64,000 nucleotides of DNA, taken from assembly GCA_017936375.1 (NCBI GenBank), contig JAGBFR010000020.1, positions 1-64,000 on the forward strand. Reading direction: 5' to 3'. The notes beneath the pieces were generated by a model. The model ran no database searches. It saw only the letters and a list, made by a program, of their open reading frames with translations, and had not been told where the DNA came from. Source of the stretch: Clostridia bacterium. Its GTDB lineage: Bacteria > Bacillota > Clostridia > Christensenellales > Aristaeellaceae. Positions 1 to 64,000 of this stretch are shown in pieces (position 1 is the first letter of the stretch; each line of letters opens with the position of its first letter). The translations under genes were made by a program, and so were the position numbers.

Positions 1-11
1 GGCATAAAAAA

Positions 12-142
12 CAGGCCGCTTTAGCGGCGGCCTGAGATAACCATGCGGTTGCCGGACTATTCGGTGCGTCTTGAGACGCTGCTAGTACATTCGCCTTGAA
101 GGCGTGGAACATACCACCGGCTTAGCCGGTGGTTTTGATTTT
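12..142 (+). other. Structured element end; possible IS200/IS605-type right end or omega RNA tail
   Basis: Four hairpins follow one another: 12-19 with 27-34, 66-71 with 74-79, 92-95 with 101-104, and 114-121 with 125-132. The last has an 8-bp GC stem, a TTA loop and a T-rich tail, so it could end transcription. A run of small hairpins closed by a strong CCACCGGC stem resembles the right ends of IS200/IS605 elements, where the TnpB guide RNA lies. A short frame ending in TGA at 33-35 could be the tail of an upstream gene. The window starts too late to see a tnpB gene, so this assignment is inference. Confidence 0.35.
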
Positions 143-174
143 GCATGCCTCAGTTTGTGTCCGTGGCCCGCCTG

Positions 175-210
175 CTCCTTTTCGCCTTGATACATCACGA
201 CGAAAAGGAG
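175..210 (+). promoter_or_regulatory. Inverted repeat that sequesters the sigma-like gene's ribosome binding site
   Basis: CTCCTTTTCG (175-184) and CGAAAAGGAG (201-210) are a perfect 10-bp inverted repeat with a 16-nt loop. The right arm contains the Shine-Dalgarno AAGGAG, seven bases before the ATG at 218. Folding of the mRNA would hide the ribosome binding site. This suggests translational control of the element's sigma-like gene, but no ligand or partner can be seen. Confidence 0.5.
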
Positions 211-217
211 AGCGACA

Positions 218-643
218 ATGAAACGGATTAACCTGAAGGATTTCTAACCTTTCTATGAAGAGGATTGCTATGTTGATGTTCCTGATGAATTGGCTGCATT
301 CATGCAGGGATATGAGAGGGAGGAAAGAGCCTATACGGAGAAGACGCGGTATCACAAAGCCTATTACTCTTTGGAGCGCGATCCGAGTCTGGAGAAAAGC
401 GTTCGGTATGTTTCCATGTCCCCGGAAGAGATTTACGAAAGAAAGCTGACGATGAACGAGCTTTATGCAGCGATGAGTACGCTGCCGGAGATGCAGGCAA
501 GGCGTATCTACGCGCATTATTTCTTGGGTATGAGCAAGAGCGAGATCGCGAGGGTTGAGGGGACGAATATCCCTGCAATCGGCAAAAGCATCGAGCGGGG
601 CTTAAAGCAGGTCGGTAAGTTCCTGAAAAAGACAATGAATTGA
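218..643 (+). pseudogene. Sigma-70 region-4-like factor of an integrative element, broken by an in-frame stop
   Basis: This reads as a small sigma-like regulator of the type found in conjugative elements. The ATG at 218 follows AAAGGAG. The frame begins MKRINLKDF, hits TAA at 245-247, then continues PFYEEDCYVDVPDEL without another stop to 643. Relatives usually carry an aromatic residue where the stop lies, so one point mutation of a Tyr codon would explain it. The C-terminal half keeps the region-4 pattern LPEMQARRIYAHYFLGMSKS followed by a recognition helix. Restart at the TTG at 290 has no good ribosome binding site. Other genes here end in TAA, so recoding is unlikely. It sits before xis and int, as in Tn916-like modules. 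Confidence 0.75.
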
Positions 644-1046
644 GGCAATGAAATGGAGAGCAAATGGATGAACAGACGCCATTTGCCCCTCTCAAAAGTT
701 TTTTCAAAGAAATTTCCGAAAACATGGAAACTTTTTGGCGTTTTTTCTGGTGATAAGTGAAGGGAGTTTTTTCTTCGGGAACCTTGAAAAGAGAATAGCA
801 GCGTTGCAGATACAGTTCCCCATGCAGCGGAGCGGGATGTGAGGCGTCGCGATGATATGAGCGATCAACGCATCTCACAGACCTTGCTGTGGCAGGCAGG
901 GCGCGATCAGGCGCATGGGTATAATGAGACTTCCACACGGCCTCTCATGGACTAGAGGGGAGCCCTGCTGTGTATGAGAAACGGCACAGCGGAGTTATGA
1001 CGGCTGGCCAGAGCCGGTCTGTAACATTTTTTGTTTCTTTGTATTG
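644..1046. other. Non-coding stretch between the sigma-like gene and the excisionase
   Basis: I see no convincing gene. A stem of 656-667 (GAGAGCAAATGG) with a near-complementary arm around 679-693 is followed by a T run at 699-704 and could terminate the sigma-like gene. A further small CCTCT/AGAGG hairpin lies near 942-959. Reading frames crossing this region look like shadows, with no starts or recognisable motifs. Confidence 0.4.
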
Positions 1047-1055
1047 TGATAGAAT
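1047..1055 (+). promoter_or_regulatory. Extended -10 promoter for xis-int
   Basis: TGA followed by TAGAAT at 1050-1055 forms an extended -10 box in AT-rich sequence. It lies about 45 bases before the excisionase ATG. No good -35 box is present, which is usual for extended -10 promoters. Confidence 0.5.
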
Positions 1056-1098
1056 AGAAACCGAGAACAACGTTATAAAACAATAAAGGAGTGCAATT

Positions 1099-1314
1099 AT
1101 GGTTCTTAAGAAGATTAATGATGTGGAACTTATCGGTGCGCAGGAGGCGGCAAAGCTTCTGGGAGTGAACAAAAACAAGATTTATGAGATTTGGAAGCGC
1201 AACGAGATGACCTGGTGGTGTATCGGCGGCACTAAGAAGACGACGCGCGAAGCGGTTGCGGAGTATCTGCTTGAAAAGCAGAACATGGATTTGACTCTCG
1301 AAGCCAATAGCTGA
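1099..1314 (+). CDS. xis: Excisionase-family helix-turn-helix protein
   Basis: This 71-residue protein has the MerR/excisionase-type winged helix pattern: a helix-turn-helix around AAKLLGVNKNKIYEI, then a wing containing GGTKKTTREAV, as in Tn916 Xis. Such proteins bind and bend the attachment region and push the integrase toward excision. AAAGGAG at 1085-1091 is well placed before the ATG. It lies 68 bases upstream of the integrase start in the same direction, the usual xis-int order at the end of an integrative element. Codon use is AT-richer than that of the chromosomal genes to the right. Confidence 0.8.
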   Translation: MVLKKINDVELIGAQEAAKLLGVNKNKIYEIWKRNEMTWWCIGGTKKTTREAVAEYLLEKQNMDLTLEANS

Positions 1315-1382
1315 CATGGCGATAAAATTGTCTTCAGAATATCTGAGAAGTATAATGAACTCGTCTCAAGGAGGTGTTTGAT

Positions 1383-2609
1383 TTGGGCGAGATTTATTAT
1401 CGGGATCGGAACGAAGGAAAGTTCGATAAGAACGGAAAAAAGAAAAAGCCGAATTGGCAATATCGTTTTGAGCTTTGCACGGTAGATGGAAAGCGACAGA
1501 GAAAAGAGAAGAGTGGATTCAAAAGAAAACAGGATGCGGTTGCGGCTGCAACGCTCGCTTATGCGGAGTATCTTGGCGGAGGCGAAGTGATTGAACCTTC
1601 CAGAATGTCTTTTTCGGATGTGCTGGACAGCTGGATGGAAGAATACTGCCGACAGGAATTGGCGGATGAGACGATCAAGAATTATGAAAAAAGGATTCGT
1701 AATCATATCAAACCGGCACTTGGGCAGTATGCCGTTTCTTCATTATCTACACATGTAATCCAGCGGTTCATCAATGAGATGGCAAAAGCGCAGTATTCTC
1801 GGAACACGATCTCCAGCGTGAAAGGAATCATTTCTAAGGCACTCAAATATGCAAAGCGAATGAAGTGGGTTGTAAGAAATGAGGCATTGGAAGTTGAGCT
1901 TCCGTCTTGGAATGCATCCAGAAAGCTTCGTTCAAAGCTTAGGGTGCCATTGGAACGAGAAACCGTGAAGGAGATTTTTGTTCGATTCCCTGAAGGACAT
2001 TCGTGTTATACACCATTGCTCTTTGGATATAAAGGTGGAACGCGAATCGGTGAAGCATTTGCTTTCTGCTGGGATGACATTGACTTTGCCAATGGGCAGA
2101 TCGACATTAACAAGCAGGTACAATGGTACAAAGACAGGCAACAGTGGAGAATCGTTCCGCCCAAATATGATTCATATCGTAAAATCGATATGGATCGAGA
2201 GACGATGGCGTATCTGAAACGGGAGAGACAAAGGCAGCTTCAATTCCGACTTGGCTATGGAAAGGCATATGTTCGTTTGTATGCTGACTCAGAAGGATAC
2301 ATCAATGCGGACGGGAACGGTAACGAGATCCAGATGGTTACGGTAAGGTGTGACGGATCGTATATTCAGCCTCGCGTGATGCAGCATTGCTCTAAGGTGA
2401 TTCATCAGGAGCTTGGATGCCCGGCATTTGATTTTCACAGCCTTCGCCACACGCATGCGACGGAGCTGGAAGAGGCGGGGGTATCCAGCAAAGAAATTCA
2501 GAGAAGGCTGGGACACAAGAGTGAGGAAACGACGCGCAGGGTATATGTCCATGCCACTGATGAAATGAGAAAGCAGTCGGTGGAAATCCTCAATACCATG
2601 TATGGATAA
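1383..2609 (+). CDS. int: Tyrosine site-specific integrase of the element
   Basis: Integrase of the Tn916/phage tyrosine recombinase family, catalysing integration and excision at att sites. Order: an N-terminal arm-binding domain (about residues 1-60), a core-binding SAM-like domain (about 75-155), and a C-terminal catalytic domain. The catalytic Arg is in GGTRIGEA, the HxxR box in HSLRHTHATEL, the late His in LGHKSEE, and the nucleophile Tyr (about residue 388) in RRVYVHATDE. All are intact. I chose the TTG at 1383 because GGAGG ends eight bases before it; the GTG at 1374 overlaps that Shine-Dalgarno. Gene and flanks are AT-richer than the chromosome. Confidence 0.9.
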   Translation: MGEIYYRDRNEGKFDKNGKKKKPNWQYRFELCTVDGKRQRKEKSGFKRKQDAVAAATLAYAEYLGGGEVIEPSRMSFSDVLDSWMEEYCRQELADETIKNYEKRIRNHIKPALGQYAVSSLSTHVIQRFINEMAKAQYSRNTISSVKGIISKALKYAKRMKWVVRNEALEVELPSWNASRKLRSKLRVPLERETVKEIFVRFPEGHSCYTPLLFGYKGGTRIGEAFAFCWDDIDFANGQIDINKQVQWYKDRQQWRIVPPKYDSYRKIDMDRETMAYLKRERQRQLQFRLGYGKAYVRLYADSEGYINADGNGNEIQMVTVRCDGSYIQPRVMQHCSKVIHQELGCPAFDFHSLRHTHATELEEAGVSSKEIQRRLGHKSEETTRRVYVHATDEMRKQSVEILNTMYG

Positions 2610-2661
2610 GGAACGGAGAGATGGATCATATTTGACCCCGAAAACGAACGGCAAGAGGCCG

Positions 2662-2680
2662 TGTCCCCGACATGTCCCCG
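2662..2680 (+). repeat. Two direct repeats next to int, possible integrase arm sites
   Basis: TGTCCCCG occurs at 2662-2669 and again at 2673-2680, an 11-bp spacing that places both on the same face of the helix. Short direct repeats just beyond the integrase gene are typical arm-type binding sites near the element end. The other end of the element is outside the window, so this cannot be confirmed here. Confidence 0.4.
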
Positions 2681-2821
2681 AGCGTAAAAAACTATATGAA
2701 TGAAGGCGAACATGCTGAAACATGGCGAGGTAAGCATAAGGTATATGGGGATTGAAAAAGGCAGGGACGTCAGCTACAATTAAACTCAAGAGAGTAGAAT
2801 AAAATCTTGAAGATCGTTTAG

Positions 2822-2890
2822 GGCAACAACCCGATGGTCGGCATGACCGTCGCCGTTGCCGTTGCGGTTTCCCAGGCGCTGGCGAAGTAA
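2822..2890 (+). pseudogene. Possible 3' remnant of the chromosomal gene used as attachment site
   Basis: After a TAG, 22 codons read GNNPMVGMTVAVAVAVSQAL-AK and then TAA. They use GC-rich codons (GTC, GCC, GGC) unlike the AT-rich integrase just upstream. The sudden change in composition near 2815-2825 suggests the element-chromosome junction, with the 3' end of an interrupted host gene beyond it. I do not recognise the protein; its hydrophobic Val/Ala run suggests a membrane protein tail. Confidence 0.35.
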
Positions 2891-2972
2891 GGAATAGCTG
2901 GAAAAACTGGCTGTTCTGAGCGGAATTTAAGGTTTGATTCTTTGATCTCGCCTTAAATAACTAGAAAAATAG

Positions 2973-3023
2973 AGTAGACACATCATTTTCAGGATTTCTG
3001 CGATGATGTGTCTACTTTTTTGT
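2973..3023 (+). terminator. Rho-independent terminator
   Basis: A perfect 14-bp inverted repeat (2973-2986 with 3003-3016) with a 16-nt loop is followed by a run of T. It would stop transcription leaving the integrase region before the next integrase fragment. Confidence 0.75.
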
Positions 3024-3053
3024 TATGTCTTTATTGTGAAAGAGGGCGAAAAA

Positions 3054-3338
3054 ATGAAAAGGATCAGGCTTGACGTTACTAAGAGCATGACGTTCAAAGA
3101 CGGTTGTGAACTGTATTTGCTGGATTGCAGACAGCGAAATCTTAGAGGAGCAACGATCAATCACTACAGGCAGAGCCACTTGCGATTTTACAGATATTTT
3201 GAACCTGATTTGCCGCTAGAACAAGTGGATGAATCAATGTACAACGGATACGTCCTCCAGCTGTGTGATGAGCTTGAAAACAGCGTAAGCGTAAATACAT
3301 ACCTAAGAGATTTAATTACGCTAGGCAGCAATCCCTGA
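3054..3338 (+). pseudogene. Truncated tyrosine integrase, N-terminal core-binding domain only
   Basis: The 94-residue product (ATG at 3054 after a weak AGAGGGCG) matches only the SAM-like core-binding domain of a tyrosine recombinase: SMTFKDGCELYLLDCRQR at the start and NTYLRDLIT near the end. At that point it leaves the family pattern, gives LGSNP and stops. The whole catalytic domain is missing. It is a remnant of a second integrated element beside the first. It may still bind DNA but cannot recombine it. Confidence 0.7.
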
Positions 3339-3368
3339 ACATGTGTGTATTGTCTGGACATGAAACGA

Positions 3369-3419
3369 CCCTCCTGTCGTAGTTTTGATTTCCTAAACTC
3401 TACAACAGGAGGGTTTTTA
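3369..3419 (+). terminator. Rho-independent terminator after the integrase remnant
   Basis: CCCTCCTGT at 3369-3377 pairs with ACAGGAGGG at 3405-3413, the stem extends inward with one mismatch, and TTTTTA follows. The interval 3420-3507 holds nothing else that I can identify. Confidence 0.7.
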
Positions 3420-3507
3420 TTTCACTGTCTATTCTCCTTTAAGCAGTCCAAGGATTACCTGATGATGGGTCTCTTTTTATGCAGATGTAACTGGCAAAGT
3501 CATAAAC

Positions 3508-4365
3508 TCACAACCGGCTCAGATACTCCCCAAGCCGATTGCTGTCGCTGCGCCGCATATGAGCGTGGATGGCGAGGGCAAGCTGCCTTTCGGGGGAAAG
3601 GGCGAGCAGTTGACCATACATGCCCCATTTGCCAATCAGCGTGCAGCCGGGAACGTCGGGAGAGAGGGGCGTGAGCTCATAGCCGCGTCCCAGTAACATG
3701 TCCGTCCATTCTCTAGAGAGCAGCCGCTGGCCCTGCCAGACACCGCTCTGAAGATACAGCGCGCCAAGCTTGACCATGTCCTCGGAACTGATATACAGGC
3801 CGGTTGCACCGATGGGGTAGTCCTGCGGACAGCGGCTCCACGCAGCTTCATGGAATCCGAGCGGCTGCAGGATACGGTGGTGCAGGAAAGTGTCTGTGCG
3901 TTCTCCACAGATGCTTGTAATCAGTCTGGAGAGGAGGTAGTACGCGGCGTCGCTGTACTGCTCGTGCGTGCCGGGCGCATGGACAAGAGGATGGGAGAAT
4001 ACCATGGAGAGATAATCCTGCGTAGGATAACTCGTCGGATCGTCGCTGTCGATATCCAAAAAGCCCTCGTCAAAGCCGATGCGGTGGGTAATGGCATGCT
4101 CAATGGTCACGTCCTTCCAGCGCGGTTCGGCGTCGGCAGGCAGATCAAGATACCAGCAGATGGGATCATCCGGATGCCAGCGTCCCTCGTCCCATAGGAT
4201 ACCGAGCGCGGTGACGATAAAGACCTTGGCGACGGAATAGCTGTTGCTGCAGTTGCTGCCGGGCTGAAAGCGATAGGTCTGAATGCCTTTGGGCGTATAC
4301 AGGGCGAGATCATACAGATTCAGATGGAGGGCCTGAAGATCCCTGATGAGGTTGCTATAATCCAT
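3508..4365 (-). CDS. Beta-lactamase-fold serine hydrolase (class C / PBP4* family)
   Basis: A 285-residue penicillin-binding-protein-like hydrolase. The nucleophile motif SxxK is SVAK near residue 44, and the second motif YxN appears as YSD in HEQYSDAAYYLLSRL. HRIG and the PLGFHEA region are typical of esterase-like or D-Ala-D-Ala-hydrolase members. There is no signal peptide, so it is probably cytoplasmic. The third, KTG-like motif is not clear, and substrate cannot be told from sequence. It is a single gene just beyond the integration hotspot, reading toward it, with only weak promoter signals upstream. Confidence 0.75.
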   Translation of the reverse strand: MDYSNLIRDLQALHLNLYDLALYTPKGIQTYRFQPGSNCSNSYSVAKVFIVTALGILWDEGRWHPDDPICWYLDLPADAEPRWKDVTIEHAITHRIGFDEGFLDIDSDDPTSYPTQDYLSMVFSHPLVHAPGTHEQYSDAAYYLLSRLITSICGERTDTFLHHRILQPLGFHEAAWSRCPQDYPIGATGLYISSEDMVKLGALYLQSGVWQGQRLLSREWTDMLLGRGYELTPLSPDVPGCTLIGKWGMYGQLLALSPERQLALAIHAHMRRSDSNRLGEYLSRL

Positions 4366-4481
4366 AGGGCAGCGTCCTTTCCGGAGCGACCATGCGGCCG
4401 TTTGGTGTGAAAGCTTCTATAAGGTGATTGTAGCATTGCGCAGGGAAGGGTGTCAATGCGCACAAATAACGCAGACGCATA

Positions 4482-4516
4482 CAAAAAGCCCGCGTATCGG
4501 AGAGATACGCGGGCAA
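4482..4516 (-). terminator. Terminator of pgi
   Basis: GCCCGCGTATC (4488-4498) pairs with GATACGCGGGC (4504-4514). Read on the minus strand the hairpin is followed by TTTTT, just beyond the pgi stop. Confidence 0.8.
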
Positions 4517-4545
4517 AGTGTTATGATGAGAATATGCGATCAGGA

Positions 4546-6126
4546 TCAGATGCCCAGAAGATCGCTGTAGACCTTCAGCGCGCCGTCGGTCTCGTGCGCC
4601 AGAACGCGCTTGGCGAGGACCTTACCCAGCTGCACGCCTTCCTGGTCGAAGCTGTTCAGGTTCCACGCGAAGCCCTGGAACATGACCTTGTTCTCGAAGT
4701 GGGCGAGCAGCGCGCCGAGCGCCTGCGGGGTCAGCTTGTCGCCGATGATGATGCTGGAGGGACGGCCGCCGGCGAAGTACTTGTTGCGGTTCTCGTCGTC
4801 CTTGCCGCAGGCGAAGGCGATGATCTGCGCAGCGACGTTCGCGCAGAGCTTCTGCTGGCTGGTGCTGCCCTGAATGACCACGTCAGAGGCCATCTGGCTG
4901 TAACGGAAGCCGACGAACTGCAGCGGGATGATGTCCGTGCCCTGATGGAGCAGCTGATAGAAGGAGTGCTGGCCGTTGGTGCCGGGCTCGCCGAAGATGA
5001 CCGGGCCGGTCACATAGTCAACCGGCTCGCCGAAGCGATTGACGGACTTGCCGTTGGATTCCATATCCAGCTGCTGCAGGTGCGCCGGGAAGCGGCTGAG
5101 CGCCTGAGAGTAGGGCAGGACGGCGGTGGTCGGATAGCCGAGGACATTGCGCTCGTACACACCGATCAGGGCGTCGAGCATCGCCGGGTTGGCGAGCAGG
5201 TCCTCGTTCTTGGCCAGCTTGTCCGCCTCGGCGGCGCCGTCAAGGAACATGCCGAACACCTCGGGGCCGAAGGCGAGGGACAGCACCGCGCCGCCCACGC
5301 CGGAGGTGGAGGAGTAGCGGCCGCCGATGTAGTCGTCCATGAAGAAGGCGGCGAGATAATCGGCGCTCTTGGCCAGCGGGGAGGTCTCGCTGGTGACGGC
5401 GATCATGTGCTTGGAGGCGTCGAGGCCGGCCTTGGCCAGCGCATCCTTAACGAAGGACTCGTTGGTCAGGGTTTCCAGCGTGGTGCCGGACTTGGAGACC
5501 AGCACGAACAGGGAGTGCGCGACGTCGATCTTGCTGAGCACGCCGGCGGCGTCGTCCGGGTCGACATTGCTGATGAATTCAGCCTTCATCTTGAGGGTGC
5601 CGTTGACCTTCGCCCAGTTCTCCAGCGCGAGATACATCGCGCGGGGGCCAAGGTCGCTGCCGCCGATGCCGATCTGTACGACGGTGGTGAACTTCTCGCC
5701 CGCGGCATTGGTGATCTCGCCCGCGTGGACCTTGTTGGCCAGCTCGGCGATCTTCGCCTGCTGCTCGGTATAGAAGGCGCGCTTGTCAACGCCGTCGGCG
5801 ATGACGGCGTCGCCCAGCTGACCGCGGGTCAGGTGATGCAGCACGCGGCGCTTTTCGCCGGTGTTGATGACCTCGCCATTGTAGAGCGCGGCGAACTTCT
5901 CCGTCAGCTGCGCTTCCTTGGCAAAGGCTGCAAGGGCGGCGAGAATGGCGTCGTCAACCGGCCTCGAGCCAAAGTTGAAATCGAGGCCCGCGCCCATGGG
6001 AACGGTGTAGTTCTTCACGCGCTGCGCACCGGCTTCGCCGGCCATGGCGGCGGCGAGGTCAATGCGCTCCGTGCCCTGAAGGGCCTTATAGGAAGCGAGC
6101 GTGTCCATATTCTTCCAAGCGATCAT
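4546..6126 (-). CDS. pgi: Glucose-6-phosphate isomerase
   Basis: Interconverts glucose 6-phosphate and fructose 6-phosphate in glycolysis and gluconeogenesis. The 526-residue product is of the usual length for the long PGI form. Sugar-phosphate-binding signatures are present: IGIGGSDLGPRAM, VSKSGTTLET, the GGRYSSTSGVGG segment, and the region after ESNGKSVNRFGEPVDY. GGAGG lies nine bases before the ATG at 6126. It is a single gene with its own promoter (TTGAAA, 17 bp, TATAAT on the minus strand) and terminator. Confidence 0.95.
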   Translation of the reverse strand: MIAWKNMDTLASYKALQGTERIDLAAAMAGEAGAQRVKNYTVPMGAGLDFNFGSRPVDDAILAALAAFAKEAQLTEKFAALYNGEVINTGEKRRVLHHLTRGQLGDAVIADGVDKRAFYTEQQAKIAELANKVHAGEITNAAGEKFTTVVQIGIGGSDLGPRAMYLALENWAKVNGTLKMKAEFISNVDPDDAAGVLSKIDVAHSLFVLVSKSGTTLETLTNESFVKDALAKAGLDASKHMIAVTSETSPLAKSADYLAAFFMDDYIGGRYSSTSGVGGAVLSLAFGPEVFGMFLDGAAEADKLAKNEDLLANPAMLDALIGVYERNVLGYPTTAVLPYSQALSRFPAHLQQLDMESNGKSVNRFGEPVDYVTGPVIFGEPGTNGQHSFYQLLHQGTDIIPLQFVGFRYSQMASDVVIQGSTSQQKLCANVAAQIIAFACGKDDENRNKYFAGGRPSSIIIGDKLTPQALGALLAHFENKVMFQGFAWNLNSFDQEGVQLGKVLAKRVLAHETDGALKVYSDLLGI

Positions 6127-6186
6127 GTGAAATATCCTCCTTCATAGAACTCAGATGAGAAGAAACTCAAATATCCAAACAAAGAA

Positions 6187-6215
6187 ATTATACTAGCAAA
6201 CCATGGAAATTTCAA
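6187..6215 (-). promoter_or_regulatory. SigA-type promoter of pgi
   Basis: On the minus strand TTGAAA (6215-6210) and TATAAT (6192-6187) are 17 bp apart, about 60 bases before the pgi start. Confidence 0.75.
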
Positions 6216-6340
6216 GAAGAGATACTGGCAGAGTGAAAAGAAATGCCCGATTTGCAAGGTGAAATACGGCATGCCGGATAGGGATGGGGAAAATAGGTGA
6301 ACGTTTTTCAAAAAAAGGATGAAATCTATCGAAGATTTGT

Positions 6341-6369
6341 TTGACTTCAATGCGCTGCTGTGCTATACT
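6341..6369 (+). promoter_or_regulatory. SigA-type promoter of the T-box operon
   Basis: TTGACT (6341-6346) and TATACT (6364-6369) are separated by 17 bp. Transcription would start near 6376, just ahead of the T-box leader. Confidence 0.8.
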
Positions 6370-6390
6370 ACAGAAAATTTCAACAGCAAA

Positions 6391-6658
6391 GACTGTAACG
6401 GAAGTATGCTTCTCTCGGGTAGCTTCAGAGAGCCGGTGGCTGGTGTGAACCGGTGCGGAAGAGAGCAAGCAGTCTCACTCCTGAGTTGACTCTGCGAAGG
6501 ACACTGGTTTTGAGTAGTGGAGTACGGTCGCCCCGTTATCGGCTTTGGGCTTGACTTGAGCCCGAGAGTGACAGTATGCCGTAAGGCTGCTGTAATCAAG
6601 GTGGTACCGCGAATGGCTTATTCGTCCTTGAAGCAATGGCTTCAGGGACTTTTTTTTA
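6391..6658 (+). ncRNA. T-box riboswitch, leucine class (specifier CUC inferred)
   Basis: The leader carries the hallmarks of a T-box that senses uncharged tRNA. They are an AGTA loop-E motif at 6403-6406, the distal Stem I pattern near 6427-6452, the T-box AAGGTGGTACCGCG at 6598-6611, and a terminator (6624-6634 with 6639-6649, then eight T). Stem GCTTCTCTC (6408-6416) pairs with 6461-6470, placing AGTCTCAC in the specifier loop. CTC at 6474-6476 followed by A fits leucine. UGGU at 6602-6605 would pair with an ACCA tRNA end, matching the discriminator A of leucine tRNA and arguing against serine. The next gene keeps a leucine-binding LeuA domain, which agrees. Confidence 0.85.
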
Positions 6659-6694
6659 CCCAATCAGATATTCATGAATAAGAGGTGCAGCAAA

Positions 6695-8110
6695 ATGGAA
6701 CAGATCAGAATCAGCGATGTGACCATGAAGCAGTCCGGCAGGGAATTTGCGCTCTCCTTTAAGGAGAAGATTGAGATTCCGAAGCTGCTGGACAAGCTGG
6801 GTGTATCTGTGATTGAGCTAGAGCCTATTGTGCAGCCGAAGATCGATATGCTTCGCATCAAATCCGTAGCATCCACGGTGAAGAACAGCATTGTCGCTGT
6901 TCCCGTGCAGCTGACGCAGGAGAGCGTCGACGCGACGTGGAATGCGCTTAAGGCAGCGAAGCGGCCGCGTCTGCAGGTCTGCGCGTCCATCAGCACGGTG
7001 CAGATGGAGTATCTCTTTAATAAGAAGCCGGCGGCCATGCTCAAAGCGATTGAGGAGAGCGTCGCTGCCTGCCGCGCGAAGACGCAGGATGTCGAGTTCA
7101 TCGCGGACGACGCGACGCGCAGCGATCCCGCTTTCCTGTACAAGGCGATTCAGACCGCGATTGACGCCGGCGCAGGGACGGTTACTGTCTGCGATGTGAC
7201 GGGCGCGATCCTCCCGGATGAGCTGACGGCGTTCCTTGATTCTCTCTACGAGAATGTCGCCGGGCTGAAGGACGTCGTGCTCGGCATGTCCTGTTCCAAT
7301 GAGCTGGCGATGGCCGACGCCTGCGCGATTGCGGCGATCCGCCACGGCGTGCGCGAGATCAAGGCGGCTGCGTACCCGATCAACCGGATCTCCCTGTCCA
7401 ACGTCTCCCGCCTGCTGGCGGCGAAGGGCGATACGTGGGGCGTGAACTGCTCCGTGCGCACGGTGGAGATGAACCGCATCGTCAAGCAGATCGCATGGAT
7501 GTGCGAGACGCAGCGCAGCAAGAATTCTCCCTTTGACAACGGTGTGCAGGAGATCGGCGAGGAAGTGTCCCTCACCAGCCATGACACCATGGGCACCGTG
7601 CTCAAAGCCGTTGAAAAGCTGGGCTATGACCTGAGCGAAGAGGACGGCGCGCGCGTGTGGGAGGCCTTCAAGGTCATCGCAGCGCGCAGGGATGTCATCA
7701 CCAACCGCGAATTGGATACCATCGTGGCCTCTGCTGCGATGCAGGTGCCCTCCACGTATGTGCTCACCAGCTACAGCATCACGGCGAGCAATATCTCTTC
7801 CTCTATGGCGCATATGCAGATGGAGAAGCACGGGCAGAAGCTGGAGGGCGTTGCGCTGGGCGACGGCCCGGTGGACGCCGCGTTCCTCGCCATTGAGAAT
7901 ATCGTGGGCTGCCACTATGAGCTCGACGACTTCCAGATCCGCTCCGTCACCGAGGGCCGCGAGGCCATGGGCGAGACGGTTGTACGCCTGCGTTCGGGCG
8001 GCAAGCTCTACTCCGGCCGCGGCACGTCGACGGACATCGTCGGCTCCAGCATTCAGGCGTACATCAACGCGCTGAACAAGATCACTTATGAGGAGGCGGA
8101 AATGGCATGA
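6695..8110 (+). CDS. LeuA-like protein with lost catalytic motifs and a retained leucine-sensing domain
   Basis: A 471-residue homologue of 2-isopropylmalate synthase. The TIM-barrel part aligns by its pattern (IEIPKLLDKLGVSVIEL), but the catalytic LRDGEQ motif reads MKQSGR (residues 11-16), and the metal-binding HxH reads MSCSNE (198-203). The GIGERAGN region has become YPINRISLSN. Ordinary IPMS activity is therefore unlikely. The C-terminal LeuA dimer/regulatory domain is well kept: GDGPVDAAF near 389, an AVTEG-like RSVTEG, and GRGTSTDIVG near 443. I chose the ATG at 6695, which follows AGAGGTG; the in-frame ATG at 6674 lacks this. It is first in an operon after a leucine T-box and overlaps the next gene by four bases. 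It may be a leucine sensor or a changed enzyme. Confidence 0.8.
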   Translation: MEQIRISDVTMKQSGREFALSFKEKIEIPKLLDKLGVSVIELEPIVQPKIDMLRIKSVASTVKNSIVAVPVQLTQESVDATWNALKAAKRPRLQVCASISTVQMEYLFNKKPAAMLKAIEESVAACRAKTQDVEFIADDATRSDPAFLYKAIQTAIDAGAGTVTVCDVTGAILPDELTAFLDSLYENVAGLKDVVLGMSCSNELAMADACAIAAIRHGVREIKAAAYPINRISLSNVSRLLAAKGDTWGVNCSVRTVEMNRIVKQIAWMCETQRSKNSPFDNGVQEIGEEVSLTSHDTMGTVLKAVEKLGYDLSEEDGARVWEAFKVIAARRDVITNRELDTIVASAAMQVPSTYVLTSYSITASNISSSMAHMQMEKHGQKLEGVALGDGPVDAAFLAIENIVGCHYELDDFQIRSVTEGREAMGETVVRLRSGGKLYSGRGTSTDIVGSSIQAYINALNKITYEEAEMA

Positions 8111-10623
8111 AGCTTTCCTTTTCGACCAGAGGCTGGTCCCATCTGAGCTGGGAGGAGTATCTGGAGATCGGCGAAACCATGGATTTTGCCGGTATTGAGG
8201 TCTATAACCTGCCCAAGTTCCCTGAGATGATGGAGCGCAGCGCGCCCTTCCATAAGTACAATATGGCGGCGACGGCCCGCCAGCTGCGGGAGAAGAAGCT
8301 GGCGATCCCCTGCTTTGATACATCCTGCGATATAGCCTCCGATGAGGAGAATCCCGTTCCCGTGATCCGCAGCCTGATCCAGACGGCGAAGCAGATGCAG
8401 GTGCCGTATGTGGCGGTTGTCGCGCTGCACGATCAGGAGGATCTCGTCCGCAGCCGTCTTGCCGAGCTGCTCGGCGATGCGGAAGAGGCAGACGTCACCA
8501 TCCTCATCAAGACCAGCGGCATCTATGCCAATACCGGCCGCCTGCGCGCGCTGATGGACGATTTCGCCTGCGACCAGCTGGCCGCGCTGTGGGATATCCA
8601 TCATCCCTACCGCGACTGCGGCGAGAGCGCGGATACGACCATCCGCAACCTCGGCGCGTATGTCCGTCATGTGCACCTGCGCGACTCTGACGATAAGGAC
8701 ACCTATAACCTGATCGGCGAGGGCACGCTGCCCGTCGATGAGATGATGCGTGCGCTCTCTTCCATCGACTATGATGGCTTCATCTCCCTCGAGTGGAAGG
8801 TGGAGTGGATGGAGGATCTGCCCGAGTACGAGGTCATCTTCCCACACTTCGTCAACTACATGAGCCGCTTTGAAAAGACCCGCGGCAAGAAGAAGGCGCT
8901 CTATCCCAACCACGACGGCACCGGCCAGTACGTCTGGAAGAAGGACGAGCTGGTCAACCTCACGTTCTCTCAGGTGCTTGACCGCATGGTCGAGGAATTC
9001 CCCGATCAGTACGCCTTCAAGTACACGACGCTCGACTATGTGCGCACATACGAAGAGTTCCGCGAGGATGTGGACAACTTCGCCCGCGCGCTGATCTCTC
9101 TGGGCGTGAAGGCGGGCATGAAGGTCTCCGTCTGGGCGACGAATGTGCCCGCGTGGTACATCGCCTTCTGGGCGACGGTCAAGATCGGCGCCGTGCTGGT
9201 GACGGTCAATACCGCGTACAAGAGCCATGAGGCGGATTATCTGCTGCGTCAGTCGGATACGCACACGCTGATCATGATCGAATCCTGCCTTGATTCCAAC
9301 TACAGGCAGATCATCAACGAGCTTTGCCCGGAGATCGCATCCAGCAAGCCGGGCAAGCCGCTGCACTGCAAGCGTCTGCCGTTCCTGCGCAATGTCATCA
9401 CCGTGGGCTTTAAGCAGCCCGGCTGCCTGACCTTTGACGAGGCGATGGAGCGCGCGGAGCTCGTCGCCCCGGAGGAGCTCGCCCGCATGGCGGCGCGCGT
9501 CCGCCCGGACGATGTGTGCAATATGCAGTACACCTCCGGCACGACCGGCTTCCCCAAGGGCGTCATGCTCACGCACTATAACGTCGTCAATAACGGCAAG
9601 TGCATCGGCGACCGCATGGGCCTCTCCACGGCGGACCGCATGATGATCCAGGTGCCGATGTTCCATTGCTTCGGCATGGTGCTTTCCATGACGTCCTCGA
9701 TGACGCATGGCGCAACGGTCTGCCCAATGCCGTATTTCTCGGCCAAGTCCTCTCTGGCGTGCATCAATCAGGAGCGGATTACCTGCTTCAATGGCGTGCC
9801 GACGATGTTCATCGCCATGTTCAACCATGAGGATTACAGGAAGACCAATTTCTCCTACATGCGCACGGGCATCATGGCCGGCGCGGGCTGCCCGCCCGAG
9901 CTGATGCGCCGCGCAGCCGATCCCAATGAGATGAACATGCGCGGCATCGTCAGCGTCTATGGCCAGACGGAGTCTGCGCCCGGCAGCACGATGTCTGCAT
10001 GGACGGATCCGCTTGATCTGCGCACGGATACCGTCGGCTACAACTTCCCGCATGTTGAGACCAAGGTCATCAATCCCGAGACGGGAGAGATCGTGCCCGA
10101 TGGCGAGAACGGCGAGTTCTGCTCCCGCGGCTATAACATCATGAAGGGCTACTACAAGATGCCGGATGCGACGCGGGATACCATCGACGCCGACGGCTGG
10201 CTCCATTCCGGAGACCTTGCCTGCCGGAATTCGGACGGTACATTCCGCATCACGGGCCGTCTCAAGGACATGATCATCCGCGGCGGCGAGAACATCTATC
10301 CCAAGGAGATCGAGGAGTTCATCTACACCCATCCCAGCGTGCGCGACGTGCAGGTCATCGGTGTGCCGGATAAGCGCTACGGCGAGGAGGCCATGGCCTG
10401 CGTCATCCTCAAGGATGGCTGCAGCATGACCGTGGAGGAGATGCACGACTACATCGCCGCCAGCATGGCGCGCCACAAGGTGCCCCGGTACATCGAATTC
10501 GTGGATTCCTTCCCGATGAACGCGGCGGGCAAGGTGCTCAAGTACAAGATGCGCGAGGAGGCTTCCCAGCGTCTCGGGCTCGTCAATGCGGCGGGCATCG
10601 ATACCGCGAAGGGGCAGCAGTGA
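8107..10623 (+). CDS. Fusion of a sugar-isomerase-like TIM barrel and an AMP-forming acyl-CoA ligase
   Basis: One 838-residue frame with two enzymes. Residues 1 to about 250 are a xylose-isomerase-like/AP-endonuclease-2 TIM barrel: WDIHHPY, HVHLRDSD and SLEWK carry likely metal ligands. Where a Glu ligand is often found the sequence reads LIKTSG, so the metal site may be altered. After a linker, residues from about 290 are an acyl/aryl-CoA ligase: P-loop YTSGTTGFPKG near 475, YGQTES near 618, a GDL hinge near 702, GRLKDMIIRGGENIYPKE, and the catalytic Lys in AAGKVLK near 810. The acid substrate is unknown. The start overlaps the previous stop (ATGA). No internal ribosome binding site is seen at the junction, so the product should be a true fusion. 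Confidence 0.85.
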   Translation: MKLSFSTRGWSHLSWEEYLEIGETMDFAGIEVYNLPKFPEMMERSAPFHKYNMAATARQLREKKLAIPCFDTSCDIASDEENPVPVIRSLIQTAKQMQVPYVAVVALHDQEDLVRSRLAELLGDAEEADVTILIKTSGIYANTGRLRALMDDFACDQLAALWDIHHPYRDCGESADTTIRNLGAYVRHVHLRDSDDKDTYNLIGEGTLPVDEMMRALSSIDYDGFISLEWKVEWMEDLPEYEVIFPHFVNYMSRFEKTRGKKKALYPNHDGTGQYVWKKDELVNLTFSQVLDRMVEEFPDQYAFKYTTLDYVRTYEEFREDVDNFARALISLGVKAGMKVSVWATNVPAWYIAFWATVKIGAVLVTVNTAYKSHEADYLLRQSDTHTLIMIESCLDSNYRQIINELCPEIASSKPGKPLHCKRLPFLRNVITVGFKQPGCLTFDEAMERAELVAPEELARMAARVRPDDVCNMQYTSGTTGFPKGVMLTHYNVVNNGKCIGDRMGLSTADRMMIQVPMFHCFGMVLSMTSSMTHGATVCPMPYFSAKSSLACINQERITCFNGVPTMFIAMFNHEDYRKTNFSYMRTGIMAGAGCPPELMRRAADPNEMNMRGIVSVYGQTESAPGSTMSAWTDPLDLRTDTVGYNFPHVETKVINPETGEIVPDGENGEFCSRGYNIMKGYYKMPDATRDTIDADGWLHSGDLACRNSDGTFRITGRLKDMIIRGGENIYPKEIEEFIYTHPSVRDVQVIGVPDKRYGEEAMACVILKDGCSMTVEEMHDYIAASMARHKVPRYIEFVDSFPMNAAGKVLKYKMREEASQRLGLVNAAGIDTAKGQQ

Positions 10624-10657
10624 TCGCAGACCGATTATCAACCAGAGGTGACTGAAT

Positions 10658-13600
10658 ATGCAGAAAACATACATGACCATGGACGGCAACGAAGCGGCCG
10701 CCTATATGGCTTATCCCTTTACGGAGGTGGCGGCGATCTACCCGATCACGCCGTCCTCGCCCATGGCGGGCCTGACGGACGCGTGGTCCGCCAAGGGGAG
10801 GAAGAATGTCTTCGGCCAGACGGTGACGCTGACGGAGATGCAGTCCGAGGCAGGCGCTGTCACGGCTGTGCACGGCGCGCTGCAGACCGGCTCGCTGGCG
10901 ACGACCTACACATCCTCTCAGGGCCTCATGCTGATGGTGCCCGTCCTTTACCGCATTGCCGGCGAGCGCCTGCCCGCCGTGCTGCATGTGGCTTCCCGCA
11001 CGGTCGGCACGCATGCGATGAGCATCTTTGGCGATCACAGCGACGTGATGGCCTGCCGCCAGACTGGCTTTGCCATGCTCAGCGCGGGCAGCGTGCAGGA
11101 GGTGGCGGATCTGGCGCCGGTGGCGCATCTGAGCGCCATCAAAGGCAGGATTCCCTTCATGCACTTCTTTGACGGATTCAGGACGTCGCATGAGATCAAC
11201 AAGATCGAGATTCCGGACCAGGAGAAGATCGCGGCGCTGATCGACCAGGATGCGCTCAAGGCCTTCCGCGACGGCGCGCTCAATCCCGAGCACCCGATGC
11301 TGCGCAATACCGTGCAGAACGGCGATGTCTACTTCCAGGTCCGCGAGGCGAACAACACCTTCTACGCGGAGCTGCCGGATATCGTCGAGGGCTATCTGGC
11401 CGAGATGAAGACCATCACCGGCCGCGAGTATCACGCCATTAATTACTACGGCGCGCCGGATGCGACCGATGTGATCATCGCCATGGGCTCCGTGAGCGGC
11501 GTGGCGCGCAGTGTCGTGGAGAAGATGACGGCAGAGGGCAGGAAGGTCGGCTTCCTGCAGGTGCATCTGTACCGTCCGTTCTCCGCGAAGCACTTCCTCG
11601 CCGCGCTGCCGGAGACGGTGGAGCGCATCGCCGTCATGGATCGCTGCAAGGCGATGGGCGCGGCGGGCGAGCCGCTCTTTGAGGACGTCTGCGGCGTGCT
11701 GATGAACAGCGAACGCAGCATCCGCGTGATCGGCGGCCGCTACGGCCTGAGCTCCAAGGACACCGATCCGTCCCAGATCGTCGCGGTCTTTGAGAATCTG
11801 GCGTCCGACAAGCCCGTGCGCAGCTTTACCGTCGGCATCAATGACGACGTGACGCATCTGTCTCTGCCGCTCAAGCCCTATCATGAGGAGACGGAGGGCA
11901 TGGTCCGCTGCAAGTTCTGGGGCCTCGGCGGCGACGGTACGGTCGGCGCGAATCACAACACCGTGCGCATCATCAACGACAACACGGACAAGTTCGCGCA
12001 GGCGTACTTTGAGTACGATGCGAAGAAGTCCTTCGGCGTGACGAAGTCCCACCTGCGCTTCAGCGACAAGCCGATCGCCAGCTCCTACTATGTCAAGCAG
12101 GCGGATTTCGTCGCCTGCCACAATCAGAGCTATATCGGCCAGTATGACATGGTGGGCGAGGTCGTCGAGGGCGGCGTCTTCCTGCTCAACTGCAGCTGGA
12201 CGCAGGCGGAGCTGGAGGCGCATCTCCCGGCGGAGGTTCGCCGCCAGATCGCGCAGAAGCACATTCAGTTCTATGTGATCGACGCCAATAAGATTGCGCT
12301 TGAGCTCGGTCTGGGCAGCCATACCAATACGGTGCTGCAGGCGGCGTTCTTCAAGCTCATGGAGGTCATCCCGACCGAGCGCGCGCTGGAAATGATCAAA
12401 GATGCCGTCCGTAAGACGTACTTCGCCAAGGGCGACGACGTCGTCTCCCGCAATGTGGCGGCGATTGACGCGGGCGCGGCGCAGCTGGTGAAGGTTGACG
12501 TCCCGGCGAGCTGGGCGCAGGCGGAGGAAGCATGCGCGAAGGCGGAGGAGGATAAGCCCGCCGTCGTGCGCAACCTGCTTGAGCCGATCAACAGGCAGAA
12601 GGGCGACGACCTGCCGGTCAGCGCCTTCAAGGGCTATGAGGACGGCCGCATTGACATGGGCCTCACTGCGTTTGAAAAGCGCGGCATCGCCCTGAGCGTG
12701 CCCAAGTGGGACGCGGCGAAGTGCATCCAGTGCAACCGCTGTGCGCTGGTCTGCCCGCATGCCGTCATCCGCCCGTATCTGCTCAATGACGAGGAGAAGG
12801 AAAACGCGCCCGAGGGCTTTGAGACCATCCCGGCCAATGGCGCGGCGAAGGGCCTGCACTTCACCATGCAGGTGTCCGCCTATGACTGCACGGGCTGCGG
12901 CAGCTGTGTGGCCTGCTGCCCGGCGAAGGAGAAGGCGCTGACCATGGAGCCGGTCGTCCTCAATGATGAGAAGAAGGCGCTGTGGGAGTACGGCCTTTCC
13001 CTCTCCGACAAGGGCGATATTTTCCCGGTGTATACGATCAAGGGCAGCCAGTTCCGCCAGCCGCTGATCGAGTTCTCTGCGGCGTGTGCCGGCTGCGGCG
13101 AGACGCCGTATGCCAAGCTGCTCACCCAGCTCTTCGGCGACCGCGTCTACTGGGCGAATGCCACGGGCTGCTCCCAGGCGTGGGGCTCCCCGATGCCGGG
13201 AATTCCGTACACGACCAACAAGCGCGGCTTCGGCCCGGCGTGGACGAACAGCCTCTTTGAAAACAACGCCGAGATGGAGATGGGCATGTTCCTCTCCGTC
13301 AGGCAGCAGCGTGCCAAGCAGAAGATGCTCGTCGAGGCCTATGCGGAAGAGACGGGCAGCGAGGCGGCAAAGGCGTGGCTTGACGCCTTTGACGATTTCG
13401 ATGCCTCCCGCCGGACGACGGATGCGCTGATCGCCGAGCTGGAGGGTTGTGATTCTCCGCTGGCCAGCCAGATTCTGGAGCGCAAGGATCAGCTGGCGAA
13501 GAAGTGCTTCTGGATGTTCGGTGGCGACGGCTGGGCGTATGACATCGGCTTTGGCGGTCTGGATCACGTGATCGCCAGCGGCGAGGACATCAATGTCTTC

Positions 13601-14137
13601 GTCATCGACACCGAGGTCTACTCCAACACCGGCGGCCAGAGCTCCAAGGCGACGCCGCTGGGTGCTGTGGCGCAGTTTGCCTCCGCGGGCAAGCGCAGCC
13701 GCAAGAAGGAGCTCGGCGCGATCTTCCAGACCTACGGTAATGTCTATGTCGCGCAGGTCGCCATGGGCGCGGATCCGAATCAGCTCATCAAAGCGCTGCG
13801 AGAGGCGGAGCAGCACAAGGGCCCGTCCGTCGTCGTGGCATACACGCCCTGCGTGCAGCACGGCATCAAGGTCGGCATGCGCAATGTGCAGAGTGAGATG
13901 AAGCGTGCGGTCGACGCGGGCTACTGGACGCTCTACCGCTATAACCCGGACGCGGAGAAGCCGATGACGGTCGACTCCGGCAGGCCGACGATGGACTATG
14001 AGGAGTTCCTCGATGGCGAGGTCCGCTATGCGGCGCTCAAGCGCACGTTCCCCGAGTATGCGCAGACGCTCTTTAAGATCGCCAAGGAAGACTCCATTGC
14101 GAGGTACGAAAAGTACAAGGCGATGGAGGAGCGGTAA
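10658..14137 (+). CDS. nifJ: Pyruvate:ferredoxin (flavodoxin) oxidoreductase
   Basis: A full-length 1159-residue single-chain PFOR that interconverts pyruvate plus CoA with acetyl-CoA, CO2 and reduced ferredoxin. The N-terminal domain has YPITPSSPMA, and the CoA and gamma-type domains follow. Two ferredoxin-like 4Fe-4S motifs are present (CIQCNRCALVCP near 689 and CTGCGSCVACCP near 744). The TPP domain has CAGCGETPY, the GGDGWAYDIG signature and SNTGGQSS. It begins 34 bases after the ligase fusion with no terminator between, preceded by AGAGGTGA. It probably shares the leucine T-box transcript, an unexpected control for PFOR, unless an internal promoter drives it. Confidence 0.95.
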   Translation: MQKTYMTMDGNEAAAYMAYPFTEVAAIYPITPSSPMAGLTDAWSAKGRKNVFGQTVTLTEMQSEAGAVTAVHGALQTGSLATTYTSSQGLMLMVPVLYRIAGERLPAVLHVASRTVGTHAMSIFGDHSDVMACRQTGFAMLSAGSVQEVADLAPVAHLSAIKGRIPFMHFFDGFRTSHEINKIEIPDQEKIAALIDQDALKAFRDGALNPEHPMLRNTVQNGDVYFQVREANNTFYAELPDIVEGYLAEMKTITGREYHAINYYGAPDATDVIIAMGSVSGVARSVVEKMTAEGRKVGFLQVHLYRPFSAKHFLAALPETVERIAVMDRCKAMGAAGEPLFEDVCGVLMNSERSIRVIGGRYGLSSKDTDPSQIVAVFENLASDKPVRSFTVGINDDVTHLSLPLKPYHEETEGMVRCKFWGLGGDGTVGANHNTVRIINDNTDKFAQAYFEYDAKKSFGVTKSHLRFSDKPIASSYYVKQADFVACHNQSYIGQYDMVGEVVEGGVFLLNCSWTQAELEAHLPAEVRRQIAQKHIQFYVIDANKIALELGLGSHTNTVLQAAFFKLMEVIPTERALEMIKDAVRKTYFAKGDDVVSRNVAAIDAGAAQLVKVDVPASWAQAEEACAKAEEDKPAVVRNLLEPINRQKGDDLPVSAFKGYEDGRIDMGLTAFEKRGIALSVPKWDAAKCIQCNRCALVCPHAVIRPYLLNDEEKENAPEGFETIPANGAAKGLHFTMQVSAYDCTGCGSCVACCPAKEKALTMEPVVLNDEKKALWEYGLSLSDKGDIFPVYTIKGSQFRQPLIEFSAACAGCGETPYAKLLTQLFGDRVYWANATGCSQAWGSPMPGIPYTTNKRGFGPAWTNSLFENNAEMEMGMFLSVRQQRAKQKMLVEAYAEETGSEAAKAWLDAFDDFDASRRTTDALIAELEGCDSPLASQILERKDQLAKKCFWMFGGDGWAYDIGFGGLDHVIASGEDINVFVIDTEVYSNTGGQSSKATPLGAVAQFASAGKRSRKKELGAIFQTYGNVYVAQVAMGADPNQLIKALREAEQHKGPSVVVAYTPCVQHGIKVGMRNVQSEMKRAVDAGYWTLYRYNPDAEKPMTVDSGRPTMDYEEFLDGEVRYAALKRTFPEYAQTLFKIAKEDSIARYEKYKAMEER

Positions 14138-14185
14138 AAATGCCGGCGGGAGAATAAAGGATTCCTCCTGAAAAGTGAATACCAA

Positions 14186-14224
14186 AAAGCGAGCCTCCTG
14201 CGATAATGCGGGAGGCTCGCTTTG
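14186..14224. terminator. Bidirectional terminator between PFOR and the GH9 gene
   Basis: AAAGCGAGCCTCC at 14186-14198 pairs with GGAGGCTCGCTTT ending at 14223. The A and T runs on either side let it serve the converging genes on both strands. Confidence 0.75.
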
Positions 14225-14262
14225 CGCTCATATGGTTTGGATATGCAGGCAGGGGTGAGGCA

Positions 14263-15795
14263 TTACGCCTTCGTCAGTCCGCAGAGCAGCGCGATCAGCG
14301 GCGAATTCCAGTAGATGCAGATCTCATTGGTGGAGTAGCTGTCGTGGTCGTCGACGAAGCTCTTGCCCGCAGGCTGGCCCTGCAGGTACTTCTGCGCGGC
14401 GGGGTCCATCATGCCGCTGGCAGGGCCGCCGGAGAGCATGCCGGGCTGTGCGGCGCTCTGCGCGACGCTCGGCCTGTGGTGCGGATGGAGCACCTGCTGC
14501 GTGCCAAAGCCGGTCACATAGCAGTAGCTGACGGGGTTGACGCCCAGCAGATAGTGCAGCTGCTTCTCGGCTGCGATGCGGTAGGCCTCATTGCCCGTGA
14601 GCAGCAGCGCTTGATAGAGGATTATGCCGTGGTTGGAGACGTCCATGTTGCTGCCCCAGGGGAGGGTTTCGGTCATGGTGATGCCGTAGCCGTTGATGCG
14701 GCTCATCAGCCGATCCGCCTCGGCGATGATCCACTCGCGGCAGATTTCGCCCGCCTCGCCGGGCAGGTCAAGGCCCTCGATGGCGCAGTAGCCGCGCACA
14801 TCGGCCCAGCCCAGCGGCGCAGCGCTGCGGTCGATGGCGGCAAGGGCTTCCTTCGCGGCGGCGAGGTAGCGTGCCTCGTCCGTGGTGAGCGCCAGCTCAA
14901 TATGCGCCCAGAGACGCTCGTCCTCGTCGGTGACGTCGTCATATTCGCCGGTGCGGATGTCGGCAGGGTTCCTAAAGAGCATGGGGCCGTTCTCCGCGAG
15001 GAAATCCCACGCGCGCACGGCGGCCTCCAGCATGCGGCCGGCGAAGGCTGCGTCGATCTCCTTGTAATAGCGGCTGGCCATCGCCATGCAGGCGGCGAAG
15101 TCGCCCGTTGCCGTCGTGGAGACGGGGCAGACGATCAGCTCGTCCGTGTCCTCCTCGGGCATGATCATGCCGCAGAAGAGGGCGGTGGTGACCTTGTGAT
15201 AGACGCCGCCGTCCTCGCGCTGCATCTTGAGCATCCATTCAAGCTCCCAGCGCGCCTCGTCCATCAGCTGCGTGAGCCCCGGCGTGATGCCGCTTTCATT
15301 CCAGCGGCGGGCGATGAGCAAGTCGGCGACGGTCTTTGCCGCGGGGACAATGTAGCGGCCGTAATCGCCCGCATCGTGCCAGCCGCCGGAGACGTCGATG
15401 CGCTCCTGCGTGCCGTAGATCCGCGCGGGGGTCATGTGGCAGGCGGGGTGGGCATATGCGCCGGCTTCGGCACCGAGCGCGCCGCCGCAGCGCTGCAGAT
15501 AGAGCGTATCCAGCAGCGCGGTCAGACAGGCGGCATAGGGGGCGTCTGAAACGGCGAAGGGATAGGAGACCTCGTCGCCGCAGCGCAGGGTATAGACGCC
15601 GGGCACAGTGAGGGCGGAGAAATCTGCCTCGGAGAGGCTGTCGCCCCAGAGCTCACAGGTCTTTTTGACAGGCACGGAGAGGACGGTCTCACCGGCGGCA
15701 TTGATGACCTCAAGCAGCGCAGCGGCGGCGTCGCGCAGTGCGGCGGTTTTTCGCATGGAGGGGGTATAGCCCAGCTGATTGATCTGAATGTTCAT
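14263..15795 (-). CDS. Glycoside hydrolase family 9 enzyme, cytoplasmic
   Basis: The 510-residue product starts with an Ig-like CelD-N-type domain (MNIQINQLGYTPSMRKTA) followed by a GH9 (alpha/alpha)6 barrel. The catalytic base region GGWHDAGDYGRY, the HPHHRPS motif and the acid-carrying DDHDSYSTNEICIYWNSP near the end are all present. No signal peptide is seen, so it probably cleaves imported oligosaccharides (cellodextrins or amino-sugar oligomers) inside the cell. The longer frame upstream lacks conserved sequence; the ATG at 15795 begins the family's usual N-terminus. It is a single gene. Confidence 0.85.
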   Translation of the reverse strand: MNIQINQLGYTPSMRKTAALRDAAAALLEVINAAGETVLSVPVKKTCELWGDSLSEADFSALTVPGVYTLRCGDEVSYPFAVSDAPYAACLTALLDTLYLQRCGGALGAEAGAYAHPACHMTPARIYGTQERIDVSGGWHDAGDYGRYIVPAAKTVADLLIARRWNESGITPGLTQLMDEARWELEWMLKMQREDGGVYHKVTTALFCGMIMPEEDTDELIVCPVSTTATGDFAACMAMASRYYKEIDAAFAGRMLEAAVRAWDFLAENGPMLFRNPADIRTGEYDDVTDEDERLWAHIELALTTDEARYLAAAKEALAAIDRSAAPLGWADVRGYCAIEGLDLPGEAGEICREWIIAEADRLMSRINGYGITMTETLPWGSNMDVSNHGIILYQALLLTGNEAYRIAAEKQLHYLLGVNPVSYCYVTGFGTQQVLHPHHRPSVAQSAAQPGMLSGGPASGMMDPAAQKYLQGQPAGKSFVDDHDSYSTNEICIYWNSPLIALLCGLTKA

Positions 15796-15966
15796 GCCAT
15801 GTTCCTCAATTCTTGATGTGATGGATGACGGAGCCATACAAATGTTGCTAAAAGCATTATAGCATTGACGTATGGATCGGGCAAGGAATAAACGCTTATG
15901 CCGGGTAGAAAAGGTTTTCGGTTGCGAAGATTCGGCAAAAACGAGGCGCATAGACGATTGACTGCC

Positions 15967-15995
15967 TTGTAAACGGAAGAAAAGAATGGTATGAT
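15967..15995 (+). promoter_or_regulatory. Promoter of the acyltransferase/ligase operon
   Basis: TTGTAA (15967-15972) and TATGAT (15990-15995) lie 17 bp apart. TGG just before the -10 makes it an extended -10 promoter. Confidence 0.65.
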
Positions 15996-16049
15996 ATATG
16001 TGTATGCGTCTTTTGAAGCATATTCATTAAGCATATGGAGAATAAGCAT

Positions 16050-16916
16050 ATGGGAAAGAAATTCGGCGACCGCAGGGACGGCGCGCTCCTGAAGAATATC
16101 CATGCCATGCATCTGGTGATGCCGCTGATGTATCCGAATCGCTGTGACAACGAGGCGTTTATCGGCGAGCGCATCGACCTGACGAATGTGATGGCGTATC
16201 TGGAAAAGAAGAATGCCTCCAATCCGGAGTATAAGTACAACCTCTTTCAGGTGATGATCACCGCGATGCTCAAGACCATCACCCTCAGGCCGAAGCTCAA
16301 TCGCTTCATCGCCAACCAGAGCATGTATCTGCGCAATGAGGTCTCCGCCGCGTTTACGGTCAAGAAGATCTTCTCCGACAATGGTGCGGAGGCGCTGGCG
16401 ATCATCCACTCCAAGGGGAGCGATACGATCGACACGGTCCATGACGAGATCTTCCGCCAGATTTCCCTCTGCCGCAGCGACAAGGTGGACGACGGCACGA
16501 AGAGCCTGAATCTCGTGCAGAAGGTGCCGGGTCCGCTGCTCAAGCTGGTCGGCGCGCTGCTGCGCTTTCTTGACAAGCGCGGCTGGATTCCCTATGAGAT
16601 CATTAAGGGCGATCCGTATTATTCCTCTGTGGTGCTGACGAATCTGGGTTCCATCAGGCTTGACGCCGGCTATCATCATCTGACGAACTGGGGCACGACC
16701 TCCGTCTTCTGCGCGATCGGCGAGATCAAGAAGCGTCCTTTCTACGATGAGGAGGGGAATGTGACCATGCGCCAGAGTGTCAAGATCGGGCTGACGATCG
16801 ACGAGCGCCTCGCGGACGGGTATTATTACTCCAAATCCGTCCGTCTGCTCAAGAAGCTGCTGGAGAATCCGGAGCTGCTCGAGCGTCCGCTTGAGGAGGA
16901 GGTCGATTACGAATGA
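16050..16916 (+). CDS. E2-like (CAT-fold) acyltransferase lacking the catalytic His
   Basis: A 288-residue protein with the fold of the 2-oxoacid dehydrogenase E2 catalytic domain but no lipoyl domain or linker. Matches include the segment SSVVLTNLGSI and the C-terminal motif IDERLADGYYYSK, equivalent to DHRxxDG. In the latter the catalytic His is Glu, so standard CoA acyl transfer is doubtful. I chose the ATG at 16050 because GGAGAA precedes it. It overlaps the acyl-CoA ligase by four bases, so the two are probably translated together and work on the same acyl group. Pathway unknown. Confidence 0.7.
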   Translation: MGKKFGDRRDGALLKNIHAMHLVMPLMYPNRCDNEAFIGERIDLTNVMAYLEKKNASNPEYKYNLFQVMITAMLKTITLRPKLNRFIANQSMYLRNEVSAAFTVKKIFSDNGAEALAIIHSKGSDTIDTVHDEIFRQISLCRSDKVDDGTKSLNLVQKVPGPLLKLVGALLRFLDKRGWIPYEIIKGDPYYSSVVLTNLGSIRLDAGYHHLTNWGTTSVFCAIGEIKKRPFYDEEGNVTMRQSVKIGLTIDERLADGYYYSKSVRLLKKLLENPELLERPLEEEVDYE

Positions 16917-18637
16917 GCACGATTACCGCAAAGACGCCGTGGAAGGAGCACATGGGCGATGTGCCCATGCATCTTGAATACTTTCAGGGGACGATGTTTG
17001 AGGCGCTTGAGCGCGTCGCCGAGCAGTTTCCCGGTTTTATCGCGCTGGATTTCATGGGCAAATCCACGACGTATAAGCAGCTGGTCGAGCAGGTGAAGAC
17101 CTGCGCGAAGGCGCTGCGCACCATCGGCGTGCGCGAGGGCGACAGGGTGACCATCGCCATGCCGAATTGCCCGCAGGCGGTCTGCCTGTTCTACGCGGTC
17201 AACCTGATCGGCGGTATCGCAAACATGATTCATCCGCTCTCTGCGGAGAAGGAGATTGAGTTCTATCTCAATGAATCCGGGAGCGTAACCGCGATCACGC
17301 TGGATCAGTTCTACCATAAGTTTGAGGCGGTCAGGAAGAATACGAAGGTCGTCAACATCATCATCGCCTCTATCCGCGATGCGCTGGCGCAGCCGATCAA
17401 GGCGGGCTATATGCTCACCGAGGGACGCAAGATCAAGAAGATCCCCGCCGATGCGCCGGTCATCCGCTGGAGGGAATTCCTCAGGATGAGCAGGCACTGC
17501 TTCTATGAATACAGGGTATCGCGCTCGTCGGAGGATCCGGCGGTGATTCTCTATTCCGGCGGCACAACGGGTACGACGAAGGGCATTGTGCTGACCAACG
17601 GCAATTTCAACGCGCTGGGTCAGCAGGTCATCGCAGCAAATCCGATGTTCCGCCCGGGCGACAAGATGCTGGCGGCGATGCCGGTGTTCCACGGCTTCGG
17701 CCTTGGCGTGTGCATCCATACGATGCTCACGCAGGGCGGCCGCTGTATCCTCGTGCCGCGCTTCACGCCCAAAACGTATGCGCGCGATCTGGTCAAGAAG
17801 CGCTGCAACTTCGTGGCCGGCGTGCCGACGCTCTACGAAGCGCTGCTGCGCCTGTCGGATATGGACGGCGCAGATCTGAGCTGCCTGAAGGGCGTTTTCT
17901 CCGGCGGCGATTCGCTGTCCATTGAGCTCAAAAAGAAGCTGGATAAGTTCCTCTACGATCACAAGGCGACCGTTCAGGTGCGCGAGGGCTATGGCACGAC
18001 GGAGACCGTCACGGCCTGCTGCCTGACGCCGTCGCACATGTACAAGGAGGGCTCCATCGGCCTGCCGTTCCCGGATACGTATATCAAGATCGTGGAGCCG
18101 GGCACGGACAGGGAGCTGCCCTATGGCGAGGAGGGCGAGATCCTGCTGGCCGGCCCGACGGTCATGCGGGAGTACATGCATCACCCGGAGGAGACCGCGC
18201 AGACGCTGCGCGCGCATGCGGACGGACTGACATGGGTATACACCGGCGATCTGGGCAAGATGGACGAGCAGGGGTTTGTCTACTTCAAGGGCAGGGCGAA
18301 GCGCATGATCGTCACCTCCGGCTACAACGTCTATCCGGCGCAGATTGAGAATATCCTCGACGCGCATGAATGCGTGCAGATGAGCTGCGTGATCGGCATT
18401 CCGGATCCGTACAAGATGCAGAAGGTCAAGGCGTTTGTCAAGCTCGCGCAGGGCGTCGAGGCCAGCGAGGCGACGAAGCAGGTGATCATGGATCACTGCC
18501 GCAAGCATGTGGCCAAGTATGCGATGCCGTGCGATATCGTCTTCAGGGATGAGATGCCCAAGACGCTGGTGGGCAAGGTCGCCTACCGCGTGCTGGAGGA
18601 AGAGGAAATCGCCCGCATGAAGGAAATCGGTGCATAA
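16913..18637 (+). CDS. AMP-forming acyl-CoA ligase
   Basis: A 574-residue member of the acyl-AMP ligase superfamily, which activates carboxylic acids to acyl-AMP and then CoA thioesters. Motifs: YSGGTTGTTKGIV (P-loop), EGYGTTETV, YTGDLGKMDEQGF (hinge), GRAKRMIVTSGYNVYPAQIE, and a C-terminal GKVAYR Lys. The N-terminal half has an unusual insertion around residues 140-190 with hydrophobic stretches, perhaps for a long-chain acyl group. Overlap with the E2-like gene (ATGA) shows translational coupling. A hairpin terminator follows at 18642. Substrate is not decidable from sequence. Confidence 0.85.
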   Translation: MSTITAKTPWKEHMGDVPMHLEYFQGTMFEALERVAEQFPGFIALDFMGKSTTYKQLVEQVKTCAKALRTIGVREGDRVTIAMPNCPQAVCLFYAVNLIGGIANMIHPLSAEKEIEFYLNESGSVTAITLDQFYHKFEAVRKNTKVVNIIIASIRDALAQPIKAGYMLTEGRKIKKIPADAPVIRWREFLRMSRHCFYEYRVSRSSEDPAVILYSGGTTGTTKGIVLTNGNFNALGQQVIAANPMFRPGDKMLAAMPVFHGFGLGVCIHTMLTQGGRCILVPRFTPKTYARDLVKKRCNFVAGVPTLYEALLRLSDMDGADLSCLKGVFSGGDSLSIELKKKLDKFLYDHKATVQVREGYGTTETVTACCLTPSHMYKEGSIGLPFPDTYIKIVEPGTDRELPYGEEGEILLAGPTVMREYMHHPEETAQTLRAHADGLTWVYTGDLGKMDEQGFVYFKGRAKRMIVTSGYNVYPAQIENILDAHECVQMSCVIGIPDPYKMQKVKAFVKLAQGVEASEATKQVIMDHCRKHVAKYAMPCDIVFRDEMPKTLVGKVAYRVLEEEEIARMKEIGA

Positions 18638-18641
18638 CATG

Positions 18642-18677
18642 AGAAGGGGAAGGCGCGTGCCTTCCTCTGTTTCTTTT
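18642..18677 (+). terminator. Terminator after the acyl-CoA ligase
   Basis: GGGGAAGGC and GCCTTCCTC form a stem with a GCGT loop, followed by a T-rich tail (TGTTTCTTTT). Confidence 0.65.
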
Positions 18678-18704
18678 CGGTATGGTATTGGCGCGATGGG
18701 GAAA

Positions 18705-18733
18705 TTGACATCTCTCATGCGGCATGGTATGCT
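18705..18733 (+). promoter_or_regulatory. SigA-type promoter of the P-loop gene
   Basis: TTGACA (18705-18710), 17 bp, then TATGCT (18728-18733), with TGG forming an extended -10. Confidence 0.8.
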
Positions 18734-18762
18734 GATGGCATCATGACTGGGGGAGCGAATAC

Positions 18763-19440
18763 ATGAACATCAGCGACAACATCATCGGGCATTACCTGAG
18801 GAATTGCTACTTTATCAATGGCACGGCCTATGCGGGCAAGTCGACCATGTGCCGTATGCTGGCGGAGCGCTATGATATGATCCACTGCGGGGAGAACTAC
18901 AGCCTCGACATGATCCGCGCGGTGGCGGACCCTGAATTGCAGCCCAACATCAGCTACATGAATACGAAGCCCTCATGGCAGCACTTTGTCAAGAGGAGCC
19001 CGGAGGAGTACGAGGCATGGGTGGACGGCAACGCGGCGGAGCTGACCGAGTTTGAGATTGCGGAGCTGATCCGCCTGAGCGATGCGGGGAAAAAGATCAT
19101 CGTGGATACGAATATCCCCTGCGATGTGCTCCGGCGGATCTCGGATTATGATCATGTGGCGATCATGCTCTCCCCGCAGAGGATGTCTGTGGAGCGGTTC
19201 TTTGACCGGGAGGACCCGGAAAAGCAGTTCCTGCTGTCGGTCATCGATGGATGCGAGGATGCGCCGGCAGTGCTTGAAAACTTCCGCGCGTGCATCGCGA
19301 GGATCAACAGCCCGGAGCGCTTCAGGGCGTTTGAGGAGAGCGGCTTCTTCACGCTTGTGCGCCGGGATGACGGGCGGGATACGAGGGAGGAGACACTCGC
19401 CGCGCTGGCTTCGCACTTCGGGCTGGATGCCGGTGATTGA
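18763..19440 (+). CDS. P-loop NTPase, nucleoside/small-molecule kinase-like, unknown substrate
   Basis: This 225-residue protein has a Walker A in INGTAYAGKST near residue 20 and a Walker B-like strand IIVDTNIPCDV near residue 110. The rest resembles small AAA/shikimate-kinase-like phosphotransferases. The spacing and the absence of ring-forming AAA motifs favour a small-molecule kinase over a chaperone. GGGGGAG precedes the ATG. It has its own strong promoter, and its stop codon lies inside the promoter of the next gene, so the two are separate units. I cannot name the substrate. Confidence 0.6.
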   Translation: MNISDNIIGHYLRNCYFINGTAYAGKSTMCRMLAERYDMIHCGENYSLDMIRAVADPELQPNISYMNTKPSWQHFVKRSPEEYEAWVDGNAAELTEFEIAELIRLSDAGKKIIVDTNIPCDVLRRISDYDHVAIMLSPQRMSVERFFDREDPEKQFLLSVIDGCEDAPAVLENFRACIARINSPERFRAFEESGFFTLVRRDDGRDTREETLAALASHFGLDAGD

Positions 19441-19465
19441 CAGCGAATGGGCAAGAGCGTATAAT
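19437..19465 (+). promoter_or_regulatory. Perfect consensus SigA promoter overlapping an upstream stop codon
   Basis: TTGACA at 19437-19442, exactly 17 bp, then TATAAT at 19460-19465. The -35 box shares bases with the TGA stop of the P-loop gene. A full-consensus promoter suggests strong constitutive expression of the secreted repeat protein downstream. Confidence 0.85.
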
Positions 19466-19522
19466 GAAGATAATAGTGGAACGAAAGCAATCTGTATGCT
19501 GTGTAAATGAGGAGGAAGCGAT

Positions 19523-20686
19523 ATGAAGAAATTGATCGCGGCGCTGCTTGCGATGTGCCTGCTGATGAGCATGTCCCTTGCGCTGGCGGAGGAGAAGGAG
19601 CCGGCGTCCTGCGGCATTGACGGCCATTACAGGGGTGACGGGCTTGTCCATACGAGGCCGGAGATCTGCTGGATCACCGGCCACTATGAGTGCGATGGTC
19701 TGACGCATGAGCGCGCTGAGTGCAGGATCCATCTGCACTATACCTGCGACGGCAGGGATCATTCCGCTGCGGACTGCGGCGCCGAGGGTCATGCCGTCTG
19801 CGACTGGCGTGAGCATGGCACGCCTGCCTGCGGCATCGCCGGTCACTGCATCTCCGACGACCTGCGCCATGTTCCGGCTTACTGCGGCGTTGCGGGCCAC
19901 TATGCCTGCGACGGCATGAGCCACCTGCCTGCGGACTGCGGCAAGAGCGGCCACGGCAACTGCGACGGTCAGGATCACAGCCGCGCTGTCTGCGGCGCGA
20001 AGGGCCACTACAACTGCGACGGTCTTGTGCATGAGGCGGCTGCCTGCGGCAGGGCGCAGCACTGCACGGCGGACGGCCTCGTCCATGAGGCGGCGTCCTG
20101 CGGCTTTGCCGGCCATATGAGCTGCGACGGCAAGAACCACGAGCCTGCTGCCTGCGGCATTGCGGGGCACTATGCCTGCGCCGGCGGCTATCACTACAAC
20201 AAGGTCGTCAGCAAGTACTGCAACGCCTCCCCGCAGCATATGGTCTGCGAAGGGAATCCGGAGCATTTCTGCGATCCGGCCTATGGCGGCTGCGGCAACA
20301 CGTATCTCTGCTCCCGCTCCAATGCGCACACCGCGTGCCGCATGTGCGGCCTGCTCTGGTGCGATTACAGCCTCGGCGGCCATGAGACGCCCTGCGGCAA
20401 TGCAAGCCACCGTCCCTGCGTCTATACGATGAAGGGCAAGAAGTACGTCAAGGCGGAGCACGACATCTGCGGTTACTGCGGCGACTTTGTCTGCAACGGC
20501 GAAAAGCACGGCAACATGAAGTGCGTCCCGGCGTGCAAATACTGCGGCTACCCGGAGAAGATGCACAAGCAGCATCTTTACGAGTGCGGCAAGCATTTCT
20601 GGTGCAAGACGAAGGGCGAGCACGGCGAATGCGAATGCGGTAAGAGCTACGTCTGCAACACGAAGCACACCTGTTCTGAAGAGTAA
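19523..20686 (+). CDS. Secreted Cys/His-rich 18-residue repeat protein, unknown function
   Basis: The 387-residue product has a clear signal peptide (MKKLIAALLAMC... cleaved after ALALA near residue 22). Residues 30 to about 228 are eleven tandem 18-residue units with the pattern C-G-x-x-G-H-Y-x-C-D-G-x-x-H-x-x-A-x. The Cys-x4-His-x2-Cys-x4-His spacing looks like a small metal-binding knuckle, though it is not the classical CCHC order. The C-terminal part (about 229-387) has CxxC pairs such as CRMCG, CGYCG and CKYCG, more like zinc ribbons. AGGAGG precedes the ATG. A metal-binding or disulfide-rich envelope protein is the best guess. I know no family for it. Confidence 0.75.
   Translation: MKKLIAALLAMCLLMSMSLALAEEKEPASCGIDGHYRGDGLVHTRPEICWITGHYECDGLTHERAECRIHLHYTCDGRDHSAADCGAEGHAVCDWREHGTPACGIAGHCISDDLRHVPAYCGVAGHYACDGMSHLPADCGKSGHGNCDGQDHSRAVCGAKGHYNCDGLVHEAAACGRAQHCTADGLVHEAASCGFAGHMSCDGKNHEPAACGIAGHYACAGGYHYNKVVSKYCNASPQHMVCEGNPEHFCDPAYGGCGNTYLCSRSNAHTACRMCGLLWCDYSLGGHETPCGNASHRPCVYTMKGKKYVKAEHDICGYCGDFVCNGEKHGNMKCVPACKYCGYPEKMHKQHLYECGKHFWCKTKGEHGECECGKSYVCNTKHTCSEE
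19610..20206 (+). repeat. Eleven tandem 54-bp coding repeats (CHCH units)
   Basis: The repeats encode 18-residue units (the first has 19). Units 6-8 and 10 keep all four Cys/His positions. The second Cys is lost in unit 1 (Gly), unit 5 (Ser) and unit 9 (Ala). The DNA copies have diverged, so the array is old or under selection at only the Cys/His/Gly codons. Confidence 0.8.
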
Positions 20687-20698
20687 TGGGACATCATA

Positions 20699-20733
20699 TC
20701 AGGGTCTCCGGATTTCCGGAGGCCCTGTTTTTT
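20699..20733 (+). terminator. Terminator of the Cys/His repeat gene
   Basis: CAGGGTCTCCGG and CCGGAGGCCCTG form a stem with an ATTT loop, followed by six T. Confidence 0.8.
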
Positions 20734-20873
20734 GCGCTGAGAGGCAGGCAACAGGGATGCTTTGGCGGGATATGCACACGATAAGCGCTGCAGGAACTCG
20801 CAAGAGCGGCAGGACGAAGGAAACTGCTGCATGCAAGAAGAAAATAGAGCTTTCAAAAAAGGGGTATATATTG

Positions 20874-20879
20874 TATAAT
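20874..20879 (+). promoter_or_regulatory. -10 box of the nucleoside transporter operon
   Basis: A consensus TATAAT lies about 38 bases before the ABC ATPase start. The sequence 17 bp upstream (TTTCAA) is a weak -35 box. The bases 20734-20873 hold no other feature I can identify. Confidence 0.5.
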
Positions 20880-20916
20880 GAATCTAATCAGTGCTTAAAG
20901 CAAAGGAGTGGTGGTT

Positions 20917-22446
20917 TTGAGCGAATATATCATTGAAATGCTGAACATCACCAAAGAGTTTCCCGGTATTATTGCCAATGACAACATTACGCTTCAGCTG
21001 AAAAAGGGCGAGATCCATGCCCTTCTCGGCGAGAACGGAGCGGGTAAGTCGACGCTCATGAGCGTGCTCTTTGGTCTGTATCAGCCGGAGAAGGGCGAGA
21101 TCCGCAAGGACGGTCAGGTCGTGCAGATCCGCGATCCCAACGACGCCAACGCGCTGGGCATCGGCATGGTGCATCAGCACTTCAAGCTCGTCGAGGTCTT
21201 CTCCGTTCTGGATAACATCATTCTGGGCGTGGAGCCTGCCAGCAAGGGCCTCGGCGTCCTGCAGAAGGCGCAGGCCAGGCAGAAGGTGATCGAGCTGAGC
21301 GAGCGCTATGGCCTCAAGGTCGATCCTGACGCCATGGTTGAGGACATCACCGTCGGCATGCAGCAGCGCACGGAGATCCTCAAAATGCTCTATCGTGACA
21401 ACGAGGTGCTGATCTTTGACGAGCCGACGGCCGTGCTGACCCCGCAGGAGATCGACGAGCTGATGAAGATCATGAAGGGCCTTGCCGCGGAGGGCAAGTC
21501 CATCCTCTTCATTACGCATAAGCTCGACGAGATCAAGGCCGTGGCGGACCGCTGCACCGTCCTGCGCAAGGGACGCTTCATCGGCACGGTCGACGTCGCT
21601 TCCACCTCGAAAGAAGAGATGAGCGAGATGATGGTCGGCCGCAAGGTTCAGCTGGTCATGGAGAAGACCCCCGCCAAGCTGGGCGAGAGCGTGCTCTCCG
21701 TACAGAATCTGACGGTCAAGAGCAAGCGCCACGGCAAGGCGGTGGTCAACGACGTCTCCTTCAATGTCCGCAAGGGCGAGATCGTCTGTATCGCGGGCAT
21801 CGACGGCAACGGCCAGAGCGAATTGGTCTATGCGCTGACCGGCCTTCTCAAGGCGGACAGCGGCAGGATTTATCTTAACAGCAGGGACATCACCCACATG
21901 ACCATCCGCGAGCGCACACAGTGCGGCATGAGCCATATCCCGGAGGACAGGCATAAGCATGGTCTCGTGCTGGATTACTCGCTTGAGGATAATCTGGTGC
22001 TCAAGCAGTATTACAAAGCGCCGTTCTCGAAGAAGGGCTTCCTCAGGTTCGATGAGATCCGCCGCTACGCTGAGGGGCTGATCGAGAAGTTCGACGTCCG
22101 CAGCGGTCAGGGCGCGGTGACAAGGGCGCGCAGCATGTCCGGCGGCAATCAGCAGAAGGCGATCATCGCCCGCGAGATCGACATGGGCAGCGACCTGCTT
22201 ATCGCCGTTCAGCCCACGCGCGGTCTGGACGTCGGCGCGATCGAATACATCCGCAAGGAGCTGCTGGCCCAGCGCGATGCTGGCAAGGCTGTCCTGCTCG
22301 TTTCCCTCGAGCTTGATGAGGTGCTCGAGGTGCCGGACCGCATTCTGGTCATGTATGAGGGCGAGATTGTCGGCGAGCTGGATCCGAAATATACGACTGC
22401 GAAGGAGCTCGGCCTGTACATGGCCGGCGCTCAGCGCAAGGGTTAA
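20917..22446 (+). CDS. Nucleoside-type ABC importer, double ATP-binding protein
   Basis: Both nucleotide-binding domains of a BMP-family (nucleoside/simple sugar) importer in one 509-residue chain. The first NBD has Walker A GENGAGKST and Walker B VLIFDEPTAVLTP; its signature region reads VGMQQRTEI. The second has a modified Walker A (GIDGNGQSE), signature MSGGNQQK and LLIAVQPTRGLDVG. This asymmetry is normal for the RbsA/NupO group. The TTG at 20917 is preferred because AAAGGAG lies eight bases before it. Two permeases follow at once. No BMP lipoprotein is encoded nearby. Confidence 0.9.
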   Translation: MSEYIIEMLNITKEFPGIIANDNITLQLKKGEIHALLGENGAGKSTLMSVLFGLYQPEKGEIRKDGQVVQIRDPNDANALGIGMVHQHFKLVEVFSVLDNIILGVEPASKGLGVLQKAQARQKVIELSERYGLKVDPDAMVEDITVGMQQRTEILKMLYRDNEVLIFDEPTAVLTPQEIDELMKIMKGLAAEGKSILFITHKLDEIKAVADRCTVLRKGRFIGTVDVASTSKEEMSEMMVGRKVQLVMEKTPAKLGESVLSVQNLTVKSKRHGKAVVNDVSFNVRKGEIVCIAGIDGNGQSELVYALTGLLKADSGRIYLNSRDITHMTIRERTQCGMSHIPEDRHKHGLVLDYSLEDNLVLKQYYKAPFSKKGFLRFDEIRRYAEGLIEKFDVRSGQGAVTRARSMSGGNQQKAIIAREIDMGSDLLIAVQPTRGLDVGAIEYIRKELLAQRDAGKAVLLVSLELDEVLEVPDRILVMYEGEIVGELDPKYTTAKELGLYMAGAQRKG

Positions 22447-22461
22447 GGGAGGCATGCAGAT

Positions 22462-23598
22462 ATGAATCAGAAAAAATCGTTCATCAGCCGTCTTGCCTCT
22501 TCTGAGGGCTTCCTCTCCGTTGCGGCCTCGCTCCTGTGTATCGTGATCGGCCTGCTGCTCGGCGTCGTCGTGCTGGCGATCATCGAGCCTGCGCATGCGA
22601 TCAACGACGGTCTGCTGGTCATCATCCAGAGCGGCCTGAAGAGCCCGCGCAACATGGGCACCGTGCTGGCCAATGCGGCGCCGCTGATCATGACGGGCCT
22701 CTCCGTCGGCTTCGCCTTTAAGACGGGCCTGTTCAATATCGGCGCGGCGGGCCAGTACACCGTCGGCGCATTCGGCGCGCTGTACTGCGCCATCGTCCTG
22801 CAGCTGCCGTGGTACGTCTGCCTGCTGGCGGCGATGCTCCTTGGCGCTGTCTGGGGCGCGATCCCCGGTATCTTCAAGGCCTATCTGAACATCAATGAGG
22901 TCATCACCGCGATCATGTTCAACTGGATCGGCCTGTATATGGTCAACGATTTCATGTATGGCAAGGGCGCGAGCCCCATGTATGACCTGCAGACGACGAA
23001 GACCTACAGCCTGCGCAAGGTGGCGCAGGGATCGATGATCCCCAGCTGCGGCCTGAGCGATTACTTTGGCAAGCTGCAGTCGGTGACCATTGCGATCTTC
23101 ATCGCGGTCTTCTTTGCGATCGTGGTGTACATTGTGCTCAATAAGACGACCTTCGGCTATGAGCTCAAGGCCTGCGGCTTCAATAAGAACGCCGCGCAGT
23201 ATGCCGGCATCAACGACAAGAAAAACATCATCCTTTCCATGATGATCGCCGGCGCGCTGGCGGGCGTCGGCGCGGGCCTGTATTATCTCTCCACCGTCGC
23301 AGAGTGGAATCCGCAGGTCTCTACCGCGCTGCCTGCGATCGGCTTCAACGGCATCAGCGCTGCGCTGCTGGCCTGTTCCAATCCGATCGGCACGGTCTTC
23401 TCGTCGCTGTTTATTTCCTACATCACCGTCGGCGGTACGAAGCTCTCCACGCAGTATTACACCAAGGAGATCGCCGACGTCATTACCGCGCTGATCATCT
23501 ACCTGTGCGCGTTCTCGATGCTCTTCAAGAGCAGGATCCGCGTGCTCCTCGCCGGCAAGAAGCGCGGCGCGGGCCTGGGGAAGGGAGGGGACGACTGA
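22462..23598 (+). CDS. Nucleoside-type ABC importer, permease 1
   Basis: A 378-residue inner-membrane permease of the BPD_transp_2 family, with about eight to nine hydrophobic segments after a short cytoplasmic start (MNQKKSFISRL). Family landmarks include GLSVGFAFKTGLFNIGAAGQ and NEVITAIMFNWI. It starts 15 bases after the ATPase gene, and its stop shares one base with the start of permease 2 (TGATG), so the operon is tightly coupled. With its partner it forms the translocation channel, most likely for nucleosides. Confidence 0.88.
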   Translation: MNQKKSFISRLASSEGFLSVAASLLCIVIGLLLGVVVLAIIEPAHAINDGLLVIIQSGLKSPRNMGTVLANAAPLIMTGLSVGFAFKTGLFNIGAAGQYTVGAFGALYCAIVLQLPWYVCLLAAMLLGAVWGAIPGIFKAYLNINEVITAIMFNWIGLYMVNDFMYGKGASPMYDLQTTKTYSLRKVAQGSMIPSCGLSDYFGKLQSVTIAIFIAVFFAIVVYIVLNKTTFGYELKACGFNKNAAQYAGINDKKNIILSMMIAGALAGVGAGLYYLSTVAEWNPQVSTALPAIGFNGISAALLACSNPIGTVFSSLFISYITVGGTKLSTQYYTKEIADVITALIIYLCAFSMLFKSRIRVLLAGKKRGAGLGKGGDD

Positions 23599-24518
23599 TG
23601 TTTCTCCTGATGAAGTATACGCTGCTTTATACCGTAGTGCTGATGCTCGTCGCGCTGGGCGGCATGTTCTCCGAGCGAAGCGGCATCATCAACATTGCCC
23701 TTGAGGGCATCATGGTCATCGGCGGCCTGATCGGCGTCATCGCCATCAACCTTATGCCGGAGGGCGCGAGCGCACTGGCGATTGTCGCTGCCTCCGTGTC
23801 CGCTGCGGCGATTGCAGGCATGCTCTATGCGGCCCTGCTGGCGTTTGCCTCCATCAACCTCAATGCGGACCAGACCATCGGCGGCACGGCGCTCAACATG
23901 CTGGCCACCGCGCTGGCCATGGTCATCGCCAAGGGCTTCAACGGCTCTGCTTCCGCGAAGCTTGACTACAGTAACCGCCCGTTCGTCTATGAGTTCGGCC
24001 CGCTGACGGTCAATGTCTTCCTGTTCATCGGCATTGCCATTCTGCTGCTGTCCTACTTTGTGCTCTATAAGACGCGCCTTGGCCTGCGCCTGCGCGCCTG
24101 CGGCGAGCATCCTCAGGCGGCAGACAGCGTGGGCGTCAACGTCTACAAGATGCGCTATATCGGCGTGCTGATTTCCGGTGTGCTCGGCGGCATCGGCGGT
24201 CTGGCGTATATCATCCCGTCCGTCTCCAGCTGGAACTTTGAGGTCGGCGTCTCCGGCGCGGGCTTCCTCGCGCTGGCGGTCATGATCTTTGGCCAGTGGA
24301 AGCCCTTCCGCATCTTCCTTGCGGCGGTGTTCTTCGCGCTGTTCAAGTCGCTGGCCAATATCGCCAGCTCCATCCCGATGATGGCGGCGCTTGGCTGGAC
24401 GCAGAATATGTACAACATGATCCCCTTCATCGCTTCGATGGTCATTCTTGCCTTTACCAGCAAGAAATCCCGCGCGCCGAAGGCGGAGGGCGTCCCCTAC
24501 GACAAGGGCGCCAGATAA
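23598..24518 (+). CDS. Nucleoside-type ABC importer, permease 2
   Basis: A 306-residue membrane permease, shorter than permease 1. It shows the paired-permease landmarks FSERSGIINIALEGIMVIGG and LNADQTIGGTALNMLATALA. The ATG at 23598 overlaps the previous TGA by one base. A longer frame upstream lies antiparallel in meaning to permease 1 and is not coding. The operon ends here with a strong bidirectional hairpin at 24548. Confidence 0.88.
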   Translation: MFLLMKYTLLYTVVLMLVALGGMFSERSGIINIALEGIMVIGGLIGVIAINLMPEGASALAIVAASVSAAAIAGMLYAALLAFASINLNADQTIGGTALNMLATALAMVIAKGFNGSASAKLDYSNRPFVYEFGPLTVNVFLFIGIAILLLSYFVLYKTRLGLRLRACGEHPQAADSVGVNVYKMRYIGVLISGVLGGIGGLAYIIPSVSSWNFEVGVSGAGFLALAVMIFGQWKPFRIFLAAVFFALFKSLANIASSIPMMAALGWTQNMYNMIPFIASMVILAFTSKKSRAPKAEGVPYDKGAR

Positions 24519-24547
24519 GCCTTTTTCAGGCTCAAAAGGGCATCATC

Positions 24548-24586
24548 AAAGCGGAGCATCCCATATCGGGATGCTCCGCTTTTGCT
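24548..24586. terminator. Bidirectional terminator between the transporter and VTC genes
   Basis: AAAGCGGAGCATCCC (24548-24562) pairs with GGGATGCTCCGCTTT. The flanking A and T runs serve both converging operons. Confidence 0.8.
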
Positions 24587-24628
24587 ATGCTCAAAAGAAA
24601 ACCCTCCCGAACGGGAGGGCGTGAAGCG

Positions 24629-25336
24629 TTAGAATTCCTTATTCTCATACCGGCGGCACCATGTGTATTTGGAGACCGCGCTGCGCTGCGCGGTGACGCC
24701 GCTGAGGATGGACTGGATGTAGGAGGGCAGGAATTCGTCGTACTTGACCTCAAGAATCTCGACCGGATCGTCAAAGACCGGGTAGGTCGGCAGATGCCTG
24801 TCGAACATCTCGCTGGAGAAGAGGCCGGTGCGCAGCTGCTTGTCAAAGGTGATGCGCACCTCCTGCGCGGGGTGGATATACGCCTCACGCAGATAGTCGA
24901 CGACGACGACCGGGCGCAGCAGGCGCGTACGCATCTCGCGATAGACGTCGTGGAAGAGCGGATGGCGCATGCGCTGCAGCCCTTCAGGATCGCCTGCGAT
25001 GAGCTGATCGGCGAGATCGCGGGGAATGGTGACGGACTGCTTGGAGATCAGGTCGCCGTATTTGCTCTTGCATTCGAGCTTGATGACCCTGTCAGAAAAG
25101 TTATAGATCCGGATCCGGTACTTCTTCCGATTGCCGACGCCGGCGATCTTCTCCTCAAGAAAATCGTCGTTGATCGTATCAAAGTACAGCGAGCGGATGT
25201 GATACTCGTTGTTCTCGTCGCCGTTGGGATCCAGCTGCATGACGGGCTTCAGCACGCCGCGCAGCACGGCCATCTCGGCGGGGGAGATCAGGTACTTGAG
25301 CTCGTGCCGGAGGGGGATATTGCGGATGGAAGGCAT
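24629..25336 (-). CDS. VTC-domain polyphosphate polymerase-like protein
   Basis: This 235-residue protein is essentially one VTC domain, the tunnel-shaped triphosphate-metalloenzyme-like fold that makes polyphosphate in yeast Vtc4. Visible features: the N-terminal RHELKYLIS, basic RIRIYN and KLECKSKYGDLISKQ strands, and the acidic VEILEVKYDEFLPSYI end. It is the third gene after CotH and DUF4956 on the minus strand, a gene order that recurs in Firmicutes. Polyphosphate synthesis from ATP is inferred from the family and not shown for bacterial members of this cluster. Confidence 0.8.
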   Translation of the reverse strand: MPSIRNIPLRHELKYLISPAEMAVLRGVLKPVMQLDPNGDENNEYHIRSLYFDTINDDFLEEKIAGVGNRKKYRIRIYNFSDRVIKLECKSKYGDLISKQSVTIPRDLADQLIAGDPEGLQRMRHPLFHDVYREMRTRLLRPVVVVDYLREAYIHPAQEVRITFDKQLRTGLFSSEMFDRHLPTYPVFDDPVEILEVKYDEFLPSYIQSILSGVTAQRSAVSKYTWCRRYENKEF

Positions 25337-25409
25337 AATTTCTCCTTACATAGCGGCTTCATTGGGCGCGCGCCCGGGTGAAGCGACGTCGGAGCGGGCG
25401 AGGCCCGCA

Positions 25410-26084
25410 TCAGTTGCCGGCTTCAGACTGGCAGGCGATCAGCGTAGCATTGTGCACGCCGGCGGTATTCATCAGCTTGTTGACGATGTCAAAACGCTCG
25501 CGCAGCTGCACCTCGACGGTCAGCTCCACGCCGCCCGGGGTGACGGTCTTGCTGCGCAGACGCTGCACCTTGATGCGGCGGACGAAATCCATGACCTCAT
25601 CCTCAGCGTCGGCGTCGTAATGCGTGACCAGCAGGAAGGTGTTGGGCGTGCGCAGGCGGAAGAACGCCATGCCCAGCATCGCCACGGAGATGCCCGCGAC
25701 GACGACCAGCGCGATGGTGTAGAGCTCCGCGCCCAGCAGGATGCCCATCGTCAGGCTCCAGAACATGTAGGCGGTGTCCATTGGGTCCTTGACCGCGGTG
25801 CGGAAGCGGACGATGGACAGCGCGCCGACCATACCCATGGACAGAGCGATGTTGGACTTGATACACATGACGACCGGGGTGGTGATCATGCAGAGCATGA
25901 CCAGCGTGGTCGCGAAGGACGGGGAATAGAGTACGCCGCGGAAGGCCTTGCGGTAGACCAGCGCGATGATCATGCCGACGACGAAGCCGGCAAGCAGCGC
26001 CAGCACCATCTTCATCGGCGTGAGGCTGGCCATCTGAAGGGAAAACCACTCGTTTACGCTGGCGTCATTGATAATGCTTTGCAT
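25410..26084 (-). CDS. DUF4956 membrane protein
   Basis: A 224-residue protein with three or four membrane segments in the first 110 residues (MVLALLAGFVVGMIIALVY, then TTLVMLCMITTPVVM, then MGILLGAELYTIALVVVAG). A cytoplasmic domain of about 100 residues follows. The SIVRFRTAVKDPMD motif is typical of DUF4956. It lies between CotH and VTC in one minus-strand operon and may anchor or supply the VTC enzyme. The biochemical role is unknown. A well-placed GAGGAA precedes the ATG. Confidence 0.8.
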   Translation of the reverse strand: MQSIINDASVNEWFSLQMASLTPMKMVLALLAGFVVGMIIALVYRKAFRGVLYSPSFATTLVMLCMITTPVVMCIKSNIALSMGMVGALSIVRFRTAVKDPMDTAYMFWSLTMGILLGAELYTIALVVVAGISVAMLGMAFFRLRTPNTFLLVTHYDADAEDEVMDFVRRIKVQRLRSKTVTPGGVELTVEVQLRERFDIVNKLMNTAGVHNATLIACQSEAGN

Positions 26085-26120
26085 AGAGAATTCCTCCTGT
26101 TAGATGTGGTATGGGGGATG

Positions 26121-29100
26121 TCATTCTTCCGGTGTGGGCGGGCAGGGGCCGAAGTAGCCGACCATCTGCTCATCTGTGAGACCGAAGTAGGATTTGGCTT
26201 CCTGCCAGATATAGTATGGGCGGCGGGGGAAGATGCGCTCGAGCATGCGCTCGCAGCGGGTGACCCAGTAGTTGTAGCCGCCCTCCGGGTTCTTTGGCTG
26301 GTCAAAGCTGATCTTGGGATGCACCTCGGCGGCCCAGCGCTGCATGTGCATCTGCATTTCCGGCTTGATCTCGGCGATCATCTCGTTGAAGAGATTGGTC
26401 AGATACTTGGTCGTGAAGACCGTCTGGAAGAGCTCGCCGTAGCGCCGCAGGAAACGATCCTGAATCTCCGGCACCTTGATCAGCTCGCGCATGAAGATGT
26501 TGGAAACGATATTGGCATGGCCCATGCCCTTTTCATCGAGCATGAAGGCGGTGCCGCCGGAGATCCTGCCGCGATTATCAAGTACGCTAAAGAAGCCCCA
26601 GTCGGAGTCGTAGAAGAGATAGCGCCACTTGCCGTCGCCGGATTTGGCATTGCGGTAGAATCGGATATTGCCCGGGTCGGTATTGCCGAAGTACGACTCG
26701 AAGATGAAGTAATCGATCATGTTGTCGATGTCGATCTGCGAGCAGACGTATTCGTAGGCCTCGCGGTCATTGACCAGATCGTGCTCCTTAACGTAGTTGT
26801 AGAGCTTCTGGTAGTCGTGGCGTGAGCCCTGATTGACCTGACTGGAGGAGAGGCCGTCGGACTCGAGCATGTCGATGTCGTCCGGGTTTTCCCAGCCCTC
26901 ATGCTGGGCGACGGTTTTGACGCCCGCGCGTTCGCGCAGGTTGTAATGGCCCCAGTATTCGCCGTTGATGTAGACGATCACGGGCCTCCACGCCTGAGCG
27001 ACGACGCTGCTGCCGGATTGGTCGATGATGCGCGCCTGCATGCCGTCGATGACGCGGGTATACAGGCCGTCCTGACCGCCGTTGCGAAGCACGATGCTGG
27101 CGTACTCGGTGAAGGGGCGATCCTCGAAGAAGGCGTAGTTGAACATGTCCTCGCCGTACTGACCGTCGGCCTTGATGTACATGCTCTTCTGCGGCATATC
27201 CAGCGAGTAGTTGCCCATCGCGCGGAAGGTCATGCCCTGGCTGACCTGCTGCACGCCGTTTTCGTCGTAGAATTCCATCCAGCCGCCGAACCAGTTTTTC
27301 TGCCAGTAGGTGGCGTTCTTCCATGCGGGAGTGGTATTCTCACGGTCGATATTCGGGCCGTCGGCGAACATGCCGGTATCCGGGTTGTTCAGGTTGTATG
27401 GATCGGTGCTCAGGCAGACGACCGGCATCGTATGATAGACAGAGATCAGATATGTCTGGGAGACGACCTGAGAGGGCTCGACACCCTCGCGGAAGGCCCG
27501 CGCGCGGATGACGGACGTCTTTTCAACCGTGATCGGCCCAGTATAGCGGGTGGATTGCTCGGTCGGGTCCGTGCCGTCCGTCGTGTAGCGGACGATGGAA
27601 TTGGCCGGGACGTCGATGGTCACGCCGGCCGCGCCCTCAAGGGGCCGGTCATACAGGCCGCCGGAGACGGTGAAGACGGGCTTTTCAGCAAAGCCGGTGA
27701 AGCCCTGACCGTTTCTGTCGCCCGGGGTCGGGGTGGAGTAGTAGAAGAGGCCGGCCTGCCCCAGCGTCCTGCCGTAGGAGACGTTGTCATACAGCTGCGG
27801 CACGACGACCTTGTCAAGGATATCGCCGCTGGGGGTGGAGAGGCAGACGGTCTCGCCGGATTTGGCAAGATTGTAATTGGTAAAATAGTAAACGCCGTCC
27901 TTGGTCGTCTGCGTGGTGTCGCAGTAGATGACCAGATAGCTGTTGTTTTCGAGCGTAATATCAGGAAGCTGCCATTTGCGCGGCTTCTTGATGTTGTCGG
28001 ACAGGCCGTAACCTTTGAGGTTAACGGCCTGCCCGCTCATGTTGTAGATTTCGATGTAGTCGTAAGGATTCTTGACATTGGGGCCGACGATGGTCTTGTT
28101 GCCGGACATCACCTCGGTGATGTACAGGCCGGAGGTGTTGGCGAGGCAGAAATTCGCATCCATGGCGACTTCGCCTGCGCGGGTGTTCGGCTGGGCGGGG
28201 GTGGGCTGGCGGAAGACCTTAAAGCCGCCGGTGCCCTCCTCGTCGCGGCCCCAGGAGGTATCGGACTCGAGCAGGTCATAGGTGACCAGATCGAGCATCC
28301 TGCCCTGAATGTCCGAGAGGATGACCGATTCGCCGTCGGAGCGGAGCTTGAAGCCGGCGTGCGGCCAGCCGGTCGCGTCGGCGTCCTTTTCCTTGCCGGA
28401 GGCATAGACGACGAAGTAGCCGCCGGGCTTGATGACGCTGCCCTGCGGGAAACGCCACTTGACCAGATTCTCAGGATCGTCGCTCAGCGCGTAGTTGGAC
28501 AGGTCGATCTCCTTGGAGGAGGCGTTGTACAGCTCGATCCAGTCGGGATACTCGCCGTCGCCGTCCCTGAGGGTGGTGATCGAGGAGGCGCAGATCTCGT
28601 TGATCATCAGCACGCCGGGCTCGAGCACCGTGGACGCGCGGAAGAGCGCGTAGCCCTCCTGCGTGTTGTCATAGCCGGGGGAATACTGCTCGGTGATGAT
28701 GTACTCGTCCTCGCCGATGAGCGCAAGGCTCATGTTCCTGTCCATCGCGGGGACGGTGACCTCCTCAAAGGAGATGCCGTCGCTGCCGAAGAGATAGAGG
28801 GAATCGCCGGAGGAGGAGAGCTTGAAGCCCGCATGCAGCGCGCTGCCGGGGGCGCTCCTGTCCTCATCGGAGGCGAAGACGAGGATGTGCTCGCCTGCGC
28901 CGAGGGTGATCTCCGGGAAGACGAAGGTGATCTTGTCCGACCGGTCGGACAGGCCGTACCCCTTCAGCGGGATGGGCGTATCGCCTGTATTCGTCAGCTC
29001 AATCCAGTCGGGGAAGGCGCCGGTTTCATCCGGGAATGCCGAGCGGTTGGCCGACATGACCTCGGTGATGCGCAGCGCCCTGTTGCCGCTGGACTGCTCT

Positions 29101-29294
29101 TCCTCAGCGAGCTGGATCGCCGTGAGATTGGCCGCGGGCGATAGATTCAGCCCCGGGGCAAAGAGCACGAGCAGAACAAGAAGGGCGGCCAGACCGAGGA
29201 GCATCGGCACCGTGCCGCGGCGGGGCTTTTCCCGGCGAAGGACGCGGCGCTTTCTGCGGGGCGGGCTGGCATTGTTCAGCCGTTTGGAACGCAT
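26121..29294 (-). CDS. CotH kinase-family protein with lamin-tail domains, membrane-anchored
   Basis: A 1057-residue envelope protein. A basic start (MRSKRLNNASPPRRKRRVLR) is followed by a transmembrane segment near residues 35-50, so the bulk lies outside. Several lamin-tail-like Ig domains follow (repeated TEVMSANRS/NDYIEIYN/GYGLSD patterns, at about 75-480). Next come a chitobiase-like CHB_HEX segment around 545-600 (YTTDGTDPTEQST) and the CotH domain at about 620-1000, containing HYNLRERAG and FYDSDWGF, a likely metal site. In spore-formers CotH phosphorylates spore-coat proteins. The ATG at 29294 replaces a longer frame without conserved sequence. The gene leads the CotH-DUF4956-VTC operon and has an extended -10 (TATAAT at 29339-29334, minus). 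Confidence 0.85.
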   Translation of the reverse strand: MRSKRLNNASPPRRKRRVLRREKPRRGTVPMLLGLAALLVLLVLFAPGLNLSPAANLTAIQLAEEEQSSGNRALRITEVMSANRSAFPDETGAFPDWIELTNTGDTPIPLKGYGLSDRSDKITFVFPEITLGAGEHILVFASDEDRSAPGSALHAGFKLSSSGDSLYLFGSDGISFEEVTVPAMDRNMSLALIGEDEYIITEQYSPGYDNTQEGYALFRASTVLEPGVLMINEICASSITTLRDGDGEYPDWIELYNASSKEIDLSNYALSDDPENLVKWRFPQGSVIKPGGYFVVYASGKEKDADATGWPHAGFKLRSDGESVILSDIQGRMLDLVTYDLLESDTSWGRDEEGTGGFKVFRQPTPAQPNTRAGEVAMDANFCLANTSGLYITEVMSGNKTIVGPNVKNPYDYIEIYNMSGQAVNLKGYGLSDNIKKPRKWQLPDITLENNSYLVIYCDTTQTTKDGVYYFTNYNLAKSGETVCLSTPSGDILDKVVVPQLYDNVSYGRTLGQAGLFYYSTPTPGDRNGQGFTGFAEKPVFTVSGGLYDRPLEGAAGVTIDVPANSIVRYTTDGTDPTEQSTRYTGPITVEKTSVIRARAFREGVEPSQVVSQTYLISVYHTMPVVCLSTDPYNLNNPDTGMFADGPNIDRENTTPAWKNATYWQKNWFGGWMEFYDENGVQQVSQGMTFRAMGNYSLDMPQKSMYIKADGQYGEDMFNYAFFEDRPFTEYASIVLRNGGQDGLYTRVIDGMQARIIDQSGSSVVAQAWRPVIVYINGEYWGHYNLRERAGVKTVAQHEGWENPDDIDMLESDGLSSSQVNQGSRHDYQKLYNYVKEHDLVNDREAYEYVCSQIDIDNMIDYFIFESYFGNTDPGNIRFYRNAKSGDGKWRYLFYDSDWGFFSVLDNRGRISGGTAFMLDEKGMGHANIVSNIFMRELIKVPEIQDRFLRRYGELFQTVFTTKYLTNLFNEMIAEIKPEMQMHMQRWAAEVHPKISFDQPKNPEGGYNYWVTRCERMLERIFPRRPYYIWQEAKSYFGLTDEQMVGYFGPCPPTPEE

Positions 29295-29505
29295 GATATA
29301 CTTCCTTTCAAATTTCGACAAAATACCTGAAACATTATAGCACAGATTGCGTTTCATAGGAAGAGGAACATCTGCAGGAAACGCCTGTGAAACATCTGAA
29401 ATTACAGGAAACAGCGCCATTCTTTCATCAACGCATGAAAAACCTGCGAATGCGGCGATAGACGGCGCGCGCTTTGCATATACTGGATGGAAAGGGGGAG
29501 ATGGC

Positions 29506-30372
29506 GTGCGGCTTGGCGTTGTTTTTGCCGGAGACGGCGTGCATGCGGCGGCGAATCTGGGCGTATTGGAAGAGCTGTATGCGAGGGGAATGGAACCGTA
29601 TGCTGTCTGCGGCATTCATGCGGGCGCATGGCCCGCGGCGCTCTTTGGCGCGGGGCATGATATGGAGAATATGAAAAAGGCGCTGCATCAGGCGGCGCGG
29701 ATGGGGAAACGGCTGGCGGATGGCCCGTTGACCTTTCTGTGGAAGAGGGGCTGCGCATCCATCCTGCGAAGCGGGCGGATCGAGCATCTGCTGCGCGCGC
29801 AGACGGGGGACCGCATGCTGGCGCTCTGCCCGCGCAGGGCGCTGTTTCTGTGCCGCGCGGCTGTGAGCGGGCGTAGGGTGATCTTCTCCTCTCAGCTCTA
29901 TCTGCAGGATGCCGGCGCGCTTTTGTCCATGCAGGCCGGCGCGGGCTTTGCGGCGAGGGCTGCGATGGCGCTGCCGCCGTTTCTGCCGCCCAAGAGCTGG
30001 ATGGGCAGCGCGCTTGTTCCGGATGGGGATACTGCCTTTGCCTGCGGGCAGCTCCTCGCCATGGGTGCGCAGCGCGTGCTGGTCGTCCTGCCCGTGCCGT
30101 CGCCAAGGCGTGCGCCGGATGCATTGGATCTGGCCGGTCAGCATGCCATGCATGCCGCGGCGAGCGCGCTGCCGCCTGATGCGTGTATGCTGCGCGTGAC
30201 CATGCCCGATACCGTGGGGGCGCTGTCATTTGACGGCATGCTCCTGTGCGGGCAGGCGGGGCGTGAGGCCGCGCAGGCGCAGCTGGACGCTCTCTTTGAG
30301 CGGATGGGCATGGCGCAGTGCCGGGTGCTCCCCTTCAGACGCCCTCCTGCGGCGCAGGGGCTTGGGGGCTGA
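29506..30372 (+). CDS. Patatin-like protein with a replaced nucleophile
   Basis: The 288-residue product aligns with patatin-like phospholipases: an oxyanion-type VRLGVVFAGDGVHAA, the helix NLGVLEELYARG, and the Asp region LVPDGDTAFACGQLLAMGAQ. The nucleophile elbow GxSxG reads GIHAG, with His in place of Ser, so normal acyl hydrolase activity should be lost. The GTG at 29506 follows GGGGGAG by five bases; the longer upstream frame has no family match. Its 3' end overlaps the convergent caspase-like gene by 38 bp. It may bind lipids or be decaying. Confidence 0.65.
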   Translation: MRLGVVFAGDGVHAAANLGVLEELYARGMEPYAVCGIHAGAWPAALFGAGHDMENMKKALHQAARMGKRLADGPLTFLWKRGCASILRSGRIEHLLRAQTGDRMLALCPRRALFLCRAAVSGRRVIFSSQLYLQDAGALLSMQAGAGFAARAAMALPPFLPPKSWMGSALVPDGDTAFACGQLLAMGAQRVLVVLPVPSPRRAPDALDLAGQHAMHAAASALPPDACMLRVTMPDTVGALSFDGMLLCGQAGREAAQAQLDALFERMGMAQCRVLPFRRPPAAQGLGG

Positions 30373-31801
30373 GTGCGATGGGGCAGACGGCCTTGCGCCG
30401 CTCTCCGCCGATAATGGCCTCGGCGGTCGCCGTCAGGCCGGGATGAGCAGCGGGATCGATGGGATGCCCGGCGCTGTCCAAACCGTCCCAGTACAGCTTT
30501 GTCTGCCCGTCTGCAGACGGGCGGGTCAGGCTGCTGGCGCAGAGGCGGCGGATCAGATGTCCCTCTCCGTCGCGGATGGAGACGGTGATCTCGGCTGGAA
30601 CAGGGGTATCCACGCAAAGGAGAATTTCGCCTGTCGGGAGGGGCTTCGCGCTGGCCTGCAGGGTCAGCCCGGCGCCGCACTGCGCGGGCTGCACGGCGAT
30701 GAGCCGCTCGGAGCAGAGCTGCAGCCTGCCCTCCGTCAGGGAGAAGACCTGCAGCATCAGATAACCGCTGTCGTTCGCAGCGACGGCGTCCAGCGTGAGC
30801 GCGCGGTGCTTTCTGCCGGGGGTGATGAGACCGCTGCCGCCGTCTCCTCCATCAAGAAAGATCTGCGCGCCTGCCCAGTCCCAGCCGCCTGCCGTATACT
30901 CAACCAGACGGTACTGCACGGCGGTTTCACGCTCGGCGGTGAAGGAAAACTCAAAGACGGGATCGTCCGTCAGGATCAGCGATGCGCCGTAGGAGAAGCC
31001 TGTCAGCGGGCGGGAGAGCATCGGGCGCGAGGCAGAGGGGAGAATGAGGCTGTCTGCATTCCGGGACAGCAGCTGCGCAGACGAGGAGGGGACGGCGATG
31101 GTCAGATACCGGTGCATTTCGGCGAGGCTGACCTGCCCGTCGCCATTGGCGTCGGCCTCCGGCGATTCGTACAGGCCAAGACCTGAGGCGAAGGCGGAGG
31201 CGAAGTAGGACTGAGCGCCGCTTAAGAGCGCCTCGCTGTCGTAATACCATGCGGATTCCTGATCGGAAGCCGAGGTCAGAATGTGGATCGACGGATCGCC
31301 GGACAGGTCTGAGATTGCGCCCGGCGTACGCCCAAGCAGCGCGCCGGAGTGGCAGGCGTCGATGACGAGCAGCTTTTCCCCGGGGACGCTGGCGAGCATG
31401 GCCTCGAGATCCTCGGCGCCAAGCAGCGTTTCCTGCTCGCCGTCGCCGAGAAGGAGATAGCAGCCGCCGTCATCCGAAGAGGAGATGACACCGTGCGTGC
31501 ACAGATAGAGCAGGGAGAGGTCGCTTTCGTCTGCGCCGTCAAAGGCTGACGATACGGCCGAGGCCAGCGCCTCGCGGCTGCCGATGGTGCCGTCCTCGAC
31601 GGAGAGCGCGGCAAGGCGGGGCGACGCGCCGACGAGCGCAGAGGCGATCATCTGCAGATTGCCGGAGACGGCGCTGCCCAGCTCCGGCTGGGTCAGAAAA
31701 TCCGAGCATGCGACAAGCAGCGCGCGTGTGTCGGCCATTGCGGCGGAGGGGAGGAGAAGGCAGAGCGCGAGCAGCGCTGCGGCGAGCAGCCGTCTTGCCA
31801 T
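30335..31801 (-). CDS. Secreted caspase-like (C14) cysteine protease
   Basis: A 488-residue protein with a signal peptide (MARRLLAAALLALCLLLPSA, cleaved near AMA). The caspase-type peptidase domain has the His in YLCTHGV and the Cys in VIDACHSGALL, both intact. Residues around 225-240 contain an EF-hand/dockerin-like calcium loop (DANGDGQVSL). The C-terminal part ends in a FlgD-like Ig fold (KLYWDGLDSAGH). GGAGGGG lies just before the ATG at 31801. Such exported proteases probably act on surface or environmental proteins. It overlaps the convergent patatin-like gene by 38 bp. Confidence 0.8.
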   Translation of the reverse strand: MARRLLAAALLALCLLLPSAAMADTRALLVACSDFLTQPELGSAVSGNLQMIASALVGASPRLAALSVEDGTIGSREALASAVSSAFDGADESDLSLLYLCTHGVISSSDDGGCYLLLGDGEQETLLGAEDLEAMLASVPGEKLLVIDACHSGALLGRTPGAISDLSGDPSIHILTSASDQESAWYYDSEALLSGAQSYFASAFASGLGLYESPEADANGDGQVSLAEMHRYLTIAVPSSSAQLLSRNADSLILPSASRPMLSRPLTGFSYGASLILTDDPVFEFSFTAERETAVQYRLVEYTAGGWDWAGAQIFLDGGDGGSGLITPGRKHRALTLDAVAANDSGYLMLQVFSLTEGRLQLCSERLIAVQPAQCGAGLTLQASAKPLPTGEILLCVDTPVPAEITVSIRDGEGHLIRRLCASSLTRPSADGQTKLYWDGLDSAGHPIDPAAHPGLTATAEAIIGGERRKAVCPIALSPQAPAPQEGV

Positions 31802-32032
31802 GGAATCCCCTCCTTCCCGTCTTCTTGCGTGCATGATCCTTCCTGTCTATGATTATAGACGGGAAAATGCACACAAAAGTTTCACCAAAGTAAAGAAGTT
31901 GTAAAATACGGACGATATTTTCCGATAAAGACATTGTAGCTGATTTTGATGCGCACTGCAAGGCGGAGGGGCGGATTGCCATGAATTGTCGGCCTGCGGC
32001 ATATTCCGGCTTCATTTCACACAGAAGTATGA

Positions 32033-32038
32033 TATAAT
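32033..32038 (+). promoter_or_regulatory. Extended -10 promoter of the yitT-like gene
   Basis: TGA then TATAAT at 32033-32038, about 40 bases before the likely start. The bases 31802-32030 otherwise hold the minus-strand promoter of the caspase-like gene (TATAAT, 31857-31852). Confidence 0.55.
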
Positions 32039-32075
32039 GTGAGGAACTATCAATCGCGACGGAATGGATGTACCT

Positions 32076-32687
32076 ATGAAAGCAAAGAGAATAGCATGTA
32101 TATTGGCGTATGACATGGCTGCGTCCTTTCTGCTGGGCGTGAGCATTGTGATTTTTGCTGTGCAGGCGAATTTTGCGCCGGGCGGCGTTTCAGGCATTGC
32201 GGTGATCCTGAATTACCTGTTCGGCGCGCCGATCGGGCTGATGACGGTGCTCATCAATATCCCGATTATCCTCTGTACATTCAGGCAGTTGGGTTTTGGC
32301 TTCTTCCTTCACTCGATCAAGACGGTGCTCATCAATGCAATCTTTGCCGATTATGTGGTGGTGCATCTGCCTATGTACGAGGGAAGCAGGCTTCTGGCGG
32401 CGATTCTCTCCGGCGTGTTTGCCGGGGTGGCGTATTCGCTGGTGTTCAACATGGGATCATCCACCGGCGGCACGGACTTCATCATGGCGGCGATAAGGAA
32501 GGTAAAGCCGGAATTATCGTTTGGCATGCTGGCATTTGTCATTGACAGCACGGTAATCCTCGGATCGGTCTTTGTATTCGGTGAGATTGAGGCGTTTCTT
32601 TATGGCGCGGTGTATACGGTTGTGACCAGCGGGGCGCTGGATGCGACGACATGGTGCATGAAAAAACTCGGGGCTCAAACGGTTTGA
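32076..32687 (+). CDS. YitT-family membrane protein lacking the C-terminal DUF2179 domain
   Basis: A 203-residue integral membrane protein with about five to six hydrophobic helices. Family marks are FAPGGVSGIAVILNYLFG, ISGV-like ILSGVFAGVAYSLVFNMG and STGGTDFI. Usual members have about 280 residues and end in a soluble DUF2179 domain, which is missing here. The reading frame stops inside the stem of a terminator, so the truncated form looks settled. Two ATGs (32064, 32076) are possible and neither has a strong Shine-Dalgarno. Function in this family is not well defined; transport is suspected. Confidence 0.75.
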   Translation: MKAKRIACILAYDMAASFLLGVSIVIFAVQANFAPGGVSGIAVILNYLFGAPIGLMTVLINIPIILCTFRQLGFGFFLHSIKTVLINAIFADYVVVHLPMYEGSRLLAAILSGVFAGVAYSLVFNMGSSTGGTDFIMAAIRKVKPELSFGMLAFVIDSTVILGSVFVFGEIEAFLYGAVYTVVTSGALDATTWCMKKLGAQTV

Positions 32688-32704
32688 GCTCCGAGTTTCT
32701 TTTT
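32665..32704 (+). terminator. Terminator whose stem overlaps the yitT-like stop
   Basis: AACTCGGGGCTCAAAC (32665-32680) pairs with GTTTGAGCTCCGAGTT, followed by TCTTTTT. The TGA stop at 32685-32687 lies inside the hairpin, so the last codons also encode the terminator. Confidence 0.8.
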
Positions 32705-32715
32705 GATTTGGGGGA

Positions 32716-34443
32716 TTACAGCCTGCAGTTGAGCTTCGCCAGCTCGCTGACGACGGTGTCGTAGACGAATGCGGCCGCTTCGTCGACCGGCTTCTTTTCC
32801 TGCATGGACTTGTCGCGCGCAGAAATCTCGATGGTGCCGTTCTTCAGGCCCTTCGGGCTGACGACGACGCGCAGCGGCACGCCGAACAGATCCGCATCGG
32901 AGAACATGACGCCGGCGCTGACCGGACGGTCGTCCCAGATGACCTCGACGCCCTTGGCGGTCAGTTCGTCATAGATGCGCTGAGACACGGCGGCGACTTC
33001 CTCGTTGTCCGGGCGCAGGGAGCAGAGATGGACATGCCACGGCGCGATGGAGATCGGCCAGATCGGGCCGTAATCGTCGCGATGCGCCTCGCAGACAGAG
33101 GCGGCAAGGCGGCCGACGCCAATGCCGTAGCAGCCCATGATCGGGTGCTTGAGGGAGCCGTCCTGATCGACATAGGTCATGCCCATGCTCTCGGTGTACT
33201 TCGTGCCCAGCTGGAAGATATTGCCGACCTCGATGCCGCGGGAGGTGTAGACGCTCGGCTTGCCGCAGATCGGGCAGATGCCGCCGTCATAGGCCTTCGC
33301 CACGTCGACGTATTCGACCTGACCCATCTCGCGCTCGACATTGAAGCCGGTATAGTGCATATCGGCCTCATTCGCGCCGGTGGCGAACCAGTTGACGCCC
33401 TTGAGGGAGGCGTCATACACGACGCGCACGCCGGAGGGGAGCCCCTTCGGGCCGATGAAGCCGGCGGCAAGGCCGCTCTCCGCGGTGATGTCGGCGGGGT
33501 GGATCTCGGCCTTGATATAATTGCGCAGCTTGGTTTCATTGATATCCAGATCGCCGCGCAGGAAGGCGATAACATACTTGTCCGTCAGATTCTCCTGATA
33601 GACGACGGCCTTGCAGGTCTGAGCGGGCTTGATCTTCAGGAATGCGCACAGATCCTCAATGGTCTTGACGTTCGGCGTGGAAACCTTCTCAAGCTCGCCG
33701 ATCTCGCCCGCTTCGTTGTTCACGATGCAGGGGGCGGCTTCCATATTGGCGCGGTAATCGCAGTCGTGGCACAGGACGATCGTATCCTCGCCGACGGGCG
33801 TGAGGAGCATGTACTCGTGGGAGACCTTGCCGCCCATCATGCCGCTGTCGGACGCGACGGCGACGACCTCGCCCACGCCGGCACGGGCGAAGATGCGGTT
33901 GTAGGCGTCGTAGCAGATGGCGTAATAGCGCTCCAGATCCTCCTGAGAGGTGTGGAAGGAATAAGCGTCCTTCATCGTGAATTCGCGGACGCGGATCAGA
34001 CCGCCGCGGCAGCGCGGCTCATCGCGGAATTTGGTCTGGATCTGGTAGATCATAAACGGATACTGGGTGTAGCTGTCCGCGACGTCGCGCACGAAATGCA
34101 CGGAGGCCTCCTCGTGCGTCATGCCCAGCACCATCTTCGCGTCGGAGCGGTCGGTAAAGCGGAGAAGCTCGCTGCCGATGGAATCGTAACGCCCGGACTC
34201 CTGCCAGAGAGCGGCTGGCATGGTGACGGGGAAGAGGAGCTCCTGACCGTCGATGCGGTCCATTTCCGCGCGGATAATCTTCTCGATCTTGGCGGTGATG
34301 CGCTTGGTGACCGGGAACAGGGTGAAGATGCCGTTGCCGACCGGCTTGATATAGCCGCCGCGCATCATCAGGGAATGGCTGGCGATCTGGCAGTCTGCCG
34401 GGTTTTCCTTATAGCGCTTGGATACAAGATTCTTCAGTTTCAT
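32716..34443 (-). CDS. proS: Prolyl-tRNA synthetase
   Basis: Charges tRNA-Pro with proline. The 575-residue length and the insertion between motifs 2 and 3 (residues about 225-390, with the YbaK-like editing domain) mark the bacterial type. Class II motifs are visible: FPVTKRI near the start, motif 2 TKFRDEPRCRGGLIRVREF, and motif 3 GCYGIGVGR. The C-terminal anticodon-binding domain has GVEVIWDDR and VVSPKGLKNG. It reads toward the yitT-like gene. Its promoter has TATAAT at 34481-34476 on the minus strand. Confidence 0.95.
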   Translation of the reverse strand: MKLKNLVSKRYKENPADCQIASHSLMMRGGYIKPVGNGIFTLFPVTKRITAKIEKIIRAEMDRIDGQELLFPVTMPAALWQESGRYDSIGSELLRFTDRSDAKMVLGMTHEEASVHFVRDVADSYTQYPFMIYQIQTKFRDEPRCRGGLIRVREFTMKDAYSFHTSQEDLERYYAICYDAYNRIFARAGVGEVVAVASDSGMMGGKVSHEYMLLTPVGEDTIVLCHDCDYRANMEAAPCIVNNEAGEIGELEKVSTPNVKTIEDLCAFLKIKPAQTCKAVVYQENLTDKYVIAFLRGDLDINETKLRNYIKAEIHPADITAESGLAAGFIGPKGLPSGVRVVYDASLKGVNWFATGANEADMHYTGFNVEREMGQVEYVDVAKAYDGGICPICGKPSVYTSRGIEVGNIFQLGTKYTESMGMTYVDQDGSLKHPIMGCYGIGVGRLAASVCEAHRDDYGPIWPISIAPWHVHLCSLRPDNEEVAAVSQRIYDELTAKGVEVIWDDRPVSAGVMFSDADLFGVPLRVVVSPKGLKNGTIEISARDKSMQEKKPVDEAAAFVYDTVVSELAKLNCRL

Positions 34444-34475
34444 GGAATTGTCATCTCCTTTGGTATGTAGAACCT

Positions 34476-34504
34476 ATTATACAGAAAACGGAGCCAAAAT
34501 ACAA
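34476..34504 (-). promoter_or_regulatory. Promoter of proS
   Basis: On the minus strand TTGTAT (34504-34499), 17 bp, then TATAAT (34481-34476), upstream of the ATG at 34443. Confidence 0.55.
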
Positions 34505-34547
34505 CGAAAAACTCCCCGGAGATTGCGTTCTCCGGGGAGTGATTTTT
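34505..34547 (-). terminator. Terminator of groSL
   Basis: ACTCCCCGGAGA and TCTCCGGGGAGT form a 12-bp stem just past the groL stop. On the minus strand it runs into T bases. Confidence 0.8.
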
Positions 34548-34558
34548 GTCGGAGCGGA

Positions 34559-36196
<1,638 letters not shown>

Positions 36197-36240
36197 TTAC
36201 CTCCATTCAGTAAGGGGAAAGCGGGTTCTGCAGTGATGGA

Positions 36241-36525
36241 TTACTCGATCACGGCGAGAATGTCGCTCTGACGGACGATCTTGTACTCCTCGCCGTCGAT
36301 CTTGATCTCGGTGCCAGCGTACTTGGAGTAGACGACCTTCTGGCCTTCCTGCACCTGCATGGTGACTTCCTTGCCGTCAACGACGCCGCCCGGGCCGACG
36401 GCGATCACATATGCATACTGCGGCTTCTCCTTCGCGGTGGAGGCGAGGATCAGGCCGCTCTTGGTGGTTTCTTCCATTTCAGCGTCCTTGATGACGACGC
36501 GATCGAAAAGGGGTTTCAGGCTCAT
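36241..36525 (-). CDS. groS: 10-kDa co-chaperonin GroES
   Basis: The 94-residue lid of the GroEL chamber. It begins MSLKPLFDRVVIKDAEMEET, keeps the mobile loop TKSGLILASTAKEKPQ, and has YSKYAGTEIKIDGEEY near the end. AGGAGG is placed well before the ATG at 36525. It is first in the groSL operon, 50 bases before groL on the minus strand, directly after a CIRCE element. Confidence 0.96.
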   Translation of the reverse strand: MSLKPLFDRVVIKDAEMEETTKSGLILASTAKEKPQYAYVIAVGPGGVVDGKEVTMQVQEGQKVVYSKYAGTEIKIDGEEYKIVRQSDILAVIE

Positions 36526-36561
36526 GTGAATAGACCTCCTTAGTCTCTTGGTTGCAAGTTG

Positions 36562-36588
36562 TTAGCACTCTTTGTAGTCGAGTGCTAA
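36562..36588 (-). promoter_or_regulatory. CIRCE operator (HrcA site) of groSL
   Basis: TTAGCACTC (36562-36570), nine bases, GAGTGCTAA (36580-36588) matches the CIRCE consensus perfectly. HrcA would repress groSL here and release it on heat stress. AT-rich sequence with TATACT on the minus strand (36598-36593) is the likely -10 box. Confidence 0.95.
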
Positions 36589-36795
36589 AGCAAGTATAAT
36601 ATACGCGACTTGAGCCAAACAGGCAAGATGGAAAATCTTTGGAAATTTTCCGCATGAAACAGAATACCCGGAAATTTGAAAAATATTCCGGAATTGCGCG
36701 ATGAATCTCTCTGAACATCAGAAAAACTTGAAATTGCGCGATACGGATGGCGCGCGGAGGCGTTTCATGGTAGAATAAAGCCCATGGAGGGCGTT

Positions 36796-37854
36796 ATGGA
36801 GAGAGAAAACTTCACGCGGTCAATTCTCGCCTGGTATGATCAGGGCCACAGGGACCTGCCATGGCGGCGGACAAAGGACCCGTACAGCATATGGATATCG
36901 GAAATCATGCTTCAGCAGACGCGTGCGGAGACCGTCGTTTCCTATTATGAGCGGTTTCTTGGGCGCTATCCCACGGTGCAGGCGCTGGCGGATTCCTCGG
37001 AAGAGGAGCTGCTCAAGTACTGGGAGGGGCTGGGCTATTACAGCCGGGCGCGGAGCATTCACAAGGCGGCGAAGCTGATCTGCAGCGAATACGGCGGGCA
37101 GCTGCCTGCCAGTCTTGAACAGCTTCGCGCGCTGCCCGGCATAGGGGATTACACGGCGGGCGCGATCGCCTCGATCGCCTTTGGCATCCCTGCCGCCGCG
37201 GTGGACGGCAATGTGGAGCGGGTCATCTGCCGCTATGACGCGCTTAAGGACGAGGTCGGCACGCCGGCCATGCGCAGGGAGATCACCCAGCGCGTGCAGG
37301 CGCTTGTCCCGCGGGACAGGCCGGGGGCGTTTGCCAATGCGATGATGGAAATGGGCGCGCGCATGTGCACGCCGCGCAATCCGTCCTGCCTGATCTGCCC
37401 GGTGAGGGAGAGCTGCAGGGGGCTTGCACAGGGGATCGCCGCGCAGCTGCCCAATAAAAAGAAGAAAAAGCCGCAGCGTGTCGAGCATCGCGCGGTGCTG
37501 CTGGTTTTCTGCGCGGATCGTGTGCTCATCGTTCGAAGGGAAGAAAAGCTCCTCGGCGGGCTGTATGTGTTCCCCGACGTGCTTGGCGGCGGCGATGCGG
37601 CGGTGCTGTGCGCTCATATGGAAGAAAAAGGCGTGTCCTGCGCGTATGACGGCGTGCTCGGGCAGGCGAAGCATGTGTTTACCCATATCATCTGGGAGAT
37701 GGAGATCCATGCGCTGGAGGCGGACGCCTGCATGGACGTTCCCGGCGGCATGTGGGCGACGGCGCAGGAGCTTGACGCGCTGCCGCTGCCCACAGCGGTC
37801 AAACGCGCGAGAGAATTGGCGATGAAACGACTGAAGGAGCGTGAGCGGCGGTGA
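36796..37854 (+). CDS. mutY: Adenine DNA glycosylase MutY
   Basis: Removes adenine mispaired with 8-oxoguanine. The 352-residue protein has the helix-hairpin-helix LPGIGDYTAGAIAS with the catalytic Asp in AAAVDGNVERV. The 4Fe-4S cluster cysteines C-x6-C-x2-C-x5-C lie in CTPRNPSCLICPVRESC, and a C-terminal NUDIX-like 8-oxoG-reading domain follows (from about residue 235). The ATG at 36796 is preferred because GGAGG lies just before it; the ATG at 36784 contains that motif. The stop overlaps the DUF523 start (GTGA). An extended -10 (TGG TAGAAT, 36771-36776) lies upstream. Confidence 0.93.
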   Translation: MERENFTRSILAWYDQGHRDLPWRRTKDPYSIWISEIMLQQTRAETVVSYYERFLGRYPTVQALADSSEEELLKYWEGLGYYSRARSIHKAAKLICSEYGGQLPASLEQLRALPGIGDYTAGAIASIAFGIPAAAVDGNVERVICRYDALKDEVGTPAMRREITQRVQALVPRDRPGAFANAMMEMGARMCTPRNPSCLICPVRESCRGLAQGIAAQLPNKKKKKPQRVEHRAVLLVFCADRVLIVRREEKLLGGLYVFPDVLGGGDAAVLCAHMEEKGVSCAYDGVLGQAKHVFTHIIWEMEIHALEADACMDVPGGMWATAQELDALPLPTAVKRARELAMKRLKERERR

Positions 37855-38276
37855 AGATACTGGTCAGCGCCTGCCTGCTGGGCGAAAACTGCAAGTACAG
37901 CGGCGGGAACAACAGAAATGAGCGCGTGCTTGAGTATGTGAAGGGGCACGAGGTGATCCCGATCTGCCCGGAGGTCATGGGAGGGCTGAGCACGCCGAGG
38001 CCGCCGGCGGAGATTGTGGATGGCGTCGTCATCAACAAAGAGGGCGTGAATGTGGACCTGGAATACCGCCTCGGCGCGCAGCGCGCGCTGGAGATTGCCC
38101 TGAGAGAGGGCGCAGAGGCGGCGATCCTGCAGTCCCGCAGCCCGAGCTGCGGCGTGAGGGAGATCTATGACGGCACATTCTCCGGGGCGAGGATCCCGGG
38201 CATGGGCGTGACGGCGAGGCTGCTTAAGGAGCACGGGATCCGGGTGCTGGACGCGAGAGAGCTGCTAAAAGAATAA
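37851..38276 (+). CDS. DUF523 protein
   Basis: A 141-residue protein of unknown role with the DUF523 landmarks SACLLGENCKYSGG, CPEVMGGLSTPRPP and LQSRSPSCGVREIYDGTFSG. The conserved cysteines suggest a metal or redox site. It starts with GTG, overlapping the mutY stop by four bases, so the pair is translationally coupled. A bidirectional hairpin follows. Confidence 0.85.
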   Translation: MKILVSACLLGENCKYSGGNNRNERVLEYVKGHEVIPICPEVMGGLSTPRPPAEIVDGVVINKEGVNVDLEYRLGAQRALEIALREGAEAAILQSRSPSCGVREIYDGTFSGARIPGMGVTARLLKEHGIRVLDARELLKE

Positions 38277-38277
38277 A

Positions 38278-38313
38278 GAGAGCGGGCTGTCTTTACCGGC
38301 AGTCCGCTCTGTT
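38278..38313. terminator. Bidirectional terminator after DUF523
   Basis: AGAGCGG...CTG pairs with CAG...CCGCTCT around a TTTA loop, between two convergent genes. Confidence 0.65.
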
Positions 38314-38315
38314 TG

Positions 38316-39038
38316 TCAGTTTCCGTATTGATCCGGCACATAGGGGAGTATCCCCCATGTGACATCATCGGCTGAGTAGGCGTCGCTGTGGATGTATGCT
38401 TTGCAGCTCGCTGCGCCAGCCTCGCTGCAGGGATACTGGGAGCACTCGCGGCAGGCGGAATATCCCTTTTCAGCTGCGCAGGCCTGAACCTCGCATGGAG
38501 AATCCTTCCGGTGGCAATCCGGGCTATCGCATCCTCCGCAGCGCATATCCCAGTCATCCGTATGCCATACAGCCCGAAGATGAGCGCGTACCATGGCGCG
38601 CTGCTCCTCCGGCATGGGGGAAAAGTGGACGCAGAGATCACAGCGATGGCCGCATCGGCTGCGGATGGCATTTTCCTTGGGGAATGGCTTGCGGTTCGGC
38701 TTTTTCTTGATGAGGATCATCTGCTGAATCGGCGCAAGCTGGTCTGCGCTGGTTACGTCAATGAACATCCACTTTCCGTCGTGATAGGTCTTTGCGCCGT
38801 CATAGAAGGATGTAATCCATTCCGGAAATTCACTGCGTGCCGCATTGAAGGCTTCCCGTTCTTTCCTGCCGAAGATCAGCAGGAAGGTGATCCGATCTTC
38901 CTTCGGGTAAAGCGTCAGGATGGTCTTCTTTCCCTGGCGGAATTTGAACTCGCCGCGTCCGTCGCTGATCTCATCGAGCCGGTAATGCCCGCGCATAAAG
39001 ATCATGATCTCGCGTGTGATCTGCTCAAGCTGTGTCAC
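38316..39038 (-). CDS. DUF3788/DUF3795 two-domain protein
   Basis: The 240-residue product joins an N-terminal DUF3788-like domain (about 1-110; GKKTILTLYPKEDRITFLLIFG and DGKWMFIDV) to a Cys-rich DUF3795-like domain. The latter has CGHRCDLCVHF, CGGCDSPDC, CEVQACAAEKGYSAC and CSQYPC. Twelve or so cysteines in CxxC-like spacing suggest zinc or iron-sulfur binding. No biochemical role is established for either family. It is followed on the same strand by no close gene; the zinc-ribbon gene lies just upstream. Confidence 0.7.
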   Translation of the reverse strand: MTQLEQITREIMIFMRGHYRLDEISDGRGEFKFRQGKKTILTLYPKEDRITFLLIFGRKEREAFNAARSEFPEWITSFYDGAKTYHDGKWMFIDVTSADQLAPIQQMILIKKKPNRKPFPKENAIRSRCGHRCDLCVHFSPMPEEQRAMVRAHLRAVWHTDDWDMRCGGCDSPDCHRKDSPCEVQACAAEKGYSACRECSQYPCSEAGAASCKAYIHSDAYSADDVTWGILPYVPDQYGN

Positions 39039-39053
39039 TGTGTCCTCCTTGGT

Positions 39054-39326
39054 TTACTTCTTCCATCTCGCCAGCGTCGGCAGATACCGGGCGAGCCGCT
39101 CCTTCGCCGTCTCCTCATCAGGATGCAGGCCCATCTGCGTCTCGATCTTTGCGCACAGGGCGATCATCTCCTCCAGCGTGCCCTCCATATTCTCCGGGCC
39201 GTTGGGGCAGCAGTAGACGCAGTAATCGCGGTTCTGCGTGCCGTCTGCATTCTTTCCGAATTGATCGTCCTGCTGCATGGGCATGCCGCAGCTCTGGCAG
39301 ATGGGGAAATTCATCGTTTCATTCAT
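39054..39326 (-). CDS. Small zinc-ribbon protein
   Basis: A 90-residue protein with a CxxC...CxxC zinc ribbon at the start (ICQSCGMPM and YCVYCCPNG), then a helical tail (MEGTLEEMIALCAKIETQMG and ARYLPTLARW). GGAGG lies nine bases before the ATG at 39326; a longer frame upstream is not supported. It is 16 bases upstream of the DUF3788/3795 gene in the same direction, so both are likely in one operon. Similar proteins occur beside AraC or WYL regulators; role unknown. Confidence 0.75.
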   Translation of the reverse strand: MNETMNFPICQSCGMPMQQDDQFGKNADGTQNRDYCVYCCPNGPENMEGTLEEMIALCAKIETQMGLHPDEETAKERLARYLPTLARWKK

Positions 39327-39388
39327 GGGCTGTGTCCTCCTTTTGCTTGGTGAGGATATTATACGGCGGTAAAACTGACAGCTGTATG

Positions 39389-40288
39389 TCAGCATTTGTA
39401 GATTTCGGCGAGTTTTTTGATCTTCCGCGCGACTTCCTCGCGAAGTGCGGGCGGAGAAAGGACCTCGGCGTGCTCGCCATAGGAGAGGATGATCGAGGCG
39501 ATCCATGCCCCGGGCGGATAGGCGGCGTCGATTACGAAATCGCCGGATTCCGTCCGCGTGATCTGATCCTCCTCAAAGTCGTCGTAGACCCTGTACGCCA
39601 TGCGGGCGTCAATGCGTACGCGTATAACGACGCACGGCGGATAGCCTGAATTGTCGTCAACAGCTTCATCGGGCAGGACGACCTCCGGCGGAAATTCACC
39701 CGAGACGATCTGCGCACGCTTGAGCCGGGTGAGGCGGAAGGTGCGCGCAGCATTCCTCTTGAGGCAATAGGCCTGCAGATACCACGCGCGCCCCTTGAAG
39801 AGCAGGCGAAGCGGGCAGACGGTGCGCGCCGTCATTGCGCCGGATTCGGCGTAATAATCAAACTGCAGCAGCCTGCGCTCGAGGATGGCGGCTTTGATGG
39901 TCTCGATGAGCAGATCCTGCTGACCGCTCCAGTCCGACAGGTCGATGCGGATCCAGTCGGGCGGCTGCGCGCCGAGGAAGGAAGAGAGGCGCTGCAGCGT
40001 CTGCCTGCTGCCTGTGCCGGATTGCTCCATGGCGGTCAGCGAGGAGAGGATTACCCGCCTGTCCTCCTCGCTCAGCAGCGCACGGCTGAGCTTGAAGGAG
40101 GGGAGGATGCAAAGCCCGCCCTCGCGCCCGCGCTCGGCATAGATGGGCACGCCGGCCTCGCTGAGCGCCTGCGCGTCGCGGTATACCGTGCGCACGGAGA
40201 CCTCCAGGCGCTTGGCAAGCTCTGCAGCGGTGATACGATCGCGCTCAAGGAGAATATAGACCATCTCGAACATGCGGCTGACGGACAA
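39389..40288 (-). CDS. WYL-domain transcriptional regulator
   Basis: A 299-residue regulator of the DeoR/YafY type. The N-terminal winged helix (MFEMVYILLERDRITAAELA, then VSVRTVYRDAQALSEAG) is followed by a WYL ligand domain with RLLFKGRAWYLQAYC and a C-terminal WCX extension. WYL domains sense nucleotides or other small ligands. The TTG at 40288 follows GGAGG by seven bases. It is divergent from priA and may control the small zinc-ribbon/DUF3788 genes downstream, though no operator is evident. Confidence 0.85.
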   Translation of the reverse strand: MSVSRMFEMVYILLERDRITAAELAKRLEVSVRTVYRDAQALSEAGVPIYAERGREGGLCILPSFKLSRALLSEEDRRVILSSLTAMEQSGTGSRQTLQRLSSFLGAQPPDWIRIDLSDWSGQQDLLIETIKAAILERRLLQFDYYAESGAMTARTVCPLRLLFKGRAWYLQAYCLKRNAARTFRLTRLKRAQIVSGEFPPEVVLPDEAVDDNSGYPPCVVIRVRIDARMAYRVYDDFEEDQITRTESGDFVIDAAYPPGAWIASIILSYGEHAEVLSPPALREEVARKIKKLAEIYKC

Positions 40289-40349
40289 GAAATCGCCTCC
40301 CCGGATCCATATGCCCATAGCGTAGCACAGGGGAGCACCTTTTGCAAGC

Positions 40350-40378
40350 TTGCAACGAGGGGCATGACGGGCTATAAT
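40350..40378 (+). promoter_or_regulatory. SigA-type promoter of priA
   Basis: TTGCAA (40350-40355), 17 bp, TATAAT (40373-40378). The expected transcription start falls at about 40385, on the first ATG, which supports use of the GTG at 40409 for priA. Confidence 0.75.
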
Positions 40379-40408
40379 AGAGCCATGAAACAGGCAGGAG
40401 GAAGCGGC

Positions 40409-42652
40409 GTGTCGTATTGTCAGGTCATTGTGGATATCACGAGCGGGGATGTGGACCGCGTATTCACCTACCGCGTGCCCAAGGGGATGGAACTGTGCCC
40501 CGGCATGCGCGTGCACGTACCGTTCGGCCGGATGAGCCGGGTGGAGGGCGTCGTGGTGGAGATGGCGGAAAGCTGCGATCTGCCGCCGGCGCGCGTGCGC
40601 GATGTGACGGATACGCTGGAGGACTATCCTGCGATCATCCCTTCGATGCTCGATCTGGCGATGCGGATCAAGGAGACCTCCTTCTGCACGCTGGCGCAGG
40701 CGTTGAGGCTGATGATCCCGGCGCAGATGCGCGGCCAGCGCATCTGTGAGCGGACGAAAGAATACGCCGTGCTGACGATCGACGAGGCTGTGCGCGGGCA
40801 AGTACTCGCCAGCCAGAAACGCGCGCCCAAAAGGGCGCAGATCCTTGCCGCGCTGATGGAGGCGCCCGGCGGGGAGATGGCGATGGAGGAGATCAGGCGA
40901 CAGCTGGGCGATTCAAGACCCGCTGTGCTGGCGCTTGAAAAGATGGGCTTTGTGCGGCTTGAGCGGCGGGAATCGCTGCGCAGCCCCTACGGCGCGATGG
41001 AGCAGCTCGCCCAGCACGACCCGGAACTGACCGCGCAGCAGAAGGATGTGCTTTCCTCGCTGCTGCCCGCCGTCGATGCGGGAAAGGGAAACTTCCTTCT
41101 TTATGGCGTGACGGGCAGCGGCAAGACGGAGGTCTTTATCCGTGCCGTGCGCCGCGCGGCGCAGATCGGCAAGACGGCGATCGTCCTCGTTCCGGAGATC
41201 GCGCTCACGCCGCAGATGGTCATGTGGTTCCGCTCGCGCTTTGGCGAGGACGCTGCGGTGCTGCATTCGCGCCTTTCCCCGGGCGAGCGCTATGATGAGT
41301 GGCGAAGAATCCGCCGGGGCGACGTACGCGTGGTGATCGGCGCACGCTCGGCGATCTTTGCGCCGCTGGAGAACGTCGGTCTGATCATCATCGACGAGGA
41401 GCATGAGCAGAGCTATATCGCGGACAATACGCCGCGCTATGACGCGCGCGAACTGGCGCGCATGCGCTGCGAGCGGGAGGGTGGCGTGCTGCTGCTGGCC
41501 AGCGCGACGCCGAGCATGCGCTCCTTTGCCATGGCGGGGCGCGGCGACCTGACGCTGCTGGAAATGATGCGACGCGTCAAAAACCGACCGCTGCCGCAGG
41601 TAAATGTTATAGACATGCGCGATGAACTGAAAAAAGGCAATCGGTCTGTTTTTTCCGGCGCGATGCTTGACAGCCTCAAGCGCTGCATGGATGAGGGGCG
41701 CCAAGCCATCCTCTTTGTGAACAGGCGCGGGTATTCGACCTTCGTTTCCTGCCGCAGCTGCGGCTACACGGTCACCTGCACGCAGTGCGACGTGTCGATG
41801 ACCTATCATATGAGCGAGCATGCGCTGCGCTGCCATTACTGCGGGCAGGAGGCGGAAGTGCCGTCCGTCTGCCCGGAATGCGGGAGCAAGTATATCAAAT
41901 TCTTCGGCACGGGCACGCAGCGTGTGGAGGAGGAAGTGCATAAATACTTCCCGGGCGTTCCCGTCCTTCGCATGGATAACGATACCACGCGCACCAAGGA
42001 TGCGCATGAGACGCTGCTTTCTGCTTTCCGCCGTGGCGAGGCGCGCATCATGGTCGGCACGCAGATGATCGCCAAGGGACTGGATTTCCCCAACGTCACC
42101 ATGGTCGGCATCATCGCGGCAGACGCTATGCTCAAGCTGCCAGACTACCGGTCTGCTGAGCGCACATTCCAGCTGCTTACGCAGGTCGCGGGCCGCGCTG
42201 GCCGCGCGGAATACCCGGGCGAGGTCATCCTGCAGACGTATGACCCGGAGCACTATGCCATTGAAGCTGCGTCCCGGCAGGATTACCGCGCCTTCTATAT
42301 GGAAGAGATGCAGCGGAGAAAGAAAGCGCTCTATCCGCCGTATACCCTGATTGCGCGCATCCTGATCGAGAGCGAGAAGGAGGAGCTGGCGCAAGCCGCT
42401 GCGCAGTCTGCGATGCGGCAGATGGAGGCATTCCTTGAGCGCAGGGCTTACCTGCGCAAGTTCATCGCTGCGCTGAGGGTGATGCCCTGTCCTGTGGCGA
42501 GGATCAAGGGAAAGAGCCGCTGGCAGGTGACGCTCAAGATTGTGGATAAGCCCATCTGCCAGGAGGCGGTCGGCAAGATGAGCGAGATTGCGCAGGCGCC
42601 TGTGGAGGGCTGCCAGTGCATCTGTCAGGTCAATCCGTCGAGCATGATGTGA
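40409..42652 (+). CDS. priA: Primosomal helicase PriA
   Basis: Restarts stalled forks by loading the replicative helicase. The 747-residue protein has an N-terminal fork-binding domain (VDRVFTYRVP), a Walker A in YGVTGSGKTE, the DEEH box (IIIDEEHEQSY), eight zinc-binding cysteines (CRSCG, CTQC, CHYCG, CPECG), and helicase motifs V-VI (GTQMIAKGLDFP and QVAGRAGR). I chose the GTG at 40409 after AGGAGG. Its own promoter lies just upstream. Confidence 0.95.
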   Translation: MSYCQVIVDITSGDVDRVFTYRVPKGMELCPGMRVHVPFGRMSRVEGVVVEMAESCDLPPARVRDVTDTLEDYPAIIPSMLDLAMRIKETSFCTLAQALRLMIPAQMRGQRICERTKEYAVLTIDEAVRGQVLASQKRAPKRAQILAALMEAPGGEMAMEEIRRQLGDSRPAVLALEKMGFVRLERRESLRSPYGAMEQLAQHDPELTAQQKDVLSSLLPAVDAGKGNFLLYGVTGSGKTEVFIRAVRRAAQIGKTAIVLVPEIALTPQMVMWFRSRFGEDAAVLHSRLSPGERYDEWRRIRRGDVRVVIGARSAIFAPLENVGLIIIDEEHEQSYIADNTPRYDARELARMRCEREGGVLLLASATPSMRSFAMAGRGDLTLLEMMRRVKNRPLPQVNVIDMRDELKKGNRSVFSGAMLDSLKRCMDEGRQAILFVNRRGYSTFVSCRSCGYTVTCTQCDVSMTYHMSEHALRCHYCGQEAEVPSVCPECGSKYIKFFGTGTQRVEEEVHKYFPGVPVLRMDNDTTRTKDAHETLLSAFRRGEARIMVGTQMIAKGLDFPNVTMVGIIAADAMLKLPDYRSAERTFQLLTQVAGRAGRAEYPGEVILQTYDPEHYAIEAASRQDYRAFYMEEMQRRKKALYPPYTLIARILIESEKEELAQAAAQSAMRQMEAFLERRAYLRKFIAALRVMPCPVARIKGKSRWQVTLKIVDKPICQEAVGKMSEIAQAPVEGCQCICQVNPSSMM

Positions 42653-42668
42653 TATGGGAGGAGAGACG

Positions 42669-43076
42669 ATGAGCCGGTTTGAGCAGGTCATGAACGAGCG
42701 CTTCGGGAAGGATTCCCTGATTGCGCTGGCCACCGCGGCGGATGGCGTGCCGCATGTGCGCACGATCGACGCCGTCTGGCATGAGGGCGCGTTCTACGGC
42801 GTGACGCACCTGCAGTCGGGCAAGATGAGGCAGATTGCGGTCAACCCTGTCGTCGCCGTCTGCGGGGACTGGTTTACCGGTCATGGGCGCGCCGAGAGCC
42901 TTGGGCATATCCTTGCGCCGGAGAATCGGGAGATTGCCGATATGCTGCGCAGCGCGTTCGCCGCGTGGTATGACAACGGACATACGAACGAGCAGGACCC
43001 GGGTACCTGTATTCTCAAAATTACGCTCACCGACGGCCTGCTCATGGCGCACGGCGAACGGATCGAGTATCCATAA
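42669..43076 (+). CDS. Pyridoxamine 5'-phosphate oxidase-fold flavoprotein
   Basis: A 135-residue split-barrel protein of the PNPOx-like family that usually binds FMN or F420. It shows RTIDAVWHEGAFYGVTHLQSGKMRQIAVNP followed by HGRAESLG. Members reduce small substrates or bind haem; the specific role is unclear. It starts 16 bases after priA with GGAGG and is likely in the same transcript. A hairpin terminator follows. Confidence 0.75.
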   Translation: MSRFEQVMNERFGKDSLIALATAADGVPHVRTIDAVWHEGAFYGVTHLQSGKMRQIAVNPVVAVCGDWFTGHGRAESLGHILAPENREIADMLRSAFAAWYDNGHTNEQDPGTCILKITLTDGLLMAHGERIEYP

Positions 43077-43089
43077 AAACAAAAGACAG

Positions 43090-43122
43090 AAAACGCGCGT
43101 CCCATCCGGGGCGCGTTTTTTC
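43090..43122 (+). terminator. Terminator after the priA unit
   Basis: AAACGCGC (43091-43098) pairs with GCGCGTTT, followed by a run of T; it precedes the def promoter. Confidence 0.75.
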
Positions 43123-43176
43123 TTTGGAGCAGCGCTGCTGCGGCTTTTGCCTCTTCCATTTTTGCGGCAGTTGATT

Positions 43177-43182
43177 TATAAT
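43177..43182 (+). promoter_or_regulatory. -10 box of the def-fmt operon
   Basis: A consensus TATAAT at 43177-43182 lies about 60 bases before def, with a weak -35 (TTCCAT) 17 bp upstream. It is the likely promoter for the nine-gene def to thiN run. Confidence 0.5.
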
Positions 43183-43240
43183 GGAATGGATTATGGAGTA
43201 CTATGTCTGCATGTGCCTGTACGAAAAAGGAGAGATGAAA

Positions 43241-43732
43241 ATGGCGCTTCGCAAGATTGTGCATATCGAGGATGACCTGCTCAGAAAGAAGAGCAGGCCT
43301 GTGGATAAGTTTGACGAGAAGCTGCACAAGCTTCTTGATGATATGGCGGAGACGATGTACCATGCCAACGGCGTGGGCCTCGCTGCGCCTCAGGTCGCCG
43401 TGCTGCGCCGCATCGTCGTGATGGACTGCGGAGACGGCCTGATTGAGATGATCAACCCGGAGATCCTGGAGACCGAGGGCGAGCAGGACGGCCCGGAGGG
43501 CTGCCTCTCCGTGCCCGGCAGGCGCGGCATGGTCAAGCGCCCGATGAAGGTGCGCGCCCGCTTCCAGGACCGCGAGGGCGAGTGGTATGAGATCGAGGCC
43601 GAGGAGCTGCTGGCCCGCTGCATCATGCACGAGACCGATCACCTCAACGGCCAGCTGTATGTGGACATCATGTCCCGCGAGATCTTCGACGATGAACTCG
43701 AGGACGAGGAGACGGAGGAAGAAGAGGCTTGA
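43241..43732 (+). CDS. def: Peptide deformylase
   Basis: Removes the formyl group from new proteins. The 163-residue enzyme has all three motifs: GVGLAAPQ, EGCLSVPG with the metal-binding Cys, and HETDHLNG with the two His ligands and the Glu. The ATG at 43241 (MALRKIV) is eight bases after AAAGGAG; two upstream in-frame ATGs are less well placed. Its last bases overlap the fmt start. The acidic tail (EDEETEEEEA) is longer than usual. Confidence 0.95.
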   Translation: MALRKIVHIEDDLLRKKSRPVDKFDEKLHKLLDDMAETMYHANGVGLAAPQVAVLRRIVVMDCGDGLIEMINPEILETEGEQDGPEGCLSVPGRRGMVKRPMKVRARFQDREGEWYEIEAEELLARCIMHETDHLNGQLYVDIMSREIFDDELEDEETEEEEA

Positions 43733-44670
43733 GGATTGTTTTCATGGGCACGCCGGATTTCGCCGTGCCGTCCCTGAAGGCGCTCATCGACGGCGGCTAT
43801 GAGGTCGTCGGCGTCTTCTGCCAGCCGGACAGGCCCAAGGGCCGCGGCCATAAGCTGGCTGCCTGTCCTGTGAAGGAGGAGGCGCTGCGCGCGGGCATCC
43901 CGGTCTATCAGCCGGAGCGCATCAAGCGCCCTGAGGGCGTGCAGATGCTGCGCGAGTGCGCGCCGGATCTCTGCGTGACGGCGGCGTTTGGCCAGATCCT
44001 TTCTCAGGAGATTCTGGATATTCCGCCGCTGGGTACGATCAACGTCCATTCCTCGCTGCTGCCCAGGCATCGCGGCAGCGCGCCGATCAACTGGAGCATC
44101 ATGATGGGCGACAGCGTCACGGGCGTGACGACCATGTTCACCGACAAGGGCATGGACACGGGCGACATCCTCCTCATGGAGGAGACGCCGATCGGCAGCG
44201 AGGAGAATGCGGGCGAGCTGTCCGACAGGCTTTCCGTCATGGGCGCGCAGCTGCTCATCAGGACGCTCAAGGCGCTCGAGGCGGGCACGCTCACGCGCAT
44301 GCCGCAGAATCCCGACGAGGCGACCTACGAGCCCATGCTCAGCAAGGAGACCGGGCGCATCGCCTTTGAGAAGACGGCGCATGAGATCGACTGCCTTGTC
44401 CGCGGTGCGACGCCGTGGCCCGGCGCGTTCACGACCCTGCCGGACGGGCAGACGATGAAGGTCTTTGCCATCCGCCGCGCGGCGGATGCGCCTACTGGCG
44501 AGCCAGGGCAGATCCTCACTGCGGATGCGAAGGGCGGCCTTGTCGTTTCCTGCGCAGATGCAGATATTGAACTGACACAGATACAGATGCCCGGCGCAAA
44601 GCGCATGAACGCGATGGATTACCTGCGCGGGCACACGATGGATACAGGCGCATGCCTGGGAAAGGCGTAA
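43729..44670 (+). CDS. fmt: Methionyl-tRNA formyltransferase
   Basis: Formylates initiator Met-tRNA using 10-formyltetrahydrofolate. The 313-residue protein has the Rossmann-like N-terminus RIVFMGTPDFAVPSLKAL, the catalytic SLLPRHRGSAPINW segment with the conserved Asn and His, and the DTGDILL loop. A C-terminal OB-like tRNA-binding domain follows from about 205. The TTG start overlaps the def stop (TTGA), so the two opposing activities are made together. Confidence 0.95.
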   Translation: MRIVFMGTPDFAVPSLKALIDGGYEVVGVFCQPDRPKGRGHKLAACPVKEEALRAGIPVYQPERIKRPEGVQMLRECAPDLCVTAAFGQILSQEILDIPPLGTINVHSSLLPRHRGSAPINWSIMMGDSVTGVTTMFTDKGMDTGDILLMEETPIGSEENAGELSDRLSVMGAQLLIRTLKALEAGTLTRMPQNPDEATYEPMLSKETGRIAFEKTAHEIDCLVRGATPWPGAFTTLPDGQTMKVFAIRRAADAPTGEPGQILTADAKGGLVVSCADADIELTQIQMPGAKRMNAMDYLRGHTMDTGACLGKA

Positions 44671-44673
44671 GCA

Positions 44674-46386
44674 ATGGCGGATAACAGGGGCCGTGACGGC
44701 GGATTCAGGAGCAGGAAGCCGGAAGGCGAGAAGAGGAGCTTCGGCGAGAAGAAGAGCTTCGGCGATAAGAAGAGCTTCGGAGATAAGAAGAGCTTTGGCG
44801 AGAAGAAGAGCTTCGGCGAGAAGAAGTCCTTCGGTGATAAGAAGAGCTTCGTCGAGAAGAAGTCCTTTGGTGAAAAGAAGTCTTTCGGCGAGAAGAAGAG
44901 CTTTGGCGATAAGCCGTCCTTTGGCGAGAAGAGGAGCTTCCGCCCGGCACGCCCGCAGGGAGATCATCCGGCGTTTGGCGAGAAGAAGGAATTCCGCCCG
45001 GCGCGCCCGCACGGCGACCGTGCGGAGAAGAAGCCGCGCCCGATGAATCTGGCGCCGCGACGCGTCGCGCTGGAGACGCTGCTGGATGTGAGCCGCTCCG
45101 ATGCATATGCCGCCCTGGCGCTTGACAAGCGTCTGGCTGCGGCGGGCATGTACCACAGGGACCGCGCGTTCGTCACCCAGCTGGTCTATGGCACGCTGGA
45201 AAACAGGATCACCCTCGACTGGCGCATCGACCAGTTCCTCGAGGGCGACAAGGATATCGAGCTGACCATCCGCGAGATTCTGCGCATGGGCGTGTATCAG
45301 CTGTTCTATCTGGACCGCGTGCCGGATATGGCGGCGGTGGACGAGTCCGTGAGCCTCGCCCGCGCGATGGGCTTTGAGGCGCTGACCGGCCTTGTCAACG
45401 CCGTGCTGCGCAACATGATCCGCGGCAAGGAGAATGTCGTCTGGCCCAAGCCGCAGGATGACCCGGCGAAGTACCTGTCCGTCATGTTCAGCGCGCCGGT
45501 GGAGCTGGCGCAGATGCTCATCGACGCTTATGGCGAGCATGAGGCGCTGGAGATCCTGCGCTATCGCCCGAAGGACCGCGCCGTCACCGTCCGCGTCAAT
45601 TATCTGCGCTGCGACGACGCCCGCCTGCGCAGCCTCTTTGACGATGATGAGCTGGAATTCACCGAGGGCATTGTGCCCGGCACCTACAAGGTGCACCATG
45701 CGGGCGACATGACCCGCATGCGCGCCTTCCAGAACGGCCTGTTCACCATTCAGGGCGAGAGCTCTGTGATCGCTGCGCGCATGGTCGGCGCGAAGCCGGG
45801 CCAGACCGTGCTGGACGCCTGCGCCGCCCCGGGCGGCAAGACGGCCGTGCTGAGCGAGATGATGAACGACACGGGCCGCGTCTATGCGTGGGATACCCAT
45901 GCGCACCGCGTGGAGCTGATCCGCGGAACGGCGAACAGGCTCAAGATTGAAAACGTCCGCCCGGCGGTCAAGGACGCCGCTGCGCCGCGCCCGGATATGG
46001 ACCTGACGCTCGACGCCGCGCTGATCGACGCGCCGTGCTCCGGCACGGGCGTGATGCTCGAAAAGCCGGACCTCAAGTACCGCGTGACCCGCGAGGGCGC
46101 GCTGAGCCTCATGCGCACGCAGAGCGACATTCTCGACGCGATCGCGCCGATGCTCAAGATCGGCGGCACGCTGGTGTACTCCACCTGCTCGATCCTGCCG
46201 CAGGAGAATGAAGGGCAGATTCGCGCGTTCCTGGAGCGCCATCCGGAGTATGAGATCATGCCGATGAAGGCGGAGCTGCCCGAGGCGCTCGCGCAGCATG
46301 AGGGCGAGTATGGCCTGCAGATGTTTGCCCACAGGGACGGCACCGATGGCTTCTATGTCTGCCGCATGCGCCGCGTCAGGCTGTAA
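44674..46386 (+). CDS. rsmB: 16S rRNA m5C methyltransferase RsmB with a repeat-rich N-terminal extension
   Basis: Methylates a cytosine of 16S rRNA (C967 in E. coli). The core has an N-terminal NusB-like domain (from about residue 125; APRRVALETLLDV) and a Rossmann MTase with the SAM motif ACAAPGGKT, DAPCSGTG with its catalytic Cys, and the second Cys in YSTCSILPQE. The first 120 residues are unlike known RsmB: about thirteen repeats of KSFG(E/D)K, then two RPARP(Q/H)GD-type repeats. This basic, disordered arm may bind RNA. It starts three bases after fmt. Confidence 0.93.
   Translation: MADNRGRDGGFRSRKPEGEKRSFGEKKSFGDKKSFGDKKSFGEKKSFGEKKSFGDKKSFVEKKSFGEKKSFGEKKSFGDKPSFGEKRSFRPARPQGDHPAFGEKKEFRPARPHGDRAEKKPRPMNLAPRRVALETLLDVSRSDAYAALALDKRLAAAGMYHRDRAFVTQLVYGTLENRITLDWRIDQFLEGDKDIELTIREILRMGVYQLFYLDRVPDMAAVDESVSLARAMGFEALTGLVNAVLRNMIRGKENVVWPKPQDDPAKYLSVMFSAPVELAQMLIDAYGEHEALEILRYRPKDRAVTVRVNYLRCDDARLRSLFDDDELEFTEGIVPGTYKVHHAGDMTRMRAFQNGLFTIQGESSVIAARMVGAKPGQTVLDACAAPGGKTAVLSEMMNDTGRVYAWDTHAHRVELIRGTANRLKIENVRPAVKDAAAPRPDMDLTLDAALIDAPCSGTGVMLEKPDLKYRVTREGALSLMRTQSDILDAIAPMLKIGGTLVYSTCSILPQENEGQIRAFLERHPEYEIMPMKAELPEALAQHEGEYGLQMFAHRDGTDGFYVCRMRRVRL
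44734..44942 (+). repeat. Tandem 18-bp coding repeats in rsmB
   Basis: About twelve copies of an 18-bp unit encode KSFGEK or KSFGDK. Copies vary mainly at the E/D codon and at synonymous sites. Such near-perfect short tandem repeats are prone to slippage, so copy number may vary between strains without breaking the frame. Confidence 0.8.
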
Positions 46387-46410
46387 TGGGCTGTAATGGG
46401 CTGTAAAAGG
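46383..46410 (+). repeat. Three copies of a 10-bp repeat around the rsmB stop
   Basis: CTGTAATGGG, CTGTAATGGG and CTGTAAAAGG stand head to tail. The first copy holds the rsmB TAA. It is a small duplication in the rsmB-rlmN gap. Confidence 0.7.
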
Positions 46411-46425
46411 CATGAAGAGGAAATG

Positions 46426-47523
46426 ATGAATATGATGGAAAAGACGCAGCTGCTGGGCATGACGCCCGAGGAGCTCGGCGCCTATCTTAAGGAGATGGGG
46501 CAGCCGGCGTTCCGCGCGAAGCAGCTGTTTCAGTGGCTGCATCAGGGCGTGCCCTTTTCATCCATGAGCAATCTGCCCAAGGCGCTTCGCCAGACGCTGG
46601 AGGAGCGCTGCGTGGATAACCCCGTCCGCGTGCTGGAGACGATCAAGTCTAAGCTCGACGGCACGATCAAGCTGCTCTATGCGCTGGGCGACGGGCATAT
46701 CATCGAGGGCGTGCTCATGCGTTATAAGTATGGCAATACGCTCTGTCTGTCCACGCAGGTGGGCTGCCGCATGGGCTGCGCGTTCTGCGCGTCCACGCTC
46801 GACGGCTGCGCCCGCAGCCTGACCCCAGCGGAGATGCTGGGGCAGATCGTCTGCGCCAACGGTGTGCTCGCCATGGACGGCGAGGGGCAGAAGGTCGGCA
46901 ACATCGTGCTCATGGGCAGCGGCGAGCCGTTTGACAATTACGACAATGTGGTCAGGTTCCTGCGCATCCTGCGCATGGAGGGCGGGCTGTGCATCGGCAT
47001 GCGCAGCGTGTCCCTGTCCACGTGCGGCCTCGCGCCGCAGATGATCCGCTTTGCGGACGAGGATCTGCCGGTGACGCTCTCGCTGTCGCTGCATGCGCCC
47101 AACGACGACGTCCGCCGGAAGGTGATGCCCGTGGCGAAGGCTTACGCGATGGACGATGTGCTCGCGGCCTGCCGCAATTATATTGAAAAGACCGGTCGGC
47201 GCGTGATCTTTGAATATGCGCTGATCCACGGTGTGAACGCTGCGCCGGAGCAGGCGGCTGAGCTGGCCGCAAGGCTGCGCGGCATGCAGTGCCATGTCAA
47301 TCTGATCCCGCTCAACAGCGTTCCCGAGAGGGGTCTTCAGGGCGTGACGGAGCGCGAGGTGGACGCCTTTAAGAAGGCGCTCGAGCAGAAAAACATCTCC
47401 GTCACCAGAAGGCGCGAGATGGGCGACGATATCGAGGGCGCCTGCGGCCAGCTTCGCAGGCGGTATATGAAGGACGGTATGATGAAGGAGGCCGGCGACG
47501 CGGCGGATGAGGCGAAGGCCTGA
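46426..47523 (+). CDS. rlmN: 23S rRNA/tRNA adenine-C2 methyltransferase RlmN
   Basis: A radical-SAM enzyme that methylates A2503 of 23S rRNA and A37 of some tRNAs. The 365-residue protein has the CxxxCxxC motif (GCRMGCAFCASTLDG), the GSGEPFDNYD loop, and both active-site cysteines (STCGLAP and, near the end, EGACGQLR). Several ATGs are clustered at 46423-46437; the one at 46426 is best spaced from AGAGG. It sits between rsmB and prpC as in many Firmicutes. Confidence 0.93.
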   Translation: MNMMEKTQLLGMTPEELGAYLKEMGQPAFRAKQLFQWLHQGVPFSSMSNLPKALRQTLEERCVDNPVRVLETIKSKLDGTIKLLYALGDGHIIEGVLMRYKYGNTLCLSTQVGCRMGCAFCASTLDGCARSLTPAEMLGQIVCANGVLAMDGEGQKVGNIVLMGSGEPFDNYDNVVRFLRILRMEGGLCIGMRSVSLSTCGLAPQMIRFADEDLPVTLSLSLHAPNDDVRRKVMPVAKAYAMDDVLAACRNYIEKTGRRVIFEYALIHGVNAAPEQAAELAARLRGMQCHVNLIPLNSVPERGLQGVTEREVDAFKKALEQKNISVTRRREMGDDIEGACGQLRRRYMKDGMMKEAGDAADEAKA

Positions 47524-47556
47524 TTCACCGCACGCAGGGCAGAAGGAGGATGCGCA

Positions 47557-48273
47557 GTGGCGTCAGTGCTCAGAACGCATGTCGGCAAGGTCCGCGCGCA
47601 GAATGAGGATGCGGCTTATCGCGATGATGAGCTGAAAGTATATGCCGTGGCAGACGGCATGGGCGGCCATCTGGCCGGCGAGGTGGCCAGCGCGATGGCA
47701 ATCGATGCCATCCGCAGTATGGCGAAGGGGCAGGCGGCTTCGTCTGCGGCGCTGGGACGCGCCGTGTCGGCGGCGCATGAGGCGATTGCCGCGCATGCGC
47801 GGGAGAATGCTGCGTGCGCGGGCATGGGCACGACGCTCTCGGTCCTCTGGCGCAGCGGAAGGACGATGTATATCGCGCAGGTCGGCGACAGCCGCGTGTA
47901 CCGCATGCGCGGGGGCAGGCTTCAGCAGATCACGCAGGATCACTCTCTGGTGGAGGAGCTTGTCCGCTCCGGCCTGATCACCAGGGAGGAGGCGCGTGTG
48001 CATCCCCGCCGCAATGTCATCACCCGCGCGCTGGGCACGCAGGGGGAGAATACTCCGGATCTTTTCACAGAAGAGACGCAGCGGGGCGATCTGTGGCTCG
48101 TCTGCTCGGATGGCCTTAACAGCATGATCTCCGATGAGGAGATTGCGGCGCAGATGGCGAAGGCCGCCGGACAGGGGCTTGCCGCTGCGGCGGATGCGCT
48201 GATCGGCTGCGCGCTGGATGCAGGCGGGCGGGACAATGTCACGCTGATCCTGTACCTGAATGAGGAGGCATAA
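47557..48273 (+). CDS. prpC: PP2C-type serine/threonine phosphatase
   Basis: A 238-residue PPM phosphatase that reverses phosphorylation by the next gene's kinase. Metal-binding motifs: RAQNEDAAY, ADGMGGHLAGE, VGDSRVYRMRGG, SDGLNSMIS and GGRDNVTLI. The GTG start is preceded by AAGGAGG. The gene lies two bases before pknB, the classical phosphatase-kinase pair for cell wall growth and division control. Confidence 0.94.
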   Translation: MASVLRTHVGKVRAQNEDAAYRDDELKVYAVADGMGGHLAGEVASAMAIDAIRSMAKGQAASSAALGRAVSAAHEAIAAHARENAACAGMGTTLSVLWRSGRTMYIAQVGDSRVYRMRGGRLQQITQDHSLVEELVRSGLITREEARVHPRRNVITRALGTQGENTPDLFTEETQRGDLWLVCSDGLNSMISDEEIAAQMAKAAGQGLAAAADALIGCALDAGGRDNVTLILYLNEEA

Positions 48274-48274
48274 C

Positions 48275-50122
48275 GTGGAATCCAGACTGATCGGAAAGAT
48301 TGTCAGCCGGAGATTCCGCGTGGAGGACATCATCGGACGCGGCGGCATGGCCATCGTCTACCGTGCGTTCGACCTCAAGAGCCGGCAGACGGTCGCCCTG
48401 AAGGTGCTGCGCGAGGAATACGAGGAAGACGCGGAGTATCTGGAGCGCTTTAAGCGGGAGGCGGAGGTCTGCCGCAAGCTCAATCACCCGAATGTGGTCA
48501 ACATGATCGACTCGGGCAAGGTGGGTGGAATCTCTTATATCGCCCTTGAGTACGTCGATGGAAAGACGCTCAAGGAGCTGATTCACGAGGCGGGACGAAT
48601 GGAGCAGGAGGAGGCGGTGCGCTATGCGCTGCAGATCCTCTCGGCGCTGGGCCATGCGCATCAGCGGGGCATCATCCACAGGGACGTCAAGCCTCAGAAT
48701 GTATTGGTCACAAGAAATGGACAGGCCAAAATCACGGATTTCGGCATCGCAGGCATGGCGGAGACGAAGACGCTGACCTCCGAGGGCAACGTCATCGGTT
48801 CTGTGCACTATTTCTCGCCCGAGCAGGCGAAGGGTATGCGCGCGACGGCCGCGTCCGATTTGTATTCGGCGGGCATCATCCTGTATGAAATGCTCTGCGG
48901 TCACGTCCCCTTTGAGGGCGAGACGGCGGTCTCCGTGGCGATGATGCACCTGATGGAGAATGCAAAGCCTGTTGAAGAGGAGGCGGACGTCTCCCGTGCG
49001 CTGGCGATGATCGTGCAGCGTGCGCTCGAGAAGCAGCCGCAAAACCGCTATCAGAATGCGGACAACATGATCCGCGATCTCAGGCGTGCGCTGCGCCATC
49101 CCGATGGGGAATTCATGGAGCAGAGAAAGCGCGTGCAGGAGACGGCGGGCGCTCAGGGCCGCCAGCGCAGCGGCGAGGACAGGGATCGCTCCGTGCTCAT
49201 GCGCGCGGCGCTGACCTGCGCGCTGATGCTCGTTCTGGTGATGATCGCCGTCGCCGGCGTGACGCTCTACCGCTCGATGTTCGTGGTCACGCGCATGCCC
49301 GATCTCGCCGGACTGGATGAAAAGACGGCGGCAAGGATGATCGACAGCGCGGGTCTTTCGGCGGAATTCACTTACGCCTACGGCGATGTGACGGAGGGCT
49401 ATGTCAGCAGCCAGAATCCCGAAGCAAGGGCTGAGGTCCGCCGCGGAAGCCCTGTGCTGGTGACGGTCTCTCTGGGCAGCGGCATGGTGGCCGTGCCGAA
49501 ACTGACGGGCATGACGCAGGAAGAGGCGCTTGCCGCCATTGCGGCGCAGGGCTTCTACGCCGGGCAGACGCAGGTTGTCCCCAGCGAGATCATGCGCGGC
49601 AGCGTCGTTGCCCAGTCGCCAGAGGCGGGCATGAGCGCACAGCTGGGCAGCCGGGTGGATATTGAGGTGTCCGGCGGCCGTGTGATCGTGCCGGAACTGA
49701 CGGGCCAGCGCGAGGAAGAGGCGCTCTCCCGCATCGAAGCTGTGGGGCTTGTCTGCGGGATGATCACCTATGAAACTGTTGAAAACGCGCGTCAGGATGG
49801 CGTTGTGCTCTCGCAGTCGCTCGTTCCGTTCTCCGAGGTGCTCCCCGAGAGCGGGGTGGAGATGACCGTCGGCTACTACGACAAGCGCAAATACTCGGCG
49901 AACGTCTCCCTTCAGGTGGATGTGCCGCGCGAGGGCGTGAGCGTCCGCGTGACGCTGGTCGGCGAGGATGGGAAAGAGAGCGACATGTACGCTGCAACGC
50001 ATACGCAGCCGGGCAGGGAGACGATTGACGTCCTCCTGCGCAGCGAACAGAGCGGCGTGATGACATGGCGTGTGTATCTGGACGGCAGCTTCAAGCATGA
50101 GGCGACGGCCGTGCTGCAGTGA
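48275..50122 (+). CDS. pknB: PASTA-domain serine/threonine kinase
   Basis: A 615-residue Hanks-type kinase. The kinase domain (about 8-270) has the Gly loop GRGGMAIVY, the catalytic Lys in VALKVL, HRDVKPQN, the DFG triad and SPEQ. A membrane span (ALTCALMLVLVMIAVAGVTL, about 312-331) leads to three PASTA domains outside that bind muropeptides. A short extra domain ends the chain. The GTG at 48275 lies six bases after GAGGAGG. It is translated next to its phosphatase and before rsgA. Confidence 0.95.
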   Translation: MESRLIGKIVSRRFRVEDIIGRGGMAIVYRAFDLKSRQTVALKVLREEYEEDAEYLERFKREAEVCRKLNHPNVVNMIDSGKVGGISYIALEYVDGKTLKELIHEAGRMEQEEAVRYALQILSALGHAHQRGIIHRDVKPQNVLVTRNGQAKITDFGIAGMAETKTLTSEGNVIGSVHYFSPEQAKGMRATAASDLYSAGIILYEMLCGHVPFEGETAVSVAMMHLMENAKPVEEEADVSRALAMIVQRALEKQPQNRYQNADNMIRDLRRALRHPDGEFMEQRKRVQETAGAQGRQRSGEDRDRSVLMRAALTCALMLVLVMIAVAGVTLYRSMFVVTRMPDLAGLDEKTAARMIDSAGLSAEFTYAYGDVTEGYVSSQNPEARAEVRRGSPVLVTVSLGSGMVAVPKLTGMTQEEALAAIAAQGFYAGQTQVVPSEIMRGSVVAQSPEAGMSAQLGSRVDIEVSGGRVIVPELTGQREEEALSRIEAVGLVCGMITYETVENARQDGVVLSQSLVPFSEVLPESGVEMTVGYYDKRKYSANVSLQVDVPREGVSVRVTLVGEDGKESDMYAATHTQPGRETIDVLLRSEQSGVMTWRVYLDGSFKHEATAVLQ

Positions 50123-50146
50123 TTGCAGGGACAGAAAAGGAGTATC

Positions 50147-51025
50147 ATGACGGGTAGCATTATGCGGGGCATCGGCAGCTTTTACACCGTGCTCTGCGAC
50201 GAGGACGGGCGGGAGTATACCCTGCGCGCCCAGAAAAAGCTGCGCAGGCAGCATATGACGCCGATGGTCGGCGATCGTGTCCGCTTTACGCCCGGCCAGG
50301 GCGAGGAGGACGGCTGGCTGGAGGAGATCCTGCCCAGAAAGAGCCAGATGATCCGCCCGAGCGTGGCGAATGTGGACATGCTCATGCTGGTGATTGCCAG
50401 CGTCCCGCAGCCGGATATGCTGCTTTGCGATAAGCTCATCCTGCGCGCGGAGAGCGGGGGCATGATCCCCGCGATCTGCGTCAACAAGATCGACCTTGAC
50501 GCCCAGCTGGCGCAAAAGATCCGCGAGGAATACGCGGGGACGAGCCTGCAGGTCTTCAGCGCCAGCGCGCTGACCGGAGAGGGCGTGGATGCGCTGCGCG
50601 AGGCCATGCGCGGAAAGGTGACCTGCCTCGCAGGCCAGTCCGCCGTGGGCAAGAGCTCGCTGCTCAATGCGCTCTTCGGCCTTGACCTTGAGACGGGCGG
50701 CCTGAGCCGCAAGACGGAGCGCGGCAGGCACACCACAAGGCGCGCGGAGATGATGGCGCTGGACGGCATGTTCGTGCTGGATACCCCGGGCTTCAGCCTG
50801 CTGGAGATTGAGGAGAGCATGGATCCTCAGGATTTTGCGCAGCTCTATCCCGAGTATAACGAGCTGGCGGGCGGGTGCAGATTCCAGCCCTGCCTGCACG
50901 ACAGGGAGCCGGGCTGCGCAGTGCATGCCGCCGTGGACGAAGGAAAGCTCAGCCGCATCCGCTGGGAGCGATACAGGACGCTGCTTGGCGAAGTAAGAGA
51001 AAACTGGAAGGGGCGCTACATATGA
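50147..51025 (+). CDS. rsgA: Small-ribosomal-subunit GTPase RsgA
   Basis: A 292-residue circularly permuted GTPase that checks 30S maturation. The N-terminal OB fold (about 1-65) is followed by the permuted G motifs NKIDLD (G4), SA-L (G5), GQSAVGKSSLLNAL (G1) and DTPGF (G3). The C-terminal zinc site has CRFQPCLHDREPGC. AAAGGAG precedes the ATG at 50147. Its stop overlaps the rpe start by four bases (ATGA). Confidence 0.95.
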   Translation: MTGSIMRGIGSFYTVLCDEDGREYTLRAQKKLRRQHMTPMVGDRVRFTPGQGEEDGWLEEILPRKSQMIRPSVANVDMLMLVIASVPQPDMLLCDKLILRAESGGMIPAICVNKIDLDAQLAQKIREEYAGTSLQVFSASALTGEGVDALREAMRGKVTCLAGQSAVGKSSLLNALFGLDLETGGLSRKTERGRHTTRRAEMMALDGMFVLDTPGFSLLEIEESMDPQDFAQLYPEYNELAGGCRFQPCLHDREPGCAVHAAVDEGKLSRIRWERYRTLLGEVRENWKGRYI

Positions 51026-51672
51026 CCATTCTTTCACCGTCAATTCTCGGAGCGGATCTGCTCCGCCTGGGTGAAGAGATTGAAAAGACGCAGAAGCTGG
51101 GCATCCGCTGGCTGCATCTGGATCAGATGGACGGCCTGTTTACGCCCAATATCGCCTTCGGTCCGCAGTTTGTTCAGGCCGTGAGGAAGAAGACGGATCA
51201 GTTCCTCGACGTGCATCTGATGCTCGAGTATCCGATGCAGTACATCGAGGACTTCGTCGCCGCCGGCTCGGATCTGATCACCATCCACTACGAGGCAAAG
51301 GACGATCCGGAGGCGACGCTGCGCGCCATCCGCGCGCATGGCGTCAAGACGGGCCTGAGCATCAAGCCGGCGACCCCGCCGGAGGCGATCGAGCATCTGC
51401 TCCCGCTGTGTGATCTGGTGCTGGTGATGACGGTGCAGCCGGGCTACGGCGGGCAGACGCTGCGCGACGACTGCGTACACAAGCTGCCCGTGCTGCGCGA
51501 GATGATTAAGAAGAGCGGCCGGGAGATCTATCTTGAGGTCGACGGCGGCATCAAGCTGGGCAACATGGCCCGCGTGGCCGCTGCCGGAGCGAACGTGCTG
51601 GTGATGGGCACGGGCCTGTTCAATGCGACGGATCCTGAAGCAGTCGTGCGCGCCGCGCACGGGGAGGCCTGA
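51022..51672 (+). CDS. rpe: Ribulose-phosphate 3-epimerase
   Basis: Interconverts ribulose 5-phosphate and xylulose 5-phosphate in the pentose phosphate pathway. The 216-residue TIM barrel has PSILGADLL, the metal-binding HLDQMDGLFTPN, VHLM, and VQPGYGGQT and VDGGI near the phosphate site. Metal ligands His and Asp are in place. It is translationally coupled to rsgA and precedes thiN, a usual order in Clostridia and Bacilli. Confidence 0.94.
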   Translation: MTILSPSILGADLLRLGEEIEKTQKLGIRWLHLDQMDGLFTPNIAFGPQFVQAVRKKTDQFLDVHLMLEYPMQYIEDFVAAGSDLITIHYEAKDDPEATLRAIRAHGVKTGLSIKPATPPEAIEHLLPLCDLVLVMTVQPGYGGQTLRDDCVHKLPVLREMIKKSGREIYLEVDGGIKLGNMARVAAAGANVLVMGTGLFNATDPEAVVRAAHGEA

Positions 51673-51674
51673 GG

Positions 51675-52322
51675 GTGCATGCTGTGATTGTGCTGGGCGG
51701 CGAGCTGCCCGGCCCTGCGCTGCTCAGGAGCTGCGCAGAGGAGTGCGATCTGACCATCGCGGCGGACCGCGGGCTTGCGGCCTTTGCTCGGGCGGGGCTT
51801 ATGCCGGATCTGCTTGTGGGCGATATGGATTCCGTCGACGCCTCGCTGCTTGACCGGTTTGGCGGGGTCGAGCAGAGGCGGCTGAACTGCATCAAGGACG
51901 ATACGGACGGCGTGGATGCGATGGATATCGCGATTGCGCGCGGCGCGCAGCGGATTACGCTGCTTGGCGCGCTTGGCGGTCGGCTTGATCACGCGCTGGC
52001 CAACCTGATGCTGCTCGTGCGCGCGCAGAATCGCGGCGTGTCCGCGCAGATTCTCGATGAGTCCGTGCGCATCATCCGCGTGGACGGCAGCGCTGTGCTC
52101 CATGGCGCAAAGGGCGATACGGTTTCTCTCCTGCCGCTTGGGCAGGCGGAGGGCGTGTCGCTGGAGGGATTCTTCTATCCGCTGAGCGATCACACGCTCA
52201 ATAGCGACCATCCCCTCGGCGTGAGCAATGTGGTCACGCACGAAGAGGCGCGGGTGAGCGTCCGCACGGGCGATCTGCTGCTCTTCCATCATTATGGGGG
52301 AACATTGGGTATGAATTCCTGA
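51675..52322 (+). CDS. thiN: Thiamine pyrophosphokinase
   Basis: Makes thiamine diphosphate from thiamine and ATP. The 215-residue protein has AADRGLAAFARAG, the catalytic GDMDSVD, DDTDGVDAMDIA and GALGGRLDHALANL, and a C-terminal beta-sandwich with GVSNVVT. It starts with GTG two bases after rpe and closes the operon that begins at def. A GC-rich candidate hairpin with a T tail (about 52352-52384) follows. Confidence 0.92.
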   Translation: MHAVIVLGGELPGPALLRSCAEECDLTIAADRGLAAFARAGLMPDLLVGDMDSVDASLLDRFGGVEQRRLNCIKDDTDGVDAMDIAIARGAQRITLLGALGGRLDHALANLMLLVRAQNRGVSAQILDESVRIIRVDGSAVLHGAKGDTVSLLPLGQAEGVSLEGFFYPLSDHTLNSDHPLGVSNVVTHEEARVSVRTGDLLLFHHYGGTLGMNS

Positions 52323-52505
52323 TTTTTCCGGCAGAATGAAAAGTAAGATAAGAGGATTGACGCGATGCGCCGATCCTTTTCTTTGTGATCCGGGCGAATG
52401 AAGGCGTGAGATTCGGCGCGCAGATAGGAATTTGCAAAACTGCGTCGAATAATGGTTACAGATACTTTGCGGCCACGGGACAGCCTGTGGGAGAGGGGGA
52501 TGCAG

Positions 52506-53516
52506 ATGACGATCCGTGAAAGGCTGGAGGAACTGGAAAAGCAGACGCTCAGTCCGTATGCTTCCCTGTCTGCATGTTCAAGGGGACGCGAGAGAGCGAT
52601 TGCGCCGGATGATATGCGCACGCAGTACCAGCGCGACCGCGACAGGATTCTCCACTGCAAGTCCTTCCGCCGCCTCAAGGGAAAGACGCAGGTTTTCCTG
52701 TCTCCTCAGGGCGATCACTACAGAACGAGGCTGACGCACACGCTTGAGGTCACGCAGGTGGCCCGCACGCTGGCGCGCGCGCTGCGCCTCAATGAGGATC
52801 TGGCTGAGGCGATCGCCATGGGCCATGATCTGGGGCATACGCCGTTTGGCCATGCGGGCGAGGATGCGCTTGCCCAGCTGATGGAGGGCGGCTTTGAGCA
52901 CAGGGAGCAGTCCCGGCGTGTGGTCGAGGTGCTTGAGGACGGCGGCCGCGGGCTGAACCTCACCTGGGAGGTCCGCGACGGCATCGAGCATCACTCCGGC
53001 AGGGTGCGCCCGGCGACGCTTGAGGGATGCTGCGTGCATCTGGCGGACAGAATCGCCTATATCAACCATGACATCGACGATGCGCTGCGCGCGGGCGTGC
53101 TGCGCATGGAGGATCTGCCGAAGGCGCCCATTCGCGTCCTTGGGCAGACGCATGGCGCGCGCGTTGGCAGGATGATCTCCAGCGTGGTCGCGTTTTCCTC
53201 GGAAAAGAATGAGGTCGCGATGGAGCCCGAGGTCTGGGAGGCGCTCATTGAGCTGCGCAGCTTCATGTTCGAGCGCGTCTATTCGCGCGACTGGGCGGCC
53301 AACGAATGCCAGAAGACAAAGCATATCGTCACCGAACTGGTGAATTACTATATGGAGCATCCCAGCCAGATGCCCAATGAATATCTGGAAATCGCCTACC
53401 GCGAGGGAACGCAGCGCGGCGTGTGCGATTTCGTGGCATGCATGACGGATGCGTATGCCATCAAAACCTATCAGAAACTGTTTATCCCGCCGTTTTTTGA
53501 CGGAATTGGGGGATAA
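52506..53516 (+). CDS. dgt: dGTPase-like HD phosphohydrolase
   Basis: A 336-residue HD-domain dNTP triphosphohydrolase-like protein. The metal-binding HD pattern is visible in RLTHTLEV and AMGHDLGHTPFGHAGE, with later metal or base residues in DGIEHHSG and LADRIAYINHDID. It probably hydrolyses dNTPs to nucleosides. GAGAGGGGG precedes two ATGs; 52506 is better spaced. It stands just before dnaG and rpoD, a usual Clostridial order. Confidence 0.88.
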   Translation: MTIRERLEELEKQTLSPYASLSACSRGRERAIAPDDMRTQYQRDRDRILHCKSFRRLKGKTQVFLSPQGDHYRTRLTHTLEVTQVARTLARALRLNEDLAEAIAMGHDLGHTPFGHAGEDALAQLMEGGFEHREQSRRVVEVLEDGGRGLNLTWEVRDGIEHHSGRVRPATLEGCCVHLADRIAYINHDIDDALRAGVLRMEDLPKAPIRVLGQTHGARVGRMISSVVAFSSEKNEVAMEPEVWEALIELRSFMFERVYSRDWAANECQKTKHIVTELVNYYMEHPSQMPNEYLEIAYREGTQRGVCDFVACMTDAYAIKTYQKLFIPPFFDGIGG

Positions 53517-53600
53517 AACTCTGCGATATAAGAAAAAATTGCAGGAACTATGCAGGAATGCGGGAAATTGCGGCGAAAAAGAGTAGGGCGGTGAAGGACG

Positions 53601-55361
53601 TTGGCAGGCAGATTCCCACAGGCGTGGCTGGACGAGCTTCGCGAGCGCGCCGACATCGTATCCGTGGTCTCCCGGTATGTGCAGCTGAACATGAAAGGCG
53701 GGCGCTACTGGGGGCTTTGCCCTTTTCATGGGGAAAAAACGGCTTCGTTCTCCGTCAATCCGCAGCGGCAGATGTATTACTGCTTCGGCTGCCACGCGGG
53801 CGGAAGCGCGATCAACTTCGTCATGGAGATGGAGCGTGTCGAATTCCGCGACGCCGTGCGCATTCTGGCGGAGCAGGTTCACATGGATATCCCGGAAATG
53901 GTCGCCGGGCCGGACGACGCGGCGTCCAGAACGGATAAGGAGCGCCTCTATGAGGCGAACAAGCAATGCGCCCGCTTCTTCCATGCGCAGCTTTGGAAGA
54001 AGGAAAACGCGCTCGTGCTTTCCTATCTGTATAACCGCGGTCTGGACGACGGCGTGATCCGCACATTCGGTCTTGGATCCACGCCGCCAAGGAGCGACGG
54101 GGCGACCGCCGCGCTGCGGGAGATGGGCTTTACGGACGACGAGCTTGTTCGGGCGGGCATTTCGGTGCGGCGCGACGGCAGGGTCTACGATATGTTCCGT
54201 CAGCGGGCGATCTTCCCGATCATCGACGCGCAGGGGCGCGTGCTGGGCTTTGGCGGGCGCGCGCTGGGCGATGCAAAGCCGAAATACCTCAACACGGGCG
54301 ATACGCCGGTATTCAACAAGCGTCAGGGCGTGTTTGCGGCGAATCTGCTCAAGAAGCAGCGCAATCTCAAGCGTGTGATCCTTGTCGAAGGATATATGGA
54401 CGTCATCGCGCTGACGCAGGCGGGCGTGCCGGGCGTCTGCGCGACGCTGGGCACCGCGCTGACCATCGAACAGGCGAGGCTGCTCAAGCGCTACGCGCCG
54501 GAGATCTGGGTCTCCTACGACGGCGACGCAGCGGGGCAGAATGCGATTCTGCGCGCGCTGGATATCTTTGACGAAGAAGGAATCAGGGCGCGGGTGCTTG
54601 ACTTCCCGGGCGGCATGGATCCGGACGAATACATCCGGGCCTATGGGCCGGAGGCGATGGACACCCTTGAGCCGATGGACGCGACCACCTACCGCATGAA
54701 GCAGGAGATGGAGCGGCATGATCTGTCCTCTCAGGAGGGCAGGACGGCCTACGCGATCGCCTGCGCGAAGTATCTGGCAAAGGTGAAAGAGCCCGTCGAG
54801 CTTGAAAACTATATCCAGCGGCTGATGGTTTCCACAGGCTTTACGCGCGAAGTGCTCCTTGCGCAGATCGGCCGGACGGAGATGATCGCTGAAGCGAAGC
54901 GTCCCACCTACCGCCACGCGGCCAGGCCGCTGGAGGAACATAACGAGGGCGTGGACGTAGAGACCGCGGCGGCGGAAAAGAAGCTGCTGCAGCTGCTTGC
55001 CGAAGGGCATGTCGAGGCGGGCACGGTCACGCCGGAGGATTTTATCACGCCGGGGCGCAGGGCGCTCGCGGAAAAGCTGCTCGCCGGCATGACGCCGGGG
55101 GCGATCCTCGAGGAGATCGGGGATGAACAGGAGCGGGCCAGAGCCGCTGCCGTCCTGCAGAAGGACAGCGGCGCGCTGCATGACCAGCAGCTCCAGATGA
55201 CAGGCGACTGCCTGAGAGTATTGTATAAAAAGCGCATAGAAGAGAAGATTGCCGCGCTCACGCAGGAGGCGGCCGGCCTGAAAGGCGAAGAAAAACGCAG
55301 TGTGCTTTTGAAGATACAGGAACTGACCAGGGAAAAACAGACGGCCGGAAGAAAGGAATGA
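53601..55361 (+). CDS. dnaG: DNA primase
   Basis: Makes RNA primers for replication. The 586-residue protein has the N-terminal CHC2 zinc domain ([11 protein letters not shown] and [10 protein letters not shown]), the basic RNA polymerase domain, and the Toprim domain with the [13 protein letters not shown] Glu and a metal-binding [11 protein letters not shown]. The C-terminal helicase-binding part ends near [11 protein letters not shown]. It starts with TTG after AAGG and precedes rpoD by seven bases, the macromolecular synthesis operon without rpsU. Confidence 0.95.
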
Positions 55362-55368
55362 CTTCTTA

Positions 55369-56466
55369 ATGGCACTGACACGTGAACAGGCACAGCAGAA
55401 GGTGAAGGAGATCCTTGATCTCGCGCGCAATGAGAAAAAAGCGATCACCTATCAGGAAGTGATGAATAAGCTCAGCGAGCTGGATATCGATGCGGATGCG
55501 ATCGATGCAGTCTTTGAGACGCTTGAGGCCGAGGGCATCAGCGTCGTCAACTCTGCAGATGATGAGGCGGCCGCGATCGCGGCAGAGGTCGCCGAGCCCG
55601 ACATCGATCTGTCCGTGCCCGAGGGAATCAGCATCGACGATCCGGTCCGCATGTATCTCAAGGAGATCGGCAAGGTTCCGCTGCTGACCGCTGACGAGGA
55701 GATTGAGATCGCCAAGAAGATGCTCGAGGGCGGCGATGAGGCCGAGGCGGCGAAAAAGAAGCTCGCGGAGGCCAACCTCAGGCTGGTCGTCTCCATCGCC
55801 AAGCGCTATGTGGGCCGCGGCATGCTCTTCCTCGATCTGATTCAGGAAGGCAATCTGGGCCTGATCAAGGCTGTTGAAAAGTTTGACTACACCAAGGGCT
55901 TCAAGTTCTCGACCTACGCCACCTGGTGGATCCGTCAGGCAATCACCCGCGCGATTGCCGATCAGGCGCGCACCATCCGCATCCCGGTGCATATGGTGGA
56001 GACGATCAATAAGCTCATCCGCATCAGCCGCCAGCTCCTGCAGGAGAAGGGCCGCGAGCCGCAGCCGGAGGAGGTTGCCGAGGCGATGGGCGTGAGTGTG
56101 GAGAAGGTCCGCGAGATCATCAAGATCGCGCAGGAGCCGGTTTCCCTCGAGACGCCGATCGGCGAGGAAGAGGATTCCCATCTGGGCGACTTCATTCAGG
56201 ACGACGACGCGCCGCCGCCGGCGGAGGCCGCTTCCTTCACGCTGATGAAGGAGCAGCTCATGGGCGTGCTCGACACGCTGACCCCGCGCGAGAAGAAGGT
56301 GCTCTCCCTGCGCTTTGGCCTCGAAGACGGCCGCCAGCGCACGCTGGAGGAGGTCGGCACCGAATTCAACGTCACCCGCGAGCGTATCCGCCAGATTGAG
56401 GCGAAGGCGCTTCGCAAGCTCCGCCATCCCAGCCGCAGCAAGAAGCTCAAGGATTACCTCGAGTAA
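55369..56466 (+). CDS. rpoD: Primary sigma factor SigA
   Basis: The 365-residue housekeeping sigma factor. Region 1.2 has [17 protein letters not shown], region 2 has [34 protein letters not shown] and [13 protein letters not shown], and region 3 covers about 215-290. Region 4 has [17 protein letters not shown] then [20 protein letters not shown]. The non-conserved insert between regions 1.2 and 2 is short, as in most Firmicutes. Strong promoters in this window match its expected TTGACA/TATAAT preference. Confidence 0.97.
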
Positions 56467-56494
56467 GCGGCAGCGCGGAAGAGTCCAAATACAG

Positions 56495-56521
56495 CGAGGG
56501 ACGGCAGTCCCTCGTTTTTTC
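56495..56521 (+). terminator. Terminator of dnaG-rpoD
   Basis: CGAGGGAC (56495-56502) pairs with GTCCCTCG (56507-56514), followed by T. Confidence 0.85.
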
Positions 56522-56582
56522 AGATCATCAGAAATGGGTATGCGCAGCCTCGCGCGCGCATACGGACAGGAGGGCGGCTGCG

Positions 56583-58046
56583 GTGATCAGACTGGATGAA
56601 CGATTGGGCGCGATTGCCGGGATGGTGATGGCCTGCACGGCGGGCTGCGATGCGCCGCGCGCGGCGGACATCGGCTGCGACCATGGGTATCTGACGGCGT
56701 ATCTGCTCGAGCGCTGTCCATCGCTCCGGATGCTGGCCAGCGACGTGAGCGCCCCATCGCTGGAAAAAGCGAGAAAGCTGCTGGCGTCCAAGCATCTGCT
56801 TGAGCGGGCGGAGCTCGCCGTGGCGGACGGGCTTGCGGCGATCGGCGAGCCGATGAATGCGGTGGTCATCGCGGGCATGGGCGCGCAGACGATTCTGAGC
56901 ATCGTGGAAAACGGACGGGAGAAACTGCGCGGGGCGAAGCTCATCGTGCAGGCAAACGTCGATACCGCTGTGCTGCGGGCAGGGCTTGCGCGGCTGGGCT
57001 TTGCGGTGGAATGCGAGGCATATACGCAGGCGGGCGGCCGGCTGTATGTGACCATGCAGGCCTGCGAGGCGCAGCCGAGGGCGCTCACGGAGCGCGAGGC
57101 GCTGCTGGGCACGGCGGCGCAGGGCGCTGCAGGAGAGGGGCAGAGGGACTATTTTGCATGGCAGCGGGATGTGCGCGTGCGCGAACTTGAGCGCATCGCG
57201 GGAAGAAGAACGGAAAAGGCGAAGGAGCGGCTGAAGGTCTGCCTTCAGGAGACGCTCTGGATCACGGAGGCGATGGGTATGAAGACATGCACGGTGCAGG
57301 ATATGGAGATGCTGGTCGGCGGGATTGCGCCGTTTGAACTGGCGGAGGAGTGGGACAACGTCGGTCTGCTGATGGGCTGGCGGGAAAGCCCCGTCGATCG
57401 CGTGCTGGTCGCGCTGGACGTTACCCCGGGCGTGATCGACGAGGCGAAGGCGCTGGGCGCGCAGCTGATTATCACGCATCATCCGATCATGTTCTCTGCC
57501 AGAAAGCGCGTGACGGATGGCGACCTCGAGGGCCGCATGATGCTGGAGATGGCGCGCGGCGGAATCTCGATGATCGCGGCGCATACCAATCTCGACGCGG
57601 CGCCGGGCGGCGTCAACGATACCTTGATGACCCTGATGGGGGCAAAGAATATTGAAGGCGAGGGCTGCGTGCGGGCAGGCGATCTGCCCGAGGGCACGAC
57701 CCTTGGCAGCCTGCGCGCGCGTGCGGAGCAGAAGCTTGGCGGCGCGGTGCGCATGTATGGCCGGCCGGATATGCCCGTGCGCCGCCTTGGATGCTGCTCC
57801 GGCGCGGGCAGCAGCGAGATGGACGAGGCGAAGGCGCTGGGCGCAGATTGCTTTATCACCGGTGAAATGAAGCATGACCGGGCGCTGCGCGCGATGGATC
57901 TCGGCATGGGGCTGCTTGAGGCAGGGCATTATGAAACGGAAAATCCCGTCTGCGAAGTGTTGGCTTCCGCTTTACAAAATGCGGCAGATGCGTTAGAATA
58001 CAAAGTGACGGTTTTTTGCTCGAAGGTAAATCCCTTCGGGTGTTGA
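56583..58046 (+). CDS. trmK: TrmK-Nif3 fusion: tRNA A22 methyltransferase plus Nif3/YqfO domain
   Basis: One 487-residue frame joins two proteins that are separate neighbours in most Firmicutes. Residues 1 to about 230 are TrmK (tRNA m1A22 methyltransferase): the SAM motif AADIGCDHGYLTAYL and VIAGMGAQTILSIV. Residues from 233 are Nif3/YqfO: FELAEEWDNVGLLMG, ITHHPIMFSARK, AHTNLDAAPGGVND and HYETENP with metal-binding residues. An internal ATG at 57279 has GGAGG eight bases upstream and gives the usual Nif3 N-terminus (MKTCTVQDMEML). Both the fusion and free Nif3 may be made. The GTG start is preceded by GGAGGG. Confidence 0.85.
   Translation: MIRLDERLGAIAGMVMACTAGCDAPRAADIGCDHGYLTAYLLERCPSLRMLASDVSAPSLEKARKLLASKHLLERAELAVADGLAAIGEPMNAVVIAGMGAQTILSIVENGREKLRGAKLIVQANVDTAVLRAGLARLGFAVECEAYTQAGGRLYVTMQACEAQPRALTEREALLGTAAQGAAGEGQRDYFAWQRDVRVRELERIAGRRTEKAKERLKVCLQETLWITEAMGMKTCTVQDMEMLVGGIAPFELAEEWDNVGLLMGWRESPVDRVLVALDVTPGVIDEAKALGAQLIITHHPIMFSARKRVTDGDLEGRMMLEMARGGISMIAAHTNLDAAPGGVNDTLMTLMGAKNIEGEGCVRAGDLPEGTTLGSLRARAEQKLGGAVRMYGRPDMPVRRLGCCSGAGSSEMDEAKALGADCFITGEMKHDRALRAMDLGMGLLEAGHYETENPVCEVLASALQNAADALEYKVTVFCSKVNPFGC
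57266..57281 (+). promoter_or_regulatory. Internal ribosome binding site and ATG for free Nif3
   Basis: GGAGG (57266-57270) and the in-frame ATG at 57279-57281 are separated by eight bases. This ATG is where the canonical Nif3 family begins. It would allow Nif3 to be made separately from the TrmK-Nif3 fusion. Confidence 0.6.
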
Positions 58047-58065
58047 TGAATAGGAGGGCCTAGTT

Positions 58066-58773
58066 TTGGAACAGTTTGAACTTTTGTGGCAGTATCAGCA
58101 GGTCGATATGGAGCTGGATCGCTATGAGAAGGAGATGCGCGGCAGCGCCAACCGCCGCGAGCTGCTCAAGCATCGCGATTTCCTGCTGGAGCAGCAGGGC
58201 GTGCTCAAGAAGATCGAGACTGATGTGGAGATCATGGGCGACCGCATGGAAGCGCTTGCCGATGAGATCAAGCGTCTGAACGGCTCCGTCGCGGAAGCGG
58301 CCGCCAACTTCGAGGCCAATCGTCCGCAGGATATCGAGGAGGCTAAGAAGCAGATCGCTGCCATCCAGAAGCTGATTGCCACCATCTCCCGCTATGAAGC
58401 GGAGCTGGCCAAGATGCGCAAGGATTCCGAGGCCCGTGACCGCCAGCAGCGTGAGGTGCGTGTGCGCGCGGCCAAGGCGAGGGCTGAATTCGACCGCATC
58501 AAGCTTCTCTATGATGAGGAGTATAAGGCGGCCTCCGTCAAGCTCGAGGAGCTCAAGGCAAAGGTGGCCAAGGCTTCTGACGGCATCAGCCAGGAGCTGC
58601 TTGAAAAATACAAGACCATCAAGCGCCATTCCGCGCCGCCTGTCACCAGGCTGCACGAGGATCGCTGCGGCGGCTGCAACATGCAGCTCTCCGCTGCGGA
58701 GAAGGATAAGGTCCGCTCCGGCGTGGCGTATGTCGAGTGTGAGAACTGCGGCAGACTGATCATGATCAAATAA
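58066..58773 (+). CDS. Coiled-coil C4 zinc-ribbon protein
   Basis: A 235-residue protein with a long coiled-coil (about 10-170; many EL, AK and EA heptads) and a C-terminal C4 zinc ribbon (CGGCNMQLS and VECENCGRLI). This matches the DUF164-type family (CdsZ-like) found beside nif3 and rnpB in Firmicutes. Its role is unclear; coiled-coil plus ribbon suggests nucleic acid or protein binding. The TTG start lies after AGGAGG. Confidence 0.8.
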   Translation: MEQFELLWQYQQVDMELDRYEKEMRGSANRRELLKHRDFLLEQQGVLKKIETDVEIMGDRMEALADEIKRLNGSVAEAAANFEANRPQDIEEAKKQIAAIQKLIATISRYEAELAKMRKDSEARDRQQREVRVRAAKARAEFDRIKLLYDEEYKAASVKLEELKAKVAKASDGISQELLEKYKTIKRHSAPPVTRLHEDRCGGCNMQLSAAEKDKVRSGVAYVECENCGRLIMIK

Positions 58774-58777
58774 GCAA

Positions 58778-58808
58778 AGGGCGCGCCGGGAAGGCGCGCT
58801 CTTCTTTT
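58778..58808 (+). terminator. Terminator before rnpB
   Basis: GGGCGCGCC pairs with GGCGCGCTC around a short loop, followed by a T-rich tract (TTCTTTT) immediately upstream of the rnpB promoter. Confidence 0.7.
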
Positions 58809-58813
58809 GTGCG

Positions 58814-58842
58814 TTGACAAGGGAAAGAAAACGTGCTATAAT
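58814..58842 (+). promoter_or_regulatory. SigA-type promoter of rnpB
   Basis: TTGACA (58814-58819), 17 bp, TATAAT (58837-58842): a full-consensus promoter directly before the RNase P RNA. Confidence 0.88.
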
Positions 58843-58847
58843 CCGCC

Positions 58848-59190
58848 TGTTTGTGAGGCTGCCGGGCGGCCGCGCGCCAAAAGGTGTGAGGAAAGTCCGA
58901 GCTCCATAGGGCAGAGTGCCGGGTAACACCCGGCGGGGGCGACCCCAGGGAAAGTGCAACAGAGAGATACCGCATACCTCGTGTATGTAAGGGTGGAAAG
59001 GTGAGGTAAGAGCTCACCCGCGGCCTGGCGACTTGCCCGCGATGTAAACCCCACTCGGAGCAAGAAACGAAAGAGCGTTTGAGACGGCCCGTCAAGCTCT
59101 CAGGATTTCGCTTGAACCCATCGGTAACGATGGGTCTAGATAGATGACCGCCAATTACAGAACTCGGCTTACAGGCATCGCTCACAGACA
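58848..59190 (+). ncRNA. rnpB: RNase P RNA, A-type
   Basis: The catalytic RNA that trims tRNA 5' leaders. Conserved blocks: GAGGAAAGTCCGAGCTCC near 58887, AGGGAAAGTGCAACAGAGA, GGTAAGAGCTCACCCGC, and near the end TAGATAGATGACCGCC with ACAGAACTCGGCTTACAGG. The 5' TGTTTGTGAG pairs with the 3' CTCACAGACA, which sets the ends. The architecture is the ancestral A-type; many Bacilli have B-type, so this fits a Clostridial lineage. Confidence 0.95.
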
Positions 59191-59202
59191 TTTTTGAAAA
59201 GC

Positions 59203-59238
59203 AAACCGGGTGACCCGACGGGTTATCCGGTTTTATTG
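59203..59238 (+). terminator. Terminator of rnpB
   Basis: AACCGG...ACCCG and CGGGT...CCGGTT form a two-part stem ending in TTTTA. The next 120 bases hold no gene that I can see. Confidence 0.75.
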
Positions 59239-59367
59239 CTATGAGGGATTATGCCATCCATCCCGGAACTTCCTGCTTAGACAGGATATTGAGGCGCGGC
59301 GGGGCGGGAGGGCGCGCAGCAGCCGCTGCGGCAGACTAAATGTGAAGAATATTTAAGAATTATCCCC

Positions 59368-59396
59368 TTGCAAATTTATCCCCGCTGTGGTATCAT
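59368..59396 (+). promoter_or_regulatory. Promoter of rpsB-tsf
   Basis: TTGCAA (59368-59373), 17 bp, TATCAT (59391-59396), with TGG forming an extended -10. The roughly 100-base leader that follows is GC-rich and could fold, perhaps for S2 feedback, but I see no known leader motif. Confidence 0.6.
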
Positions 59397-59499
59397 AATT
59401 CGGAAAACGCACCTGCGTCTTTTTCGTGCGCCTGCCGGTCTCCGGTCCGCATGAGAATTGAGATGCAGGGAGGGTTTAATTAAAAGGAGGAAACACACC

Positions 59500-60210
<711 letters not shown>

Positions 60211-60258
60211 TTTCCCTCAAGGACAAACCGTAATTGATCTGAACTGGAGGAACAAATT

Positions 60259-61158
60259 ATGGCTACTATCACTTCTGCTCTGGTTAAGGAGCTGCGCGAG
60301 CGCACCGGCGCCGGCATGATGGATTGCAAGAAGGCTCTCATGGCCAACGATGGCGACATGGAGAAGGCGATCGACTTCCTGCGTGAGAAGGGCCTCGCCG
60401 CCGCCGCCAAGAAGGCCGGCCGCATCGCCGCCGAGGGCATGGTCTACGCCGCTGTTGAGAATGGCGTGGGCGTTGTCGTCGAGGTCAACTGCGAGACCGA
60501 CTTCGTTGCCAACACCGACAACTTCAAGGCGCTCGTTCGCGACTATGCGAAGCACATCGCTGCGAAGAACCCGTCTTCCGTCGAGGAGATGCTCGCTCAG
60601 ACCTTCTATGCTGACGAGACCAAGACCGTTAACGACCTGATCGGCGAGGCCACCGCGGCCATCGGCGAGAAGATCTCCCTGCGCCGTTTCGCCCGCTTCG
60701 AGGGCGCGATGGTTGACTCCTACATCCACATGGGCGGCCGCATCGGCGTTATGGTCGAGCTCGCCTGTGAAGAGGTGACCGAGGAAGTCAAGACCATGAG
60801 CCATGACCTCGTTATGCACATCGCTGCGGCGAACCCGCAGTTCACCCGCCGCGAGGAAGTGCCGTCTGACAACCTGGAGAAGGAGCGCGAGGTTCTGACC
60901 CAGCAGGCTCTCAACGAGGGCAAGCCGGCGAAGATCGTCGAGCGCATGGTCGAGGGCCGCATCGAGAAGTACTACAAGGAAGTCTGCCTCCTCGAGCAGC
61001 CGTTCGTCAAGGATCCGGATATGAGCGTCAAGAAGATGCTGGGCGGCAAGTGCGACGTCGTCCGCTTCGTCCGCTTCGAGCGCGGCGAGGGCCTGGAGAA
61101 GCGTCAGGACAATCTGGCTGCCGACATCGCTGCCGAGCAGGCCAAGATGAAGAAGTAA
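60259..61158 (+). CDS. tsf: Elongation factor Ts
   Basis: Exchanges GDP for GTP on EF-Tu. The 299-residue protein starts with the UBA-like [20 protein letters not shown] and [16 protein letters not shown]. The core has the TDF motif in [13 protein letters not shown] that enters EF-Tu, and then the coiled-coil and C-terminal module. It follows rpsB with GGAGG, and a terminator stands right after it. Confidence 0.97.
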
Positions 61159-61171
61159 TTTGCTTCTATGA

Positions 61172-61201
61172 GGACATGCGTACCCCGCATGTCCTTTTTT
61201 T
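61172..61201 (+). terminator. Terminator between tsf and pyrH
   Basis: GGACATGCG (61172-61180) pairs with CGCATGTCC (61186-61194), followed by seven T. pyrH is therefore partly uncoupled from rpsB-tsf, although the usual operon continues through it. Confidence 0.8.
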
Positions 61202-61275
61202 GAAACGAAAAGCAGGGCTTCCGGTGGCAAAGGCCGGGGGAGGAGGCGGGCGCTGCCCGCGAAAGGAGCGATATC

Positions 61276-61986
61276 ATGGCACAGTATAAGCGCGTTCTGA
61301 TCAAGCTCAGCGGCGAGGCGCTGGGCGACAACGGCAGGCTGTTTGACTTTGAGCAGATTGACCGTGTGGCCAGCGTGATCGGCAAACTGCATGCGACCGG
61401 CACGGAGATTGCCATCGTCATCGGCGCGGGCAATATCTGGCGCGGCCGTCAGGGCCCGGCGGCGAAGATGGCCGCCATCAATGCCGACCATATGGGCATG
61501 CTCGGCACCACGATCAACTCGATCGCTATGCAGGACGCCATCGAGCGCCTCGATATCCCGACCCGCGTCATGTCCGCGGTGGAAATGACCCGCTTCTGCG
61601 AGCCGTATACCTACCGCCGCGCCGTTCGCCATCTGGAGAAGGGCCGTGTGGTGATCTTTGCCTGCGGCACGGGCAATCCGTTCTTCTCCACCGACACCGC
61701 CGCTGCGCTGCGCGCGGTTGAGATCGGCGCGGACGCCATCCTGCTGGCCAAGAATGTTGACGGCGTGTACGACAGCGACCCGCGCGTCAATCCGGAAGCC
61801 AAGCTGCTCAAGGACCTCACCTACGATGAGGTTCAGGCGCGCGATCTGAAGGTCATGGACGCTGCGGCGATCACCATCTGCCGCGAGAATAAGGTGCCGT
61901 CCATCCGCGTGTTCGGTCTGGACGACCCGGAGAACATCCTGCGCGTCATCGAGGGCGACCCGATGGGCACGGACGTCCATCCGTAA
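61276..61986 (+). CDS. pyrH: UMP kinase
   Basis: Phosphorylates UMP to UDP. The 236-residue enzyme has the amino-acid-kinase fold: RVLIKLSGEALGD at the start, IVIGAGNIWRG (phosphate loop), HMGMLGTTINSIA, FACGTGNPFFSTDTAA and AKNVDGVYDSDPR. GAAAGGAG precedes the ATG. It follows rpsB-tsf in a classical order; frr is not next to it here. Confidence 0.96.
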   Translation: MAQYKRVLIKLSGEALGDNGRLFDFEQIDRVASVIGKLHATGTEIAIVIGAGNIWRGRQGPAAKMAAINADHMGMLGTTINSIAMQDAIERLDIPTRVMSAVEMTRFCEPYTYRRAVRHLEKGRVVIFACGTGNPFFSTDTAAALRAVEIGADAILLAKNVDGVYDSDPRVNPEAKLLKDLTYDEVQARDLKVMDAAAITICRENKVPSIRVFGLDDPENILRVIEGDPMGTDVHP

Positions 61987-62068
61987 CAGGTCTATGACCG
62001 TCGGCGCTTTCGGCGTCGTTTGATGGGTTATGATCTGTGCGAACGAGGCTGAAACATGTTGATATTGA

Positions 62069-62097
62069 CCGGAGAGTGAATGCTCTCCGGTTTTTTT
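62069..62097 (+). terminator. Terminator of pyrH
   Basis: CCGGAGAG (62069-62076) pairs with CTCTCCGG (62083-62090), followed by seven T. Confidence 0.85.
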
Positions 62098-62175
62098 CTT
62101 TTGAAAAAAGATCCATTCATGGAAAAACAGAAGGCAATTCGTGCGTCTAATCATGCAGAAGGAGGTGTGAAGCGG

Positions 62176-62706
62176 ATGAAGCTTGTCTCGGGCCCGGACA
62201 ATCTTCGGGAAGAACGCATTGCTCGATTGATTGAGCAATACGGGAAGGTGCTGCTTCGCATATGCTGCGTGTATTTGAAGGATGCTGCGCTGGCAGAGGA
62301 CGCGCTGCAGGAGACCTTTTTGAAGGCATACAGGAATCTGGATGGCTACAAGGGGCTGAGCAGCGAGCGGACATGGCTGACGTCCATTGCGATCAATGTC
62401 TGCCGGGATATGCGCAGACGCGCATGGTTTCGCTATATGGACAGGACAGTGGATCTTGACCGCCTGACGCTGAATGCGCAGGACGGCGGTCAGGAGGCTG
62501 TGGAGCTGATGATGGACGTCATGAACCTGCCCAAGCGGTATATGGAGGTCATTCTGCTTCATTATTATGCGGATCTGACGCAGACGGAGATTGCCCGCAT
62601 GATCGGCGTCACGCCTGCGACCGTCAGCAAGCGGCTGAAAGCGGCGCAGAATATGCTCAGACATGTGCTTGAAGGAGGGAATGCTGATGACGATGCTGCA
62701 AGATGA
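62176..62706 (+). CDS. ECF-type RNA polymerase sigma factor
   Basis: A 176-residue sigma-70 family member with regions 2 and 4 only. Region 2 has EDALQETFLKAYRNLD and TWLTSIAINVCRDMRRRA; region 4 has LPKRYMEVILLHYYADLTQT followed by the helix-turn-helix IARMIGVTPATVSKRLK. I chose the ATG at 62176 because AGGAGG lies nine bases before it. The next gene overlaps its end by 20 bases and looks like the anti-sigma partner, so the pair likely responds to an envelope signal. Confidence 0.9.
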   Translation: MKLVSGPDNLREERIARLIEQYGKVLLRICCVYLKDAALAEDALQETFLKAYRNLDGYKGLSSERTWLTSIAINVCRDMRRRAWFRYMDRTVDLDRLTLNAQDGGQEAVELMMDVMNLPKRYMEVILLHYYADLTQTEIARMIGVTPATVSKRLKAAQNMLRHVLEGGNADDDAAR

Positions 62707-64000
62707 AATCAGAAACAGAATCCATCACGCTGTGGACAGCACCCTTTCGCATATGGAAGTAACGCCTTCTCTTGAAAGAGCGATCATCAATCGGACGAGA
62801 GGAGAGGAAACTGTGAGAAGAAAGATTTCGATGGGATTTGTGTTTGCGCTTGTTTTGCTGCTGACGATGGCGGCGATGGGCGTCGCAGCGACGCGCTTTG
62901 GCATCCTTGAGGCGAACCGATGGCAGAAGGATAATGCAGCGTTTGTTGAGCACATCCTGACTGTGGACGAAACGTATGAAAACGAATACATGACCCTGAC
63001 AGTCAATGACGCGGTGTTCGATGGCGTGACCCTGATGCTGACCATGGACGTGCGGCCCAAGCCCGGATGCGGAGAAGGCGTCTATGTCTATCCGAGGATG
63101 ACGGCTGAAGCGGACGGAAAACCGCTTGAGGTGGAAATCGAGGCTTGCAGAGGCGACTTGATGAGCGGCTTTTGGGTGCCGGAGCGCGATGAGAGTGTCA
63201 AGTGGCTCGAGGGAACCTATGGCGCGGATTATGTGGTCACTAATGAGACGGAGGAAGGACGCATCATTTATGATCCGCAGACATCGGACGTCACATGGAC
63301 GCTGACGCTGGACATCGTCAGGCCGGTGTACGCTGTCCGCCGGAATACCTTTCCGCTGACAGAAGACGCGGATTACAATGCATACTTGAAACAGTTTGCT
63401 GAGGCATACGCGAAAGAGGAGATTCTGCTGACGGAGTGCGGCTCTGTTGTGGATTACATCTATGAAGTTCCTTATCCGGAAGGAATGGAACGCCTGGACT
63501 GGCAGCGCATGAAGCTGACAGAAAAGATGATCGCCAGCGGCGCGTTTGAGCGCGTGGATACAGCGACCGTCGTTTTTACGACGAAGGGAACGCAGGTCGT
63601 GGAGCTCGGCGAAGGGCAGCGATATCAACTCGGTGATTATGAGGCGACGATTGAACACCTGAGTGTAACCTTTGGACGGATGGATTACGAGATTCATGTG
63701 ATAAAAACAAGCGGTGGGAAGACCGCCGGAGAAGAACATGCGGCAGGTAAGCTCGATCTTGAGTTTGCGGTATTGGTGGATGGGTGTGAAGCGGAGCACA
63801 GCTATGACAGCTCGCACCCGCTGAACGACAACGAGAGCGATCCTGACCCGGTTGTGTATTACCGGGGCGGCATGACGCTGTTTGGCGAGGCGGAGAGCGT
63901 GACGTTTATTCCGTGCTTTGGCAAAGAGAGTCACCGGCAGGCCTATGCCATGACGCATTGGTCGGAAATGACCCCGGAGCAGGCGGCCATGGCTTTCACC
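62687..64000 (+). CDS. Probable membrane anti-sigma factor (DUF4179-like), truncated by the window edge
   Basis: The frame from the ATG at 62687 (after GAAGGAGGG) runs open to the right edge, 438 codons. It begins MTMLQDEIRNRIHHAVDSTL, has one membrane span at about residues 48-68 (ISMGFVFALVLLLTMAAMGV), and continues as an extracellular beta-rich domain with VTLMLTMDVRP, WTLTLDIVRP and DYEATIEHLSVTF. This plan (short cytoplasmic helix, one span, DUF4179-type sensor) is common for anti-sigma factors next to ECF sigma genes. It overlaps the sigma gene by 20 bases. Its C-terminus is outside the window. Confidence 0.7.
   Translation, partial: MTMLQDEIRNRIHHAVDSTLSHMEVTPSLERAIINRTRGEETVRRKISMGFVFALVLLLTMAAMGVAATRFGILEANRWQKDNAAFVEHILTVDETYENEYMTLTVNDAVFDGVTLMLTMDVRPKPGCGEGVYVYPRMTAEADGKPLEVEIEACRGDLMSGFWVPERDESVKWLEGTYGADYVVTNETEEGRIIYDPQTSDVTWTLTLDIVRPVYAVRRNTFPLTEDADYNAYLKQFAEAYAKEEILLTECGSVVDYIYEVPYPEGMERLDWQRMKLTEKMIASGAFERVDTATVVFTTKGTQVVELGEGQRYQLGDYEATIEHLSVTFGRMDYEIHVIKTSGGKTAGEEHAAGKLDLEFAVLVDGCEAEHSYDSSHPLNDNESDPDPVVYYRGGMTLFGEAESVTFIPCFGKESHRQAYAMTHWSEMTPEQAAMAFT

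Follow-up and report, generated by a model that had tools for sequence, protein, structure and literature searches.

A leucine T-box operon with a degenerate LeuA, an acyl-CoA ligase fusion and a divergent PFOR: candidate genes for making leucine from isovalerate

An isovalerate carboxylation pathway has long been described in rumen microbiology, to judge from the titles of Allison 1962 and 1966 and from a passage of PMC7356843 that names it; titles of the 1960s also present branched-chain volatile fatty acids as growth factors of ruminococci and speak of isovalerate being incorporated into leucine. Among the matches listed in a search of open-licence literature, with subscription papers and preprints mostly outside it so that prior work could be missed, there was no paper naming the genes of this carboxylation. 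A second point of comparison is the ilv-leu operon of B. subtilis, which a title in the references of PMC2494555 places under T-box control with a CUC specifier. In the part of that T-box survey covered by a term search there is no mention of ferredoxin, acyl-CoA, CoA ligase, CoA synthetase or AMP-binding. A third is MbcS, which according to excerpts of PMC10026030 activates 2-methylbutyrate and isobutyrate, and isovalerate poorly.

The operon described here lies in a window of 64,000 nt, by which we mean the whole stretch of DNA that was analysed. It resembles the rumen pathway in its proposed substrate, product and CO2 addition and in its gut habitat, and differs in offering candidate genes and T-box control, where the earlier passages and titles name no genes. 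With B. subtilis ilv-leu it shares a leucine T-box that governs leucine biosynthesis genes, but the enzymes are others. We consider it very likely that the pathway runs from isovalerate, an acid common in gut fermentation, to leucine, and likely, with somewhat less confidence, that the operon is a leucine-responsive unit for this synthesis in which the LeuA-like protein acts as sensor. A first, sequence-only reading of this DNA knew of no described system with this combination; that fails for the chemistry, which, on the evidence of the Allison titles, is the isovalerate carboxylation pathway, and what is new, within the literature searched, lies in the genes and their control.

The leader and its leucine specifier

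The features of the operon are as follows.
6341-6369, plus strand: promoter-like TTGACT-17-TATACT, sigma-70-like (consensus scan, 10/12, TG ahead of the second hexamer); likely start of the leader transcript
6386-6632, plus strand: T-box leader RF00230, specifier CUC at 6474-6476, UGGU at 6602-6605 (covariance match and model R1)
6624-6657, plus strand: intrinsic terminator-like hairpin, an 11-pair stem at 6624-6649 followed by TTTTTTTT (eight T)
6674-8110, plus strand: LeuA-like protein (pseudo-isopropylmalate synthase), 478 aa (Pfam HMGL-like and LeuA_dimer)
8107-10623, plus strand: fusion of an AP_endonuc_2 TIM barrel and an AMP-forming acyl-CoA ligase, 838 aa (Pfam)
10658-14137, plus strand: PFOR-family 2-oxoacid:ferredoxin oxidoreductase, 1159 aa, pocket M121, V219, A841 (family profile, alignment and tree)

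The leader scores 102.6 bits against RF00230 (E 1.6e-21), above the gathering score of 93, and 81.8 bits against R1, a stem-I model made from 12 members with the window leader among them. Both the Rfam alignment and R1, whose specifier column reads CTC, give the leucine codon CUC at 6474-6476 as the specifier, so that the T-box motifs and CUC specifier of the sequence-only reading are borne out, and the leucine codon on which that reading depended is the one found. The UGGU fits, by what we take to be the pairing, a tRNA with discriminator A; no tRNA genes were found within the 64,000 nt of the window. Some bases of the terminator-like stem also belong to the T-box antiterminator, on its 3' side, and the terminator would compete with that structure. 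A free fold of the leader (z -2.0) took a form other than that of the T-box and is of little help. From the observed T-box, leucine specifier and terminator-like hairpin we infer that the T-box, on binding uncharged tRNA-Leu, allows read-through of the terminator.

The consensus scan returned 2 promoters and 2 terminators, against shuffle means of 2.8 and 4.6; because these counts are not above the shuffles, the promoter and terminator of the leader are argued by position alone. The same simple scan gave no plus-strand promoter-like or terminator-like site from 6649 to 14400. This agrees with the earlier claim that no terminator separates the fusion from the PFOR gene, and no promoter-like site appeared ahead of the PFOR gene, where a strong one was to count against the proposal.

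The LeuA-like protein and the ligase fusion

In Pfam searches the LeuA-like protein matches HMGL-like (109.5 bits) and LeuA_dimer (102.6 bits), and it has the layout of HMGL barrel and leucine domain found in LeuA (TIGR00973, NF002086); its best family match, however, reaches 299.6 bits, under the 2-isopropylmalate synthase equivalog cut-off of 532. It also differs from LeuA in having a ligase, not leuBCD, as its neighbour, and in its active-site motifs: KQSGRE stands at the LRDGEQ site, S206-C-S208 stands at the HxH site, and the GERAGN region is lost in the alignment. The loss of LRDGEQ and HxH beside a retained leucine regulatory domain, as first read, was thus confirmed. In 48 aligned LeuA-like sequences (the window and 47 of 80 named loci) histidine occurs at either HxH position in none, and GxGxxxA of the leucine domain is kept in all. 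We lean slightly towards the LeuA-like protein being a leucine-binding partner of the ligase that adjusts its activity, which is the least certain step of the scheme; such regulation would provide fast feedback atop the slow T-box control.

It is unlikely that the protein is instead an active enzyme of a novel type, whose degenerate barrel runs a pathway reaction without the HxH metal. Its barrel does keep D15, E112, Y113, D146 and R149 invariant and C207 near-invariant, which may reflect another activity, and its gene is paired with the fusion, the TIM domain adjoining, in 80/80 named loci. Against this, both metal histidines are absent from 48/48 sequences, the GERAGN region is gone, the regulatory domain is conserved more (0.78) than the barrel (0.68), and fusions with a Leu T-box exist with no LeuA-like gene nearby, so that the LeuA-like step is not required everywhere. 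Nor did the profile searches return a Pfam or NCBIfam model naming the family as another enzyme, a finding that was to tell against the first reading. A role as substitute LeuA of the window organism is ruled out: another contig of its genome (C10) carries a different type of LeuA in which RDGNQ and HPHND are intact, and which tblastn of the genome with the LeuA-like protein did not pick up.

The fusion gene starts at the ATG at 8107 and overlaps the LeuA-like gene by 4 nt. Its product consists of AP_endonuc_2 (residues 24-233), AMP-binding (292-683, 298.5 bits) and AMP-binding_C (734-809, 64.6 bits), in keeping with the overlapping two-domain ligase fusion that had been proposed. YTSGTTGFPKG and K809, presumably the catalytic lysine, are invariant across 34 aligned ligase sequences, and pairwise identity is lower in the TIM barrel domain than in the ligase domain. 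With its motifs intact, and with the T-box and context pointing to leucine as the product, the ligase domain is a probable isovalerate-CoA ligase, which would convert isovalerate, ATP and CoA to isovaleryl-CoA.

The oxidoreductase and the related loci

The third gene follows the fusion after 34 nt, as had been read, and its product matches TIGR02176 with 1687 bits (cut-off 911). Like PFOR (TIGR02176; D. africanus 1b0p, M. thermoacetica 6cin), the operon enzymes are full-length single-chain family matches that keep Thr31, Arg114 and Asn996. They differ in phylogeny: in a tree from which repeated loci of one gene were omitted, as were partial copies (read separately), all 16 full-length sequences from operons group together with 100/100 support, apart from the second copies. 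They differ also in the pocket. In DaPFOR, a passage of PMC5020499 describes a narrow pocket at the methyl group, lined by Leu121, Ala219 and Ile843; the window enzyme departs from this pyruvate-specific pocket with Met121, Val219 and Ala841, Asn996 being the same. Among the operon PFORs, 16 full-length and 3 partial, Met121 is found in 16/19 and Val219 in 19/19, and all 17 copies that cover the Ile843 site have Ala there. The second PFORs have Leu121 (11/11) and Ile at the Ile843 site (12/12); at 219 seven have Ala and four have His. Two points speak against the reading favoured here: Leu121 is retained in 3/19 operon PFORs, and the change from Ala219 to Val would make part of the pocket narrower. 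The distinct clade, the changed pocket and the presence of VOR in the same place elsewhere suggest that the operon PFOR is probably a 2-oxoisocaproate synthase, which would form 2-oxoisocaproate from isovaleryl-CoA, CO2 and reduced ferredoxin.

In 80/80 named loci the TIM domain of the fusion follows the LeuA-like gene, and the ligase part does so in 76, the contigs of the other four ending first. T-boxes stand ahead of the LeuA-like gene in 57/80, all 57 with a Leu specifier (CUC 23, CUG 33, CUU 1); in the family set a T-box match was found at 26 of the 29 LeuA-like loci searched, window included, and was Leu in each; and four of seven fetched fusions that have no LeuA-like gene are preceded by a T-box, all four Leu CUG. 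The 23/80 named loci at which a Leu T-box was not found include all six Eggerthellales/Eggerthellaceae/Coriobacteriaceae records (L103, L112, L114, L118, L119, L123), loci with an aminotransferase as the nearest upstream match (L067, L071, L073, L077, L084, L088, L089, L094, L101), and L100 and L118, which start within about 100 nt of the LeuA-like gene. At L137, in another genome, the T-box match before leuC (43 bits) reads CGC, an arginine codon, and is perhaps misaligned. A ruminant is named in 49/80 locus record titles (counted by eye), and the rest name no host. Of the 30 family loci, 23 entered alignment A1; A5 combines the window with 47 of the 80 named loci, and A6 combines it with 33; L054 (LeuA-like), L069 (ligase) and L018 were omitted for a stop in the stretch taken.

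A PFOR gene is present in 16/80 named loci, a VOR in 36/80 and both in none; neither was found in 7 of the 45 long loci (18 kb or more). A single oxidoreductase for all members is therefore ruled out, the locus stretch holding VOR or PFOR or neither. VorBAC, the 2-oxoisovalerate:ferredoxin oxidoreductase, thus takes the place of PFOR but has three subunits, and VorB is below its cut-off in the window's genome; the VorB and aminotransferase representatives exceed their curated cut-offs. A branched-chain aminotransferase, which would convert 2-oxoisocaproate to leucine, is linked in 21/80 named loci and lies on another contig (C56) in the window's genome, where it matches ilvE_II with 387 bits (cut-off 250). 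Candidates for the ligase, oxidoreductase and aminotransferase of the isovalerate carboxylation pathway are all present in that genome.

Sister ligases stand behind T-boxes for the other branched-chain amino acids. Ile T-boxes lead to ligI in 32/35 cases (two exceptions have no ligase match and one has ligV) and Val T-boxes to ligV in 25/25, a pairing that is partly built in, since the two classes were named from proteins picked by their own T-boxes and 11/118 T-box matches are model members. One representative each of ligI and ligV has MbcS as its best NCBIfam match, with 428 and 443 bits and the cut-off of 850 unmet, whereas the window ligase is closest to PRK12583, also below its cut-off. 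That MbcS reportedly handles isovalerate poorly agrees with leucine having a ligase family of its own. MbcS is the closest named relative of these Ile and Val ligases, and excerpts of PMC10026030 assign it to fatty acid synthesis in Staphylococcus aureus. This gives some ground for the idea that the ligase activates isovalerate for the making of branched-chain fatty acids, leucine being a signal only; no part in such a route is apparent for the linked VOR, PFOR and aminotransferase, and we find this idea scarcely credible.

Leucine biosynthesis genes in carriers and the proposed pathway

In a sample of 250 genomes of the family, we counted as carriers the 108 with a LeuA-like match of 177 bits or more; the matches listed reached down to about 114 bits, and small fragments may be missed. 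A leuB over cut-off is present in 6/108 carriers versus 63/142 non-carriers (Fisher p 1e-12, kinship uncorrected), or in 8/108 versus 65/142 if four leuB fragments just under the cut-off are counted, and KARI in 18/108 versus 62/142 (p 5e-6). leuC (TIGR02086) separates carriers less well, being over cut-off in 94/250 genomes, including carriers that have no leuB, and was left out of the count. Strict mutual exclusion of the LeuA-like gene and leuB is ruled out by the 6/108 carriers with both. In the window's genus (19 sampled genomes), leuB is present in 16/16 non-carriers and absent from two of three carriers. The window's own genome has leuA, leuC, leuD and leuB on contig C10 behind a Leu T-box, and it also has an ilvB-like gene and KARI; there the operon adds to de novo leucine synthesis, and the organism need not depend on the isovalerate route.

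These genes bear on the reading in which acetate is the substrate of the ligase and PFOR makes pyruvate from acetyl-CoA and CO2, the pyruvate then feeding de novo leucine synthesis. The third enzyme is a pyruvate oxidoreductase by its family model, far above cut-off, and the de novo genes listed above are at hand in the window's genome. That genome, however, has a second PFOR whose pocket residues are the usual ones, its two halves lying on two contigs; the methyl pocket is changed in the operon PFORs; VOR stands in PFOR's place at 36 loci; and in 89/108 carriers no KARI and no leuB passes its cut-off, so that pyruvate would not reach leucine there by the usual route. We regard the acetate route as improbable.

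VOR-type enzymes are reversible and known mostly from amino acid catabolism, and the operon could in principle degrade leucine to isovalerate: PFOR or VOR would oxidise 2-oxoisocaproate, and the ligase would provide ATP. A leucine T-box turns its genes on when leucine is short, which is the wrong sense for catabolism; moreover, the ligase belongs to an AMP-forming family and few carriers have leuB. This direction is very improbable.

The synthesis of leucine from isovalerate is favoured by the all-Leu T-boxes, the Ile and Val sister ligases beside VOR and aminotransferase, the alternation of VOR and PFOR, and the absence of leuB in most carriers. The same observations support the sequence-only proposal, in which leucine starvation would raise a ligase and a CO2-fixing oxidoreductase that turn organic acids into branched-chain precursors, and the LeuA-like protein would be a sensor or a new enzyme.

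Our judgement is evenly balanced on the wider picture, in which an isopropylmalate synthase that has lost its activity now serves as the leucine-sensing regulatory subunit of an unrelated isovalerate-CoA ligase, leucine exerts double control through T-box and feedback, and modular, separate Leu, Ile and Val arms replace the de novo routes to branched-chain amino acids in many bacteria of the ruminant gut. If true, it would be a clear example of an enzyme of biosynthesis that became the sensor for the pathway replacing it, and the ligases, oxidoreductases and amino-acid-specific switches of the rumen route of the 1960s would gain candidate genes. The route would become predictable from the genome, and feeding questions would become testable, such as which bacteria of the gut require isovalerate, isobutyrate or 2-methylbutyrate.

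Operon layout and the constancy of the fusion

The features of the operon and of its immediate surroundings in the window are as follows:

6341-6369, +, promoter-like site (consensus scan)
6386-6632, +, T-box leader (102.6 bits; gathering score 93)
6474-6476, +, CUC at the specifier position of the leader
6624-6657, +, terminator-like hairpin together with its run of eight T
6674-8110, +, LeuA-like gene, first after the leader
8107-10623, +, TIM-barrel/AMP-forming ligase fusion, second gene
10658-14137, +, PFOR, third gene
14263-15951, -, family 9 glycoside hydrolase that includes CelD_N, convergent and next after the operon

Past the leader, a simple scan up to 14400 found no further plus-strand promoter-like or terminator-like sites. 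A divergent phosphoglucose isomerase gene lies upstream of the operon. The window also contains a bacterial class A RNase P RNA (58854-59188, 271 bits).

The LeuA-like gene is carried by 108 of 250 genomes sampled from the window's family. From a scan of named genomes, the best 80 loci of at least 488 relatives were taken; the taxon labels among these 80 include Oscillospiraceae, Lachnospiraceae, Clostridia and Eggerthellaceae, and a ruminant is named in 49 of the titles (counted by eye), the others giving no host. The TIM domain of the fusion adjoins the LeuA-like gene in all 80, with four contigs stopping ahead of the ligase part, and in 29 of 30 family loci; in the thirtieth, whose genome consists of a single contig, the LeuA-like gene stands at the contig's end and the fusion at its very beginning. 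Seven fetched loci have a fusion with no adjoining LeuA-like gene (L129, L130, L131, L132, L133, L136 and L138; TIM domains 36-39% identical to the window's), and a T-box precedes the fusion in four of them, each with a Leu specifier. The constant part is the fusion rather than the LeuA-like protein. L103, L112, L114, L118, L119 and L123, which are labelled Eggerthellales, Eggerthellaceae or Coriobacteriaceae, have the LeuA-like gene and the TIM domain, and a T-box was not found in them; in L118 the sequence ahead of the gene is only about 100 nt long. In a few loci an amidohydrolase gene lies 3' of the fusion, as at L079:12903-13721; the cluster of this gene has members in four loci.

T-box specifiers and ligase classes

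With 12 T-boxes as its members (11 from the 80 named loci and one from the window), a stem-I model detected 118 T-boxes across the 80 loci. By specifier column, 57 are Leu, 35 Ile and 25 Val; the remaining match, weak and truncated, reads Asn. The LeuA-like gene follows all 57 Leu T-boxes; the Ile and Val T-boxes sit ahead of other ligases, except for two Ile T-boxes without a ligase match. These ligases fall into classes named after the Ile and Val T-boxes (ligI and ligV), and one Ile T-box heads a ligV-class ligase. For both class representatives the best match is MbcS, under its cut-off, and PMC10026030 describes MbcS as preferring 2-methylbutyrate and isobutyrate and as weak on isovalerate. 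The leucine arm thus has a ligase family of its own.

One representative each of ligI and ligV carries an N-terminal helix-turn-helix and a cupin; at L092:13283-15565 and L079:1709-3997 a single chain unites both with the acyl-CoA ligase, and such three-part ligases are perhaps also transcription regulators. Two further RNA matches were recorded: a weak T-box (43 bits) at L137:8170-8278 (-), right ahead of leuC in sampled genome G027, whose specifier column reads CGC and is possibly misaligned, and a THF riboswitch (L065:6612-6712, 74.6 bits) 5' of a branched-chain locus.

The operon PFOR and its substrate pocket

VOR subunits occur in 36 of the 80 named loci, PFOR in 16 and a branched-chain aminotransferase in 21; VOR and PFOR are never found together, and 28 loci, many on short contigs, have neither. 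Representatives of VorB and of the aminotransferase pass curated cut-offs. The window's genome has no VorB that passes the cut-off; its aminotransferase lies on a different contig from the operon, and a second, non-operon PFOR is present as two halves on two contigs. A MinD/ParA-like ATPase of about 234 aa, seen at L081:2446-3147 (-) and, as a cluster, in 33 of the 80 loci, stands between the ligase and VOR genes and has no NCBIfam match at 1e-10.

Across 12 genomes searched, the other operon PFORs are 69-87% identical to the window's and the second copies 50-60%, while matches at 37% or less are other oxidoreductases. In G135 an extra 83% piece covers the end absent from the operon copy and, judged by query position, we infer that it is that missing end. 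The 16 full-length operon PFORs group in a single clade with 100/100 support, and the nine second copies fall outside it.

In the pyruvate-specific PFOR of D. africanus, excerpts of PMC5020499 place Leu121, Ala219, Ile843, Asn996 and Met1202 around a narrow methyl pocket, and report that changes at the site equivalent to Ile843 shifted the specificity of a Sulfolobus enzyme. In counts that take in partial copies, site 843 is Ala in 17/17 operon PFORs and Ile in 12/12 second copies; site 219 is Val in 19/19 operon copies, against Ala in seven and His in four of 11 second copies; and site 121 is Met in 16/19 operon copies and Leu in 11/11 second copies. The second PFOR of the window's genome carries the standard residues, Leu at 121, Ala at 219 and Ile at 843, and Thr31, Arg114 and Asn996 are retained in the full-length copies. 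From these residues, we read the operon PFOR pocket as probably reshaped to take a branched side chain; the change from Ala219 to Val is opposite in size to this reading and is unexplained by it.

The LeuA-like protein and the leucine supply

The solved isopropylmalate synthases 3ewb, 3rmj and 6e1j align, by profile, over the barrel of the LeuA-like protein, and the window's protein scores well below the NCBIfam LeuA equivalog cut-offs. In an alignment of 48 members (the window's and 47 from named loci), LRDGEQ is lost, the GERAGN region is gone and no member has His at either HxH position; Asp15, which we take to be a metal ligand, is retained. GxGxxxA of the regulatory domain, presumably the stretch that contacts leucine, is complete in 48/48, and mean column identity is 0.78 in this domain versus 0.68 in the barrel. 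Since the protein is paired with the fusion and has kept the leucine domain while losing the metal site, it is best read as a putative leucine-sensing partner of the ligase, and we leave room for another role, given its conserved barrel residues.

From what was observed (the leader and its specifier, the order of the genes, the lost motifs, the altered pocket and the co-occurrence), we propose that leucine shortage would, through uncharged tRNA-Leu, cause the operon to be read; the ligase would activate isovalerate, which would then be carboxylated using reduced ferredoxin, and the product would be transaminated. Conversion of isovalerate to leucine by carboxylation is stated in excerpts of PMC7356843, which cites Allison and co-workers (1962, 1966). 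In the portions of the open-licence literature available, we found neither genes assigned to this carboxylation nor a description of T-box control of acyl-CoA ligases, and we therefore count the gene set as new, the chemistry and the switch being already known; a LeuA is probably also put to a new use here.

leuB over the cut-off is present in 6/108 carriers of the LeuA-like gene and in 63/142 non-carriers (p 1e-12, kinship not corrected), and KARI in 18/108 and 62/142, respectively. The sample holds 19 genomes from the window's genus: leuB occurs in all 16 non-carriers among them, and the window's genome is the one carrier out of three that has it. In this genome, a LeuA of a different type, leuC, leuD and leuB lie downstream of a Leu T-box, and T-boxes precede twelve further genes, whose names were assigned by inspecting the first residues. 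Single gene absences are weak evidence, because the genomes are mostly draft assemblies (the window's is 81% complete). The operon would be an additional leucine route in the window's genome; for the majority of carriers, it may be the sole one.
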